Below the pieces are notes generated by a model. That model saw only the letters and a list, made by a program, of their open reading frames with translations. It did not search any database and was not told the DNA's origin. This document shows positions 1-39,079 of a DNA stretch of 39,079 nucleotides, one piece after another. Source of the stretch: Candidatus Omnitrophota bacterium (GTDB taxonomy: Bacteria > Omnitrophota > Gorgyraeia > 2-01-FULL-45-10). Every line of letters starts with the position of its first letter. The stretch's first letter is position 1. Both the position numbers and the translations under genes were made by a program. The stretch lies in assembly GCA_003142795.1 (NCBI GenBank), contig PLNN01000020.1, forward strand, positions 33,383 to 72,461. Direction: 5' to 3'.

Positions 1-536
1 TGAAAACCGTATTTTCTTATGCCGTATTTTTTGTAATATTCCAGCGGAAGGCCGTATAAAAAAGCCTCAGGTTTCATCGTCTGATGGAACGAGGTATCAA
101 AGACCGCAACCTGAGGAATATTTTTAAGGACTCTCAGGCAGGCTTTTATGCCTAAAAGAGAAGGCGGATTGTGCAGTGGCGCGAGCTCGCTGAATTTCTC
201 TATAGACCTTATGACTTTTTCGGTTATAAGCGTCGATTCCTTGAACTCTTCGCCGCCGTGCACAACACGATGACCTATTCCGATTATATCGCTCTTTGAG
301 CCTATGACGCCATGGCGCTTATCGGACAATATATCGATGATGATCTCTATCGCGATGTAGTGGTCTCTGCACGGAATTTTTTTATGCAGGACCTTGCCGT
401 TTAACTGGTGCCTCAGGCTTGAGCCGGACTGGCCTATACGTTCGACGACACCTCTGGCCAGGGACCGATTCTCGCCCATATCGAATAACTGATATTTAGC
501 GGAAGAGCTTCCGCAATTTATAACTAAAATAAACAT
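1..536 (-). CDS. ackA: Acetate kinase, N-terminal part (cut by window edge)
   Basis: Not in the ORF track because it runs off the left edge. Reading the minus strand from the ATG at 536 gives MFILVINCGSSSAKYQLFD, the acetate kinase N-terminal signature with the NCGSSS phosphate-binding motif, then GHRVVHGGE and later VAVFDTSFHQTM, both typical of AckA. About 178 residues are present of a usual ~400. The enzyme interconverts acetyl phosphate and acetate with ADP/ATP, the second half of the Pta-AckA route to ATP in the cytoplasm. Its ATG overlaps the stop codon of pta by one base (TAATG), so the two are translationally coupled. It is the last visible gene of a recG-rsmD-coaD-pta-ackA run. Confidence 0.95.
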   Translation of the reverse strand, partial: MFILVINCGSSSAKYQLFDMGENRSLARGVVERIGQSGSSLRHQLNGKVLHKKIPCRDHYIAIEIIIDILSDKRHGVIGSKSDIIGIGHRVVHGGEEFKESTLITEKVIRSIEKFSELAPLHNPPSLLGIKACLRVLKNIPQVAVFDTSFHQTMKPEAFLYGLPLEYYKKYGIRKYGF

Positions 537-1519
537 TAAGACCTTATTGCCGTTATTGCCACAGCGTCTATTATGTCATCGACATCACAACCGCGAGAGA
601 GATCGCTGGCGGGTTTCGTAAAACCCATAAGGAGCGGGCCGACTGCCCTGGCCTTAGCAAGCCTCTGTGTCAATTTGTAAGAAATATTTCCCGAATTCAG
701 GTCGGGAAATATTAAAACGTTCGCCTTTCCCGCGACATCGCTGGCCGGGCATTTTATTTTGGCTACCTCCGGCACTATGGCGCTGTCGACCTGGAATTCA
801 CCGTCTATAAGTATATCGGGAGAGATGTTTTTTGCCCTGCTGACCGCCTCTTTGACCTTCTCTACCAGCGGGCCCTCTGCGCTGCCCTTGCTCGAATAGC
901 TTAAGAATGCGACCTTTGGCGTAGTCCCCGACAGTTGCTGAAAAAGGTTGGCGGACAGCACGGCTATCCCGGCAAGCTGCCTTGCGTTCGGTTCAGGATT
1001 GACCCCGCAATCAGCAAATAGGAAGACGCCTTTTTCTCCGTAAGGCGAATCCGGCACCTCCATCAGAAAAGATCCCGCGACAACGCCTATTTTCTTATCT
1101 ATGCTCAAGCATCTGAGCGCGGCCCTGACCGTATCCGCGGTCGTGTGGTTCGCACCGGCCACAAATCCGTCGGCGGCGCCCTGCCTTGTCAGCATCGCGC
1201 CAAAAATAAGATAATCCTTCCTTAAAGCGTCCTTGGCATCTTCGGGCGTCATGCCCTTGGCCTTTCTGAGCTCATAATATGACGCGGCAAATAAATCCGT
1301 ATCTTTATAATTTTCCGGATCGATCAGCTCGAGGTCTTTTATGTTCTTACTCTTTATTTCTTTCTTTAGCTTCTCCTTGCCTATCAGGACTATCCTGGCC
1401 ATTTTGTGGTCCAGTATGTACTCTACGGCTTGAAGAGTTCTTTTATCGTCGCTTTCCGGAAGCACTATTTTCCTGCCGCTCTTTGCGGACCTTTCCCTTA
1501 TTTTCTCGAGAAGACTCAC
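536..1519 (-). CDS. pta: Phosphate acetyltransferase
   Basis: The 327-residue protein is a stand-alone Pta catalytic domain of normal length, starting MSLLEKIRERSAKSGRKIVLPE. Conserved blocks include VLPESDDKRTL near the N terminus, DGFVAGANHTTADTVRAAL, the FADCGVNPEP segment and the C-terminal PASDLSRGCDVDDI, all typical of the Pta/PTB family. It converts acetyl-CoA and phosphate to acetyl phosphate. With the adjacent ackA it forms the substrate-level phosphorylation route, which suggests fermentative or acetogenic energy conservation. It sits 2 bp after coaD, which uses the related pantetheine moiety. It lacks the N-terminal DRTGG/BioD-like regulatory extension of the long enterobacterial Pta. 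Confidence 0.95.
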   Translation of the reverse strand: MSLLEKIRERSAKSGRKIVLPESDDKRTLQAVEYILDHKMARIVLIGKEKLKKEIKSKNIKDLELIDPENYKDTDLFAASYYELRKAKGMTPEDAKDALRKDYLIFGAMLTRQGAADGFVAGANHTTADTVRAALRCLSIDKKIGVVAGSFLMEVPDSPYGEKGVFLFADCGVNPEPNARQLAGIAVLSANLFQQLSGTTPKVAFLSYSSKGSAEGPLVEKVKEAVSRAKNISPDILIDGEFQVDSAIVPEVAKIKCPASDVAGKANVLIFPDLNSGNISYKLTQRLAKARAVGPLLMGFTKPASDLSRGCDVDDIIDAVAITAIRS

Positions 1520-1521
1520 CC

Positions 1522-2019
1522 CTATCTCCTTTTCTTAGATAATTTCTTTTTCAAAGCGGCCTCAGCTTTCTTAGGGATGAAATTACCGACATCCGCGCCG
1601 AGAGTTGCCGCCTCCTTTATAAGTTTACTGGATACGTATGAATAATCCTCGTGAGGCATCATAAATATAGTCTCTATGTCGCCCGCGAGTTTACGGTTCG
1701 TCAATGCCATCTGGAACTCGTATTCGAAATCCGATATCATCCTCAAGCCCCTTATCATCACGTTAGTGCCCATCTTCTTGGCATAATTGACCACGAGGCC
1801 GTCAAAATCATCTATTACCACATTATCCATGCCCTTCACCGCGTCTTCCAGCATTTCAACGCGCTCTTTAACGCTGAACAGGACGCCTTTCGACTTGTTA
1901 TGCGCCACGGCAACGACTACCTTGTCAAATATATTAGCGGCGCGCTTTATAAGGTCGATGTGGCCGTAAGTGACGGGATCGAACGTTCCGGGGTATATTG
2001 CGGTTTTAGTGTGTTTCAT
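1522..2019 (-). CDS. coaD: Phosphopantetheine adenylyltransferase
   Basis: The 165-residue protein begins with YPGTFDPVTYGHIDLIKRA, the nucleotidyltransferase motif (T/HxGH) of CoaD, and carries IRGLRMISDFEYEFQMA, another family block. It transfers AMP from ATP to 4'-phosphopantetheine to give dephospho-CoA, the penultimate step of coenzyme A synthesis. Length is normal. Its start overlaps the rsmD stop by 4 bp and it lies 2 bp before pta. The rsmD-coaD pairing is widespread in bacteria and supports both assignments. The C terminus has a short lysine-rich tail (KKKLSKKRR). Confidence 0.97.
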   Translation of the reverse strand: MKHTKTAIYPGTFDPVTYGHIDLIKRAANIFDKVVVAVAHNKSKGVLFSVKERVEMLEDAVKGMDNVVIDDFDGLVVNYAKKMGTNVMIRGLRMISDFEYEFQMALTNRKLAGDIETIFMMPHEDYSYVSSKLIKEAATLGADVGNFIPKKAEAALKKKLSKKRR

Positions 2020-2570
2020 GCGCCTTTTTTGAATATCGTTATTGCCGTATCGCCGTACATTTTTTCTTTTTCAAGTTTGAGGACTTCGAGGTCTGTTTCG
2101 AGAGAGTCTTTCTTAAAATGTTCAACGATAATTAAAGCATTGGGGGATAATATATCATAATAGTCTAAACATATCAAGCATTTTCTGGCAAGATCCTTGT
2201 AATAAGGCGGGTCGACAAAGACCATATCGAAAACTTCGGCCTCTTTTTCAAGCCTCATAAGCACGGCAAAGACGTTGCCCCTGATTATATCATACTGATA
2301 TTCCTGGATATTAAGAGATTCGATATTCGTCTTTATGGTCCCGGTGCACCTGGAATTAACATCTACGAAGGTAGAGTGGGCCGCTCCCCTCGATATCGCT
2401 TCTAAGCCGGAAGCGCCGCTTCCTGCGAAAAGATCGAGAACTTTCTTTTCGCTTACATCACCGATAATATTGAAGACGGCCTCCCGGACCCTGTCCTGGG
2501 TAGGGCGTATCTCGACTCCTTTGGGCATCTCTATCAGCCTTGACCTATACTCTCCGCCTATTATCCGCAT
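2016..2570 (-). CDS. rsmD: 16S rRNA (guanine966-N2)-methyltransferase
   Basis: The 184-residue protein begins MRIIGGEYRSR and continues with RPTQDRVREAVFN, VLDLFAGSGASGLEAISRGA (SAM-binding motif I) and the catalytic VFVDPPY (D/NPPY) motif. These together define RsmD, which methylates G966 of 16S rRNA late in 30S assembly. A Shine-Dalgarno-like GTGGG lies 9 bp before the ATG. The gene is 5 bp after recG and overlaps coaD by 4 bp, so it is in the middle of the recG operon. Confidence 0.95.
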   Translation of the reverse strand: MRIIGGEYRSRLIEMPKGVEIRPTQDRVREAVFNIIGDVSEKKVLDLFAGSGASGLEAISRGAAHSTFVDVNSRCTGTIKTNIESLNIQEYQYDIIRGNVFAVLMRLEKEAEVFDMVFVDPPYYKDLARKCLICLDYYDILSPNALIIVEHFKKDSLETDLEVLKLEKEKMYGDTAITIFKKGA

Positions 2571-2575
2571 AAGTT

Positions 2576-4681
2576 TTAACCCACCCTTATAAGCTCTAAT
2601 TTTCCCTTAAAACGCGAAACCAGCCTTTTCTTCAACGCTCGATGATGCTCTTCGTCAAGGCCTGGGTCTTTTGCCACAAGTTCAAACGCTTCTTTCCTTG
2701 CTATCTCCATTATATCAAAATCTTTCAATATATTCCCGAATCTTATTTCAGGGAGGCCGTGCTGCCGCGTGCCGAAGAACTCACCCGGCCCGCGTATGTC
2801 AAGATCGGCCTCGGCTATCTGAAAACCGTCAAGCGTGCCTTCAACGGCCTTCAGCCTGCGTTCGGCCTCTTCTGTCTTTGGATCTGCCAGTAATATGCAA
2901 TATGATTCGTGTTCGCCTCTTCCGATGCGGCCGCGTAACTGGTGCAGCTGAGCCAACCCGAACCTATCGGCATTCTCCACCAGCATCACCGAAGCATTCG
3001 GAACATCGATACCGACCTCTATGACTACTGTCGACACCAGAACATCGATCTTCCCTTTTTTAAAATCTTTCATCACCTTATCTTTTTTCTGTGAATTCAT
3101 CCTACCGTGCAACAATCCAACTGTATAATTTGAAAATATCTCATCCTTGAATTTTTTGAATGTCCCAACAGCGTCTTGCCTTCCATCTTCCATCATCCCT
3201 CTTCCATCGTCCTTCATCTCTCTTCTCTCTATCAACGGACACACCACATACGCCTGCCTGCCCTTCTCTAATTCTTCCTTTATAAAATCATAGATTTCTT
3301 TGCGCTTCTCTTCTTCAACCCAATAAGTGACTATGGGCTTTCTTCCTTTGGGCATCTCTTTGATAACAGATACGTCAAGATCGCCATAAACCGTAAGCGC
3401 CAAAGTCCTGGGAATAGGCGTCGCGGTCATGACAAGTATGTGCGGATTATAGCCTTTTTGTTTCAGGATCGCCCTCTGTGTCACGCCAAATTTATGCTGT
3501 TCGTCAACTACGGCAAGGCCGAGTTTTTTGAATTCGACCGATTCCTGTATTATGGCATGTGTGCCCACCACGATATTTATCTTTCCCGATTTAATATCAC
3601 CGTAAATGACCAATCGCCGCTTCTCGTCTATTCCGCCGATAAGCAATTCTACATTAATGCCGAGCGGCATCAGCAATTCGCTCAATACTATAAAATGCTG
3701 CCTGGCCAATACCTCGGTCGGCGCCATTATCACGCCCTGAAATCCGTTCTGGACAGTCAGCGCCAGAGCGTAGGCCGCGACAACGGTCTTGCCGCTCCCT
3801 ACATCCCCTTCTAAAAGCCTGTTCATCGGCCTGGAAGACGACATGTCACGCTCGATATCTGAAATCGCTTTCTTCTGGCCCTCGGTCAGCTCGAAGGTCA
3901 ACGCCGCTTTGAACGAGGCCGCAAAACCTGCTTCGATCTTATGGTTCAAGCCTTCTTCAGCTTTCAATCCTCTCTTCTTGATCGCGAGCGCAAGCTGCAA
4001 AGTAAAAAATTCCTCAAAAACTATTCTCCTGTAGGCCTTTTCCAGGTTCGGAAAGCTTACGGGAAAATGTATATTTTTTATCGCGAACTTTATGTCGACG
4101 AGCTTTTCACGCGCCTTAAGATACGTCGGAAGCGTTTCATCTAAAGCGCCCTGGCATTTCGATATCGCGGCGTCCGTCAGGGTTCTTAAATATCTTTGCG
4201 TGATCCCGCCCGTAAGAGGATATACGGGCACTATCCTCCCCATATTGAGCGAGTCAACCTCGCCAACTTTAAATATTTCGTATTCCGGCTGTATCATCTG
4301 CAACTTATCGTAAAGCTCGACTTTACCGTATAAAACTATTTTGTCGCCTTTTTTAAAATAATCTTTCAGATACGGCTGGTTGAACCACGCCGCATGTATA
4401 ATGCCCGTGCGGTCGTTGATAGCCATTTGAAAGACCCTGTGCCGCGCCTTGGTCAGTCTGGAAGTCAATGTGATTATTTCGCCCTGGATAGTTTGATGCT
4501 CGCCGATCTTCAGGTCTCTTACGGCGGTAAAATTCGACCTGTCTTCGTATCTGGCAGGAAGGTAATACAAAATATCCTCGGCAGTCTGAAGACCGAGCTT
4601 GGATAGAAGCTCTCCCCTTTTGGGGCCTACGCCTTTAAAATATCTGACGGGCGTCTTTAATAAATTATTTTTCTCTTGCAT
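2576..4681 (-). CDS. recG: ATP-dependent DNA helicase RecG
   Basis: The 701-residue protein has the RecG layout: an N-terminal wedge/OB region (residues about 10-150; the block GPKRGELLSKLGL is typical), a Walker A LLEGDVGSGKT, a DEQH Walker B box, TATPIPRT (motif III) and the C-terminal QLRGRIGRGEHESYC and GTRQHGLPEI blocks. RecG remodels stalled replication forks and branch-migrates Holliday junctions. An odd lysine/arginine/methionine-rich linker (REMKDDGRGMMEDGRQ) interrupts helicase domain 2 and is encoded by a degenerate heptanucleotide repeat (see 3180-3221). The gene heads a five-gene run and is divergent from rpmB, with the two -10 elements overlapping. Confidence 0.97.
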   Translation of the reverse strand: MQEKNNLLKTPVRYFKGVGPKRGELLSKLGLQTAEDILYYLPARYEDRSNFTAVRDLKIGEHQTIQGEIITLTSRLTKARHRVFQMAINDRTGIIHAAWFNQPYLKDYFKKGDKIVLYGKVELYDKLQMIQPEYEIFKVGEVDSLNMGRIVPVYPLTGGITQRYLRTLTDAAISKCQGALDETLPTYLKAREKLVDIKFAIKNIHFPVSFPNLEKAYRRIVFEEFFTLQLALAIKKRGLKAEEGLNHKIEAGFAASFKAALTFELTEGQKKAISDIERDMSSSRPMNRLLEGDVGSGKTVVAAYALALTVQNGFQGVIMAPTEVLARQHFIVLSELLMPLGINVELLIGGIDEKRRLVIYGDIKSGKINIVVGTHAIIQESVEFKKLGLAVVDEQHKFGVTQRAILKQKGYNPHILVMTATPIPRTLALTVYGDLDVSVIKEMPKGRKPIVTYWVEEEKRKEIYDFIKEELEKGRQAYVVCPLIERREMKDDGRGMMEDGRQDAVGTFKKFKDEIFSNYTVGLLHGRMNSQKKDKVMKDFKKGKIDVLVSTVVIEVGIDVPNASVMLVENADRFGLAQLHQLRGRIGRGEHESYCILLADPKTEEAERRLKAVEGTLDGFQIAEADLDIRGPGEFFGTRQHGLPEIRFGNILKDFDIMEIARKEAFELVAKDPGLDEEHHRALKKRLVSRFKGKLELIRVG
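3180..3221. repeat. Degenerate heptanucleotide tandem repeat inside recG
   Basis: Plus-strand units read CTTCCAT, CTTCCAT, CATCCCT, CTTCCAT, CGTCCTT, CATCTCT, six 7-bp units (42 bp, 14 codons in frame). They encode the linker after VCPLIERRE in the second helicase domain, a place where RecG family members vary in length. Similar 7-bp arrays with other units lie in tsaD and in the PDZ lipoprotein gene. Confidence 0.8.
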
Positions 4682-4721
4682 CTATCTTCTGCCTATGTTA
4701 GTATAACTGCCTAAAACGGAG
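4676..4721 (+). promoter_or_regulatory. rpmB promoter and ribosome binding site; -10 shared with recG on the other strand
   Basis: On the plus strand TTGCAT (4676-4681) is followed after 17 bp by TAGTAT (4699-4704), and CGGAG (4717-4721) lies 8 bp before the rpmB ATG at 4730. On the minus strand the same bases read TATACT (4700-4705), a good -10 for recG, with a weak TTAGTT 17 bp upstream. The two -10 boxes overlap with a one-base offset, so this looks like a bidirectional promoter. The rpmB -35 also contains the recG start codon. Confidence 0.65.
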
Positions 4722-4729
4722 TAACTAAA

Positions 4730-4960
4730 ATGTCAAAAATTTGCAAGATCTGCGGTAAAAAACCTGTTGCCGGAAGGACCATCGTCCGCCGGGGATTGGC
4801 AAAGAAAAAAGGCGGCGTAGGACAAAAGATAACAGGCATCACTCCGCGTCGTTTCTTACCTAACCTGAAGAACGTCCGCGCGCTGGTAAACGGCGTCCCG
4901 ATGAGGATACGCGTTTGCGTCAAGTGTCTTAAGGCCGGCAAGGTCATAAAAGCAGTTTAA
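4730..4960 (+). CDS. rpmB: 50S ribosomal protein L28
   Basis: The 76-residue protein MSKICKICGKKPVAGRT... followed by PRRFLPNLKNVRAL and MRIRVCVKCLKAG is ribosomal protein bL28, of normal length. Cysteines pair as C5-x2-C8 and C63-x2-C66, so this is the zinc-binding (C+) form. It is one of only two confident plus-strand genes in the window and is monocistronic: it has its own promoter, ribosome binding site and a downstream hairpin at 4979-5010. The antisense ORF 4711-4947 is a shadow. Confidence 0.96.
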   Translation: MSKICKICGKKPVAGRTIVRRGLAKKKGGVGQKITGITPRRFLPNLKNVRALVNGVPMRIRVCVKCLKAGKVIKAV

Positions 4961-4978
4961 TTCTAACATAAAAAATTA

Positions 4979-5010
4979 GGGACAGCTACTATTTTTGGAG
5001 CAGCTGTCCC
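4979..5010. terminator. Bidirectional terminator hairpin between rpmB and the beta-helix gene
   Basis: Perfect 9-bp arms GGGACAGCT (4979-4987) and AGCTGTCCC (5002-5010) with a 14-nt loop. On the minus strand the stem is followed by TAATTTTTT, a clear terminator for the beta-helix pair; on the plus strand it is followed by AATTGTTTTG, a weaker one for rpmB. The stem core is shared with the hairpin at 23137-23182. Confidence 0.75.
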
Positions 5011-5036
5011 AATTGTTTTGTCTGGTCGTTTTGCCG

Positions 5037-7052
5037 TTACTTTTTCTTCGTTGTCTCTAGTGTAGTGGATAGCTTCTTCGTGAAGTCCTGCAACATGCTC
5101 TTCATGCTCTCTTCGAGTTTCTTCTTATTGGGCTCAACGTATTGCTCTCTATATTTGGCTTCCTGCTGGAGGATGTATTCTTCCTCGAACGTCCTTTTCT
5201 CTTTTGCCTTTAGCTTTTCTATGATCCTGTCTATCTGGCTTGGAGGAAGCTTTTCAAGCTCTTTCTGCAATGGGTTCTTCTGCAATACGTTACTCGTATA
5301 CAGGGCCTCGGAGTTCTTCTCTATTATCTTCTTCACTTCATCATAATAGGGCTTTGTAGCTTCATTATATTCGAGCATTATCTTACTCTTTGCAGTGTCA
5401 AGGTTGGAAAAGATATTTTTTATATTGGCCAGGTCGCCTTCCTTTAATAGGTCGGGTATGGCCTGGGCTAAAAGGATATTGGCTACTGCCTGTAAGAGCT
5501 CATCAGTTGCCTTTTTAAGCTCAGGGTTAGCGTTGGCATCTTTTCCGATCACTTCATCCATATCTTTCACGAGGCTGGCTGCTATATCTATTACAGCCTT
5601 CTGGTCGTCTGTGGGGTTGGCAAGGCTGGACATAAGGGCCGTGGTGGATCCCGGCTCACGGCTACTGATGTCACCTAAAGAAACCGGCAATGCGGATTGA
5701 TCAAGGGATTTTTCGACAACATTAACAGGCGCGCCATACGATAGACCTCCGCTCATATCCAGCAAATTTTTCTTTTCAATAGCTGCTTTTAATGCCTCGC
5801 CTAGCCCTTTTTTAGTATTGTCGGAATTTTCTTTTCCGTAAGTGCTCCGCCCTGCAAAGTCTATGTATTCATTATTGTAATATGGCGAATTAGATAAAGA
5901 TCCGATAATATTTGTCAAAGTGCTTTCGTTGTTAAAGGCTGCTGTGTTTTCCGGGATAGGCGTCTCGGCGCGGCTTGTAATTATTGACGCAGTAGGGTAA
6001 CTCTGTGTGAAATAATCGCCATCGGAAGTTATCGTAACTGCGCCGGAGGCCGCTGAAAAGCCAGGTGCATAATAGTTATTATTCGTGGAAGTGACGACTG
6101 TGAGAGGTCCGTTCGGACGTGAAACAAGCGTTGGCGCACCGTTAACGATCTCCATGCCGTAGACATAGCGTGGTCCTTGGGCGCGGAACGCTGTCGGTGC
6201 GTTGAACGTATTATGGTCGAATTCCACATTGGAAAAAGCCATGTTCACCGCTCCCAAAGAATTGTTATTTATAATATTGTTTCTAAGTGTTAGGCTGGAT
6301 GAGTCTGTGATATTCACAGTATAGTCACCCGATGAAGTTATGGTAAAACCGTCGATTTCTGTGGGATCGCTAATATTGGATACCGTTAAACCTTCTATTG
6401 TAGTACGGTTGCCGATCAGATTCCTTTGCCCGCTCTCGTCGTACCCGCCGTAGAGACTGACCCCATCAATAGCGGATATCTGTTCATTGTACTCACCACC
6501 TCTTACAATGATCTTATCGCCGCTCTTAGCTACACCAAGTGCATCTTCTATGGTGGCTGTCCCTACATTATTAAATCCGGCGTAGAAATTCCTCACGCCT
6601 TCAAATACTTCCGAGCCCAGACGCGCACCTTCGTGCCATTCATTCCCGCTAGTATCGAGTTTATTATCTCCTGTTCCTATAGCTACATTATGTGCCGAAT
6701 CGACAAACTGGAACGTATTGCCTGCCGCTAAGACCTGCGGGCGGTTGGTGGCGCCTGTCTTTTGCTGCAAAACAGGGTTAGCGATCTGCTGCGCCGGCGC
6801 CTGCTCTTCCGTCTTGCGGCCTAGCTTATCTTTAAGAAAGTCTAGTGTGGATTCAAAAAACCCTTTTTCTTTATAGTTCGGCAGGTTTACCTTTAAGAAA
6901 CTATCCGCCTGATATTTCGCCGCATTTATATAGCCGGGGCTGAAGGTATAGGAGCTTTCTTGCGAGAGCCTGTCGGCCTTGTCCTCGGCAATAGAAAGAC
7001 ATGGTATTGCAAATGCCAGCGCAAAAATTAGTATTATTATTAGCTTTTTCAT
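5037..7052 (-). CDS. Exported beta-helix protein, paralogue B
   Basis: The 671-residue protein begins with a Sec signal peptide (MKKLIIILIFALAFAIPCLSIAE). Residues about 25-100 form a block nearly identical to the upstream paralogue (SSYTFSPGYINAAKYQADS, KEKGFFES, LGRKTEEQAPAQQ). Residues about 150-400 look like a right-handed parallel beta-helix: TIEDALGVAKSGDKIIVRGG, VSLYGGYDESG, TIEGLTVSNI, LTLRNNIINNN. This resembles the DUF1565/pectate-lyase-like fold. The last ~190 residues are predicted helical or coiled coil, charged, and almost identical to paralogue A (PLQKELEKLPPSQIDRIIEK). It follows paralogue A by 10 bp with an AAGAAG ribosome binding site and so should share its riboswitch. No catalytic residues were recognised; a surface or secreted structural/adhesive role is inference. 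Confidence 0.85.
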   Translation of the reverse strand: MKKLIIILIFALAFAIPCLSIAEDKADRLSQESSYTFSPGYINAAKYQADSFLKVNLPNYKEKGFFESTLDFLKDKLGRKTEEQAPAQQIANPVLQQKTGATNRPQVLAAGNTFQFVDSAHNVAIGTGDNKLDTSGNEWHEGARLGSEVFEGVRNFYAGFNNVGTATIEDALGVAKSGDKIIVRGGEYNEQISAIDGVSLYGGYDESGQRNLIGNRTTIEGLTVSNISDPTEIDGFTITSSGDYTVNITDSSSLTLRNNIINNNSLGAVNMAFSNVEFDHNTFNAPTAFRAQGPRYVYGMEIVNGAPTLVSRPNGPLTVVTSTNNNYYAPGFSAASGAVTITSDGDYFTQSYPTASIITSRAETPIPENTAAFNNESTLTNIIGSLSNSPYYNNEYIDFAGRSTYGKENSDNTKKGLGEALKAAIEKKNLLDMSGGLSYGAPVNVVEKSLDQSALPVSLGDISSREPGSTTALMSSLANPTDDQKAVIDIAASLVKDMDEVIGKDANANPELKKATDELLQAVANILLAQAIPDLLKEGDLANIKNIFSNLDTAKSKIMLEYNEATKPYYDEVKKIIEKNSEALYTSNVLQKNPLQKELEKLPPSQIDRIIEKLKAKEKRTFEEEYILQQEAKYREQYVEPNKKKLEESMKSMLQDFTKKLSTTLETTKKK

Positions 7053-7062
7053 AACATTCTTC

Positions 7063-9135
7063 TTACTTTTTTTTCGTTGTCTCCAGTGTTGTGGATAGCT
7101 TCTTCGTGAAGTCCTGCAGCATGCTCTTCATACTTTCTTCGAGCTTCTTCTTATTGGGTTCAATGTATCGCTGTCTGTATTTGGCTTCCTGCTGGAGGAT
7201 GTACTCTTCCTCTGCGGTCCTCTTCTCTTTTGCTTTGAGCTTCTCTATGATCCTGTCTATCTGGCTCGGAGGAAGCATCTCAAGCTCTTTCTGTAACGGG
7301 TTCTTCTGTAACACGTTACTCGCATAGAGAGCCTCTGAGTTCTTCTCTATTATCTTCTTTACTTCATCATAATAGGGCTTTGTAGCATCGTTATACTCGA
7401 GTATTATCTTACTCTTTGCCGTATCGAGGTTAGAGAAGATGTTCTTTATATTGTACAGGTCGCCTTCCTTTAACAGGTCTGGTATGGCCTGGGCTAAAAG
7501 GATATTGGCTACTGCCTGTAAGAGCTCATCGGTTGCCTTTTTAAGCTCAGGGTTGGCGTTGGCATCTTTTTCTAGGTTATCCATATCCGTCAAGAGCTTT
7601 GTCGTTTCATCTATCACGGTCTTCTGGTCGTCGGTGGGGTTAGAGATGATCTTGGATAATGTCTTGGCCGCATCCATGGCCTGCTGTTCCGCGGTCGTCC
7701 CCTTGAGGCCGTTATCCTGTATCGCCTTATTCACTATTTTACTTAATAGCGCCGGATCCAATTCGCCTCCGCCTTTGGAGGATAGACTGTCTCCTTTGAG
7801 CAGATCTTTAAACATAGAACCCACGGCGCCTGGATCAGTGCTGGCAATGCTTGCAGCGTTGTAGGCATTCGTATACAGGCTCTGGTCATTATATTTATTG
7901 TACACATATTGGGAAGTCAAGATTGTCGGAGCTGAAGAACCTGTATAAGGCGAACTGGAATATGTAGTTATAGCAGGTCCGTTCATATCGCCATTCAATA
8001 CATTTGGTCCACCTGCAAAACCGTTAAATATAAAATTCTGCGATGGATTTGTCCCTCCATTAAAATAATCATTCGTTGAATAAAAAGCGTAGGGTGATCT
8101 GGGAATATAAGTTTCTATTGCTGCGCTTCCATAAAAGTTATTATCTGACGAATGTATGTCTGCGTTTTCTATTACCGGCCCATGCACGGTGTCCGTAAAA
8201 TTATTGCCGTTAAGCGTGAGACTGCATCCATGGCTCTCGAAAAGTGAATTAAAGATATTATTTTCAAAAGTTATATTTCCTCCGCCTTCTGCGTCAAACC
8301 AGTCGTTAAAAGTGTTATTGCTGAAATCTAAACCGGTCTGGGACCAAATAGCTACCGGATCCTGGAAAATAAACCCGTTTATTTTTGCATCGGACGTGCT
8401 TATGGTAACTCCCTCCAGATATGTCGAATTATTGCTAATATCCCTTTCCCCCGTGTCATTATAACCGCCATATAGATTGACGGCCTTATCTATTAACACC
8501 CCATTTGGATAGCCATACATGTCTCCTTTTACTATTATAGTGTCGCCAGCATTCGCGATGTTGAGCGCATCACCAATATTACCCATCCCGGTCCCTACAG
8601 TATCCCCTTCAAAGGAGCCGGCATATATGAATCTTACGTCGTTATCACCTATACGCAATATCTCGGACACCATTCTGCCGTCATATCCTGCATCTGTGCT
8701 AAGGACACCATTGATGTCACGCTTATCATTTCCCTTGCCTATCGGCACATTAAACTGAGTAGACTGGGTCACAATTGTCGCGTTGATTACCTTAGCCGGT
8801 GTTTGAGTGGTATTGACGCTGCCTGTCTTCATTTGCAGGACGGGATTAGCGACCTGCTGCGCCGGCGCCTGTTCCTCTGTCTTACGGCCTAATTTATTTT
8901 TCACAAAGTCCATGGCAGATTCAAAAAATCCCTTCTCTTTATAATCCGGCATATTTACCTTTAAATAGCTATCAGCCTGATATTTGGCCGCATTGATATA
9001 GCCCGGGCTAAAGGTATAAGAACTATCCTGGGAAAGCTTGTCCGATTTGTCCTCACCATATGCAAAGCATAAAGAAGTCCCTGCCACCAAGAATAGGATT
9101 GTTCCTGTGATCAGCATAGCCTTTAAGGTTTTCAT
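7063..9135 (-). CDS. Exported beta-helix protein, paralogue A
   Basis: The 690-residue protein has a signal peptide (MKTLKAMLITGTILFLVAGTSLCFA), the same N-terminal block as its neighbour (SSYTFSPGYINAAKYQADS), a beta-helix-like middle (NIGDALNIANAGDTIIVKGD, VNLYGGYNDTGERD, DFSNNTFNDW, ITFENNIFNS, LTLNGNNFTD) rich in Asn and aromatic residues, and the same charged helical C-terminal ~190 residues. The two genes are about 90% identical in DNA at their 3' ends but poorly alignable in the middle. It is first in the pair; upstream lie a TAAGGAG ribosome binding site, a terminator and a GEMM-I riboswitch. Location is periplasmic or extracellular. No sorting signal or enzyme motif was recognised. 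Confidence 0.85.
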   Translation of the reverse strand: MKTLKAMLITGTILFLVAGTSLCFAYGEDKSDKLSQDSSYTFSPGYINAAKYQADSYLKVNMPDYKEKGFFESAMDFVKNKLGRKTEEQAPAQQVANPVLQMKTGSVNTTQTPAKVINATIVTQSTQFNVPIGKGNDKRDINGVLSTDAGYDGRMVSEILRIGDNDVRFIYAGSFEGDTVGTGMGNIGDALNIANAGDTIIVKGDMYGYPNGVLIDKAVNLYGGYNDTGERDISNNSTYLEGVTISTSDAKINGFIFQDPVAIWSQTGLDFSNNTFNDWFDAEGGGNITFENNIFNSLFESHGCSLTLNGNNFTDTVHGPVIENADIHSSDNNFYGSAAIETYIPRSPYAFYSTNDYFNGGTNPSQNFIFNGFAGGPNVLNGDMNGPAITTYSSSPYTGSSAPTILTSQYVYNKYNDQSLYTNAYNAASIASTDPGAVGSMFKDLLKGDSLSSKGGGELDPALLSKIVNKAIQDNGLKGTTAEQQAMDAAKTLSKIISNPTDDQKTVIDETTKLLTDMDNLEKDANANPELKKATDELLQAVANILLAQAIPDLLKEGDLYNIKNIFSNLDTAKSKIILEYNDATKPYYDEVKKIIEKNSEALYASNVLQKNPLQKELEMLPPSQIDRIIEKLKAKEKRTAEEEYILQQEAKYRQRYIEPNKKKLEESMKSMLQDFTKKLSTTLETTKKK

Positions 9136-9164
9136 TTCAGTTTCTCCTTAAGTTGCGACCTAAC

Positions 9165-9199
9165 ACAAAAAACCTATTCACGCCATTATATGAATAGGT
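9165..9199 (-). terminator. Intrinsic terminator of the riboswitch expression platform
   Basis: On the minus strand ACCTATTCA (9199-9191) pairs with TGAATAGGT (9180-9172) around a 10-nt loop and runs straight into TTTTTTG. It sits between the GEMM aptamer and the ribosome binding site of the first beta-helix gene, the normal place for a transcription-control expression platform. Confidence 0.85.
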
Positions 9200-9212
9200 C
9201 CGCTTAAGCTTC

Positions 9213-9302
9213 GGCAACTGACTGCCATGTCCTCTTCTTTAGGGGGAGTTAGGCTCATAGCTTTGCGACCCATTCTTTCGAATGGTGTGCCTTTATCGTT
9301 CT
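9213..9302 (-). ncRNA. GEMM-I riboswitch (cyclic di-GMP-I)
   Basis: Minus-strand RNA reads AAAGGCACACC, then the P2 hairpin CCATTC-GAAA-GAATGG with a GNRA loop, then GGGTCGCAAAGC (family GGGACGCAAAGCC), TATGAGCCTAA with the tetraloop-receptor-like CCTAA, and a closing segment GGCAGTCAGTTGCC. Order and spacing match the GEMM-I aptamer. By alignment with the Vibrio Vc2 aptamer, the ligand-reading position (G20 in Vc2) appears to be G, which favours c-di-GMP over the cGAMP-binding variants that carry A; this is a hand alignment. The 3' arm AGTTGC (9219-9214) is also complementary to GCAACT (9156-9151) next to the ribosome binding site, a possible alternative pairing. Confidence 0.87.
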
Positions 9303-9310
9303 CTATCACA

Positions 9311-9353
9311 AGTATACACTATTTTAGTATAATGAGAAGTGTGTGAATTGTAA
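9311..9353 (-). promoter_or_regulatory. Candidate promoter(s) for the riboswitch transcript
   Basis: Two TATACT boxes occur on the minus strand just upstream of the aptamer, at about 9331-9326 and 9316-9311. The first has TTACAA 16 bp upstream; the second has TTCTCA 16 bp upstream. Both -35 matches are weak, so which one is used is open. Confidence 0.45.
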
Positions 9354-9364
9354 CTTTTTCATAG

Positions 9365-10681
9365 TTAACGCGGCCCATGTCTTCTATCTACGAAGAAGAC
9401 GCTTTTACCTTCAAGCTTTGCGCGAGTCTTGACCTCAACGGCAATATTGGTCAACTCTCCGTAACTCGTTATGGGCCGGAACTGGTTAGTTACTCCGGAC
9501 AATGATATGCTCATTATCGGGAATTTTACAAATTCGCCTTTTCGATTTTTGGCGGTTATATACCCTGCTTGCAGGTCTCCCTCGGAATAGAAACTTTTTA
9601 TACCGGCGTCGAAATCCGATATTATTTGCGAGGCGACAGCCTCACCCCTTTCAGGAGTCGTCAAGACAAAGAAGTCGTCTCCGCCTTCATGTCCTATGAA
9701 ATCACCGCTCTCGCCTTTATCTTTTACGGCCTTTTGCAATATCTTGCTCGTGAACTTGATGATCTCGTCACCTTTGCCTACGCCGTATTTATCGTTATAT
9801 GCCTTAAAATCATTCAGGTCTATGTGTAGAGCGATGAATTTCTCATTGCGCCTTATCCTGGCTTCTATCTCCTCGCGTATGGTGGTATTACCGGGCAGTT
9901 TCGTCAACGGGTTCGCGTTCTCCGCCTTTTCCTTTATCTTCTTCAGCGCAACCGTCATTTCGTTGAACGTCTCACCCAGCTCCTGTATCTCATCATTCGT
10001 TTTTATATTTACATTCATATCGAGGTTACCGGACGCTATGTCTTTGGTAGCTATATTTAAAAGCCTGATAGGCCAAACGATTGTCCTCAATAAGATCAAC
10101 CCGAGGAACACGTTGCCTATGATAACGGCTATTATGGTCAGGATTATAGGGACAAATATGCTTACGATGGCCTGCTGGATGTTGCCTACGGAGAACGACA
10201 GCTTGACGATGTATTTGGTCGACGTTTCAAGCGACAGCGGGATATATATCTCTATCAGTTGCGTATTTTTATTTAACCTGGAATAGAACCACGTGCTTTC
10301 GCTTGATGTCCTGGACAGGTCCTTGTACGTCTCGATATCCTTACCGGATTCGCCGAACTCCCGCATCATGGGATCATTGGTAGCGACCGTCTCGCCGGTC
10401 ATGGAGAGTATCGATATCTTCTCTACGATCTCTTCGTCGGAAAATGATTTTATGGCGGCTTCGAATATACTTGGGGCTGTTTCTTCGGAATGGATATCTT
10501 TGAGGAGAAGCTCCAGCGTCGTTTTTACTATTATCGTCCCGACGCGGGCCCTGTATTTATTGTAGGAGTTGAGCCTGTCTATCTGGTCGCGGAGCTGTAT
10601 GGTGGTAAAGACGGCTATAAATAATAAAGACATGCCAACGATCAATAGGCCGACTCTTACCTGTAGGGGCACTTTCTTCAT
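9365..10681 (-). CDS. Membrane HAMP-GGDEF protein, putative diguanylate cyclase
   Basis: Order of parts: N-terminal membrane segment (VGLLIVGMSLLFIAVFTT), a periplasmic sensor region of about 150 residues, a second membrane segment (IILTIIAVIIGNVFLGLILL), a HAMP domain (RLLNIATKDIASGNLDMNV, ELGETFNEM) and a GGDEF domain (LHIDLNDFKAYNDKYG, GHEGGDDFFVL). The signature is GGDDF instead of GGDEF/GGEEF, and the position of the inhibitory I-site reads ESGD, not RxxD. Activity is therefore probable but not certain, and product inhibition is unlikely. The ORF-track start is a TTG that is itself the -35 box; the ATG at 10681 (MKKVPLQ) is the credible start. It is immediately upstream of the c-di-GMP riboswitch and its targets. 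Confidence 0.85.
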   Translation of the reverse strand: MKKVPLQVRVGLLIVGMSLLFIAVFTTIQLRDQIDRLNSYNKYRARVGTIIVKTTLELLLKDIHSEETAPSIFEAAIKSFSDEEIVEKISILSMTGETVATNDPMMREFGESGKDIETYKDLSRTSSESTWFYSRLNKNTQLIEIYIPLSLETSTKYIVKLSFSVGNIQQAIVSIFVPIILTIIAVIIGNVFLGLILLRTIVWPIRLLNIATKDIASGNLDMNVNIKTNDEIQELGETFNEMTVALKKIKEKAENANPLTKLPGNTTIREEIEARIRRNEKFIALHIDLNDFKAYNDKYGVGKGDEIIKFTSKILQKAVKDKGESGDFIGHEGGDDFFVLTTPERGEAVASQIISDFDAGIKSFYSEGDLQAGYITAKNRKGEFVKFPIMSISLSGVTNQFRPITSYGELTNIAVEVKTRAKLEGKSVFFVDRRHGPR

Positions 10682-10691
10682 ATTAAAATAT

Positions 10692-10720
10692 AATATACCA
10701 TCATTATCACATTCTGTCAA
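10692..10720 (-). promoter_or_regulatory. Promoter of the GGDEF gene, leaderless layout
   Basis: On the minus strand TTGACA (10720-10715) is followed after 17 bp by TATATT (10697-10692). Only 10 bp separate the -10 box from the ATG at 10681 and there is no Shine-Dalgarno sequence, so the transcript would have a leader of about 4 nt. Confidence 0.75.
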
Positions 10721-10740
10721 AGAAATGAACGCGCGAATTC

Positions 10741-10775
10741 AATAGTACTATTTTGCGAAATATCAACTACTATTG
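10741..10775. promoter_or_regulatory. Possible operator between the divergent GGDEF and XRE promoters
   Basis: AATAGTACTATT (10741-10752) is a perfect 12-bp palindrome. The half-site ACTATT recurs at 10769-10774, 22 bp downstream in the same orientation (two helical turns), overlapping the -35 box of the XRE gene. A regulator site is inference. Confidence 0.4.
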
Positions 10776-10820
10776 ACAAATATAAAAATGCCGGGTATAC
10801 TTACGGATAAATCGAAGGAG
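10773..10820 (+). promoter_or_regulatory. Consensus promoter and ribosome binding site of the XRE-cupin gene
   Basis: TTGACA (10773-10778), 17-bp spacer, TATACT (10796-10801), then AAGGAG (10815-10820) 6 bp before the ATG at 10827. Both boxes match sigma70 consensus in all or all but one position. Confidence 0.85.
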
Positions 10821-10826
10821 TGATAT

Positions 10827-11372
10827 ATGCACGTAGGCCAGATAATACGAAAATTCAGGAAAGAAAAGAATATGACGCTCCTGGAATTGTCCCAGAAGTC
10901 CGGCGTAGCCCTCGCCACCTTAAGCCGCGTAGAGAACGGCAAAATGACCGGCACTCTCGAATCTCATATAAAGATCTGCGAAGCCCTCGATGTAAGTCTG
11001 CCGGAGTTTTACAAAGACCTGTCGGCAAAAAGAACCGTCGAGGTCACGAATAAAGAGATAAAGCCCTCCGTATTCATTCATAACAAAAAAATGTCGTCCG
11101 AGATGCTCGCGGCGAACGCTATTAATAAAAAGATGATGCCTATGCTTGTAAAGATCAGCGACGGCGGCTCTACCAGTATCGAAGAAACAAGGTCGGGCGT
11201 TGAAAAATTCGTATATGTTCTTGACGGAAAGATCGCGGCATTTATCGGCGAGGAAACGTTTAATCTTACCAAGGGCGATACTTTATACTTTACCGTCTCC
11301 GGCCCCCACTACTTTAAGAATATCGGCGCCGGCGAAGGCCGCATCATCATCGTAACCAGTCCACCTGCGTAA
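10827..11372 (+). CDS. XRE-family regulator with C-terminal cupin domain
   Basis: The 181-residue protein has an N-terminal helix-turn-helix of the XRE/Cro type (residues about 5-62: IIRKFRKEKNMTLLELSQKSG, ATLSRVENGKM) and a C-terminal cupin_2 barrel (residues about 105-178: GVEKFVYVLDGKIAAFIGEE, LTKGDTLYF, PHYFKNIG). This architecture is common in regulators of small-molecule metabolism, where the cupin binds an unidentified ligand. It is transcribed divergently from the GGDEF gene, so it may control that promoter, its own, or both. Its last 26 bp overlap the 3' end of the convergent methyltransferase gene. The ligand cannot be told from sequence. Confidence 0.88.
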   Translation: MHVGQIIRKFRKEKNMTLLELSQKSGVALATLSRVENGKMTGTLESHIKICEALDVSLPEFYKDLSAKRTVEVTNKEIKPSVFIHNKKMSSEMLAANAINKKMMPMLVKISDGGSTSIEETRSGVEKFVYVLDGKIAAFIGEETFNLTKGDTLYFTVSGPHYFKNIGAGEGRIIIVTSPPA

Positions 11373-12162
11373 AGATAACTTTTTTAAATACCCCTAAGGC
11401 CTGGTCGCCGCAGCCTAGCCTGTCGGCGATCCGCGCGACCGTTGCTATAGTATTTTTCCTCAGCGACTTCGAATATGAGTAGCCCATGGTGTTCTGTTTT
11501 ATCCCTTTGGCTTCGAATCCACCCTCCATCATCACTGCTTTAAATGTCGCCGGCTCAAAATGCCATACATGGTCAGGCATCCCCCAACCGTACCAGTTTT
11601 GTTTCAGCCACTTTTGCATGAGGCTGTTGTAATTCGGCATTCCCGCGTAAACTACACCGTCGTCTTTCAATATTCGTCCCGTCTGGGCAAGAAATGGTTT
11701 AAAATAAAGTATGTGCTCGAGGACATGATTGAAAGAGACCGCGTCGAACATCTTTTCTTCCAATTTCAGCTCCTCTAAAGGTTTAGTGTAAACAACGTGG
11801 CCTTTTTTGCGGGCAGCTTCTGCCGCATCCAGGTTTAGCTCCACGCCAAAAGTTTCCTTAAAACCGGCATCTCTGGCTTCGTCCAGAAGATAGCCTACCG
11901 AGCACCCTATATCCAGGAACCTGCCGCCCGTCTTATACTTTTTTACTTCAGCCATTATGGCGCGGGCGAACGTGCGGAACGAGGATCCATTATCCAGATA
12001 AAATTTACAATATTTTTCCTGGGATCCATAATTAAAATCGGGGTAAGGATAGGTGCGGGCAAGGCCGCATTTCCGGCATTTAACTATTGAGACGGCCTTG
12101 TCGATCGCCAGCATGCGGTCGAACCGGCTATCATTGCAGCGGTAACAGACCTCATTTTTCAT
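11347..12162 (-). CDS. Class I SAM-dependent methyltransferase with N-terminal zinc finger
   Basis: The 271-residue protein opens with CYRCND and then KCRKCGLART, a Cys4 zinc-ribbon layout often seen before small-molecule or sugar methyltransferases. It then has a Rossmann SAM-binding motif (GRFLDIGCSVGYLLDEARDAG), an acidic loop (TFGVELNLDAAE) and FDAVSFNHVLEHI as motif IV; Methyltransf_11/23 type. The C-terminal QKWLKQNWYGWGMPDHVWHF is common in sugar or lipid-linked glycan methyltransferases, but the substrate is unknown. It starts 5 bp after the HD-GYP gene, with no clear Shine-Dalgarno sequence, so coupling to that gene is likely. It is the last gene of the plsC-DUF362-kinase run. Confidence 0.85.
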   Translation of the reverse strand: MKNEVCYRCNDSRFDRMLAIDKAVSIVKCRKCGLARTYPYPDFNYGSQEKYCKFYLDNGSSFRTFARAIMAEVKKYKTGGRFLDIGCSVGYLLDEARDAGFKETFGVELNLDAAEAARKKGHVVYTKPLEELKLEEKMFDAVSFNHVLEHILYFKPFLAQTGRILKDDGVVYAGMPNYNSLMQKWLKQNWYGWGMPDHVWHFEPATFKAVMMEGGFEAKGIKQNTMGYSYSKSLRKNTIATVARIADRLGCGDQALGVFKKVIFTQVDWLR

Positions 12163-12166
12163 ATAG

Positions 12167-13546
12167 TTACATCGTCGGGAATTTGTGATTTCCGGTGGTG
12201 ATTATGTTTCCTTTTTCAAAAGCAAGAAGGAACGCGCCGACAACGACCGGATCGAACTGCGTCCCGGAGCAGCGTTTTATCTCCTGTATCGCGTCTTCAA
12301 CGCTCTTCTTCTTTTTATAGGGCCGATTACTCGTGATCGCGTCGAACGCGTCCGCGACAGATATTATCCGCGCTACCAGGGGAATGTCCCTGCCCTTTAA
12401 TCCGTCAGGATATCCTGAACCGTCATAGCATTCCTGGTGATAACGCACTTCCCTGGCGACATCGCTCAGTTCTTTGATAGGATGAAGGATCGTCGCGCCG
12501 ATTATCGAATGCTTCTTTATTTCTTCGAACTCTTCGGGCAGGAGGCTGCCGTGTTTATTCAACACGTGGTCCGGGACCCCGATCTTGCCGATGTCATGCA
12601 AGAGCGCCGATATCTGCAGGGTCTCCCTGAAATTCTTGTATGATGCGACCTCCGGCATGCCTTCGAGCTCTCTTGCTATGGAAAGGCAATAGGTCGTAAC
12701 TCGCTCCGTATGGCCGTGAGTGTACGGGTCCCGCGCGTCTATGGCTGCCGCAAGCGCGATGGCCGTGTGGATGAATATCCTGTGCTCCCGGATGTAAAGC
12801 TCCTTTATCTCCTCTATCTTACCCTGGAGGTTCTCGATAAGCTGGGCATTGGCGAGTGCCATTGCCGCATCATTGGCCAGCGTAACGAAAAATCCCATCT
12901 CTTCCCTGCTAAAACCCTCGCCCGATATTTTGTCGCCCAGCACGAGGATGCCGAGAAGGTCTTTCTTGAAGTAGCAGGGAACGCAGAGGTTCGCCTTTAT
13001 GAGGTCCATCTGTTTTTTAATTAAGAGCAGCCTGTCATAAAGGTCCGGCTGTTTTTCGAGGACTTCCCTGTTGCGAAGAGAATTTATCAGGTCCTCGTAA
13101 GCAAGAATGCCTGTTTCGGATACGAGATAATTCTCCTTCTCATCGAACGCGGCTATAAGGGGATTTTCGGGGCTCATTTTTATGAAGCCGATAGGGATCT
13201 TGATGCCCTCGCTGCCCTTGGAATCTATCAGTATAAATGAGTGCTTTTGTTCTTTATATAACAGCACTGCCGTATGAGTCACGCCCAGCTGCTCGTCGAT
13301 CGTGCGGACTATCATTTTGATAAGGTGCTCGGGCTTGCGGAACCTTATCATGGTCCTCGACGCCTTCTCCATGAATGATTGATAGTCGGACCGCGTCGCG
13401 GAGCCTTGCGCCCCGTCGGCCCCCCTCGGGATCCTTTTATTCTCAGGCGCGGGCGGGCCGTCCGGATTCGCTATCTTATCCAGAAAAGAATTTTGCAGCT
13501 TATCCCAGCTGGGAGCCTTCTTCGGCTTATCCATGTTTTTATCCAT
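12167..13546 (-). CDS. GAF-HD-GYP protein, putative cyclic-di-GMP phosphodiesterase
   Basis: The 459-residue protein has a GAF-like sensor (residues about 65-235: LGVTHTAVLLYKEQ, LCVPCYFKKDLLGILVLGDK) and an HD-GYP domain (residues about 255-440: DARDPYTHGHTERV, ALLHDIGKIGVP, YHQECYDGSGYPDGLKG, VADAFDAITSNRPYKK). HD-GYP enzymes hydrolyse c-di-GMP to pGpG or GMP. One deviation: the usual HHExxDGxGYP reads HQE, replacing a histidine that is a metal ligand in characterised enzymes. No membrane segment is seen, so it is cytosolic. AAGGA lies 8 bp before the ATG. It is encoded just after two receiver proteins and a kinase, which may feed it phosphorelay input. Confidence 0.9.
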   Translation of the reverse strand: MDKNMDKPKKAPSWDKLQNSFLDKIANPDGPPAPENKRIPRGADGAQGSATRSDYQSFMEKASRTMIRFRKPEHLIKMIVRTIDEQLGVTHTAVLLYKEQKHSFILIDSKGSEGIKIPIGFIKMSPENPLIAAFDEKENYLVSETGILAYEDLINSLRNREVLEKQPDLYDRLLLIKKQMDLIKANLCVPCYFKKDLLGILVLGDKISGEGFSREEMGFFVTLANDAAMALANAQLIENLQGKIEEIKELYIREHRIFIHTAIALAAAIDARDPYTHGHTERVTTYCLSIARELEGMPEVASYKNFRETLQISALLHDIGKIGVPDHVLNKHGSLLPEEFEEIKKHSIIGATILHPIKELSDVAREVRYHQECYDGSGYPDGLKGRDIPLVARIISVADAFDAITSNRPYKKKKSVEDAIQEIKRCSGTQFDPVVVGAFLLAFEKGNIITTGNHKFPTM

Positions 13547-13578
13547 TTCGTTATCCTTCGGTTAATAATTATTTATAA

Positions 13579-13938
13579 TTACACTTTAAACATTTTCTCG
13601 ACCGCATGTTCCAGATTATCGAGGGCGAGCGGCTTCGTAATATAATTGCACGCGCCCAGTCTGCATGCCTCGTCCATCTTTTCCTGGTCTTCAAGCGCGC
13701 TGACCATGATGACCTTGATATTCTTATCAAAAGTCTTAATATGTTTCAGGACCGCGATGCCGTCCATCCCCTTCATCTTGATGTCGAGCAGTATCAGGTC
13801 GGGCCTGTTTTCCTTTACGATAGACAGCGCCTCGTCGCCGCTTCCCGCGGTCTGCACGGTATAGCCGCGTTCGTTGAAAAAATTTCTCACGAAATCACAA
13901 ATGTCATGCTCGTCATCGACCACCAATAGCTTCGGCAT
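13579..13938 (-). CDS. Single-domain response regulator (CheY-like)
   Basis: The 119-residue protein is one receiver domain: acidic pair D8-D9 (VVDDEHD), phosphoacceptor D52 (LILLDIKM), the conserved serine in VMVSALED and lysine in YITKPL. There is no output domain, so it must act by protein contact, plausibly on the neighbouring HD-GYP protein or as a relay. A GAGGA ribosome binding site precedes the ATG. It lies 17 bp after a second receiver gene and 32 bp before the HD-GYP gene. Confidence 0.93.
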   Translation of the reverse strand: MPKLLVVDDEHDICDFVRNFFNERGYTVQTAGSGDEALSIVKENRPDLILLDIKMKGMDGIAVLKHIKTFDKNIKVIMVSALEDQEKMDEACRLGACNYITKPLALDNLEHAVEKMFKV

Positions 13939-13955
13939 CTAATCCTCGCTTTCGG

Positions 13956-14327
13956 TTATTGACCGGCTGCTTTGTTTATCGTCTCTTCTAACTCCTTTAA
14001 TGATGATATCGGTTTATCAAAATAGGCGTAGGCGCCCATCTTCAAAAGCCTCGCCTTTGTTTTTCCTCCGTCATCATACGCCGTTATGAATATTATCTGC
14101 GGCGACGGATTTAATGATTTTATCAGTTTCAGGACTTCGTCACCGTCTATGCCCGGCATCTTCAGGTCCATCAGGACGACGTCCGGCTTCTTCTCCTTGA
14201 CGAGCTCAATACCTTTTGCGCCGCGCACTGCCACGTCGATGTTATATCCTCTCAGCTCAAAGTAATCCTTGAGCATACTGATGAATTCGGCTTCGTCGTC
14301 TATCGCAACTATGTTTGGTTTTTTCAT
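13956..14327 (-). CDS. Single-domain response regulator (CheY-like)
   Basis: The 123-residue receiver has D10-D11 (AIDDEAEF), phosphoacceptor D54 (VVLMDLKMPGIDG), threonine in IFITAYDDGG and lysine in YFDKPIS. Its ATG overlaps the stop codon of the upstream kinase gene (ATGA), so it is the likely direct partner of that kinase. No output domain is present. With the next receiver gene it gives one kinase two receivers, a layout that suggests branching or a phosphate sink. Confidence 0.94.
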   Translation of the reverse strand: MKKPNIVAIDDEAEFISMLKDYFELRGYNIDVAVRGAKGIELVKEKKPDVVLMDLKMPGIDGDEVLKLIKSLNPSPQIIFITAYDDGGKTKARLLKMGAYAYFDKPISSLKELEETINKAAGQ

Positions 14328-16477
14328 TCTTTTGCCTTCGCTTCCTGATTTACGGCTGCAGGGAATTCGATCCTGAACGTCGTTCCCGCGCCTACGTGCG
14401 TCTCTTTAAGATATATGCGGCCGCCGTTCTTTTCTATTACCTGGCGGACTATGAATAATCCAAGCCCTGTCCCTTTGCCCGGATCTTTCGTCGTGAAAAA
14501 CGGGTTGAAGAGCTGCTTTATCTTATCTTGAGGTATCCCCGAGCCCGTATCCTGAACGTCGATAAAGACCTTTCCATTCTCCTGATGCGCCGCAATGGTT
14601 ATCTTACCCTTATCCCCTATTGCCTGCCCGGCGTTACGGACGAGGTTAAAGAGCACCTCCTGTAGCTGCTTCCTATCGACAAATATATTGGGCAGATTTT
14701 CCTCGATGTTCTTCTCAAATTCTATCTTCTCCAGCTTCAATTCATAGCCGACCAGGCCGAAGACTTCATCAAGCTCTTTTGCTATGCTAACCAGCTCCGC
14801 CTCACCCTTTGAAGGCTTGGCAAATCCCGAAAGCTTCTTCGTGATTGCCGTTGCCCTGTCAGTCTCTTTTATAACTTTCGCCATGATATCTTGCGCCTTA
14901 GTGAGCAGCTCCTCTGTGGTCTTGGCTTTGTATAAGCCATCCCTTAGGTTCAATAAGAACGCCTCGCATTGTCCGCGCGCTATGCCGAGAGGATTGCATA
15001 TTTCGTGATTTATCCCGGCTGAGAGAGTGCCTATGACCGCCATCTTCTCTCTCTGCGCGGCTTCAGCCTGTGTTTTTCCAAGTTCTACGAATAGTTTCGC
15101 GTTCGAGATGGCAATGGCAAGCGTCCTGGCAAGCGGCAGCAATATGTCTAGGTCATCCTGCGTATAATCTTCATCGGACTTTTTCTTACCAAGCGACAGG
15201 ATACCGATTATCTTCTCATGCACGATCATGGGTATTATTAATTCCGCGTTCAGTTTATCGATTATCTCCTGCACGGCGTCCGGTATGTATATCTTCTTCT
15301 GCCTCAGTTCTTTCGCCAATATATACCCGTGCGTTTCTTCCATGAATGTAACAATGCTGTCTGGCTTTACCAAGGTGATCGATTTATCTTTAATATTTTG
15401 CGATGCCTCAACAGTGAACCGCTGGTTCTCATCATCGAACATAAGGACAGCGCACGAGTCGAGCTTAACGATATCCATCAGCTTATCGACTGTTAGGTCA
15501 ACAAGTTTATCCAACTCCAAGACTGTCAGCACTTCACTTGTAAACGTCTTTAGGAGTTCTTTGTAATCGTATTTCTTCTGGAAGAGGTATTTGTCGGTAA
15601 TATTTGTAAGAAAGGCCTCTATTCTGCGCATAGTTAGAATAATGATAACGCCGCTTATGACAAGACCCATCATTCTTCCGCCAAAACTGGCAGTCCTGAG
15701 AATATATTCCTGAATAAGCAATGTCGGCAAGACCAGCATAGCAAAGACAGATGCAAGAAGTCCCGTAAAAACAAGGGTCTTCTTGATTATTACTTCGATA
15801 TCCATCAGATGATGACGAACAATAGCATAGGCAATACTGCCCACGAATACCGTAGCCAGAATGTTTCCGATGGGTAAAATCGGAATATTATAATATAGAA
15901 AATAGTTTGTAGCTCCGCCCACCATTCCTATGAAAGTTCCCCACAAGATGTACTTTATTTGATTTTTTGATGTTCCCGACTCGGCCTTATAATGCTTGAA
16001 CAAAATATAGTCAGGATACAAAATTCCGAAAATGAAAAAAAGCAAAAATGGATAAAAGCCTACGCCTGCATCGGGCCAAAACGTAAAACAATATTTTTCC
16101 GAAACACCTGAAATAACAAATCTCGAAAACGAGATAAAAATAAACAGTGCGCTTACAGCATAGGATGAATATATTATCTTTTTCTTTTTTTGTTCTTCTC
16201 CTAAAAATACCATCGTGAAATGCAAAAATGTAGTGGGTATAAACATAGCTCCTATTAACAAAAGCCTAGCGAAAAAAAGGCCCTGGGTCTTGTTTGCTGC
16301 GAAATGCCAGGCAAAATAACTCAATGCCCAAAAAGCAACGCTCAATCCAAAAAAAGCAAACCTAATATTTATATTTTTTTTTGGATTGGTTTTATAAACA
16401 AAGATGGCTAATGCCAGGCTTGTTATGCCATTAATTAAACAACTGATCATGTTCCAAACAAAATAACTATGATTCAT
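14324..16477 (-). CDS. 7TM-GAF sensor histidine kinase
   Basis: About 717 residues. The N terminus holds six to eight hydrophobic segments like the 7TM sensor region of histidine kinases (HisKA_7TM), then the block IVRHHLMDIEVIIKKTLVFTG and two further membrane segments, a linker ending DKYLFQKKYDYKELLK, a GAF domain (residues about 330-465), a dimerisation helix with the phospho-histidine in GINHEICNPL, and a complete ATPase domain: NLVRNAGQAI (N box), DTGSGIP (G1), FFTTKDPGKGTGLGL (F/G2). It should autophosphorylate and pass phosphate to the adjacent receiver. The ORF track starts at a GTG (16486); the ATG at 16477 has GGAG 8 bp upstream and is preferred. Related to the kinases at 18973 and 21002. 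Confidence 0.92.
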   Translation of the reverse strand: MNHSYFVWNMISCLINGITSLALAIFVYKTNPKKNINIRFAFFGLSVAFWALSYFAWHFAANKTQGLFFARLLLIGAMFIPTTFLHFTMVFLGEEQKKKKIIYSSYAVSALFIFISFSRFVISGVSEKYCFTFWPDAGVGFYPFLLFFIFGILYPDYILFKHYKAESGTSKNQIKYILWGTFIGMVGGATNYFLYYNIPILPIGNILATVFVGSIAYAIVRHHLMDIEVIIKKTLVFTGLLASVFAMLVLPTLLIQEYILRTASFGGRMMGLVISGVIIILTMRRIEAFLTNITDKYLFQKKYDYKELLKTFTSEVLTVLELDKLVDLTVDKLMDIVKLDSCAVLMFDDENQRFTVEASQNIKDKSITLVKPDSIVTFMEETHGYILAKELRQKKIYIPDAVQEIIDKLNAELIIPMIVHEKIIGILSLGKKKSDEDYTQDDLDILLPLARTLAIAISNAKLFVELGKTQAEAAQREKMAVIGTLSAGINHEICNPLGIARGQCEAFLLNLRDGLYKAKTTEELLTKAQDIMAKVIKETDRATAITKKLSGFAKPSKGEAELVSIAKELDEVFGLVGYELKLEKIEFEKNIEENLPNIFVDRKQLQEVLFNLVRNAGQAIGDKGKITIAAHQENGKVFIDVQDTGSGIPQDKIKQLFNPFFTTKDPGKGTGLGLFIVRQVIEKNGGRIYLKETHVGAGTTFRIEFPAAVNQEAKAKE

Positions 16478-16482
16478 CTCTA

Positions 16483-17616
16483 TCACTCCAGTAAGGCTCG
16501 CATAATATTTTCAATTTCAGGAGGGCATCCTGGAACAAATACACTGCCTTTCTTAGCCCCAGCGAAATCTTTTGTACAATTTCCAATAAAGATTGCTTCG
16601 TCAGAATATTTGCTAGCATAGCGCTCCGCGTCTTTTCCCAAAACAATATCAATTCTATTGGCTTTTATTAATTTTTTAATAAATTTTAATAACTTAATTG
16701 GATTACGTTTAATTTTTTTATGCGAGTCACTTAATGAAAAAATACAGCCTGAACAAGCGCTATTCGGCCACACTGTTAAAAAACGATATTTTTCAAACGC
16801 AACCGATGGCTGTTCAAATTTCGTAGAAAACTTCTTAAAAATGTTATCGAAATCTTCATTTTTTACTGGCGATCCAACCTTTTCTTCGATAGCATTTTTT
16901 ATGTGCGTAGCGGAATTGTAATCAATTCCTATCAATAGACATGCCAACGAATCTATTTCGACCATATTATTACCAGCCATAACGATATCTGCTCTTTTTG
17001 GCTTTCCGTGATGTGGACCGTTTCCTTCCATGCCTATTCGCCCATCTATAATATTCACAAAAGGCTTTGCCGCCATTCCCAAATATGCTAAGTACCTGCT
17101 TAAATCAGTCCTGTGCATTAACATTCTATCCTTAGCTAGGAGAAGACCCATCTGATTTTTTATTGCTAACGAAACAGTTGTTTCCATGTGCGTTTTTAAA
17201 CAACATAGATTAACATAGGCATGACTTGTCAATATTTCAGGCAAACTCATTTCAAAACCTTTTATATTAATTTTTACCCTGTTAGAATTATCCAAATCCA
17301 GAAATTTAACTTTTTTGTATTTCTCAAGTTTAATCATTTGAGAATGCTTGAGCAGAGTTTTGAAATCATATCTATTGTTTCCAAAATTTAAAAGCGCTCC
17401 GTGCCCAAGCACTATTTCCTCACATCCGCCTTCAATACATATTTCACAAAGAGCTCCCACTATATCACTGGCTGTATTTTCTCCTTCAATAATGGGATAT
17501 CGTCCTCCCAGATTAGGTTTTATAAATATATTTTTTTGTTTTCTTATAGCAAAATCTTCGTAGATATTTTCTATAATAAACTTTATGCTACTATTATTCT
17601 TGTAAACTCTGATCAT
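16483..17616 (-). CDS. DUF362 domain protein
   Basis: The 377-residue protein matches the DUF362 family: NIFIKPNLGG near the N terminus, EIVLGHGALL, LKTHMETTVSLAIKNQMGLL and IIDGRIGMEGNGPHHGKPK. The biochemical role of DUF362 is not established; some members carry ferredoxin modules, but none is obvious here. A C-terminal part (residues about 275-377) has scattered cysteines (NSACSGC, IGNCTKDF, PGCPPEI) and may be a separate domain. It starts 3 bp after plsC and reaches the start region of the kinase gene. Base composition is visibly AT-rich and the protein is rich in Lys, Ile and Asn, unlike the housekeeping genes here. Confidence 0.8.
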   Translation of the reverse strand: MIRVYKNNSSIKFIIENIYEDFAIRKQKNIFIKPNLGGRYPIIEGENTASDIVGALCEICIEGGCEEIVLGHGALLNFGNNRYDFKTLLKHSQMIKLEKYKKVKFLDLDNSNRVKINIKGFEMSLPEILTSHAYVNLCCLKTHMETTVSLAIKNQMGLLLAKDRMLMHRTDLSRYLAYLGMAAKPFVNIIDGRIGMEGNGPHHGKPKRADIVMAGNNMVEIDSLACLLIGIDYNSATHIKNAIEEKVGSPVKNEDFDNIFKKFSTKFEQPSVAFEKYRFLTVWPNSACSGCIFSLSDSHKKIKRNPIKLLKFIKKLIKANRIDIVLGKDAERYASKYSDEAIFIGNCTKDFAGAKKGSVFVPGCPPEIENIMRALLE

Positions 17617-17618
17617 AT

Positions 17619-18485
17619 TTATACCAGGAGTCCTATTTTCCCCGTTTCGTCCTTAATATTTCTTAGACCGCTTTCTTTTTCAAATTTCTTAATGTCATTA
17701 ATCGCTGAGGCATCCCATTCTTCACCTGCTGTTATCCGGATAGTGTTCATAATTTGCAAGGCTATTTTCTGTAAATCATTCTTCGTCAATTGGTCAACAT
17801 TTATATTTTTACGTCTCTCTGATGCATAAATATTTTTTAATAGGTGATGATTTGAAGATATAAGAATTTTTTTACCAATAATGACTGTACACTTTTTCAG
17901 CCGCGGAATGCGACTATCTGGAGGCAATATTTCATAAGTACCCTTCATCGTAATCGGGATGATTGGAACATCTGCTAGTATGGCTAATTTTACAAAACCG
18001 TATTTCGGCATCAGCATTTTACCGGATCTGGAGCGCGTAGCTTCTGGATAAATTATGATGGCTTTTCCAGCTTTGAGATGCCTCATTATGTCTCTAAAAA
18101 ATGAGTACCCCGGATAGTCCTGATCAATATAAACCACATTATGAAGCTTCGTAAACCATTTTATAAAAAACGTTTGCTTTATTTTTTTTGACGCAACAAA
18201 TGTAACATAATTTTTTAACATAGCCCCTAGTATAAGAAAATCAAAATAACTCATATGATTTGATATAAATATTGCCGGTTTTTTTATGGGGATATTTTCG
18301 ATACCGCGAATTTCTTTAATCCAAAGCCTAAAGAAGGCAAATACTGTAAGGCGCACGATTTTAAACCGAATTCGTCTAATTAGTCGATAACGTAATTTCA
18401 CAATGCGAGTAATTGTTAATCTATATAAATTAACCATTTTCCGCACTAGTCGATACCGAGCCGATATTTTATTTTTTTTCTTCAT
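17619..18485 (-). CDS. 1-acyl-sn-glycerol-3-phosphate acyltransferase family (PlsC-like)
   Basis: The protein carries the acyltransferase motif NHMSYFD (HxxxxD, residues about 70-80), a lysophospholipid-binding block VVYIDQDYPGY, the variant YPEATRSRSGKM where most members have PEGTRS, and VPIIPITMKGTYEI. It should acylate lysophosphatidate or a related lipid at the inner membrane; specificity is not readable. A basic N-terminal stretch (RYRLVRKMVNLYRL) precedes a hydrophobic segment. The ORF track starts at a TTG (18518); the ATG at 18485 (MKKKNKIS) is chosen, but neither has a Shine-Dalgarno sequence. A TATAAT (18541-18536 on the minus strand) lies upstream. AT-rich like the DUF362 gene. 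Confidence 0.82.
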   Translation of the reverse strand: MKKKNKISARYRLVRKMVNLYRLTITRIVKLRYRLIRRIRFKIVRLTVFAFFRLWIKEIRGIENIPIKKPAIFISNHMSYFDFLILGAMLKNYVTFVASKKIKQTFFIKWFTKLHNVVYIDQDYPGYSFFRDIMRHLKAGKAIIIYPEATRSRSGKMLMPKYGFVKLAILADVPIIPITMKGTYEILPPDSRIPRLKKCTVIIGKKILISSNHHLLKNIYASERRKNINVDQLTKNDLQKIALQIMNTIRITAGEEWDASAINDIKKFEKESGLRNIKDETGKIGLLV

Positions 18486-18585
18486 TGTATTCGATTTAAT
18501 ATTTTTAAAATTTGGCAAGTAAATAACTTATAACTATTATATAACGTTTATCAGGCATCAGTTTAACTTATGGCTCGTCCATAAA

Positions 18586-18621
18586 CAAAAATACCCGACT
18601 TCATTAAAGAAATCGGGTATT
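18586..18621 (-). terminator. Intrinsic terminator of the small HTH gene
   Basis: On the minus strand AATACCCGA pairs with TCGGGTATT and runs into a T-rich stretch (TATTTTTG). It overlaps the TAA stop codon at 18622-18620 and separates this gene from plsC. Confidence 0.85.
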
Positions 18622-18814
18622 AGCCTGAATGTCCGTTATTCTCTTTTTCCTGATCAGCAATCCAGCGGTCTATAGTGGACTTCTTGAACCGCCAGTTGGC
18701 CCCTACCTTGAAACAAGGAAGCTTCCCGCACTTCGCGTGCTTGTAAATAGTGACGGGCTGCATCCGCAGGTACTTGGCCACTTCCTGAACAGTGAAAACA
18801 CTGTCTTCTTCCAT
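18620..18814 (-). CDS. Small excisionase-like HTH protein (HTH_17)
   Basis: The 64-residue protein is a single excisionase/MerR-like winged helix: SVFTVQEVAKYLRMQPVTIYKHAKCGKLPCFKVGANWRFKKSTIDRWI is the full HTH_17 pattern. Such proteins bind DNA as excisionases, or act as small regulators. No integrase or att site is visible, so an excisionase role has no local support. It is a stand-alone gene: strong promoter at 18919-18946, about 100-nt structured leader, GGTGG ribosome binding site and a terminator overlapping the stop. The same domain occurs in two proteins at 27-28 kb. Confidence 0.88.
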   Translation of the reverse strand: MEEDSVFTVQEVAKYLRMQPVTIYKHAKCGKLPCFKVGANWRFKKSTIDRWIADQEKENNGHSG

Positions 18815-18833
18815 ACTGCCACCATCCCTTGAT

Positions 18834-18891
18834 ATTAGTTATACTATTTTGGTATAGACTAATATGCCTTTATACATCTTCGTATAAAGGC
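18834..18891. promoter_or_regulatory. Structured leader of the small HTH gene: two dyads
   Basis: GCCTTTATAC (18866-18875) and GTATAAAGGC (18882-18891) form a perfect 10-bp stem with a 6-nt loop. Next to it ATTAGT-T-ATAC (18834-18844) and GTAT-AG-ACTAAT (18852-18863) form an imperfect dyad. Both lie between promoter and ribosome binding site, so they could be an operator (autoregulation) or an RNA control structure. Confidence 0.55.
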
Positions 18892-18918
18892 AAATCAATT
18901 GGACTACGGTATGATGGA

Positions 18919-18946
18919 AGTATACCTTATTATTGAGAATTGTCAA
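18919..18946 (-). promoter_or_regulatory. Strong promoter of the small HTH gene
   Basis: Minus strand TTGACA (18946-18941), 16-bp spacer, TATACT (18924-18919). The predicted start near 18912 leaves a leader of about 98 nt. Confidence 0.8.
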
Positions 18947-18972
18947 TAGTTAGGAACTAAATTTTGATACAA

Positions 18973-20994
18973 TTATTTCGTAGCAGAAAATATTATAATA
19001 AATTTTGCGTCTTCGCTCTCCCCGCTGGTTACTCGCATATTACCGCGATTACGCCATACGAGCTGCCGCACGATTGACAGGTCAAACCATACTGTGCAGC
19101 CATTACAGACTATCTCGATAATAATATTGGTATCTTTTTCATTGTAAGCCTTTATCACAATAGTGCCGCTTTCTTTAGTGGCTTGGCCGGCACTCCGCAG
19201 TATAGTGAAAAATATCTGCTGTATTTGTCTTTTGTCGGCCATTATCTGGGGCAGATTTTTGTCTATATCCATTGCTATACTTATATGCTCCATCTCAAGC
19301 TCATGACCGATAACGCTAATAGTCTCTTCGACCTGCTCTCTAATATCTACAGGCTCCGTTTTCAGGTCCTTTGAAGGCCTGGCAAAATTTGATAGCTTCT
19401 TTGTAATATCATTTATCCTCGCTGTCTGTTCCAGGCAAATATTCATTACGTTTTTGGCTTCATTTATTGCATAATCTAGGTTCTTGTCACTATATGATCC
19501 TTTCTCAAGGCTTATCATGTAATCCTGGATATTGGTGTTTATCATGTTGAGCGGGTCACCTATCTCATGGTTTATGCCGGCGGCCAGCGTACCCACAGCA
19601 GCTCTCCGCTCATTTTGCGCGGCCTCAGCAAAGAGCTGGGCATTTGCTATGGCGATTGCCTCTGTTCTTGCCAGATCAATTAATATGTCTAGGTCGTCTT
19701 GGGTGTAGTTTTCGTCGGACCTCTTTTTGCCAAGCATCATAATTCCGATAAGGTCATTGTGAAGCATTAGAGGAATGGCAAGATGTGCGCCGGTTTCGAG
19801 AAGCCCATTTTTCAATTCGTCAACTTTAGAATTTTTCTCATCTTCTATCGAGATGATACCTTTTACTGCCTTCAAAGCTTTCGTAATCTTTGAAGAACTG
19901 TCAAAAATTATCTCTTCATCATATCCCATAGTTTTATAAGAAACGTATTTGTCTTCATATCGATTAAACAGCAATACCGCCGCTCTCTCGGGATGCAGCG
20001 TTTTATCCAATAACTCAAGTGTCCTTTGTATTGCATCGTCAAGACTCAATATGGTCAAAACTTCGTCAATGAAAGACTTCAAAACTTGTTTGTAATCATA
20101 CTTCTTCTGGAAAAGGTATTTATCGGTTATATTTATAAGAAAGGTTTTAATTCGACGCATTGTAAGGATAATAATAATACCACTAATAATCAGCCCTACC
20201 ATCCTACCGCCTGTTCCTGCTCCTCTAAACAATAATTCCTGAATAAGTAATGTCGGCACAACCAGCATAGTAAAGATAGCCGCAAGAAGCCCCGTAAAAA
20301 CAAGGGTCTTCTTTATAACAACTTCTATATCCATCAGGTGGTGACGAACAATAGCGTAAGATGTAACAATAGGGTATATGCATATCAAAACGCTTGCAAA
20401 TGGAGGCACTTTTATATTTAAAATTAAAAAGAAAAGCGAAATCCCTCCGGCAAAACCAAGTGCGGTTCCCGCAAAAAAATATCGTAACTGGTTTCTTCTT
20501 TCCCCGGATGATTTTCTTAATGCTACATACAACAATCCATTGCCATAACCGGCGAATACACAATACATTAACGCATAAATCGGATATAAAACTCCCCATT
20601 CCGGGTAATATTTAATATTAAGCTTTAACACCACATCTTTAACAACTAATGGAGTAAAGCAAAACAGAAACATGGCACTTGAAAATATATAAGAAGTTAA
20701 AATAATTTTTTTAAATTTTTCTCTCGAGTCTAATAGGACTACCACGAAATCAAAAAATAGAATAGGGACATACGCCCCAAATGCGTGAGAAATGCGACTA
20801 AAGGTTAATGAAAGACGATGATCAAAATATCCTGTCAAGGTCAGAAAATATCCAAAACACCATAAGGATATACTCAGACTCAACAAAAACCATTTCCCGC
20901 TAAGCACTCTTTGCCTGTTATTAAAATAGACAAACATGCCTAGTGAAAAACTAAGAATGGCTGTTATGCCTGTAGTCAGAGCATAAAAATTCAT
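18973..20994 (-). CDS. 7TM-GAF histidine kinase paralogue with degenerate ATPase domain
   Basis: About 673 residues with the same plan as its neighbour: hydrophobic sensor region, block IVRHHLMDIEVVIKKTLVFTG, GAF, and a dimerisation helix keeping the histidine (GINHEIGDPL, with D for the usual N). The ATPase domain is broken: the N box reads TILRSAGQAT where the paralogue has NILRNAGQAI, and about 27 residues holding the G1, F and G2 boxes are replaced by a short CTVWFD before LSIVRQLVWRNRG. The frame stays open, so it is a pseudokinase or phosphotransfer remnant, not a frameshift. The ORF-track start is a GTG at 21042; the ATG at 20994 (MNFYALTTG) with AGGAT upstream is preferred and starts 7 bp after the previous gene. 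Confidence 0.85.
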   Translation of the reverse strand: MNFYALTTGITAILSFSLGMFVYFNNRQRVLSGKWFLLSLSISLWCFGYFLTLTGYFDHRLSLTFSRISHAFGAYVPILFFDFVVVLLDSREKFKKIILTSYIFSSAMFLFCFTPLVVKDVVLKLNIKYYPEWGVLYPIYALMYCVFAGYGNGLLYVALRKSSGERRNQLRYFFAGTALGFAGGISLFFLILNIKVPPFASVLICIYPIVTSYAIVRHHLMDIEVVIKKTLVFTGLLAAIFTMLVVPTLLIQELLFRGAGTGGRMVGLIISGIIIILTMRRIKTFLINITDKYLFQKKYDYKQVLKSFIDEVLTILSLDDAIQRTLELLDKTLHPERAAVLLFNRYEDKYVSYKTMGYDEEIIFDSSSKITKALKAVKGIISIEDEKNSKVDELKNGLLETGAHLAIPLMLHNDLIGIMMLGKKRSDENYTQDDLDILIDLARTEAIAIANAQLFAEAAQNERRAAVGTLAAGINHEIGDPLNMINTNIQDYMISLEKGSYSDKNLDYAINEAKNVMNICLEQTARINDITKKLSNFARPSKDLKTEPVDIREQVEETISVIGHELEMEHISIAMDIDKNLPQIMADKRQIQQIFFTILRSAGQATKESGTIVIKAYNEKDTNIIIEIVCNGCTVWFDLSIVRQLVWRNRGNMRVTSGESEDAKFIIIFSATK

Positions 20995-21001
20995 GACATC
21001 T

Positions 21002-23104
21002 TTATCCTGTTGTAAATATTGCCGTAAACGTTGTCCCCTCACCCACTTTACTCTTTACTTTTATATCACCCTTATTACGCCAGACAAGCTGACGCACTAT
21101 TGATAAACCAAGGCCTGTGCCGGAATCTTCATCTTTGGTGGTATAAAAAGGCTCGTAGATCTTATCTATCTTATCTTCAGGGATGCCGCAACCGTTATCT
21201 GTGATCTCAATGTGGACACTTCCGTTTTTTTTATCATAAGCCTTTATCTCTATAACACCGTTTTCTTTAATTGCCTGACCGGCATTTCGCAGGATATTGA
21301 ATAATATCTGCTGAATATGTCGTTTGTCGGCCATTATCTCAGGAAGGCCTTTGTCGATATTTTTTATGACATTTATACGCTCCGTTTCAAGCTCATGCCC
21401 TATAACCCTAAGGGTTTCCTCTATCTGTTCTGCTACGTCGACCGGCTCAGGCGTAAAGTCTTTCGCAGGCTTAGCGAAGTTTGAGAGTTTCCTTGCAATA
21501 TCCGATATCCTAGCCGTTTGCTGAAGACACAAGTTCATAACATCTTTGGCTTCACCTATAACCTCCTTCGGATCTTTATCGCGATACAAACCTTTTCCAA
21601 GAGCCATAAGATATACCTGGATATTGGTGTTTATTATATTTAGGGGATTACCTATCTCATGATTTATACCAGCGGAGAGCGTACCCATGGCGGCTCTTCG
21701 CTCATTTTGCGCGGCATCGGCAAAGAGCTGGGCATTTCCTATGGCGATCGCTTCTGTTCTAGCCAAGCCAGTCAATATATCGAGATCATCCTGGGTATAG
21801 TTTTCGTCGGACTTCTTTTTGCCAAGTAGCATGATACCAATAAGGTCATCGTGAAGCATTAATGGAATGGCGAGATGAACACCGATCCTGCCAAACTCAT
21901 CCTTTAATTCGTCCGCTCCGGCGCCTTCCTTGCCTTCTATCAAAACGATATCTTTTGCCTGCTTCAGGGCTTTTGTAATTCTTGAAGAACTCTTCAAAAT
22001 TATATCTTTATCGTATCCTAAAGCTCGATATGAAGCATACTCGTCGTTATATCTATTTATCAATAGTACATCCACCTTCTCAGGATGGAGCGTTTTAACA
22101 AGTAGCTCAACTGTTTTTTGTATTACGTCATCAAGATTCAAGATCGTAAGGACTTCATCAATGAAAGATTTTAATACTTGCTTATAGTCGTATTTCTTCT
22201 GGAAAAGATATTTATCAGTGATATTCATAAGAAAAGTCTCTATGCGACGCATAGTGAGTATGATAATTATACCGCTTATCGCAAGACCAAGAACCCTCGT
22301 ACTAAAACTCGCACTTCTTAATATGTAATCTTGGATAAGCAGTGTGGGCAGTATCAATATAGCAAAAACCGACGCTAGAAGACCCGCAAAAATAAGGGCT
22401 TTCTTCATTACTACTTCGATGTCAAGCAGCTGATGGCGAATGATAGCAAAAGCCACAATGGAAATAAAAATTGCTATGTTGTAACAACCGAATGGATAAA
22501 ATTGCAATCCATAGCTTGGAAGAAAATCGACAGAACCAATGTTGCCCAAGAGATAAGCCCAAAAAACATATCGAATTCTATTTTTTTCTATATCACTATG
22601 CTGTTTCGATAGCGAACCATAACCAAATCTGTATAGTTGAGTTAGGCAATATGCGAACATGCTTAATGCATAAAACCAAAACATAGGATTTAATAACCCC
22701 GCCTTAGGGTACGGACCCCAAAAATATATGAAAAATCCATTAATGATACTATCTGACCACATTGTCGCTACAATAAACATAAGTCCCAGAGTATATGTTA
22801 AAACTAGGAATATTCTATTTTTTATATCTAGAAATTTTGAAGTAAAATGCACATAAAAAATAGCTATAAGAGTTACACCAAGATATGCAAATTTAGACAA
22901 AAGTAATATTGTGGTAATATAAGCAGGTAGCGTGTATAGCAAAAAGCAGGAATACAGCCATACGACTCCGCCAAAACATACAAGTGATAGCAACCAATTA
23001 AGTAACCGCCTTGGATTAGACTTAATAATGAATATGGCAAGGCAAAATAAAAATGTACCTACGATGAATGGTGAGCCTCTATAAAAATAATCCATAGGAT
23101 TCAT
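21002..23104 (-). CDS. 7TM-GAF sensor histidine kinase (intact paralogue)
   Basis: The 700-residue protein has about eight hydrophobic N-terminal segments, the block IIRHQLLDIEVVMKKALIFAG and two membrane segments, DKYLFQKKYDYKQVLK, a GAF domain (residues about 335-465), a phospho-histidine in GINHEIGNPL and a complete ATPase domain: NILRNAGQAI, DNGCGIPEDK, FYTTKDEDSGTGLGLSIVRQL. No receiver gene is next to it. It is followed after 7 bp by the degenerate paralogue, and the pair is a likely tandem duplication. It may start at the ATG at 23104 or at 23095; neither has a strong Shine-Dalgarno sequence. Confidence 0.9.
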   Translation of the reverse strand: MNPMDYFYRGSPFIVGTFLFCLAIFIIKSNPRRLLNWLLSLVCFGGVVWLYSCFLLYTLPAYITTILLLSKFAYLGVTLIAIFYVHFTSKFLDIKNRIFLVLTYTLGLMFIVATMWSDSIINGFFIYFWGPYPKAGLLNPMFWFYALSMFAYCLTQLYRFGYGSLSKQHSDIEKNRIRYVFWAYLLGNIGSVDFLPSYGLQFYPFGCYNIAIFISIVAFAIIRHQLLDIEVVMKKALIFAGLLASVFAILILPTLLIQDYILRSASFSTRVLGLAISGIIIILTMRRIETFLMNITDKYLFQKKYDYKQVLKSFIDEVLTILNLDDVIQKTVELLVKTLHPEKVDVLLINRYNDEYASYRALGYDKDIILKSSSRITKALKQAKDIVLIEGKEGAGADELKDEFGRIGVHLAIPLMLHDDLIGIMLLGKKKSDENYTQDDLDILTGLARTEAIAIGNAQLFADAAQNERRAAMGTLSAGINHEIGNPLNIINTNIQVYLMALGKGLYRDKDPKEVIGEAKDVMNLCLQQTARISDIARKLSNFAKPAKDFTPEPVDVAEQIEETLRVIGHELETERINVIKNIDKGLPEIMADKRHIQQILFNILRNAGQAIKENGVIEIKAYDKKNGSVHIEITDNGCGIPEDKIDKIYEPFYTTKDEDSGTGLGLSIVRQLVWRNKGDIKVKSKVGEGTTFTAIFTTG

Positions 23105-23136
23105 ATAACTCTATTTTATTTATAGTATCATTTGAA

Positions 23137-23182
23137 ATAATAGGGACAGTTCCAACTATCATCCCAGAACTGTCCCTATTAT
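23137..23182. repeat. Perfect 16-bp inverted repeat (GGGACAG-type hairpin)
   Basis: ATAATAGGGACAGTTC (23137-23152) and its exact reverse complement (23167-23182) flank a 14-nt spacer. It lies between the orphan small gene and the kinase gene. The stem core GGGACAG(C/T)T and the 14-nt loop match the hairpin at 4979-5010. It lacks a clear T run on either strand, so it looks more like a dispersed palindromic repeat than a terminator. Confidence 0.8.
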
Positions 23183-23223
23183 ATCTTTGAAGTGTCTCAG
23201 TGGCAATGTTAAATGAGGGTGCG

Positions 23224-23460
23224 TCAGCACAGATCCCAGCGCGCGTTATACTCGGAAAGAATTAAGTCGGCCTTTACTCTGCTAATTTCCTCATCAGGCA
23301 CTATCTTTTCGACAGAGCCTTTGGAAAGCGCGACCATGATCGCGTCTGAATGACGATCCTTGTTTATCAGGCCTGTTATTTCTTTGATGAGACTTTTGCT
23401 GAGAAGATTGATCAGGTAGCGATGTGTGGGATACCTGGCGCAGCAGATCAGAACTTTCAT
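23224..23460 (-). CDS. Small hypothetical protein with its own promoter
   Basis: The 78-residue product MKVLICCARYPTHRYLINLL... matches no family I recognise. It is a mixed-charge soluble protein with a hydrophobic start like a beta strand, ending SEYNARWDLC. Support for a real gene: GAAGGTGAG about 10 bp before the ATG, and a promoter (TTGCCA-17-TATACT) about 100 bp upstream with no other gene between. The overlapping ORF 23294-23533 has no such support. Function unknown. Confidence 0.55.
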   Translation of the reverse strand: MKVLICCARYPTHRYLINLLSKSLIKEITGLINKDRHSDAIMVALSKGSVEKIVPDEEISRVKADLILSEYNARWDLC

Positions 23461-23484
23461 AATAAGTTCTCACCTTCTTTCGGG

Positions 23485-23517
23485 ATTGCTTCGCTCCGAA
23501 TATCCGGAGCCGGCAAT
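23485..23517. repeat. Hairpin in the leader of the small hypothetical gene
   Basis: ATTGC-ttc-GCTCCG (23485-23498) pairs with CGGAGC-cg-GCAAT (23505-23517) around a 6-nt loop. It lies in the ~95-nt leader between promoter and ribosome binding site. It could be an RNA control element or a dispersed REP-like palindrome; the phrase GATTGCTTCGCTCCG resembles REP-like repeats of other bacteria, which is a recollection and not a search result. Confidence 0.6.
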
Positions 23518-23561
23518 AACTGCATTTCGCCAAGCATTACGATAAATCAACAGTGACAAAA

Positions 23562-23590
23562 AGTATACCACCACTTTTTGAAGTTGGCAA
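23562..23590 (-). promoter_or_regulatory. Promoter of the small hypothetical gene
   Basis: Minus strand TTGCCA (23590-23585), 17-bp spacer, TATACT (23567-23562). The rest of the 237-bp gap (23461-23697) holds the leader hairpin and otherwise nothing I recognise. Confidence 0.75.
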
Positions 23591-23697
23591 GTTTGCTTTT
23601 ATAGAAACTAACAAATCGAAGTTGTAACATATTACAGCAGAAGTAATTGCATATTTTTGTAAGATTATAAAAAAGGTAGAAACAGCAAGATGCGTTA

Positions 23698-24279
23698 TTA
23701 TACCTTATACTTGTCCATCTCTTTTAATAGCTCTATGATCTCGGATTCGAGCCGCTCCCATCCGAGAGGGCCTTGCGGTTTGTCGCGAAGCGCTATCGCA
23801 TCATCCAGTATCTTGGTCAGGCGCTCCCTCTGGTCAGTCACCGAGAGCTTTATGCTTTCACATACGCTATTTACGCCGTCCGCAAGGCTCATAAGTTCGT
23901 CGCCTTTTCTCAGGACGATGCGCGCGCTAAAATCGCCTGACGCCATATCGCTCATAAATTTCTCCATCCTGGCAATAGGGCCTGCTATCTTATGCGACAG
24001 GTATATGCCGAGAGCGATAACGAGCGGACACAGCAGGAGGATGCTCATCAATAATCTTAAGTTTACGGTTTTAACTATATGCACAAGCTGGCCCTGAGGG
24101 TAGACGTTGGCGAGTTTCTCACCCATAAGCAGCATGCTTGTATAATAAACGATATAAGATGACAGCGCGGCCGTTGCGAGCATTAATACCAGGATAACGC
24201 CGGCATATTTTAACTGGAACCGCCTCGAGACAAGATATTTCTGTCTCCTGTACTTTAAATTACTCGTTCCTATGGGCAT
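23698..24279 (-). CDS. HAMP-domain membrane protein without output domain
   Basis: The 193-residue protein has a basic N terminus, a membrane segment (residues about 24-47, YAGVILVLMLATAALSSYIV), a short external loop of roughly 25 residues, a second membrane segment (residues about 74-95) and a HAMP domain (SHKIAGPIARMEKFMSDMASGDFSAR, EIxSLADGVN-like), ending in a helical tail. No kinase, methyl-accepting, GGDEF or phosphatase domain follows. It may pass a signal to a partner by coiled-coil contact. It starts 1 bp after the PDZ lipoprotein gene and is the last gene of the gatC run, so the two probably work together. Confidence 0.8.
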   Translation of the reverse strand: MPIGTSNLKYRRQKYLVSRRFQLKYAGVILVLMLATAALSSYIVYYTSMLLMGEKLANVYPQGQLVHIVKTVNLRLLMSILLLCPLVIALGIYLSHKIAGPIARMEKFMSDMASGDFSARIVLRKGDELMSLADGVNSVCESIKLSVTDQRERLTKILDDAIALRDKPQGPLGWERLESEIIELLKEMDKYKV

Positions 24280-24280
24280 A

Positions 24281-25231
24281 TCATTCTCCTCTCCAGATTA
24301 ATGCGTCTCTTCTTATGACAAATTTAACAGTCCCCTTCGATCCTTTTATCAATTCAAGCGCCTTTTTAAGAGGCATGTAGCGTGTAGGCTGGCCATTTAT
24401 AGATACTATGATATCGTCGTTTTTGAGAACCTGCCTTTCAGGCGCGGCCGTTCCTCTCGCGCCCGATACTGTCAAGCCTTTCAATTCCACAGAAAAGGAC
24501 AGGCCTTCGGGAGACGTCTCCACAGTCCTCTCTATTATGCACTTTATCTCTAAAGACGGTTTGTCCAGCATAGCTTCCAATATTTCATTTAATGACATGT
24601 AGCCGGTCAATTTCGACCACAGGGCGGCTATGATATCGCCATCTCTTATGCCGGCTGAATATGCCGGCGACTTCGACCGCACGTCGGCAACCCTCGGAAA
24701 TCCCTTTTCGATCTCGAGCTTCAGGCCGATCACATCCCATAGCCTTCTTATCATATCTTTAAAGACCTCTTCCGCGGTTTGGGTCTTTTCCATCGGCACG
24801 ACAGTCCCGTAGCGCTCTATATTCTCTCTTCTCTTTATATCGTCCAGCTTTTCCGATTCCTCTTTCCGGAAAAGATATCCCTGCAAAAAGACCAACCCGT
24901 CGTTCGCATCCTTGAAGTCCGGATTTATCTTCAAGGCCATATTGTAATAGGTGAACGCGCGCGCGAAATCGTGGCGGTCTTTGGCCTGGTCCGCGAGCTT
25001 TACAAGGTTCTCTTCCTCGTTATCGAAATAAAGCTCTTTTATATCGTCTTTTTTCAAAGTGGTTTCGCCGGTGAAGGAAGACAGGACGATCCTGTCCTTA
25101 TAATCTTCTACGACTATTCCTTTAAGTTCTTTCCCGTCTTTCATCTGGACCGTGTCGGCGGATGAACAAGCAACAAGTAACAGGTTACAAGTCACAAGTA
25201 AAAGAATAAAACAAAAGATTTTCAATCTCAT
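24281..25231 (-). CDS. Lipoprotein with TPR-like and PDZ domains
   Basis: The 316-residue protein has a lipoprotein signal peptide with lipobox LVAC at C22 (an LVTC lies 7 residues earlier). It is followed by an SH3/Sm-like strand-rich block (VQMKDGKELKGIVVEDYKDRIVLSS), a TPR-like segment (FARAFTYYNMALKINPDFKDA) and two PDZ-like domains (residues about 165-245, SPAYSAGIRDGDII; residues about 245-310, LKNDDIIVSINGQ). No protease domain is present, so it probably scaffolds or senses in the periplasm. Its start overlaps the larC stop by 4 bp. The signal-peptide coding sequence is a heptanucleotide repeat (25165-25199). Confidence 0.82.
   Translation of the reverse strand: MRLKIFCFILLLVTCNLLLVACSSADTVQMKDGKELKGIVVEDYKDRIVLSSFTGETTLKKDDIKELYFDNEEENLVKLADQAKDRHDFARAFTYYNMALKINPDFKDANDGLVFLQGYLFRKEESEKLDDIKRRENIERYGTVVPMEKTQTAEEVFKDMIRRLWDVIGLKLEIEKGFPRVADVRSKSPAYSAGIRDGDIIAALWSKLTGYMSLNEILEAMLDKPSLEIKCIIERTVETSPEGLSFSVELKGLTVSGARGTAAPERQVLKNDDIIVSINGQPTRYMPLKKALELIKGSKGTVKFVIRRDALIWRGE
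25165..25199. repeat. Heptanucleotide tandem repeat encoding a lipoprotein signal peptide
   Basis: Plus-strand units AACAAGC, AACAAGT, AACAGGT, TACAAGT, CACAAGT (five 7-bp units). On the coding strand they give LLVTCNL-LLVACSS, a 21-nt/7-residue period that duplicates the lipobox. Confidence 0.85.
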
Positions 25232-26406
25232 TTCATGCTCCCTATTGCGGCGATCTTCGCTTCATCATAAATCTGTTTCAAATGAACTTTTTTACGCCTT
25301 GCCAATTTCACGCATTCGTCGTATTCCGGCGAGGCGGTGAACGATCCATCCGGGGCGCTGGATATTTTTACTTTAAGGCTGCCGTATCTGGTCCTGACCT
25401 CCACGATCTTTCGTTCCATCTTGAATCTGTTCGTCTCATAAAACCGGACGCCGATCGTTGTAGTTTCGCTGAAAATTACCGATGAAATACGTTCGAGGAG
25501 CGCCGATGGTGCTAACGCGCTGAGCTTGAAGCCGGGGCGCGACTTCTTCATGATGATCGGTTCGAGATAAACGTCAAGCGCGCCTTCCTTGAACAATCTT
25601 TCGAATACGTATTCGAATATCTGCGGGTTCATGTCATCGATATTTGCCTCGATGACAAATATCTTATCGGCGCTAAAAGCATCTTTCGTCCGGCCTATTA
25701 CCACGCGCAGCATATTCGGCCTGTCTTCCAGGTCTCTTGTCCCGGCGCCGTAGCCTATTTTTGATATCTTGATCTCAGGCATCCTGCCAAAACCTTTACA
25801 AAGAGTTTTCAGTATCCCGGCCCCTGTCGGCGTAACGAGCTCGGCCCTCGTCTCTGATACTGACGTCGGAATACCCTTCAAAAGCTCAAGCGTTGCCGGC
25901 GCAGGAATAGGCAGCATCCCGTGTCCTGACCGGACAAAAGTCCGGCCGAGAGTGATATTGGATGAATAAACTTCGTCAATACCAAACGCGTCTATTGCTA
26001 TTGCCGTCCCTACAATGTCTACAATAGAGTCGATGTCACCTATCTCGTGAAGGCGGACATAGCCGGCGGCCTTTATGCCATGGACCTTTGCCTCGGCGCT
26101 CCCGATCGTCGTAAATATATTCTTTGCGACCGCCTTGACCTTATTATTGAGCGAACTTTTATCTATAAGCGCAATTATATCTTTTAAAGAGCGATGAGTA
26201 TGGCTTTTTTCTTGGACAATGCATTCAAATCTTGTCCCGGCCAATTCCTTGCGGCGCACCTTAGACTTTTTTATAACGTAGCCTTTTAATTTCAGCTTCG
26301 CAAGCCCCTTGGTCAGGATGTCCATCCCAAGGCCCGCATCAAGGAATGCGGCTATCGTCATGTCGCCCGATATGCCGCTGAAACAATCTAAGTAAGCTAT
26401 GCGCAT
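25228..26406 (-). CDS. larC: Nickel insertion protein LarC (nickel pincer cofactor synthesis)
   Basis: The 392-residue protein starts MRIAYLDCFSGISGDM and contains LHEIGDIDSIVDIVG, LPIPAPATLELLKG, TPTGAGIL, GYGAGTRDLEDRPN and IEANIDDMNPQI, the conserved LarC (DUF111) blocks. LarC is a CTP-dependent cyclometallase that inserts nickel into the pincer nucleotide cofactor used by lactate racemase and related LarA-type epimerases. Here it is one continuous frame, whereas in Lactobacillus plantarum it needs a programmed frameshift. AAGGATCT precedes the ATG. larB is 6 bp upstream; neither larE nor larA is in the window. Confidence 0.93.
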   Translation of the reverse strand: MRIAYLDCFSGISGDMTIAAFLDAGLGMDILTKGLAKLKLKGYVIKKSKVRRKELAGTRFECIVQEKSHTHRSLKDIIALIDKSSLNNKVKAVAKNIFTTIGSAEAKVHGIKAAGYVRLHEIGDIDSIVDIVGTAIAIDAFGIDEVYSSNITLGRTFVRSGHGMLPIPAPATLELLKGIPTSVSETRAELVTPTGAGILKTLCKGFGRMPEIKISKIGYGAGTRDLEDRPNMLRVVIGRTKDAFSADKIFVIEANIDDMNPQIFEYVFERLFKEGALDVYLEPIIMKKSRPGFKLSALAPSALLERISSVIFSETTTIGVRFYETNRFKMERKIVEVRTRYGSLKVKISSAPDGSFTASPEYDECVKLARRKKVHLKQIYDEAKIAAIGSMK

Positions 26407-26412
26407 AGATCC

Positions 26413-27153
26413 TTATGAATTTATCATGCTCGCGAAATACGCGGCACCGAAACCGTTATCGATGTTGACCACCGCCACGCCGGGCGAGCAGCAGTTCATC
26501 ATCGTGAGAAGAGGCGCTATTCCCTTGAAAGACGCGCCGTATCCGACACTGGTCGGGACAGCAATGACCGGCTTCGACACGAGACCGCTCACAACGCTCG
26601 CCAGGGCTCCCTCCATCCCCGCTATCACTATAATGACCGCGGCTTTTTCGAGCAACGCTTTTTTATCCAGGACCCTGTGAAGGCCTGCCACGCCTACGTC
26701 ATACAGCATCTCAGTCCTGTTGCCCATAAGCTCAAGCGTCGCCTTTGCCTCTTCGGCAACAGGCATATCCGCTGTGCCGGCCGTTATGACCAGGACCAGG
26801 CCTTTTTTCCGGGCCGGGGCATCCTTACGGTAACTTATTATCCCGGAATGCTTCTCGAATTTTATTTCCGGATATATTTTTTTTAGTTTTCTGAATATCT
26901 TTTCATCGGTGCGCGTTATCAATAACAAACCGTCGTGATCGATTATTCTTTTGGCTATTTTCAGTATCTGTTCCGGGGTCTTCCCTTCGCCGAAGATGAC
27001 CTCCGGGAATCCTCTCCTCAGGCTCCTGTGATTATCGACTTTGGCAAAACCCAGATCCTTGTACGGCAGGTCTTTTAGAAGGTGGAACGCCCTGTCCATA
27101 GAAACGCGTCCCGCCCTGAAATCCATTAATACCTTTTTTAATCTTTCAGCCAT
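26413..27153 (-). CDS. larB: Pyridinium-3,5-biscarboxylic acid mononucleotide synthase LarB
   Basis: The 246-residue protein has the N-terminal LarB block (NHRSLRRGFPEVIFGEGKTPEQ) and a PurE/AIR-carboxylase-like C-terminal domain (TAGTADMPVAEEA, AGMEGALASVVSGL, PTSVGYGASFKG, PGVAVVNIDNGFGAA). LarB carboxylates and hydrolyses nicotinic acid adenine dinucleotide, the first step of the nickel pincer nucleotide pathway. It lies 6 bp before larC in the same run. Length is normal for the family. Confidence 0.93.
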   Translation of the reverse strand: MAERLKKVLMDFRAGRVSMDRAFHLLKDLPYKDLGFAKVDNHRSLRRGFPEVIFGEGKTPEQILKIAKRIIDHDGLLLITRTDEKIFRKLKKIYPEIKFEKHSGIISYRKDAPARKKGLVLVITAGTADMPVAEEAKATLELMGNRTEMLYDVGVAGLHRVLDKKALLEKAAVIIVIAGMEGALASVVSGLVSKPVIAVPTSVGYGASFKGIAPLLTMMNCCSPGVAVVNIDNGFGAAYFASMINS

Positions 27154-27161
27154 TTTTTTCT

Positions 27162-27560
27162 TTATACCCTGAAGATCAGATACATCAGGCCAGCTATCAC
27201 AACAAAACAGATGATGTAGAAGTCGTTAAAATAAAAGAAATCCCTGATCTTCTCGCCGGCCGTATAGTCGAACTGACGCACGACCGGTTCCCTCTTTTTT
27301 ATTTCGTGCTCAAGTTCGGTGTAGGTATGCGTGGGACGACCCTTCGTGTCGAGGACGGGTTTCGCGCGCTCGGGCTCATGGGATTCCAACTCGGATATTT
27401 CGCTTCTTATGGCGTCGATCTGGTCTTTCCGGAATCTCAGGAAGGTGTCGCCTATCTTATATGCCGGTATCTCGCCGATATCGACCAGTCTCTTGACTTC
27501 CTCTTCCGACACCTTCAGGTACTCCGCCACCTCTTTTATCGTTATGAGTTTTTCCGGCAT
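27162..27560 (-). CDS. Tail-anchored excisionase-like HTH protein
   Basis: The 132-residue protein has an N-terminal HTH_17/excisionase-like domain (residues about 4-52: LITIKEVAEYLKVSEEEVKRLVDIGEIPAYKIG, LRFRKDQID), an acidic and basic linker (residues about 53-105) and one C-terminal hydrophobic segment (residues about 112-131: FYIICFVVIAGLMYLIF) ending two residues later. It should sit in the inner membrane with the HTH in the cytoplasm. AGGGG lies 7 bp before the ATG. It is directly downstream of the bactofilin-HTH gene (10 bp gap). The pair could attach DNA, or a protein partner, to the membrane; RodZ also uses a cytoplasmic HTH for protein contact. Function unproven. Confidence 0.82.
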   Translation of the reverse strand: MPEKLITIKEVAEYLKVSEEEVKRLVDIGEIPAYKIGDTFLRFRKDQIDAIRSEISELESHEPERAKPVLDTKGRPTHTYTELEHEIKKREPVVRQFDYTAGEKIRDFFYFNDFYIICFVVIAGLMYLIFRV

Positions 27561-27570
27561 ATTTATGCCC

Positions 27571-28110
27571 CTATTTTATCTTTCCTGAAGCGACCCATTC
27601 ATCTACCCGCGCGCGATCGAACTTCCACGCGTCGCCTTCTTTCATCGCAGGAAGCTTTCCCGCGTTGACCCATTCATTGATCATACCCATATCCACTTCC
27701 AGGTATTTAGCGAGCTCTTCTGTCGACATCATATTGTATCTGGATGCGGCTTCGTCTTTCGACTTCGCGAGCATGTGGCAAGTCCCCTCGAGCACGGCGC
27801 CTTCCGCGACGCTCAATAGCGGCGTCCTCACATCGCCGACAACGCAGGCAGGCGATATCAGTTTGATATCTTTAATAGCATGCACGTTGCCGTTCACCTT
27901 TCCGGCAATGACGATCGAGTCACCGATGATATCGGCGTTAACTATCGCGTGTTCGCCGATCATAAGGTTGCCTTTGGTATTGAGCGTGCCTTCGAAACGG
28001 CCGTTTATCCTTAAATTCACGGGATCTTTGAATACGAGGGATCCCTGCATAGCCGCGTCAACGTCCAACACTTTCACATCTTCATGTTTCTTATCTTTTT
28101 TCCCCAGCAT
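27571..28110 (-). CDS. Bactofilin fused to a C-terminal excisionase-like HTH
   Basis: The 179-residue protein has a bactofilin (DUF583) beta-solenoid at residues about 15-115 (LVFKDPVNLRINGRFEGTL, LMIGEHAIVNADIIGDSI, IAGKVNGNVHAIKDIKL) and then, after a short linker, an HTH_17 domain (residues about 125-176: MSTEELAKYLEVDMGMINEWVNAGKLPAMKEG, WKFDRARVDEW). Bactofilins polymerise into membrane-associated filaments that position cell-wall enzymes or chromosome-segregation proteins. Ordinary bactofilins end in short disordered tails; a DNA-binding-type domain is unusual. A strong AAGGAGG precedes the ATG. The next gene encodes a tail-anchored protein with the same HTH type. Confidence 0.88.
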   Translation of the reverse strand: MLGKKDKKHEDVKVLDVDAAMQGSLVFKDPVNLRINGRFEGTLNTKGNLMIGEHAIVNADIIGDSIVIAGKVNGNVHAIKDIKLISPACVVGDVRTPLLSVAEGAVLEGTCHMLAKSKDEAASRYNMMSTEELAKYLEVDMGMINEWVNAGKLPAMKEGDAWKFDRARVDEWVASGKIK

Positions 28111-28126
28111 TCGCCGCCTCCTTGAC

Positions 28127-28798
28127 CTATTCGGTCTCCCACTTCACATTCTTGATGCCGCCCAGACGGCTGAGTTGCTCGACTATCTGGCCGGCGCTTT
28201 TCGTTTCGTATAATTTCACTCCCAGTTTCAGGACCATGCTGGCCCCGTCGCTTGATCGCTCCACTTCAAAATCGGTAATGTCGGTCCTGTACTCCCCTAA
28301 TACTTCTCTTATGCTCTTCATCTGGTCTATGCCGTCTTTCGTCTCAATTATCACCGTCCTATACCAGTCTTTTCTTATCATAGCGTGTTCGAGACGCGAA
28401 AATATCATAAGAGTTATGATCGTTAAGAACGTCGTCAATATCGCGCCGTAATACAGCCCGCAGCCGACAGCAAGCCCTATGCCCGCCACTACCCAGAGAC
28501 TGGCAGCCGTTGTCAGGCCCCGCACCGAGGACTTCGCGTGCATTATCGTGCCCGCCCCGAGAAAGCCTATGCCTGTAATGACACCGGCAGCTATTCTCGA
28601 CGGATCAACCGTCATCTTGCCGTAATAGAGGTCGAACATGTGCATCGATGTGAGCATGACGAGCGTTGAGCCGATGCACAAAAGTATGTGAGTCCTGAAT
28701 CCCGCGGCCCTGCCGTGGAATTCGCGCTCAAAACCGATCATCCCGCTTAAGCACGCTGCCAATATCAGGCGGAATGTAATGGCCCATTCATTTAACAT
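28127..28798 (-). CDS. MgtC/SapB family membrane protein
   Basis: The 223-residue protein has four to five membrane segments in the first ~145 residues with the MgtC/SapB signature (GMIGFEREFHGRAAGFRTHILLCIGS, AAGVITGIGFLGAGTIM, VRGLTTAASLWVVAGIGLAVG), followed by a cytoplasmic ACT-like C-terminal domain (residues about 150-223). Family members have been linked to magnesium homeostasis and to ATP synthase regulation; the role here is not readable. GGAGG lies before the ATG. It follows tsaD by 13 bp in the gatC run. Confidence 0.9.
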   Translation of the reverse strand: MLNEWAITFRLILAACLSGMIGFEREFHGRAAGFRTHILLCIGSTLVMLTSMHMFDLYYGKMTVDPSRIAAGVITGIGFLGAGTIMHAKSSVRGLTTAASLWVVAGIGLAVGCGLYYGAILTTFLTIITLMIFSRLEHAMIRKDWYRTVIIETKDGIDQMKSIREVLGEYRTDITDFEVERSSDGASMVLKLGVKLYETKSAGQIVEQLSRLGGIKNVKWETE

Positions 28799-28811
28799 GA
28801 AACCTCCAGTT

Positions 28812-29831
28812 TTACTTTACCGACAAATTCGGTTCTACCGTTAAATATAAGTCCGACCTGTGCCCTTTTTTATAAAGCTTCTCGCCGAGCAATCCTATCA
28901 TGGCTGCGTTATCGAGAGAATATTCGAATTCCGGGAAATATACTTTTATGCCGAAAAACGCGGCGCGCTCCGATAATTTTTCCCTTAATCTTGAGTTTGC
29001 CGTAACGCCTCCGCCTACAACTATCGTCTTCAGGTTGCTCTTTTGCGCGGCAAGGCACGCCTTATCGGCCACCACATCCAGCACCGCCTCCTGAAACGCG
29101 TAGCAAATATCCGCCACCGATCCTCTATTCAATTCCTGGCCCCTTGCCCCTGGCCCCTTGCCCCTTACGTAATATAATACCGCAGTTTTAATCCCACTGA
29201 AACTAAAATCTAACGAATCTTTCCCCATGTAACTCCTGGGAAAAGATATAGTGTTTTTGCCTTTTGACCGCCTCGCGCACTTCTCTATCTCCGGGCCGCC
29301 CGGATAACCAAGGCCGAGTATCTTCGCGACCTTGTCGTACGCTTCACCGACAGCATCATCCTGGGTTTGGCCCAGGAATTTCTGTTTATCAAAATCATCG
29401 CAGCGAAACAAGCTCGTATGCCCACCCGATACCACAAGGCCTATAAAGGGAAAGCGCGGCTTATCCCGGCTTAAGAATGAGCTGTAAAGATGCGCCAGTA
29501 TGTGATTGACCCCTATGATCGGCGTCCCCATGCTGTAGCTTATCGACTTTGCCAGCGACAGGCCAATCAAAAGCGCGCCCACAAGCCCCGGCCCGTTAGT
29601 GACGGCAACAAGATCTATACTTTCAAGCCCCTTACCCGACTCTTCAAGCGCCTCTTCGAGAACTTCGAGAATATATTCGACATGATATCGCGAGGCTATC
29701 TCCGGCACAACGCCGCCGTAACGTTTGTGCAGCTCAACGCTCGACGACACTACATTCGAAAGAACCCTTCCCTTATCTATGACCGCGACACTCGTCTCAT
29801 CGCAAGATGTCTCTATCCCGAGGGTTCGCAT
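28812..29831 (-). CDS. tsaD: tRNA threonylcarbamoyladenosine synthase subunit TsaD
   Basis: The 339-residue protein begins MRTLGIETSCDETSVAVID and has PEIASRYHVEYI, GLVGALLIGLSLAKSIS, NHILAHLYSSF, VSGGHTSLF, FSFSGIKTAV and GGGVTANSRLRE, all TsaD/Kae1 signatures including the metal-site histidines. With TsaB and TsaE it installs t6A37 in ANN-decoding tRNAs. One oddity: after FSFSGIKTAVLYY comes VRGKGPGARGQELNRG, encoded by a GC-rich heptanucleotide repeat (29135-29166), which replaces the usual short loop. Confidence 0.96.
   Translation of the reverse strand: MRTLGIETSCDETSVAVIDKGRVLSNVVSSSVELHKRYGGVVPEIASRYHVEYILEVLEEALEESGKGLESIDLVAVTNGPGLVGALLIGLSLAKSISYSMGTPIIGVNHILAHLYSSFLSRDKPRFPFIGLVVSGGHTSLFRCDDFDKQKFLGQTQDDAVGEAYDKVAKILGLGYPGGPEIEKCARRSKGKNTISFPRSYMGKDSLDFSFSGIKTAVLYYVRGKGPGARGQELNRGSVADICYAFQEAVLDVVADKACLAAQKSNLKTIVVGGGVTANSRLREKLSERAAFFGIKVYFPEFEYSLDNAAMIGLLGEKLYKKGHRSDLYLTVEPNLSVK
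29135..29166. repeat. Heptanucleotide tandem repeat inside tsaD
   Basis: On the coding strand the bases read GGGGCAA, GGGGCCA, GGGGCAA, GGGGCCA, GG: four near-perfect 7-bp units. They encode a Gly/Arg/Lys/Pro-rich loop (KGPGARGQ) inside TsaD without breaking the frame. Confidence 0.85.
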
Positions 29832-29834
29832 ATA

Positions 29835-30692
29835 TTATTTCTCAAGTTCGGAAAGCGAAACGAATTTTACGCCTTCCCGAGCCATCTCCGGCATCATTTT
29901 AGCCAGGGCGATTATAGTATTTTTTTTATCATGGCCGACAGCTATGGCCCTGCCCTTCCTGAACGCAAGCCTGCGCAGAAGCATTATCTGCTTTTCGATC
30001 GAAGCGATGTCTTCGCTGTTATCCAGGAACACGTCTCTTCTGGCGTAGGGTATGCCGACTATGGATGAGACTTCGCGGCAGACGGATCTTTGAGAAGTAA
30101 GGCTGTCAAAAAAGTATAGCTTTTCGGATTTCAGATGTGTAAGCACGACGGTCATCAGGGCTTTATCTTCCGTTGCCTTGGATCCCATGTGATTTGACAT
30201 GCCGCGCAGGCCCGGGATGTTCTTTATGCCCTTATCAAGCCTCTCGATAACTTCCCGGTCTGTCATGCCGCCCCGTATGGTATCGACCTCTTCCTGGACG
30301 TCATTCCTGTGCGGCTCCATAGGCATATGAAGTATCGTTTCATAGCCATGAGAAGCGGCCAAGGCCGCGATCTGGCCGGAATATTTAAGATCTGGCAGGA
30401 TGGAAAGCGTTACAGGCTCATGAATACTGAACAAATTATCGATGTTATTTTTATTGTAACCGAAATCATCAAGCACTATCACGATCTTCGGGCTTGCAAA
30501 TTTCTTTTGCACAACTGGCAATAAGGCCGGTGCCGGCTCTTTTGCCTTTGCGGGCTGTGGGACGACATGTTTTTTTGCGATCCGGTATTTCGGTGCAGCC
30601 CTGTGGGCGCTGCGCCAATAAAAAATCCCCATTACTACCAAAAACATTATAACTGCAGCTATCAAAACATTTTTTTGTTTAATGGGATTCAT
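29835..30692 (-). CDS. Divergent polysaccharide deacetylase (YibQ/DUF610 family)
   Basis: The 285-residue protein has an N-terminal membrane anchor (residues about 8-27), a proline/lysine linker, then the family blocks KIVIVLDDFGYN, ETILHMPMEPHR, GLRGMSNHMGSKATED, LYFFDSLTSQRS, AIAVGHDKKNTI. It is a NodB-like barrel, probably periplasmic, and its substrate is unknown. Homologues are commonly found next to murein hydrolase activators and C-terminal processing proteases, which matches ctpA here (4-bp overlap). This hints at peptidoglycan remodelling. Confidence 0.9.
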   Translation of the reverse strand: MNPIKQKNVLIAAVIMFLVVMGIFYWRSAHRAAPKYRIAKKHVVPQPAKAKEPAPALLPVVQKKFASPKIVIVLDDFGYNKNNIDNLFSIHEPVTLSILPDLKYSGQIAALAASHGYETILHMPMEPHRNDVQEEVDTIRGGMTDREVIERLDKGIKNIPGLRGMSNHMGSKATEDKALMTVVLTHLKSEKLYFFDSLTSQRSVCREVSSIVGIPYARRDVFLDNSEDIASIEKQIMLLRRLAFRKGRAIAVGHDKKNTIIALAKMMPEMAREGVKFVSLSELEK

Positions 30693-32020
30693 ATTTTTGC
30701 CGTTCTATAGACCCTTATCGCCTTTATCAGATTAACGGCCTCCTGAAGCTGGTTATCCTTCTTCAGTTCATCCGCCGGTAAAGCTTCTTTTTTAGCTGTC
30801 TTCACATCTGCGTCCAGCTTTTCAAATACATTTTCGGGCGTTACGTCCTTATCCTTCTCTTTGTATTCCTGCCGTTCGACTATCACGTCCGGAACAATGC
30901 CTTCTCCTTTGATCAATTTACCACTCGGCGTATAATAATATGCAGTTGTAAATCTGAGGGCAGTGCCGTCTTTCATAGGTATCACCGTCTGCACCGACGC
31001 TTTCCCGAAAGATTTCGTCCCGAGCACAATGCCGCGCTTATTATCCTGCACCGCGCCGGCGACTATTTCGGAAGCGCTCGCCGATCCTTCATTTACCATG
31101 ACGAGAAGCGGATAGTCCGGATGCGTGTTCTTGCCCTTCGATCTAAACTCCATATTCTGGGCGACGGACCTACTCTTTATCGAAACTATTAATTTATCTT
31201 TCGGCAAAAACTTTTCGCATACATCGACTGCGCCATCAAGAAGGCCGCCGGGATTATTACGCAGATCCAGCACGAGGGAATCCATCCCTTGAGATTCCAG
31301 TTTTTTCAGCGCCTCTTCCAGGTCGCGCGCCGTATTCTCCTGGAATTCCACAAGTTTTATATAGCCGATCTTGCCGTCTATCAGCTTCGCCTTTTTTATG
31401 CTCTGCATCTTTATAATGGCGCGTTTTATCTTTATCTCCGATATTTTATCGTCCTTCTCTCTCCATATAGTCAGGGTGATATCGGTGCCCGGTTTACCGC
31501 GCATCTTCTTCACGGCCTGGTCCAACGTCATGCTCTTTGTCGTTTTACCGTCGATCCGGACAATCTTGTCGCCTGCCTTGACTCCGGCCATTTCTGCCGG
31601 CGAATCGACCATAGGCGTGATGATAGTGAGTATGGCATCCCTTAAACCGACCTCCACTCCTATGCCTCCGAATTCGCCCTTTGTCTCGACCTTCATCTCA
31701 TTGAACTCATCCGGATCCATGAACTGGCTGTAATCGTCCAGGGACGACAGCATGCCCTTCATCGCCCCGTAGATCAGTTTCTTTGAGTCGACCTCATCCA
31801 CGTAATCGTTACGTAATATGCTTATGGCATCCGCGAACAGTTCGACCTGGCCATACATATCTTCCTTAGCCTTGGCCTTGGATTTATTTTCTTTGTCGTA
31901 ACCGCCGATCGCAATGGAAGCCGCAAAGACAAGCACTGCCAGTAAAATTACGATCCTGATTTTCTTCACCCCGCTCTTCCTCCTCATCTCCCGCCATTCT
32001 TTAGGAAGGGCGGGGTTCAC
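30689..32020 (-). CDS. ctpA: Carboxy-terminal processing protease (S41, CtpA-like)
   Basis: The 443-residue protein has an N-terminal hydrophobic segment (VILLAVLVFAASIAIG), a PDZ domain (residues about 105-190: GIGVEVGLRDAILTIITPM, AGVKAGDKIVRIDGK) and an S41 domain with LVLDLRNNPGGLL, the serine in NEGSASASEIVAGA and the lysine in GTKSFGKASVQT. It cleaves periplasmic proteins at the C terminus and in other bacteria controls murein hydrolases. The GTG at 32020 has GGGAG 6 bp upstream; an internal GTG (before KKIRIVIL) has AGGAGG 9 bp upstream and is an alternative start. It follows gatB by 1 bp. Confidence 0.94.
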   Translation of the reverse strand: MNPALPKEWREMRRKSGVKKIRIVILLAVLVFAASIAIGGYDKENKSKAKAKEDMYGQVELFADAISILRNDYVDEVDSKKLIYGAMKGMLSSLDDYSQFMDPDEFNEMKVETKGEFGGIGVEVGLRDAILTIITPMVDSPAEMAGVKAGDKIVRIDGKTTKSMTLDQAVKKMRGKPGTDITLTIWREKDDKISEIKIKRAIIKMQSIKKAKLIDGKIGYIKLVEFQENTARDLEEALKKLESQGMDSLVLDLRNNPGGLLDGAVDVCEKFLPKDKLIVSIKSRSVAQNMEFRSKGKNTHPDYPLLVMVNEGSASASEIVAGAVQDNKRGIVLGTKSFGKASVQTVIPMKDGTALRFTTAYYYTPSGKLIKGEGIVPDVIVERQEYKEKDKDVTPENVFEKLDADVKTAKKEALPADELKKDNQLQEAVNLIKAIRVYRTAKI

Positions 32021-32021
32021 A

Positions 32022-33452
32022 TCATTCTCCCAGTTTCTTTTTCAATATCTCGTTAACAAGGCCCGGGTTTGCCTTACCCCTGGTCTCTTTCATTATCTGC
32101 CCGATCAAAAATGTAATGGCTGCCTTCTTGCCGTTCTTATAATCCGCGACCGTCTTGGCCTCGCGGGAGATGACGACGCTAACCACTTCTTCGATCTTAG
32201 AGCTGTCGCTGATCTGCGACAGGCCTTTTTCTTTTACCACAATAGCGGGGTCCTTTTTAGTTTCGATCGCTTCCAAGAGGACCTCTTTTGCCATCTTGCC
32301 GCTTATCGCCTGGCTATCGATCATCTTCAGCAAGGCCACAAGGCCGTCTGCGGTCAGGCCCAGCTCTTTTATGCCGGCGTTGCGCGTATTCATCTGAGCC
32401 ATTATGTCGCCCATTAGCCAGTTTGCGATCGTCTTCGCGTTCTTATACGAACGCGCGCACGTTTCGAAATATCCGGCAAAGTCAACATCGCTGGTCAAAA
32501 CATTGGCATCGTATTCCGAAAGGCCGAATTCTTTGACGAAACGGTCCGTTTTTGCCTCTGGAAGCTCCGGCAGGTCTTTTCGCACTTTCTCTATTGTTAT
32601 TTTGTCAACCACAAACGGAACAAGGTCCGGTTCGGGGAAATATCTATAGTCCTGGGCTTCTTCTTTTGAGCGCATGGAAACGGTAATGTTCTTCTCGACG
32701 TCCCAGAGCCGTGTCTCCTGGACGAGCTTTTCATTGTCCCCGATAGCCGCAACCTGTCTTTTGGATTCGTACTCCAGGCCAAGCTTCACGCCCTTGAACG
32801 AATTCATATTCTTTAACTCGACCTTTGTGCCGAGCTTTGTTTCGCCGCGGGGCCTGACGGATATGTTGGCGTCGCACCTGAGCGAACCTTTTTCCATATC
32901 GCAGTCCGAAACTTTTAGATACCCCAGGATCGATTTCAGCTTCGTCAGGTAATCGTACGCCTCTTCGGGCGAGCTTAAGTCCGGCTCTGTCACTATCTCG
33001 AGTAACGGCATGCCCCCTCTGTTATAATCGACGAGGCTATAATTTTCTCCGGCTGGATGCATGAGCTTGCCGGCGTCCTCTTCGAGATGGACGCGTTTTA
33101 TCCTGATCCTTTTGCGCTTAGCGCCTGAAGATATGTCCACAAAGCCATCGTATGAAAGAGGCATGTCGTATTGGGATATCTGGAAATTTTTAGGAAGGTC
33201 CGGATAGTAATAATTCTTCCTGTCGAATTTTATCAGGTCCTGGATCTTGCAATTCAGGGCAAGGGCCACCTTGATCGCGTAATTGAACGCTTCCTCATTC
33301 AGGACCGGAAGGCTTCCCGGGAATCCGAGGCATACCGGGCAGGTCTGGCTGTTAGGGGGCTGCCCGAATTTAGTGGAGCAGCCGCAGAACGCCTTCGTAT
33401 TCGTCGAAAGCTGCAGATGCACTTCCAGGCCTATGACCGTCTCGTAGTTCAT
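32022..33452 (-). CDS. gatB: Aspartyl/glutamyl-tRNA amidotransferase subunit B
   Basis: The 476-residue protein has [23 protein letters not shown] with zinc-ribbon cysteines (CGC and CPVC), [55 protein letters not shown] and a C-terminal YqeY-like tRNA-binding tail. GatB forms the kinase and tRNA-binding part of GatCAB, which converts Glu-tRNA(Gln) and/or Asp-tRNA(Asn) to the correct amide form. It overlaps gatA by 4 bp. Length is normal. Confidence 0.97.
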
Positions 33453-34888
33453 AATTTCGGTTTTTGTTTATGGAATTCCGTATTCTGTTCGAATGTATAA
33501 GCGGCCCTGAATATCGTCTCTTCATCAAAAGGTTTCGCCAGTATCTGCATCCCGATCGGAAGAGAATTTTTTGAAAATCCGCAGGGGATAGACATCGCGG
33601 GCAGTCCCGCAAGATTCGCAGGTATTGTATATATGTCCGAAAGGTACATGCTCAAAGGATCGTCCATCTTTTCGCCGATCTTGAATGCGGCAGTCGGTGA
33701 TGTCGGCGTAACCACAAGATCGCACGCGCCAAACGCTTTATCGAAGTCTTCCCTTATCCTGGTCCGCACCTTTTGGGCTTTTAAATAATAGGCGTCATAA
33801 TATCCGGACGACAAACAATATGTTCCCAAAAGGATCCTTCTCTTTGCCTCGTTGCCAAAACCTTCCGAGCGCGTCTTGATATACATGTCGATCATGTCTT
33901 TGGAAGTTTTTGCCCTGTGGCCGTACTGGACGCCGTCGAATCTTGCGAGATTCGAGCTCGCCTCAGCCGGCGCGATTATGTAATATGTGCTGACGGCGTA
34001 TTCGGTATGCGGAAGAGAGATATCAACGATCTTCGCACCCAGATCTTTTAAAACATTGATGGCGCCCCTGACACTATCCTCGACCTCTTTATCCAGGCCT
34101 TTTATGAAATATTCTTTCGGGACGCCTATCCTTAATCCCCTTACATCTTTTACCAATGATCTTTTATAATCCGGTACCGGAACGTCGACTGAGGTCGAAT
34201 CCATTTCATCGTGGCCCGCAATGACACCCAAAAGAAGCGCGGCATCCTCGACGTCTTTCGTGATCGGGCCTATCTGGTCGAGCGAGGAGGCGAACGCTAT
34301 CAGGCCGTATCGCGAAACTCTGCCATAAGTGGGCTTCAGTCCTACGACGCCGCAGAGAGATGCCGGCTGCCTTATTGATCCGCCGGTATCAGAGCCGAGC
34401 GCTAAGATCGTTTCGTCTGCGGCTACTGCCGCGGCAGAGCCGCCGCTCGAGCCTCCGGGGATCCGTTCAAGATCCCACGGGTTTTTCGTAGGGCCGTAGC
34501 ATGAAGTCTCGCAGGAAGAGCCGAACGCGAATTCATCCATGTTCGACTTCCCCATCAGTATCGCGCCCTCCGCCCTCAATTTTTTTATGACGGTGGCGTC
34601 GTAAGGCGGTTTAAAGTCCGCCAATATCTTCGACGCGCAGGTCGTCTCTTCGTCCTTGACGCAGATATTATCTTTTATTGTTATCGGGATGCCGGCCAGC
34701 TTACCGGCTTTATTGACCCTGTCGGCTTCAGCCGCATCAGGTTTGTTTACACGGACAAAAGCCTTCACTTTGCCGTCCAGGGCCTTGATCCTGTCGAAAA
34801 GATCGCTCAATATATTCGAAGGCCTGACATCGCCCTTCTCTATTAACTCTTTGAGCCTATGCGCTGTCAGTGATTGCAGTTTTTCCAT
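33449..34888 (-). CDS. gatA: Aspartyl/glutamyl-tRNA amidotransferase subunit A
   Basis: The 479-residue protein carries the amidase signature: lysine in [27 protein letters not shown] and the catalytic serine region [30 protein letters not shown]. GatA releases ammonia from glutamine for GatB. It starts right after the gatC stop and overlaps gatB by 4 bp, giving a complete gatCAB operon. Confidence 0.97.
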
Positions 34889-35191
34889 CTATTTACCTTC
34901 AATGATCTGGGGAACTTTAAAGAAATCGCCTTCCGTTGCGGGCGCGTTCTTTAGAGACTCTTTTGCGCCTATGGATGGCTTGAGGACGTCTTTCCTGAAT
35001 ACGTTCTTGAGGCTTGCTATGGCATGGCTGGTAGGCGCAACGTCTTTAGTATCTATTTCATTTAATTTGTCTATATATGATAATATAGCAGCTAATTGGC
35101 CGGAATAGGTCTCGAGCTCTTTGTCATTCAACTCGAGCCTCGAGAGATGCGCGACGTGTTTTACGGTGGTTTTATCTATAGTTTTTGACAT
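34889..35191 (-). CDS. gatC: Aspartyl/glutamyl-tRNA amidotransferase subunit C
   Basis: About 100 residues: VKHVAHLSRLELNDKELETYSGQLAAILSYIDKLNEIDT and APTSHAI are GatC signatures; it stabilises the GatA-GatB complex. The ORF track begins at a GTG (35203); the ATG at 35191 (MSKTIDKTT) with GGGA upstream is preferred. It is the first gene after the promoter at 35214-35241 and so heads the 13-gene run. Confidence 0.95.
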   Translation of the reverse strand: MSKTIDKTTVKHVAHLSRLELNDKELETYSGQLAAILSYIDKLNEIDTKDVAPTSHAIASLKNVFRKDVLKPSIGAKESLKNAPATEGDFFKVPQIIEGK

Positions 35192-35213
35192 AAAAAATCC
35201 CACATTTTGATAT

Positions 35214-35241
35214 ATTATATCATAACTATATAAATAGACAA
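35214..35241 (-). promoter_or_regulatory. Promoter of the gatC run
   Basis: Minus strand TTGTCT (35241-35236), 16-bp spacer, TATAAT (35219-35214). The leader to the gatC ATG is about 16 nt and includes GGGA. Confidence 0.75.
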
Positions 35242-35255
35242 GACGATTAATAGAA

Positions 35256-35338
35256 CTTCTCGACTCGTCGGCGCTTTTATTCTTCGAGCTTGTCGAGAAG
35301 ATAAAAGCGCCTCCTCGCTCGAAGAATATCTAGAGTCG
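35256..35338. repeat. Three interleaved inverted repeats between ksgA and gatC
   Basis: Arms: CTTCTCGAC (35256-35264)/GTCGAGAAG (35292-35300); GGCGCTTTTAT (35270-35280)/ATAAAAGCGCC (35301-35311); TATTCTTCGAGC (35278-35289)/GCTCGAAGAATA (35317-35328); plus CGACTC (35261-35266)/GAGTCG (35333-35338). The three main pairs cross each other, so only one can form at a time without a pseudoknot. It begins at the ksgA stop codon. No T run follows, so it is not a classic terminator. Confidence 0.75.
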
Positions 35339-36166
35339 ATTTGCTATTGCGGCGAATTCTGACAGGCTTAAAGATTCCGGCCGGCTGGCAGGATTGATGC
35401 CGGCACGTTTCAGGATATTAGTCAGCTCTTCCTTCTGGATGTCCAGGACTTCTTCCCGGGATAATGAATTTATTAAAGTCTTTCGTTTCTGGTTGAATGC
35501 TCCCCTCACTATTTTGAATAATACTTGCTCATCTTTAACTATAACCGAAGGTTTCGCAAGGATATCAAGTCTTATTAGACTCGAATCAACATCCGGCGTC
35601 GGATAGAAAGAGGTCCGCTTTACGGTATAGATATAGGTGGGCTTGGTATAATATTGGACAAAACAGCTCAGAGAACTATAGTCGTCATCGCCCGGCCCTG
35701 CCAGGAGGCGCCTGGCCACTTCTTTCTGCACCACAACGAGAACAGATCTTATAACCGTCCTATTCTCGATAAGATATTCTATTATCGGCGTCGTAATATA
35801 ATATGGCAGGTTCCCGATGACCTTGATCTTTTCCCCAGGCGCCAGATCGCTGAGACCGGATCTCAGGATATCCTTATTTATCAGTTCCAGGTTGGAAAAC
35901 TCTCCGCCGGCCAGGTCGTTCAATATTTCGAACGCCTTTTTATCTTTTTCTACGGCAAAGACGCGCGCGCCCGACTTCGCAAGGTCTATCGTAAGCGCGC
36001 CGAGGCCGGGCCCTATCTCCAGCACTACGTCGCTTTTTTCGATACAGGCTTCGCGAATTATCTTGTCTTTGATATTGCCATCTATAAGATAATTCTCACC
36101 GAACCGTTTTAGCGGCCTGAAACCATATTCCTTAAATATTTTTAGGAGTTCGCTCTTGGTCAGCAT
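35330..36166 (-). CDS. rsmA: 16S rRNA dimethyladenosine transferase (KsgA/RsmA)
   Basis: The protein has RFGENYLIDGNIKDKI, the SAM motif VLEIGPGLGALT, AVEKDKKAFEIL, the catalytic GNLPYYITTPI (NLPY) and FNQKRKTLINSL near the C terminus. It dimethylates A1518 and A1519 of 16S rRNA. The family GQNFL motif reads GENYL here, a tolerated variant. The ORF track starts at a GTG (36181); the ATG at 36166 (MLTKSELLKIF) is preferred and overlaps the pdxA stop by 7 bp. The ksgA-pdxA pairing is well known from other bacteria. Confidence 0.95.
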   Translation of the reverse strand: MLTKSELLKIFKEYGFRPLKRFGENYLIDGNIKDKIIREACIEKSDVVLEIGPGLGALTIDLAKSGARVFAVEKDKKAFEILNDLAGGEFSNLELINKDILRSGLSDLAPGEKIKVIGNLPYYITTPIIEYLIENRTVIRSVLVVVQKEVARRLLAGPGDDDYSSLSCFVQYYTKPTYIYTVKRTSFYPTPDVDSSLIRLDILAKPSVIVKDEQVLFKIVRGAFNQKRKTLINSLSREEVLDIQKEELTNILKRAGINPASRPESLSLSEFAAIANRL

Positions 36167-37122
36167 TTTGAGAGGCGGCACGCGAGCCTGATAGCCTCGA
36201 TCATGGAACCCGGATCAGCAATGCCTTTCCCCGCTATGTTGAAGGCGGTCCCGTGATCGGGCGAGGTCCTTATGAACGGCAGGCCAAGTGTTAGATTGAC
36301 GCCGTCCTTAAAATATAGCATCTTGAAGGCAGGCAGGGCCTGGTCATGGTACATGGCCACAGCTGCGTCGAATTTTCCATTCAAGGCGTCGTAGAACAGG
36401 ACGTCGGCCGGCAATGGGCCTGTGATATTTTTAAAATTGCGCAGAGCCTTTTTTATGGCAGGCGCAATGACCTTGATCTCTTCATCCCCGAAAGCGCCGA
36501 GCTCTCCGGCATGCGGATTCAATCCGGCAACCCCGATCCTAGGATGACGCACCTTGAAAAATTCTTTCAGGTATTTGTGCGTAAGGAAAATGGCTTTATA
36601 AACAGCGTCGACCGTTATGCTTTCCGGGACGCGTTTTAAAGCCACGTGCCTGGTGACAAGCGTCACTTTCAACTTCGGGCCCACAAACATCATCGCGTAA
36701 TCTTTAACGCCGGTCCGAACGGCAAGGTATTCCGTATGGCCCTGAAAATCTTTAAGTCCCGAGGCTTTGACGGCCGATTTATTTACAGGTGCGGTGACGA
36801 GGCCGTTCGCTTTCCCCATTTTTAAAATATCGAGCGCCTTATCCAGATATTCGATAGACGCGCGGCCATTTGCAGGAGTTGGATCCCCATAAGAGAAAAA
36901 GAGATCTGACACATTGGCTACATCCAGTACAGGGGCATTCAGCCTGAGCCTCATTTCCCGCCTGGCCTTGTCGATAACGAACAAATCCCCTATAAGCAAA
37001 AAATCGGCAAGCCCTTTTACTTTCGGGCTTGCCAGCGCTTTCAGGGCAACTTCCGGTCCTACGCCGGAGGGATCACCCATAGTTATGATTATTCTTGGTT
37101 TATTTGAACGCAATGTAGGCAT
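36160..37122 (-). CDS. pdxA: 4-hydroxythreonine-4-phosphate dehydrogenase PdxA
   Basis: The 320-residue protein has ITMGDPSGVGPEVALKAL, LVTAPVNKSAV, FQGHTEYLA, the metal histidine in AMYHDQALPAFK, and GLPFIRTSPDHGTAFNIAGKG. PdxA oxidises 4-phosphohydroxythreonine in the DXP-independent of R5P route to pyridoxal phosphate, that is, the deoxyxylulose-5-phosphate-dependent pathway. A stand-alone PdxA or PdxA2-like role cannot be ruled out as no pdxJ is in view. It overlaps the SurA-like gene by 23 bp and ksgA by 7 bp. A terminator-like hairpin lies in its early coding region (37001-37033). Confidence 0.95.
   Translation of the reverse strand: MPTLRSNKPRIIITMGDPSGVGPEVALKALASPKVKGLADFLLIGDLFVIDKARREMRLRLNAPVLDVANVSDLFFSYGDPTPANGRASIEYLDKALDILKMGKANGLVTAPVNKSAVKASGLKDFQGHTEYLAVRTGVKDYAMMFVGPKLKVTLVTRHVALKRVPESITVDAVYKAIFLTHKYLKEFFKVRHPRIGVAGLNPHAGELGAFGDEEIKVIAPAIKKALRNFKNITGPLPADVLFYDALNGKFDAAVAMYHDQALPAFKMLYFKDGVNLTLGLPFIRTSPDHGTAFNIAGKGIADPGSMIEAIRLACRLSKC
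37001..37033 (-). terminator. Terminator-like hairpin inside pdxA
   Basis: On the minus strand GGCAAGCCC (37033-37025), a 10-nt loop and GGGCTTGCC (37014-37006) form a perfect 9-bp stem followed by GATTTTTTG. It falls near codons 30-40 of pdxA. By shape it is an intrinsic terminator, though coding constraint may explain it. Confidence 0.45.
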
Positions 37123-38056
37123 TCTTCTTCAGACCATCTACCCACTCTTTGACTTTGGCCTGCATCTTATCACTAAAGACGGCTTCTTCCGCCTGGCGGC
37201 GGGCTTCCGCAAAAGAGAGCGTCCTGGCCTCTCTCTTTTCCTCGACCTTAAAAATGTGATAACCGAGGCCCGTCTGCAATATATCCGATACCTCGCCCTC
37301 CTTCAGGCTGAATACGACCTTCTCTATCTCGGGCATCAGGTCTCCCTTTTTTACATAACCCATCAGTCCGCCCTCGGATGCGTTCGGACCTTCGGAATAC
37401 ACTTTCGCCAGTCCCGCAAAATCGCCGCCCTCGCGAAGCCGCCGTATTATTTCTTTAGCGAGTTCGAAGCTTTTCTTCGGGTTCACGGGATCCAGCTTGA
37501 TCAGGATGTTCCATAATTTAACTTCGGCCGGTATCGCGAACTCCGCAGGATGGCTGTTGTAATAATTGTTCACGTCTATAGGCGACATCATGATCCTGGA
37601 CCCGGCTTTTTTTTCAATGGCTTTTCTCACCATGGACTGTTCCCAATAACGGGTCCTTACATCTTTAAGGGTAATATGCTGCTGGGCCAGCACCTCCTCA
37701 AAATTTCTCTTTGTCTCAAAGTGCTTCGTAGCCTCATCTATTTTTTGATCCACTTCTTTATTGTCCACGGTAATGTTCATCTTCTTCGCTTCGCTCAGCA
37801 TGAGCTTATCTTCTATAAGCTGCTCTATCACTCTCTGGCGCGCTTCTCCCAACTTTTTCATCAGCTCATTGCCTTTATAGATACCGCGAAACTTTTCGTA
37901 GGCAGGGGTCATGAGCCTGTCTATTTCCCCTTCGGTGATAACTTCATCGTTCACCACTATGGCTATCTTATCTATAACTTCGCAACGCGCCGTGCCCGCG
38001 CCCTGCGCGATCATAAAAATCAATGCCGCGATCAGTAAAAACCTGACCTTCATCAT
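37100..38056 (-). CDS. SurA-like periplasmic chaperone/peptidyl-prolyl isomerase
   Basis: The 318-residue protein has a signal peptide (MMKVRFLLIAALIFMIAQGAGTARC), a SurA_N-like helical domain (IDKIAIVVNDEVITEGEIDR, RQRVIEQLIEDKLMLSEAKK) and a parvulin (rotamase) domain at residues about 175-285 (VKLWNILIKLDP, FAGLAKVYSEGPNASEGGLMGYVKKGDL, GLGYHIFKVEEKRE). It should assist folding of outer-membrane or secreted proteins. It overlaps the upstream PpiC lipoprotein gene by 4 bp and pdxA by 23 bp. The surA-pdxA-ksgA order also occurs in proteobacteria. Confidence 0.9.
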   Translation of the reverse strand: MMKVRFLLIAALIFMIAQGAGTARCEVIDKIAIVVNDEVITEGEIDRLMTPAYEKFRGIYKGNELMKKLGEARQRVIEQLIEDKLMLSEAKKMNITVDNKEVDQKIDEATKHFETKRNFEEVLAQQHITLKDVRTRYWEQSMVRKAIEKKAGSRIMMSPIDVNNYYNSHPAEFAIPAEVKLWNILIKLDPVNPKKSFELAKEIIRRLREGGDFAGLAKVYSEGPNASEGGLMGYVKKGDLMPEIEKVVFSLKEGEVSDILQTGLGYHIFKVEEKREARTLSFAEARRQAEEAVFSDKMQAKVKEWVDGLKKNAYIAFK

Positions 38057-38922
38057 TTTGCCGCCTTTTCTTTTGCAGCGTCCATGGCTTCGAACACATC
38101 CTCTTTTATTTTAACGCTGTATTTACCCTTTAAATTCGATACAAGTTCGTTGAATAGCTCGCTTCTTTTGCGGCGCTTCAGCTCCGACTCGATGTCGCGC
38201 CTGGCGTCCTGGAAACTCTTCACAGCGGCTTCTTTTTTATCCGTCATCTTGATTATATGATAACCGAATTGAGTGTGCACCACGTCGCTCACCTGCCCCA
38301 CTTCCAATTTCAGGCACTCTTTCTCGAAATCGGGGATAAGCTGTCCCGACCGGAAATACCCGACGTCCCCGCCGCGGCTTGCCGTTGCGTCTATCGAATG
38401 CGTCTTAGCAAGCTCCGCGAAATCGGCGCCTTTCGCCAGTTCGGCCTGGATATCGCGCGCCTCTCTTTCGTTGGCGACCAGTATGTGGGATGCCCGCCAC
38501 ATCGGCTGGGTCCTGAATTCGTTCTTGTTGGATTCGTAGAAATTCTTCATCTCTTCTTCCGTGATCCGGACCTTGTCATCCACCATATTCTTGACGAATT
38601 TGGCCGTCACTACCTTCTTCTTCGCCTCTATAAGTACTTCTTTGACGTCCTTATCTTTATCGACACCCTTGCGTATAGCCTCCTCGTAAAGCAGCATTTC
38701 AAGGATCATCTCGTCCAGATAACGCTTCCTGTCCTTATCCACGACCTTTTGATAATATGCAGGCATCTGGGATATTTTGGATTTAAACTCTCCGGCAGTG
38801 ATATCCTTGCTGCTTACGGTGGCGATGATCTTGTCATCGGGAGATGATTTCTTTGCGCAGGCTGAAAACGTCATGGCAAGCATAACGGCGATCAATATAG
38901 ATAGGGTTGATCTATTTGTCAT
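38053..38922 (-). CDS. PpiC-type peptidyl-prolyl isomerase lipoprotein
   Basis: About 289 residues: a lipoprotein signal peptide with lipobox FSAC, an N-terminal helical chaperone part (KRYLDEMILEMLLYEEAIRKG) and a parvulin domain (WRASHILVANEREARDIQAELAKGADFAELAKTHS, RGGDVGYFRSGQLIPDFEK, FGYHIIKMTDKKE), then a charged helical tail. It resembles PrsA/PpiC and is likely anchored in the periplasm. The ORF-track start (39012) is rejected: the ATG at 38922 gives the signal peptide and has a promoter whose -10 lies only 10 bp upstream, implying a leaderless transcript. Confidence 0.9.
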   Translation of the reverse strand: MTNRSTLSILIAVMLAMTFSACAKKSSPDDKIIATVSSKDITAGEFKSKISQMPAYYQKVVDKDRKRYLDEMILEMLLYEEAIRKGVDKDKDVKEVLIEAKKKVVTAKFVKNMVDDKVRITEEEMKNFYESNKNEFRTQPMWRASHILVANEREARDIQAELAKGADFAELAKTHSIDATASRGGDVGYFRSGQLIPDFEKECLKLEVGQVSDVVHTQFGYHIIKMTDKKEAAVKSFQDARRDIESELKRRKRSELFNELVSNLKGKYSVKIKEDVFEAMDAAKEKAAK

Positions 38923-38932
38923 AATTGTAGTG

Positions 38933-38962
38933 ATTATATCATATAAATAGTCAATGTAGCAA
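38933..38962 (-). promoter_or_regulatory. Promoter of the PpiC lipoprotein gene, leaderless layout
   Basis: Minus strand TTGCTA (38962-38957), 18-bp spacer, TATAAT (38938-38933), then 10 bp to the ATG at 38922. No Shine-Dalgarno sequence is present. Confidence 0.65.
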
Positions 38963-38974
38963 GCGGCAACAACT

Positions 38975-39079
38975 CTAATAAATTTTTCGGCTTCTGCCTC
39001 TCCCTTTCGCAATTGGATGGGTCCTGTCCTCGGTCGCCTTTCGGCGCTTTTTCGGCCGAAGCGGGTTTACAATATCGTG
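38975..39079 (-). CDS. Possible 3' end of an upstream gene with a basic tail
   Basis: The minus-strand frame from the right edge is open to a TAG at 38977-38975 and encodes VNPLRPKKRRKATEDRTH followed by KGRGRSRKIY, a strongly basic tail of about 34 visible residues. It ends just before the PpiC promoter, as expected of a gene end. Basic tails of this kind occur on RNases and ribosome-associated proteins, but the gene cannot be identified from this piece. A second frame is also open for part of the stretch, so this call is weak. Confidence 0.35.
   Translation of the reverse strand, partial: HDIVNPLRPKKRRKATEDRTHPIAKGRGRSRKIY

Follow-up and report, generated by a model that had tools for sequence, protein, structure and literature searches.

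Bactofilins, among them BacA of Caulobacter, the Thermus bactofilin, CcmA and BacNOP, are the closest described relatives of the gene reported here, with which they share the PF04519 beta-solenoid, a short basic N-terminal peptide and a C-terminal region likely used for clients. Their membrane-targeting sequence was described as MFSKQAKS, with the consensus MFSKKKK (PMC12448750), and binding of clients by bactofilin C-termini is known from Myxococcus (PadC; PMC5703909) and Asticcacaulis (SpmX; PMC12364344). How bactofilins hold their clients is poorly understood, and the C-terminal tails described so far are mostly disordered and variable. In contrast, the tail found in Omnitrophota is a folded HTH_17 domain which is conserved across the phylum.

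This domain shares the winged-HTH fold with the BldC/Xis-type HTH_17 proteins (BldC, RdfS, Pukovnik Xis, TIGR01764) and is recognized above curated cut-offs, but differs from them in being joined to a filament protein, in its acidic character and in the loss of the DNA-contact residues. CbpM also has a MerR fold in which the Tyr and Arg that bind DNA are missing; it binds the J-domain of CbpA with a conserved hydrophobic patch that acidic residues surround (PMC4063869). The fused HTH resembles CbpM in both respects, i.e., a MerR-type fold lacking the DNA-contact Tyr/Arg and acidic residues around a putative protein-binding patch, whereas CbpM is a coiled-coil dimer binding a J-domain, with neither filament nor membrane anchor. 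Bactofilins and HTH_17 domains are each already known, but the literature searched (most subscription journals were outside its scope) contained no description of their fusion, of its conservation across the phylum or of the tail-anchored companion. Likewise, this literature yielded no characterized bactofilin with an HTH_17 domain, as a preliminary description of the same DNA had supposed, and no paper on bactofilins of Omnitrophota.

The fusion gene and its tail-anchored neighbour

The window, i.e., the whole analysed stretch of 39,079 nucleotides from a Candidatus Omnitrophota bacterium, contains the fusion gene followed by a second HTH_17 gene, with the following features:

27571..28110 (-): bactofilin-HTH_17 fusion gene, 179 aa, ATG at 28110, stop at 27571
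28072..28110 (-): N-terminal tail of the fusion, residues 1-13 (MLGKKDKKHEDVK), resembling the bactofilin membrane-targeting consensus MFSKKKK
27778..28071 (-): bactofilin beta-solenoid, residues 14-111 (PF04519; AlphaFold2; Foldseek to 6rib/2n3d)
27733..27777 (-): linker, residues 112-126, of low AlphaFold2 confidence, its length and sequence varying among relatives
27583..27732 (-): C-terminal HTH_17, residues 127-176 (PF12728), a winged HTH of the BldC/Xis type
27655..27693 (-): acidic 'recognition helix', residues 140-152 (DMGMINEWVNAGK), with E146 in the place of BldC Arg30 and W147 aligned with BldC Trp31
27162..27560 (-): partner gene, a tail-anchored HTH_17 protein of 132 aa, starting 10 bases past the fusion stop codon
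27411..27548 (-): N-terminal HTH_17 of the partner, residues 5-50 (PF12728, E 1.6e-11; Foldseek)
27168..27260 (-): conserved C-terminal motif RDFFYFNDFY of the partner leading into a single transmembrane helix, residues 101-131 (AlphaFold2 helix 101-131)

From the letters alone, the preliminary description had recognized a bactofilin solenoid and a complete HTH_17 domain in one frame, and profile searches and structure predictions bore this out. The reading frame, with an AAGGAGG ribosome-binding site upstream of its ATG at about 28117-28123, matches Bactofilin in Pfam over residues 14-111 (E 1.6e-22, 80 bits against a cut-off of 27.9) and HTH_17 over residues 127-176 (E 2e-11, 44.4 bits against 27), the latter being complete with profile positions 1-50 of 51 covered. 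In addition, the NCBIfam model TIGR01764 (excise) scored 41.6 bits against a cut-off of 28.8. AlphaFold2 modelled the solenoid as a beta-solenoid with a pLDDT of about 90-95, a linker disordered at residues 116-123 (pLDDT < 50) and the C-terminus as a separate winged HTH with a pLDDT of about 80. By Foldseek, the first half of the model is similar to the solved bactofilins 6rib and 2n3d. For the HTH half, the same search found BldC (6ama, 1.5 A over 49 residues) along with RdfS, RacA and Pukovnik Xis, the values for the BldC/Xis structures being 1.4-1.6 A over about 49 residues. A sequence search of the fused HTH alone against the PDB found nothing useful.

At the N-terminus, MLGKKDKK fits the hydrophobic residue 2, K4 and K7 of MFSKQAKS/MFSKKKK; a basic start is common to most relatives of the fusion, and many distant ones are basic without a strong hydrophobic residue 2. 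Judged by alignment only, the motif with the hydrophobic residue of the C-terminal polymerization interface (F105 in Thermus, F130 in Caulobacter) corresponds to GAVLEG, the residue itself being L107 in the window and F, L or I in most relatives.

The neighbouring gene at 27162-27560 (-), which the preliminary description had missed, is a conserved second HTH_17 gene. Its product carries the HTH_17 at the N-terminus and, beyond a linker, a transmembrane tail at the C-terminus; 65 of 66 orthologues feature a hydropathy maximum above 1.6. The HTH matches RacA, Xis, BldC and CbpM in Foldseek. An identity with RodZ was considered and rejected, as the protein comprises HTH_17 and a tail anchor only and leaves no room for a periplasmic domain. 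In family f7, all that is left of the partner is a 64-aa protein with the DFFYFYDYY motif and the transmembrane tail, the HTH being absent (L220:1423-1617, L221:1495-1689); with regard to this protein, the tail itself may be the functional core.

Occurrence in Omnitrophota and gene neighbourhood

The genome is an Omnitrophota MAG, and of ten relatives found in GTDB genomes, nine bear the name Omnitrophota or Omnitrophica. About 318 of the 384 Omnitrophota genomes sampled gave strong matches to the fusion profile (E below about 1e-30); these are distributed over many families, mostly full-length and normally present in one copy per genome. The Pfam bactofilin model matched 101 of 117 Omnitrophota genomes, nearly always once, and a bactofilin is present in 17 of the 27 genomes of the window's order. 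The HTH lies in the same frame as the solenoid in 47 of the 48 solenoid ORFs inspected directly; in the exception (G047), masked bases (Ns) break the ORF and the HTH sits in the next one. Nearly all bactofilin-bearing Omnitrophota have their bactofilin fused to HTH_17, which settles the question of whether the fusion is lineage-wide in favour of the whole phylum. That it might originate from gene calling, assembly or chance, a concern raised at the outset, is hardly conceivable any more, given the same frame and order in 99 distinct fused HTH sequences from independent genomes of many families and the scores of both domains far above curated cut-offs.

The only clear unfused bactofilin (L027) was observed in the single genome of a sister family (G026), which possesses a fused copy as well. 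No bactofilin was found in sampled members of families f8 and f33, in the genomes G035, G080 and G163 and, one doubtful match aside, in sampled f7 members. An apparent bactofilin in G051 was discarded, since its solenoid match is weak and the protein seems to be a secreted one of unrelated kind. Among plasmid records, 11 gave a match, none of them spanning both domains, and the viral contigs scanned contained no relative. In a tree of HTH domains, 97 of the 99 fused HTHs fall within one group of 98, but the support of this node is nil and a single origin is therefore not claimed from the tree.

Within the 97 loci offering enough downstream sequence, a small HTH ORF follows the fusion directly on the same strand in 96 (median gap 22 bases) and after one short ORF in the remaining one (L011). 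In the window's class the gene order is gatC-gatA-gatB-ctpA-polysaccharide deacetylase-tsaD-mgtC-fusion-partner-larB-larC, while in another class the pair is located among other genes, including a surE-like one. Thus, the pair stays together when its surroundings change. A clean absence of the fusion between mgtC and the partner, with all neighbours kept, was observed in G015 and genus g4 (L077, L080, L082, L083, L084); these genomes contain no bactofilin anywhere, and the partner is retained at 62-75% identity. Family f8, which lacks the bactofilin, retains a partner-like gene beside tsaD. The role of the partner consequently reaches beyond the filament and the adjacency may reflect operon inheritance; an obligate two-protein pair is ruled out by its survival in these three lineages.

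The genes around the fusion (gatCAB, ctpA, tsaD, mgtC, larBC) are housekeeping genes conserved across a class, and a function as excisionase was rejected in view of the missing integrase or mobile-element context. Directly downstream of larC, positions 23698-25231 of the window encode a protein with PDZ domains, a weak TPR match and a lipoprotein-like start, after which comes a small membrane protein that matches HAMP weakly. In other genomes of the window's class, larC is likewise followed by a HAMP-like gene.

The DNA-contact surface of the fused HTH

In BldC, K26 and R30 contact bases, T27, T29 and K33 contact phosphates and the wing contributes H46, R47 and R48, with R30A or H46E essentially abolishing DNA binding (PMC5859096). 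The residues of the window at K26/T27/T29/R30/K33 are G142, M143, N145, E146 and N149, and those at the wing positions are A161, W162 and K163; Arg30 is accordingly replaced by E146, whereas W147 aligns with Trp31 of BldC. The 99 distinct fusions were compared with 40 other HTH_17 domains of the phylum, which were drawn from the best Pfam matches and, as controls, lean to canonical DNA binders. The Arg30 position is occupied by D/E in 84% and K/R in 7% of the fusions, as opposed to 5% and 78%, respectively, of the controls. At the T29 position, Tyr occurs in 88% of the controls and mixed residues in the fusions, and 97% of controls versus 23% of fusions possess the wing Arg in the column of residue 163. 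A helix of the classical T-I-Y-R/K type and a wing Arg that hardly varies characterize the controls, but not the fusions. The mean charge of the recognition helix amounts to -0.6 in fusions and +2.8 in controls (Mann-Whitney p 9e-18, not corrected for relatedness), that of the whole domain to -3.1 (n=99) and +5.3 (n=40).

Within the fusions, L137, P154 and W172 are conserved in 100%, E138 in 94%, W147 in 90% (Leu or Met in the other 10%), D/E at 146 in 84% and A148 in 78%, and residue 139 is V, I or L. This pattern indicates a domain that is conserved rather than decaying, with a conservation that is partly special to the fusion group. The partner HTH is intermediate, with an acidic helix start and a basic wing; K/R is found at the Arg30 position in 50% and the wing Arg in 100%. 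Most of the recognition-helix residues kept by other HTH_17 domains of the phylum are missing from the fused HTH and the partner HTH alike.

The preliminary description had left undecided whether the filament binds DNA through its HTH or uses it as a protein dock. In the former case, the filament would anchor the chromosome, or a particular locus, at the membrane, as RacA does or the bactofilin-ParABS system of Myxococcus. The fold is indeed that of the DNA-binding proteins BldC, RacA and Xis, bactofilins organize ParABS in Myxococcus through PadC, which is itself nucleoid-associated (PMC5703909), and an array along a filament would suit BldC-type domains, which bind DNA as head-to-tail multimers (PMC5859096). 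Nevertheless, the DNA-binding residues are replaced, most tellingly Arg30 by Glu/Asp, and the domain is acidic, while other HTH_17 domains of the phylum keep their DNA residues. RacA resembles the fusion in connecting a MerR-like HTH to a membrane-associated scaffold, but binds DNA via the Arg equivalent to BldC Arg30, where the fusion has Glu. Moreover, no chromosome-segregation gene is linked among the neighbours (gatCAB, ctpA, polysaccharide deacetylase, tsaD, mgtC, larB, larC). DNA tethering is accordingly considered unlikely. The HTH_17 domain itself stands, without a plausible recognition-helix surface for DNA. As its DNA face is replaced by a phylum-conserved acidic/Trp face, the fused HTH is best read as a protein-binding domain.

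A proposed membrane-bound filament with a putative protein dock

For the observed fusion, its spread, the linked partner, the lost DNA-contact residues and the conserved patch replacing them, the favoured explanation is a membrane-associated bactofilin scaffold whose winged HTH has probably, though by no means certainly, turned from DNA binding into a protein-binding dock. According to this model, the solenoids would polymerize into a filament, which the basic N-terminal peptide should hold on the inner membrane, as expected from homology. Given the resemblance of MLGKKDKK to the membrane-targeting sequence, a position on the membrane is expected for the filament, with the HTHs on linkers beneath. 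Each subunit would display one HTH_17 on its flexible linker just below the membrane, resulting in a dense array of docking sites, and the conserved acidic/Trp face (E138, D/E140, E/D146, W147) may bind a client protein. The most likely candidate for this client, or for an adaptor on the membrane side, is the tail-anchored product of the next gene, which would present its own HTH_17 at the membrane.

With regard to envelope proteins, the fusion might provide the scaffold and its partner the adaptor, by analogy with RodZ and MreB. The cytoplasmic HTH region of RodZ is needed for the curvature localization of MreB (PMC6052060). RodZ, too, is a membrane protein with a cytoplasmic HTH working with a cytoskeletal filament, and a similar action is proposed for the partner. 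However, RodZ belongs to another HTH family, possesses a large periplasmic domain and has MreB as its partner, and no homology is claimed.

The small HTH gene next door in 96 of 97 loci, in two gene contexts, counts for the dock, as do the lost DNA-contact residues, the conserved patch and the N-terminus; CbpM, also matched by the partner in Foldseek, and the clients PadC and SpmX serve as precedents. Against it count the retention of the partner without bactofilin, the basic residues that the partner HTH keeps in part, the leaning of the controls to canonical DNA binders and the minority of fusions with Leu or Met at position 147. Furthermore, some HTH proteins bind DNA via few base contacts, and avidity along the filament could offset weak DNA sites, which likewise has to be set against this reading.

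As a sub-case of the dock, the fused HTH and the partner HTH may bind each other, perhaps head-to-tail like BldC protomers, and thereby couple the filament to the membrane. Both genes of the window carry the same type of domain only 10 bases apart, their adjacency recurs almost without exception, most of the DNA surface is lost in both HTHs, and the BldC interface residues F21, V23 and W31 stay hydrophobic in the fusion (L137 in 100%, V/I/L139, W147 in 90%). Yet several lineages retain the partner in the absence of bactofilin, and the BldC salt bridge R22-E16' is impossible between fused HTHs, in which the R22 position is Glu in 94%. Such a direct contact is possible but rather doubtful; if true, two repurposed non-DNA-binding winged HTHs would form a clutch between cytoskeleton and membrane, an independent counterpart of MreB-RodZ.

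A separate client would be dispensable if the fused HTH were an appendage modifying the polymer, its homotypic contacts bundling protofilaments or setting their spacing. The filament would place the HTHs in a regular array and BldC/Xis-type HTHs self-associate, but this self-association needs DNA as a guide in BldC (PMC5859096), the acidity of the whole fused HTH (mean -3) disfavours homotypic packing, and the near-universal partner gene would be left unexplained. This explanation therefore appears improbable.

With the folded, conserved bactofilin domain and the candidate partner offered by a largely uncultured phylum, the client question becomes directly testable. The dock would likely be a further case of a DNA-binding fold reused for protein binding, and the annotation 'excisionase-like HTH' need not mean DNA binding.

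Other regions of the window

Three GAF-type histidine-kinase-like genes lie within 9 kb at positions 14324-23104 of the window. The middle one (18973-21042) comprises HisKA_7TM and GAF without a Pfam HATPase match and may be degenerate. Besides, a 690-aa ORF at 7063-9135 without a Pfam match (E <= 0.001) is located beside a right-handed beta-helix protein of 671 aa (5037-7052).
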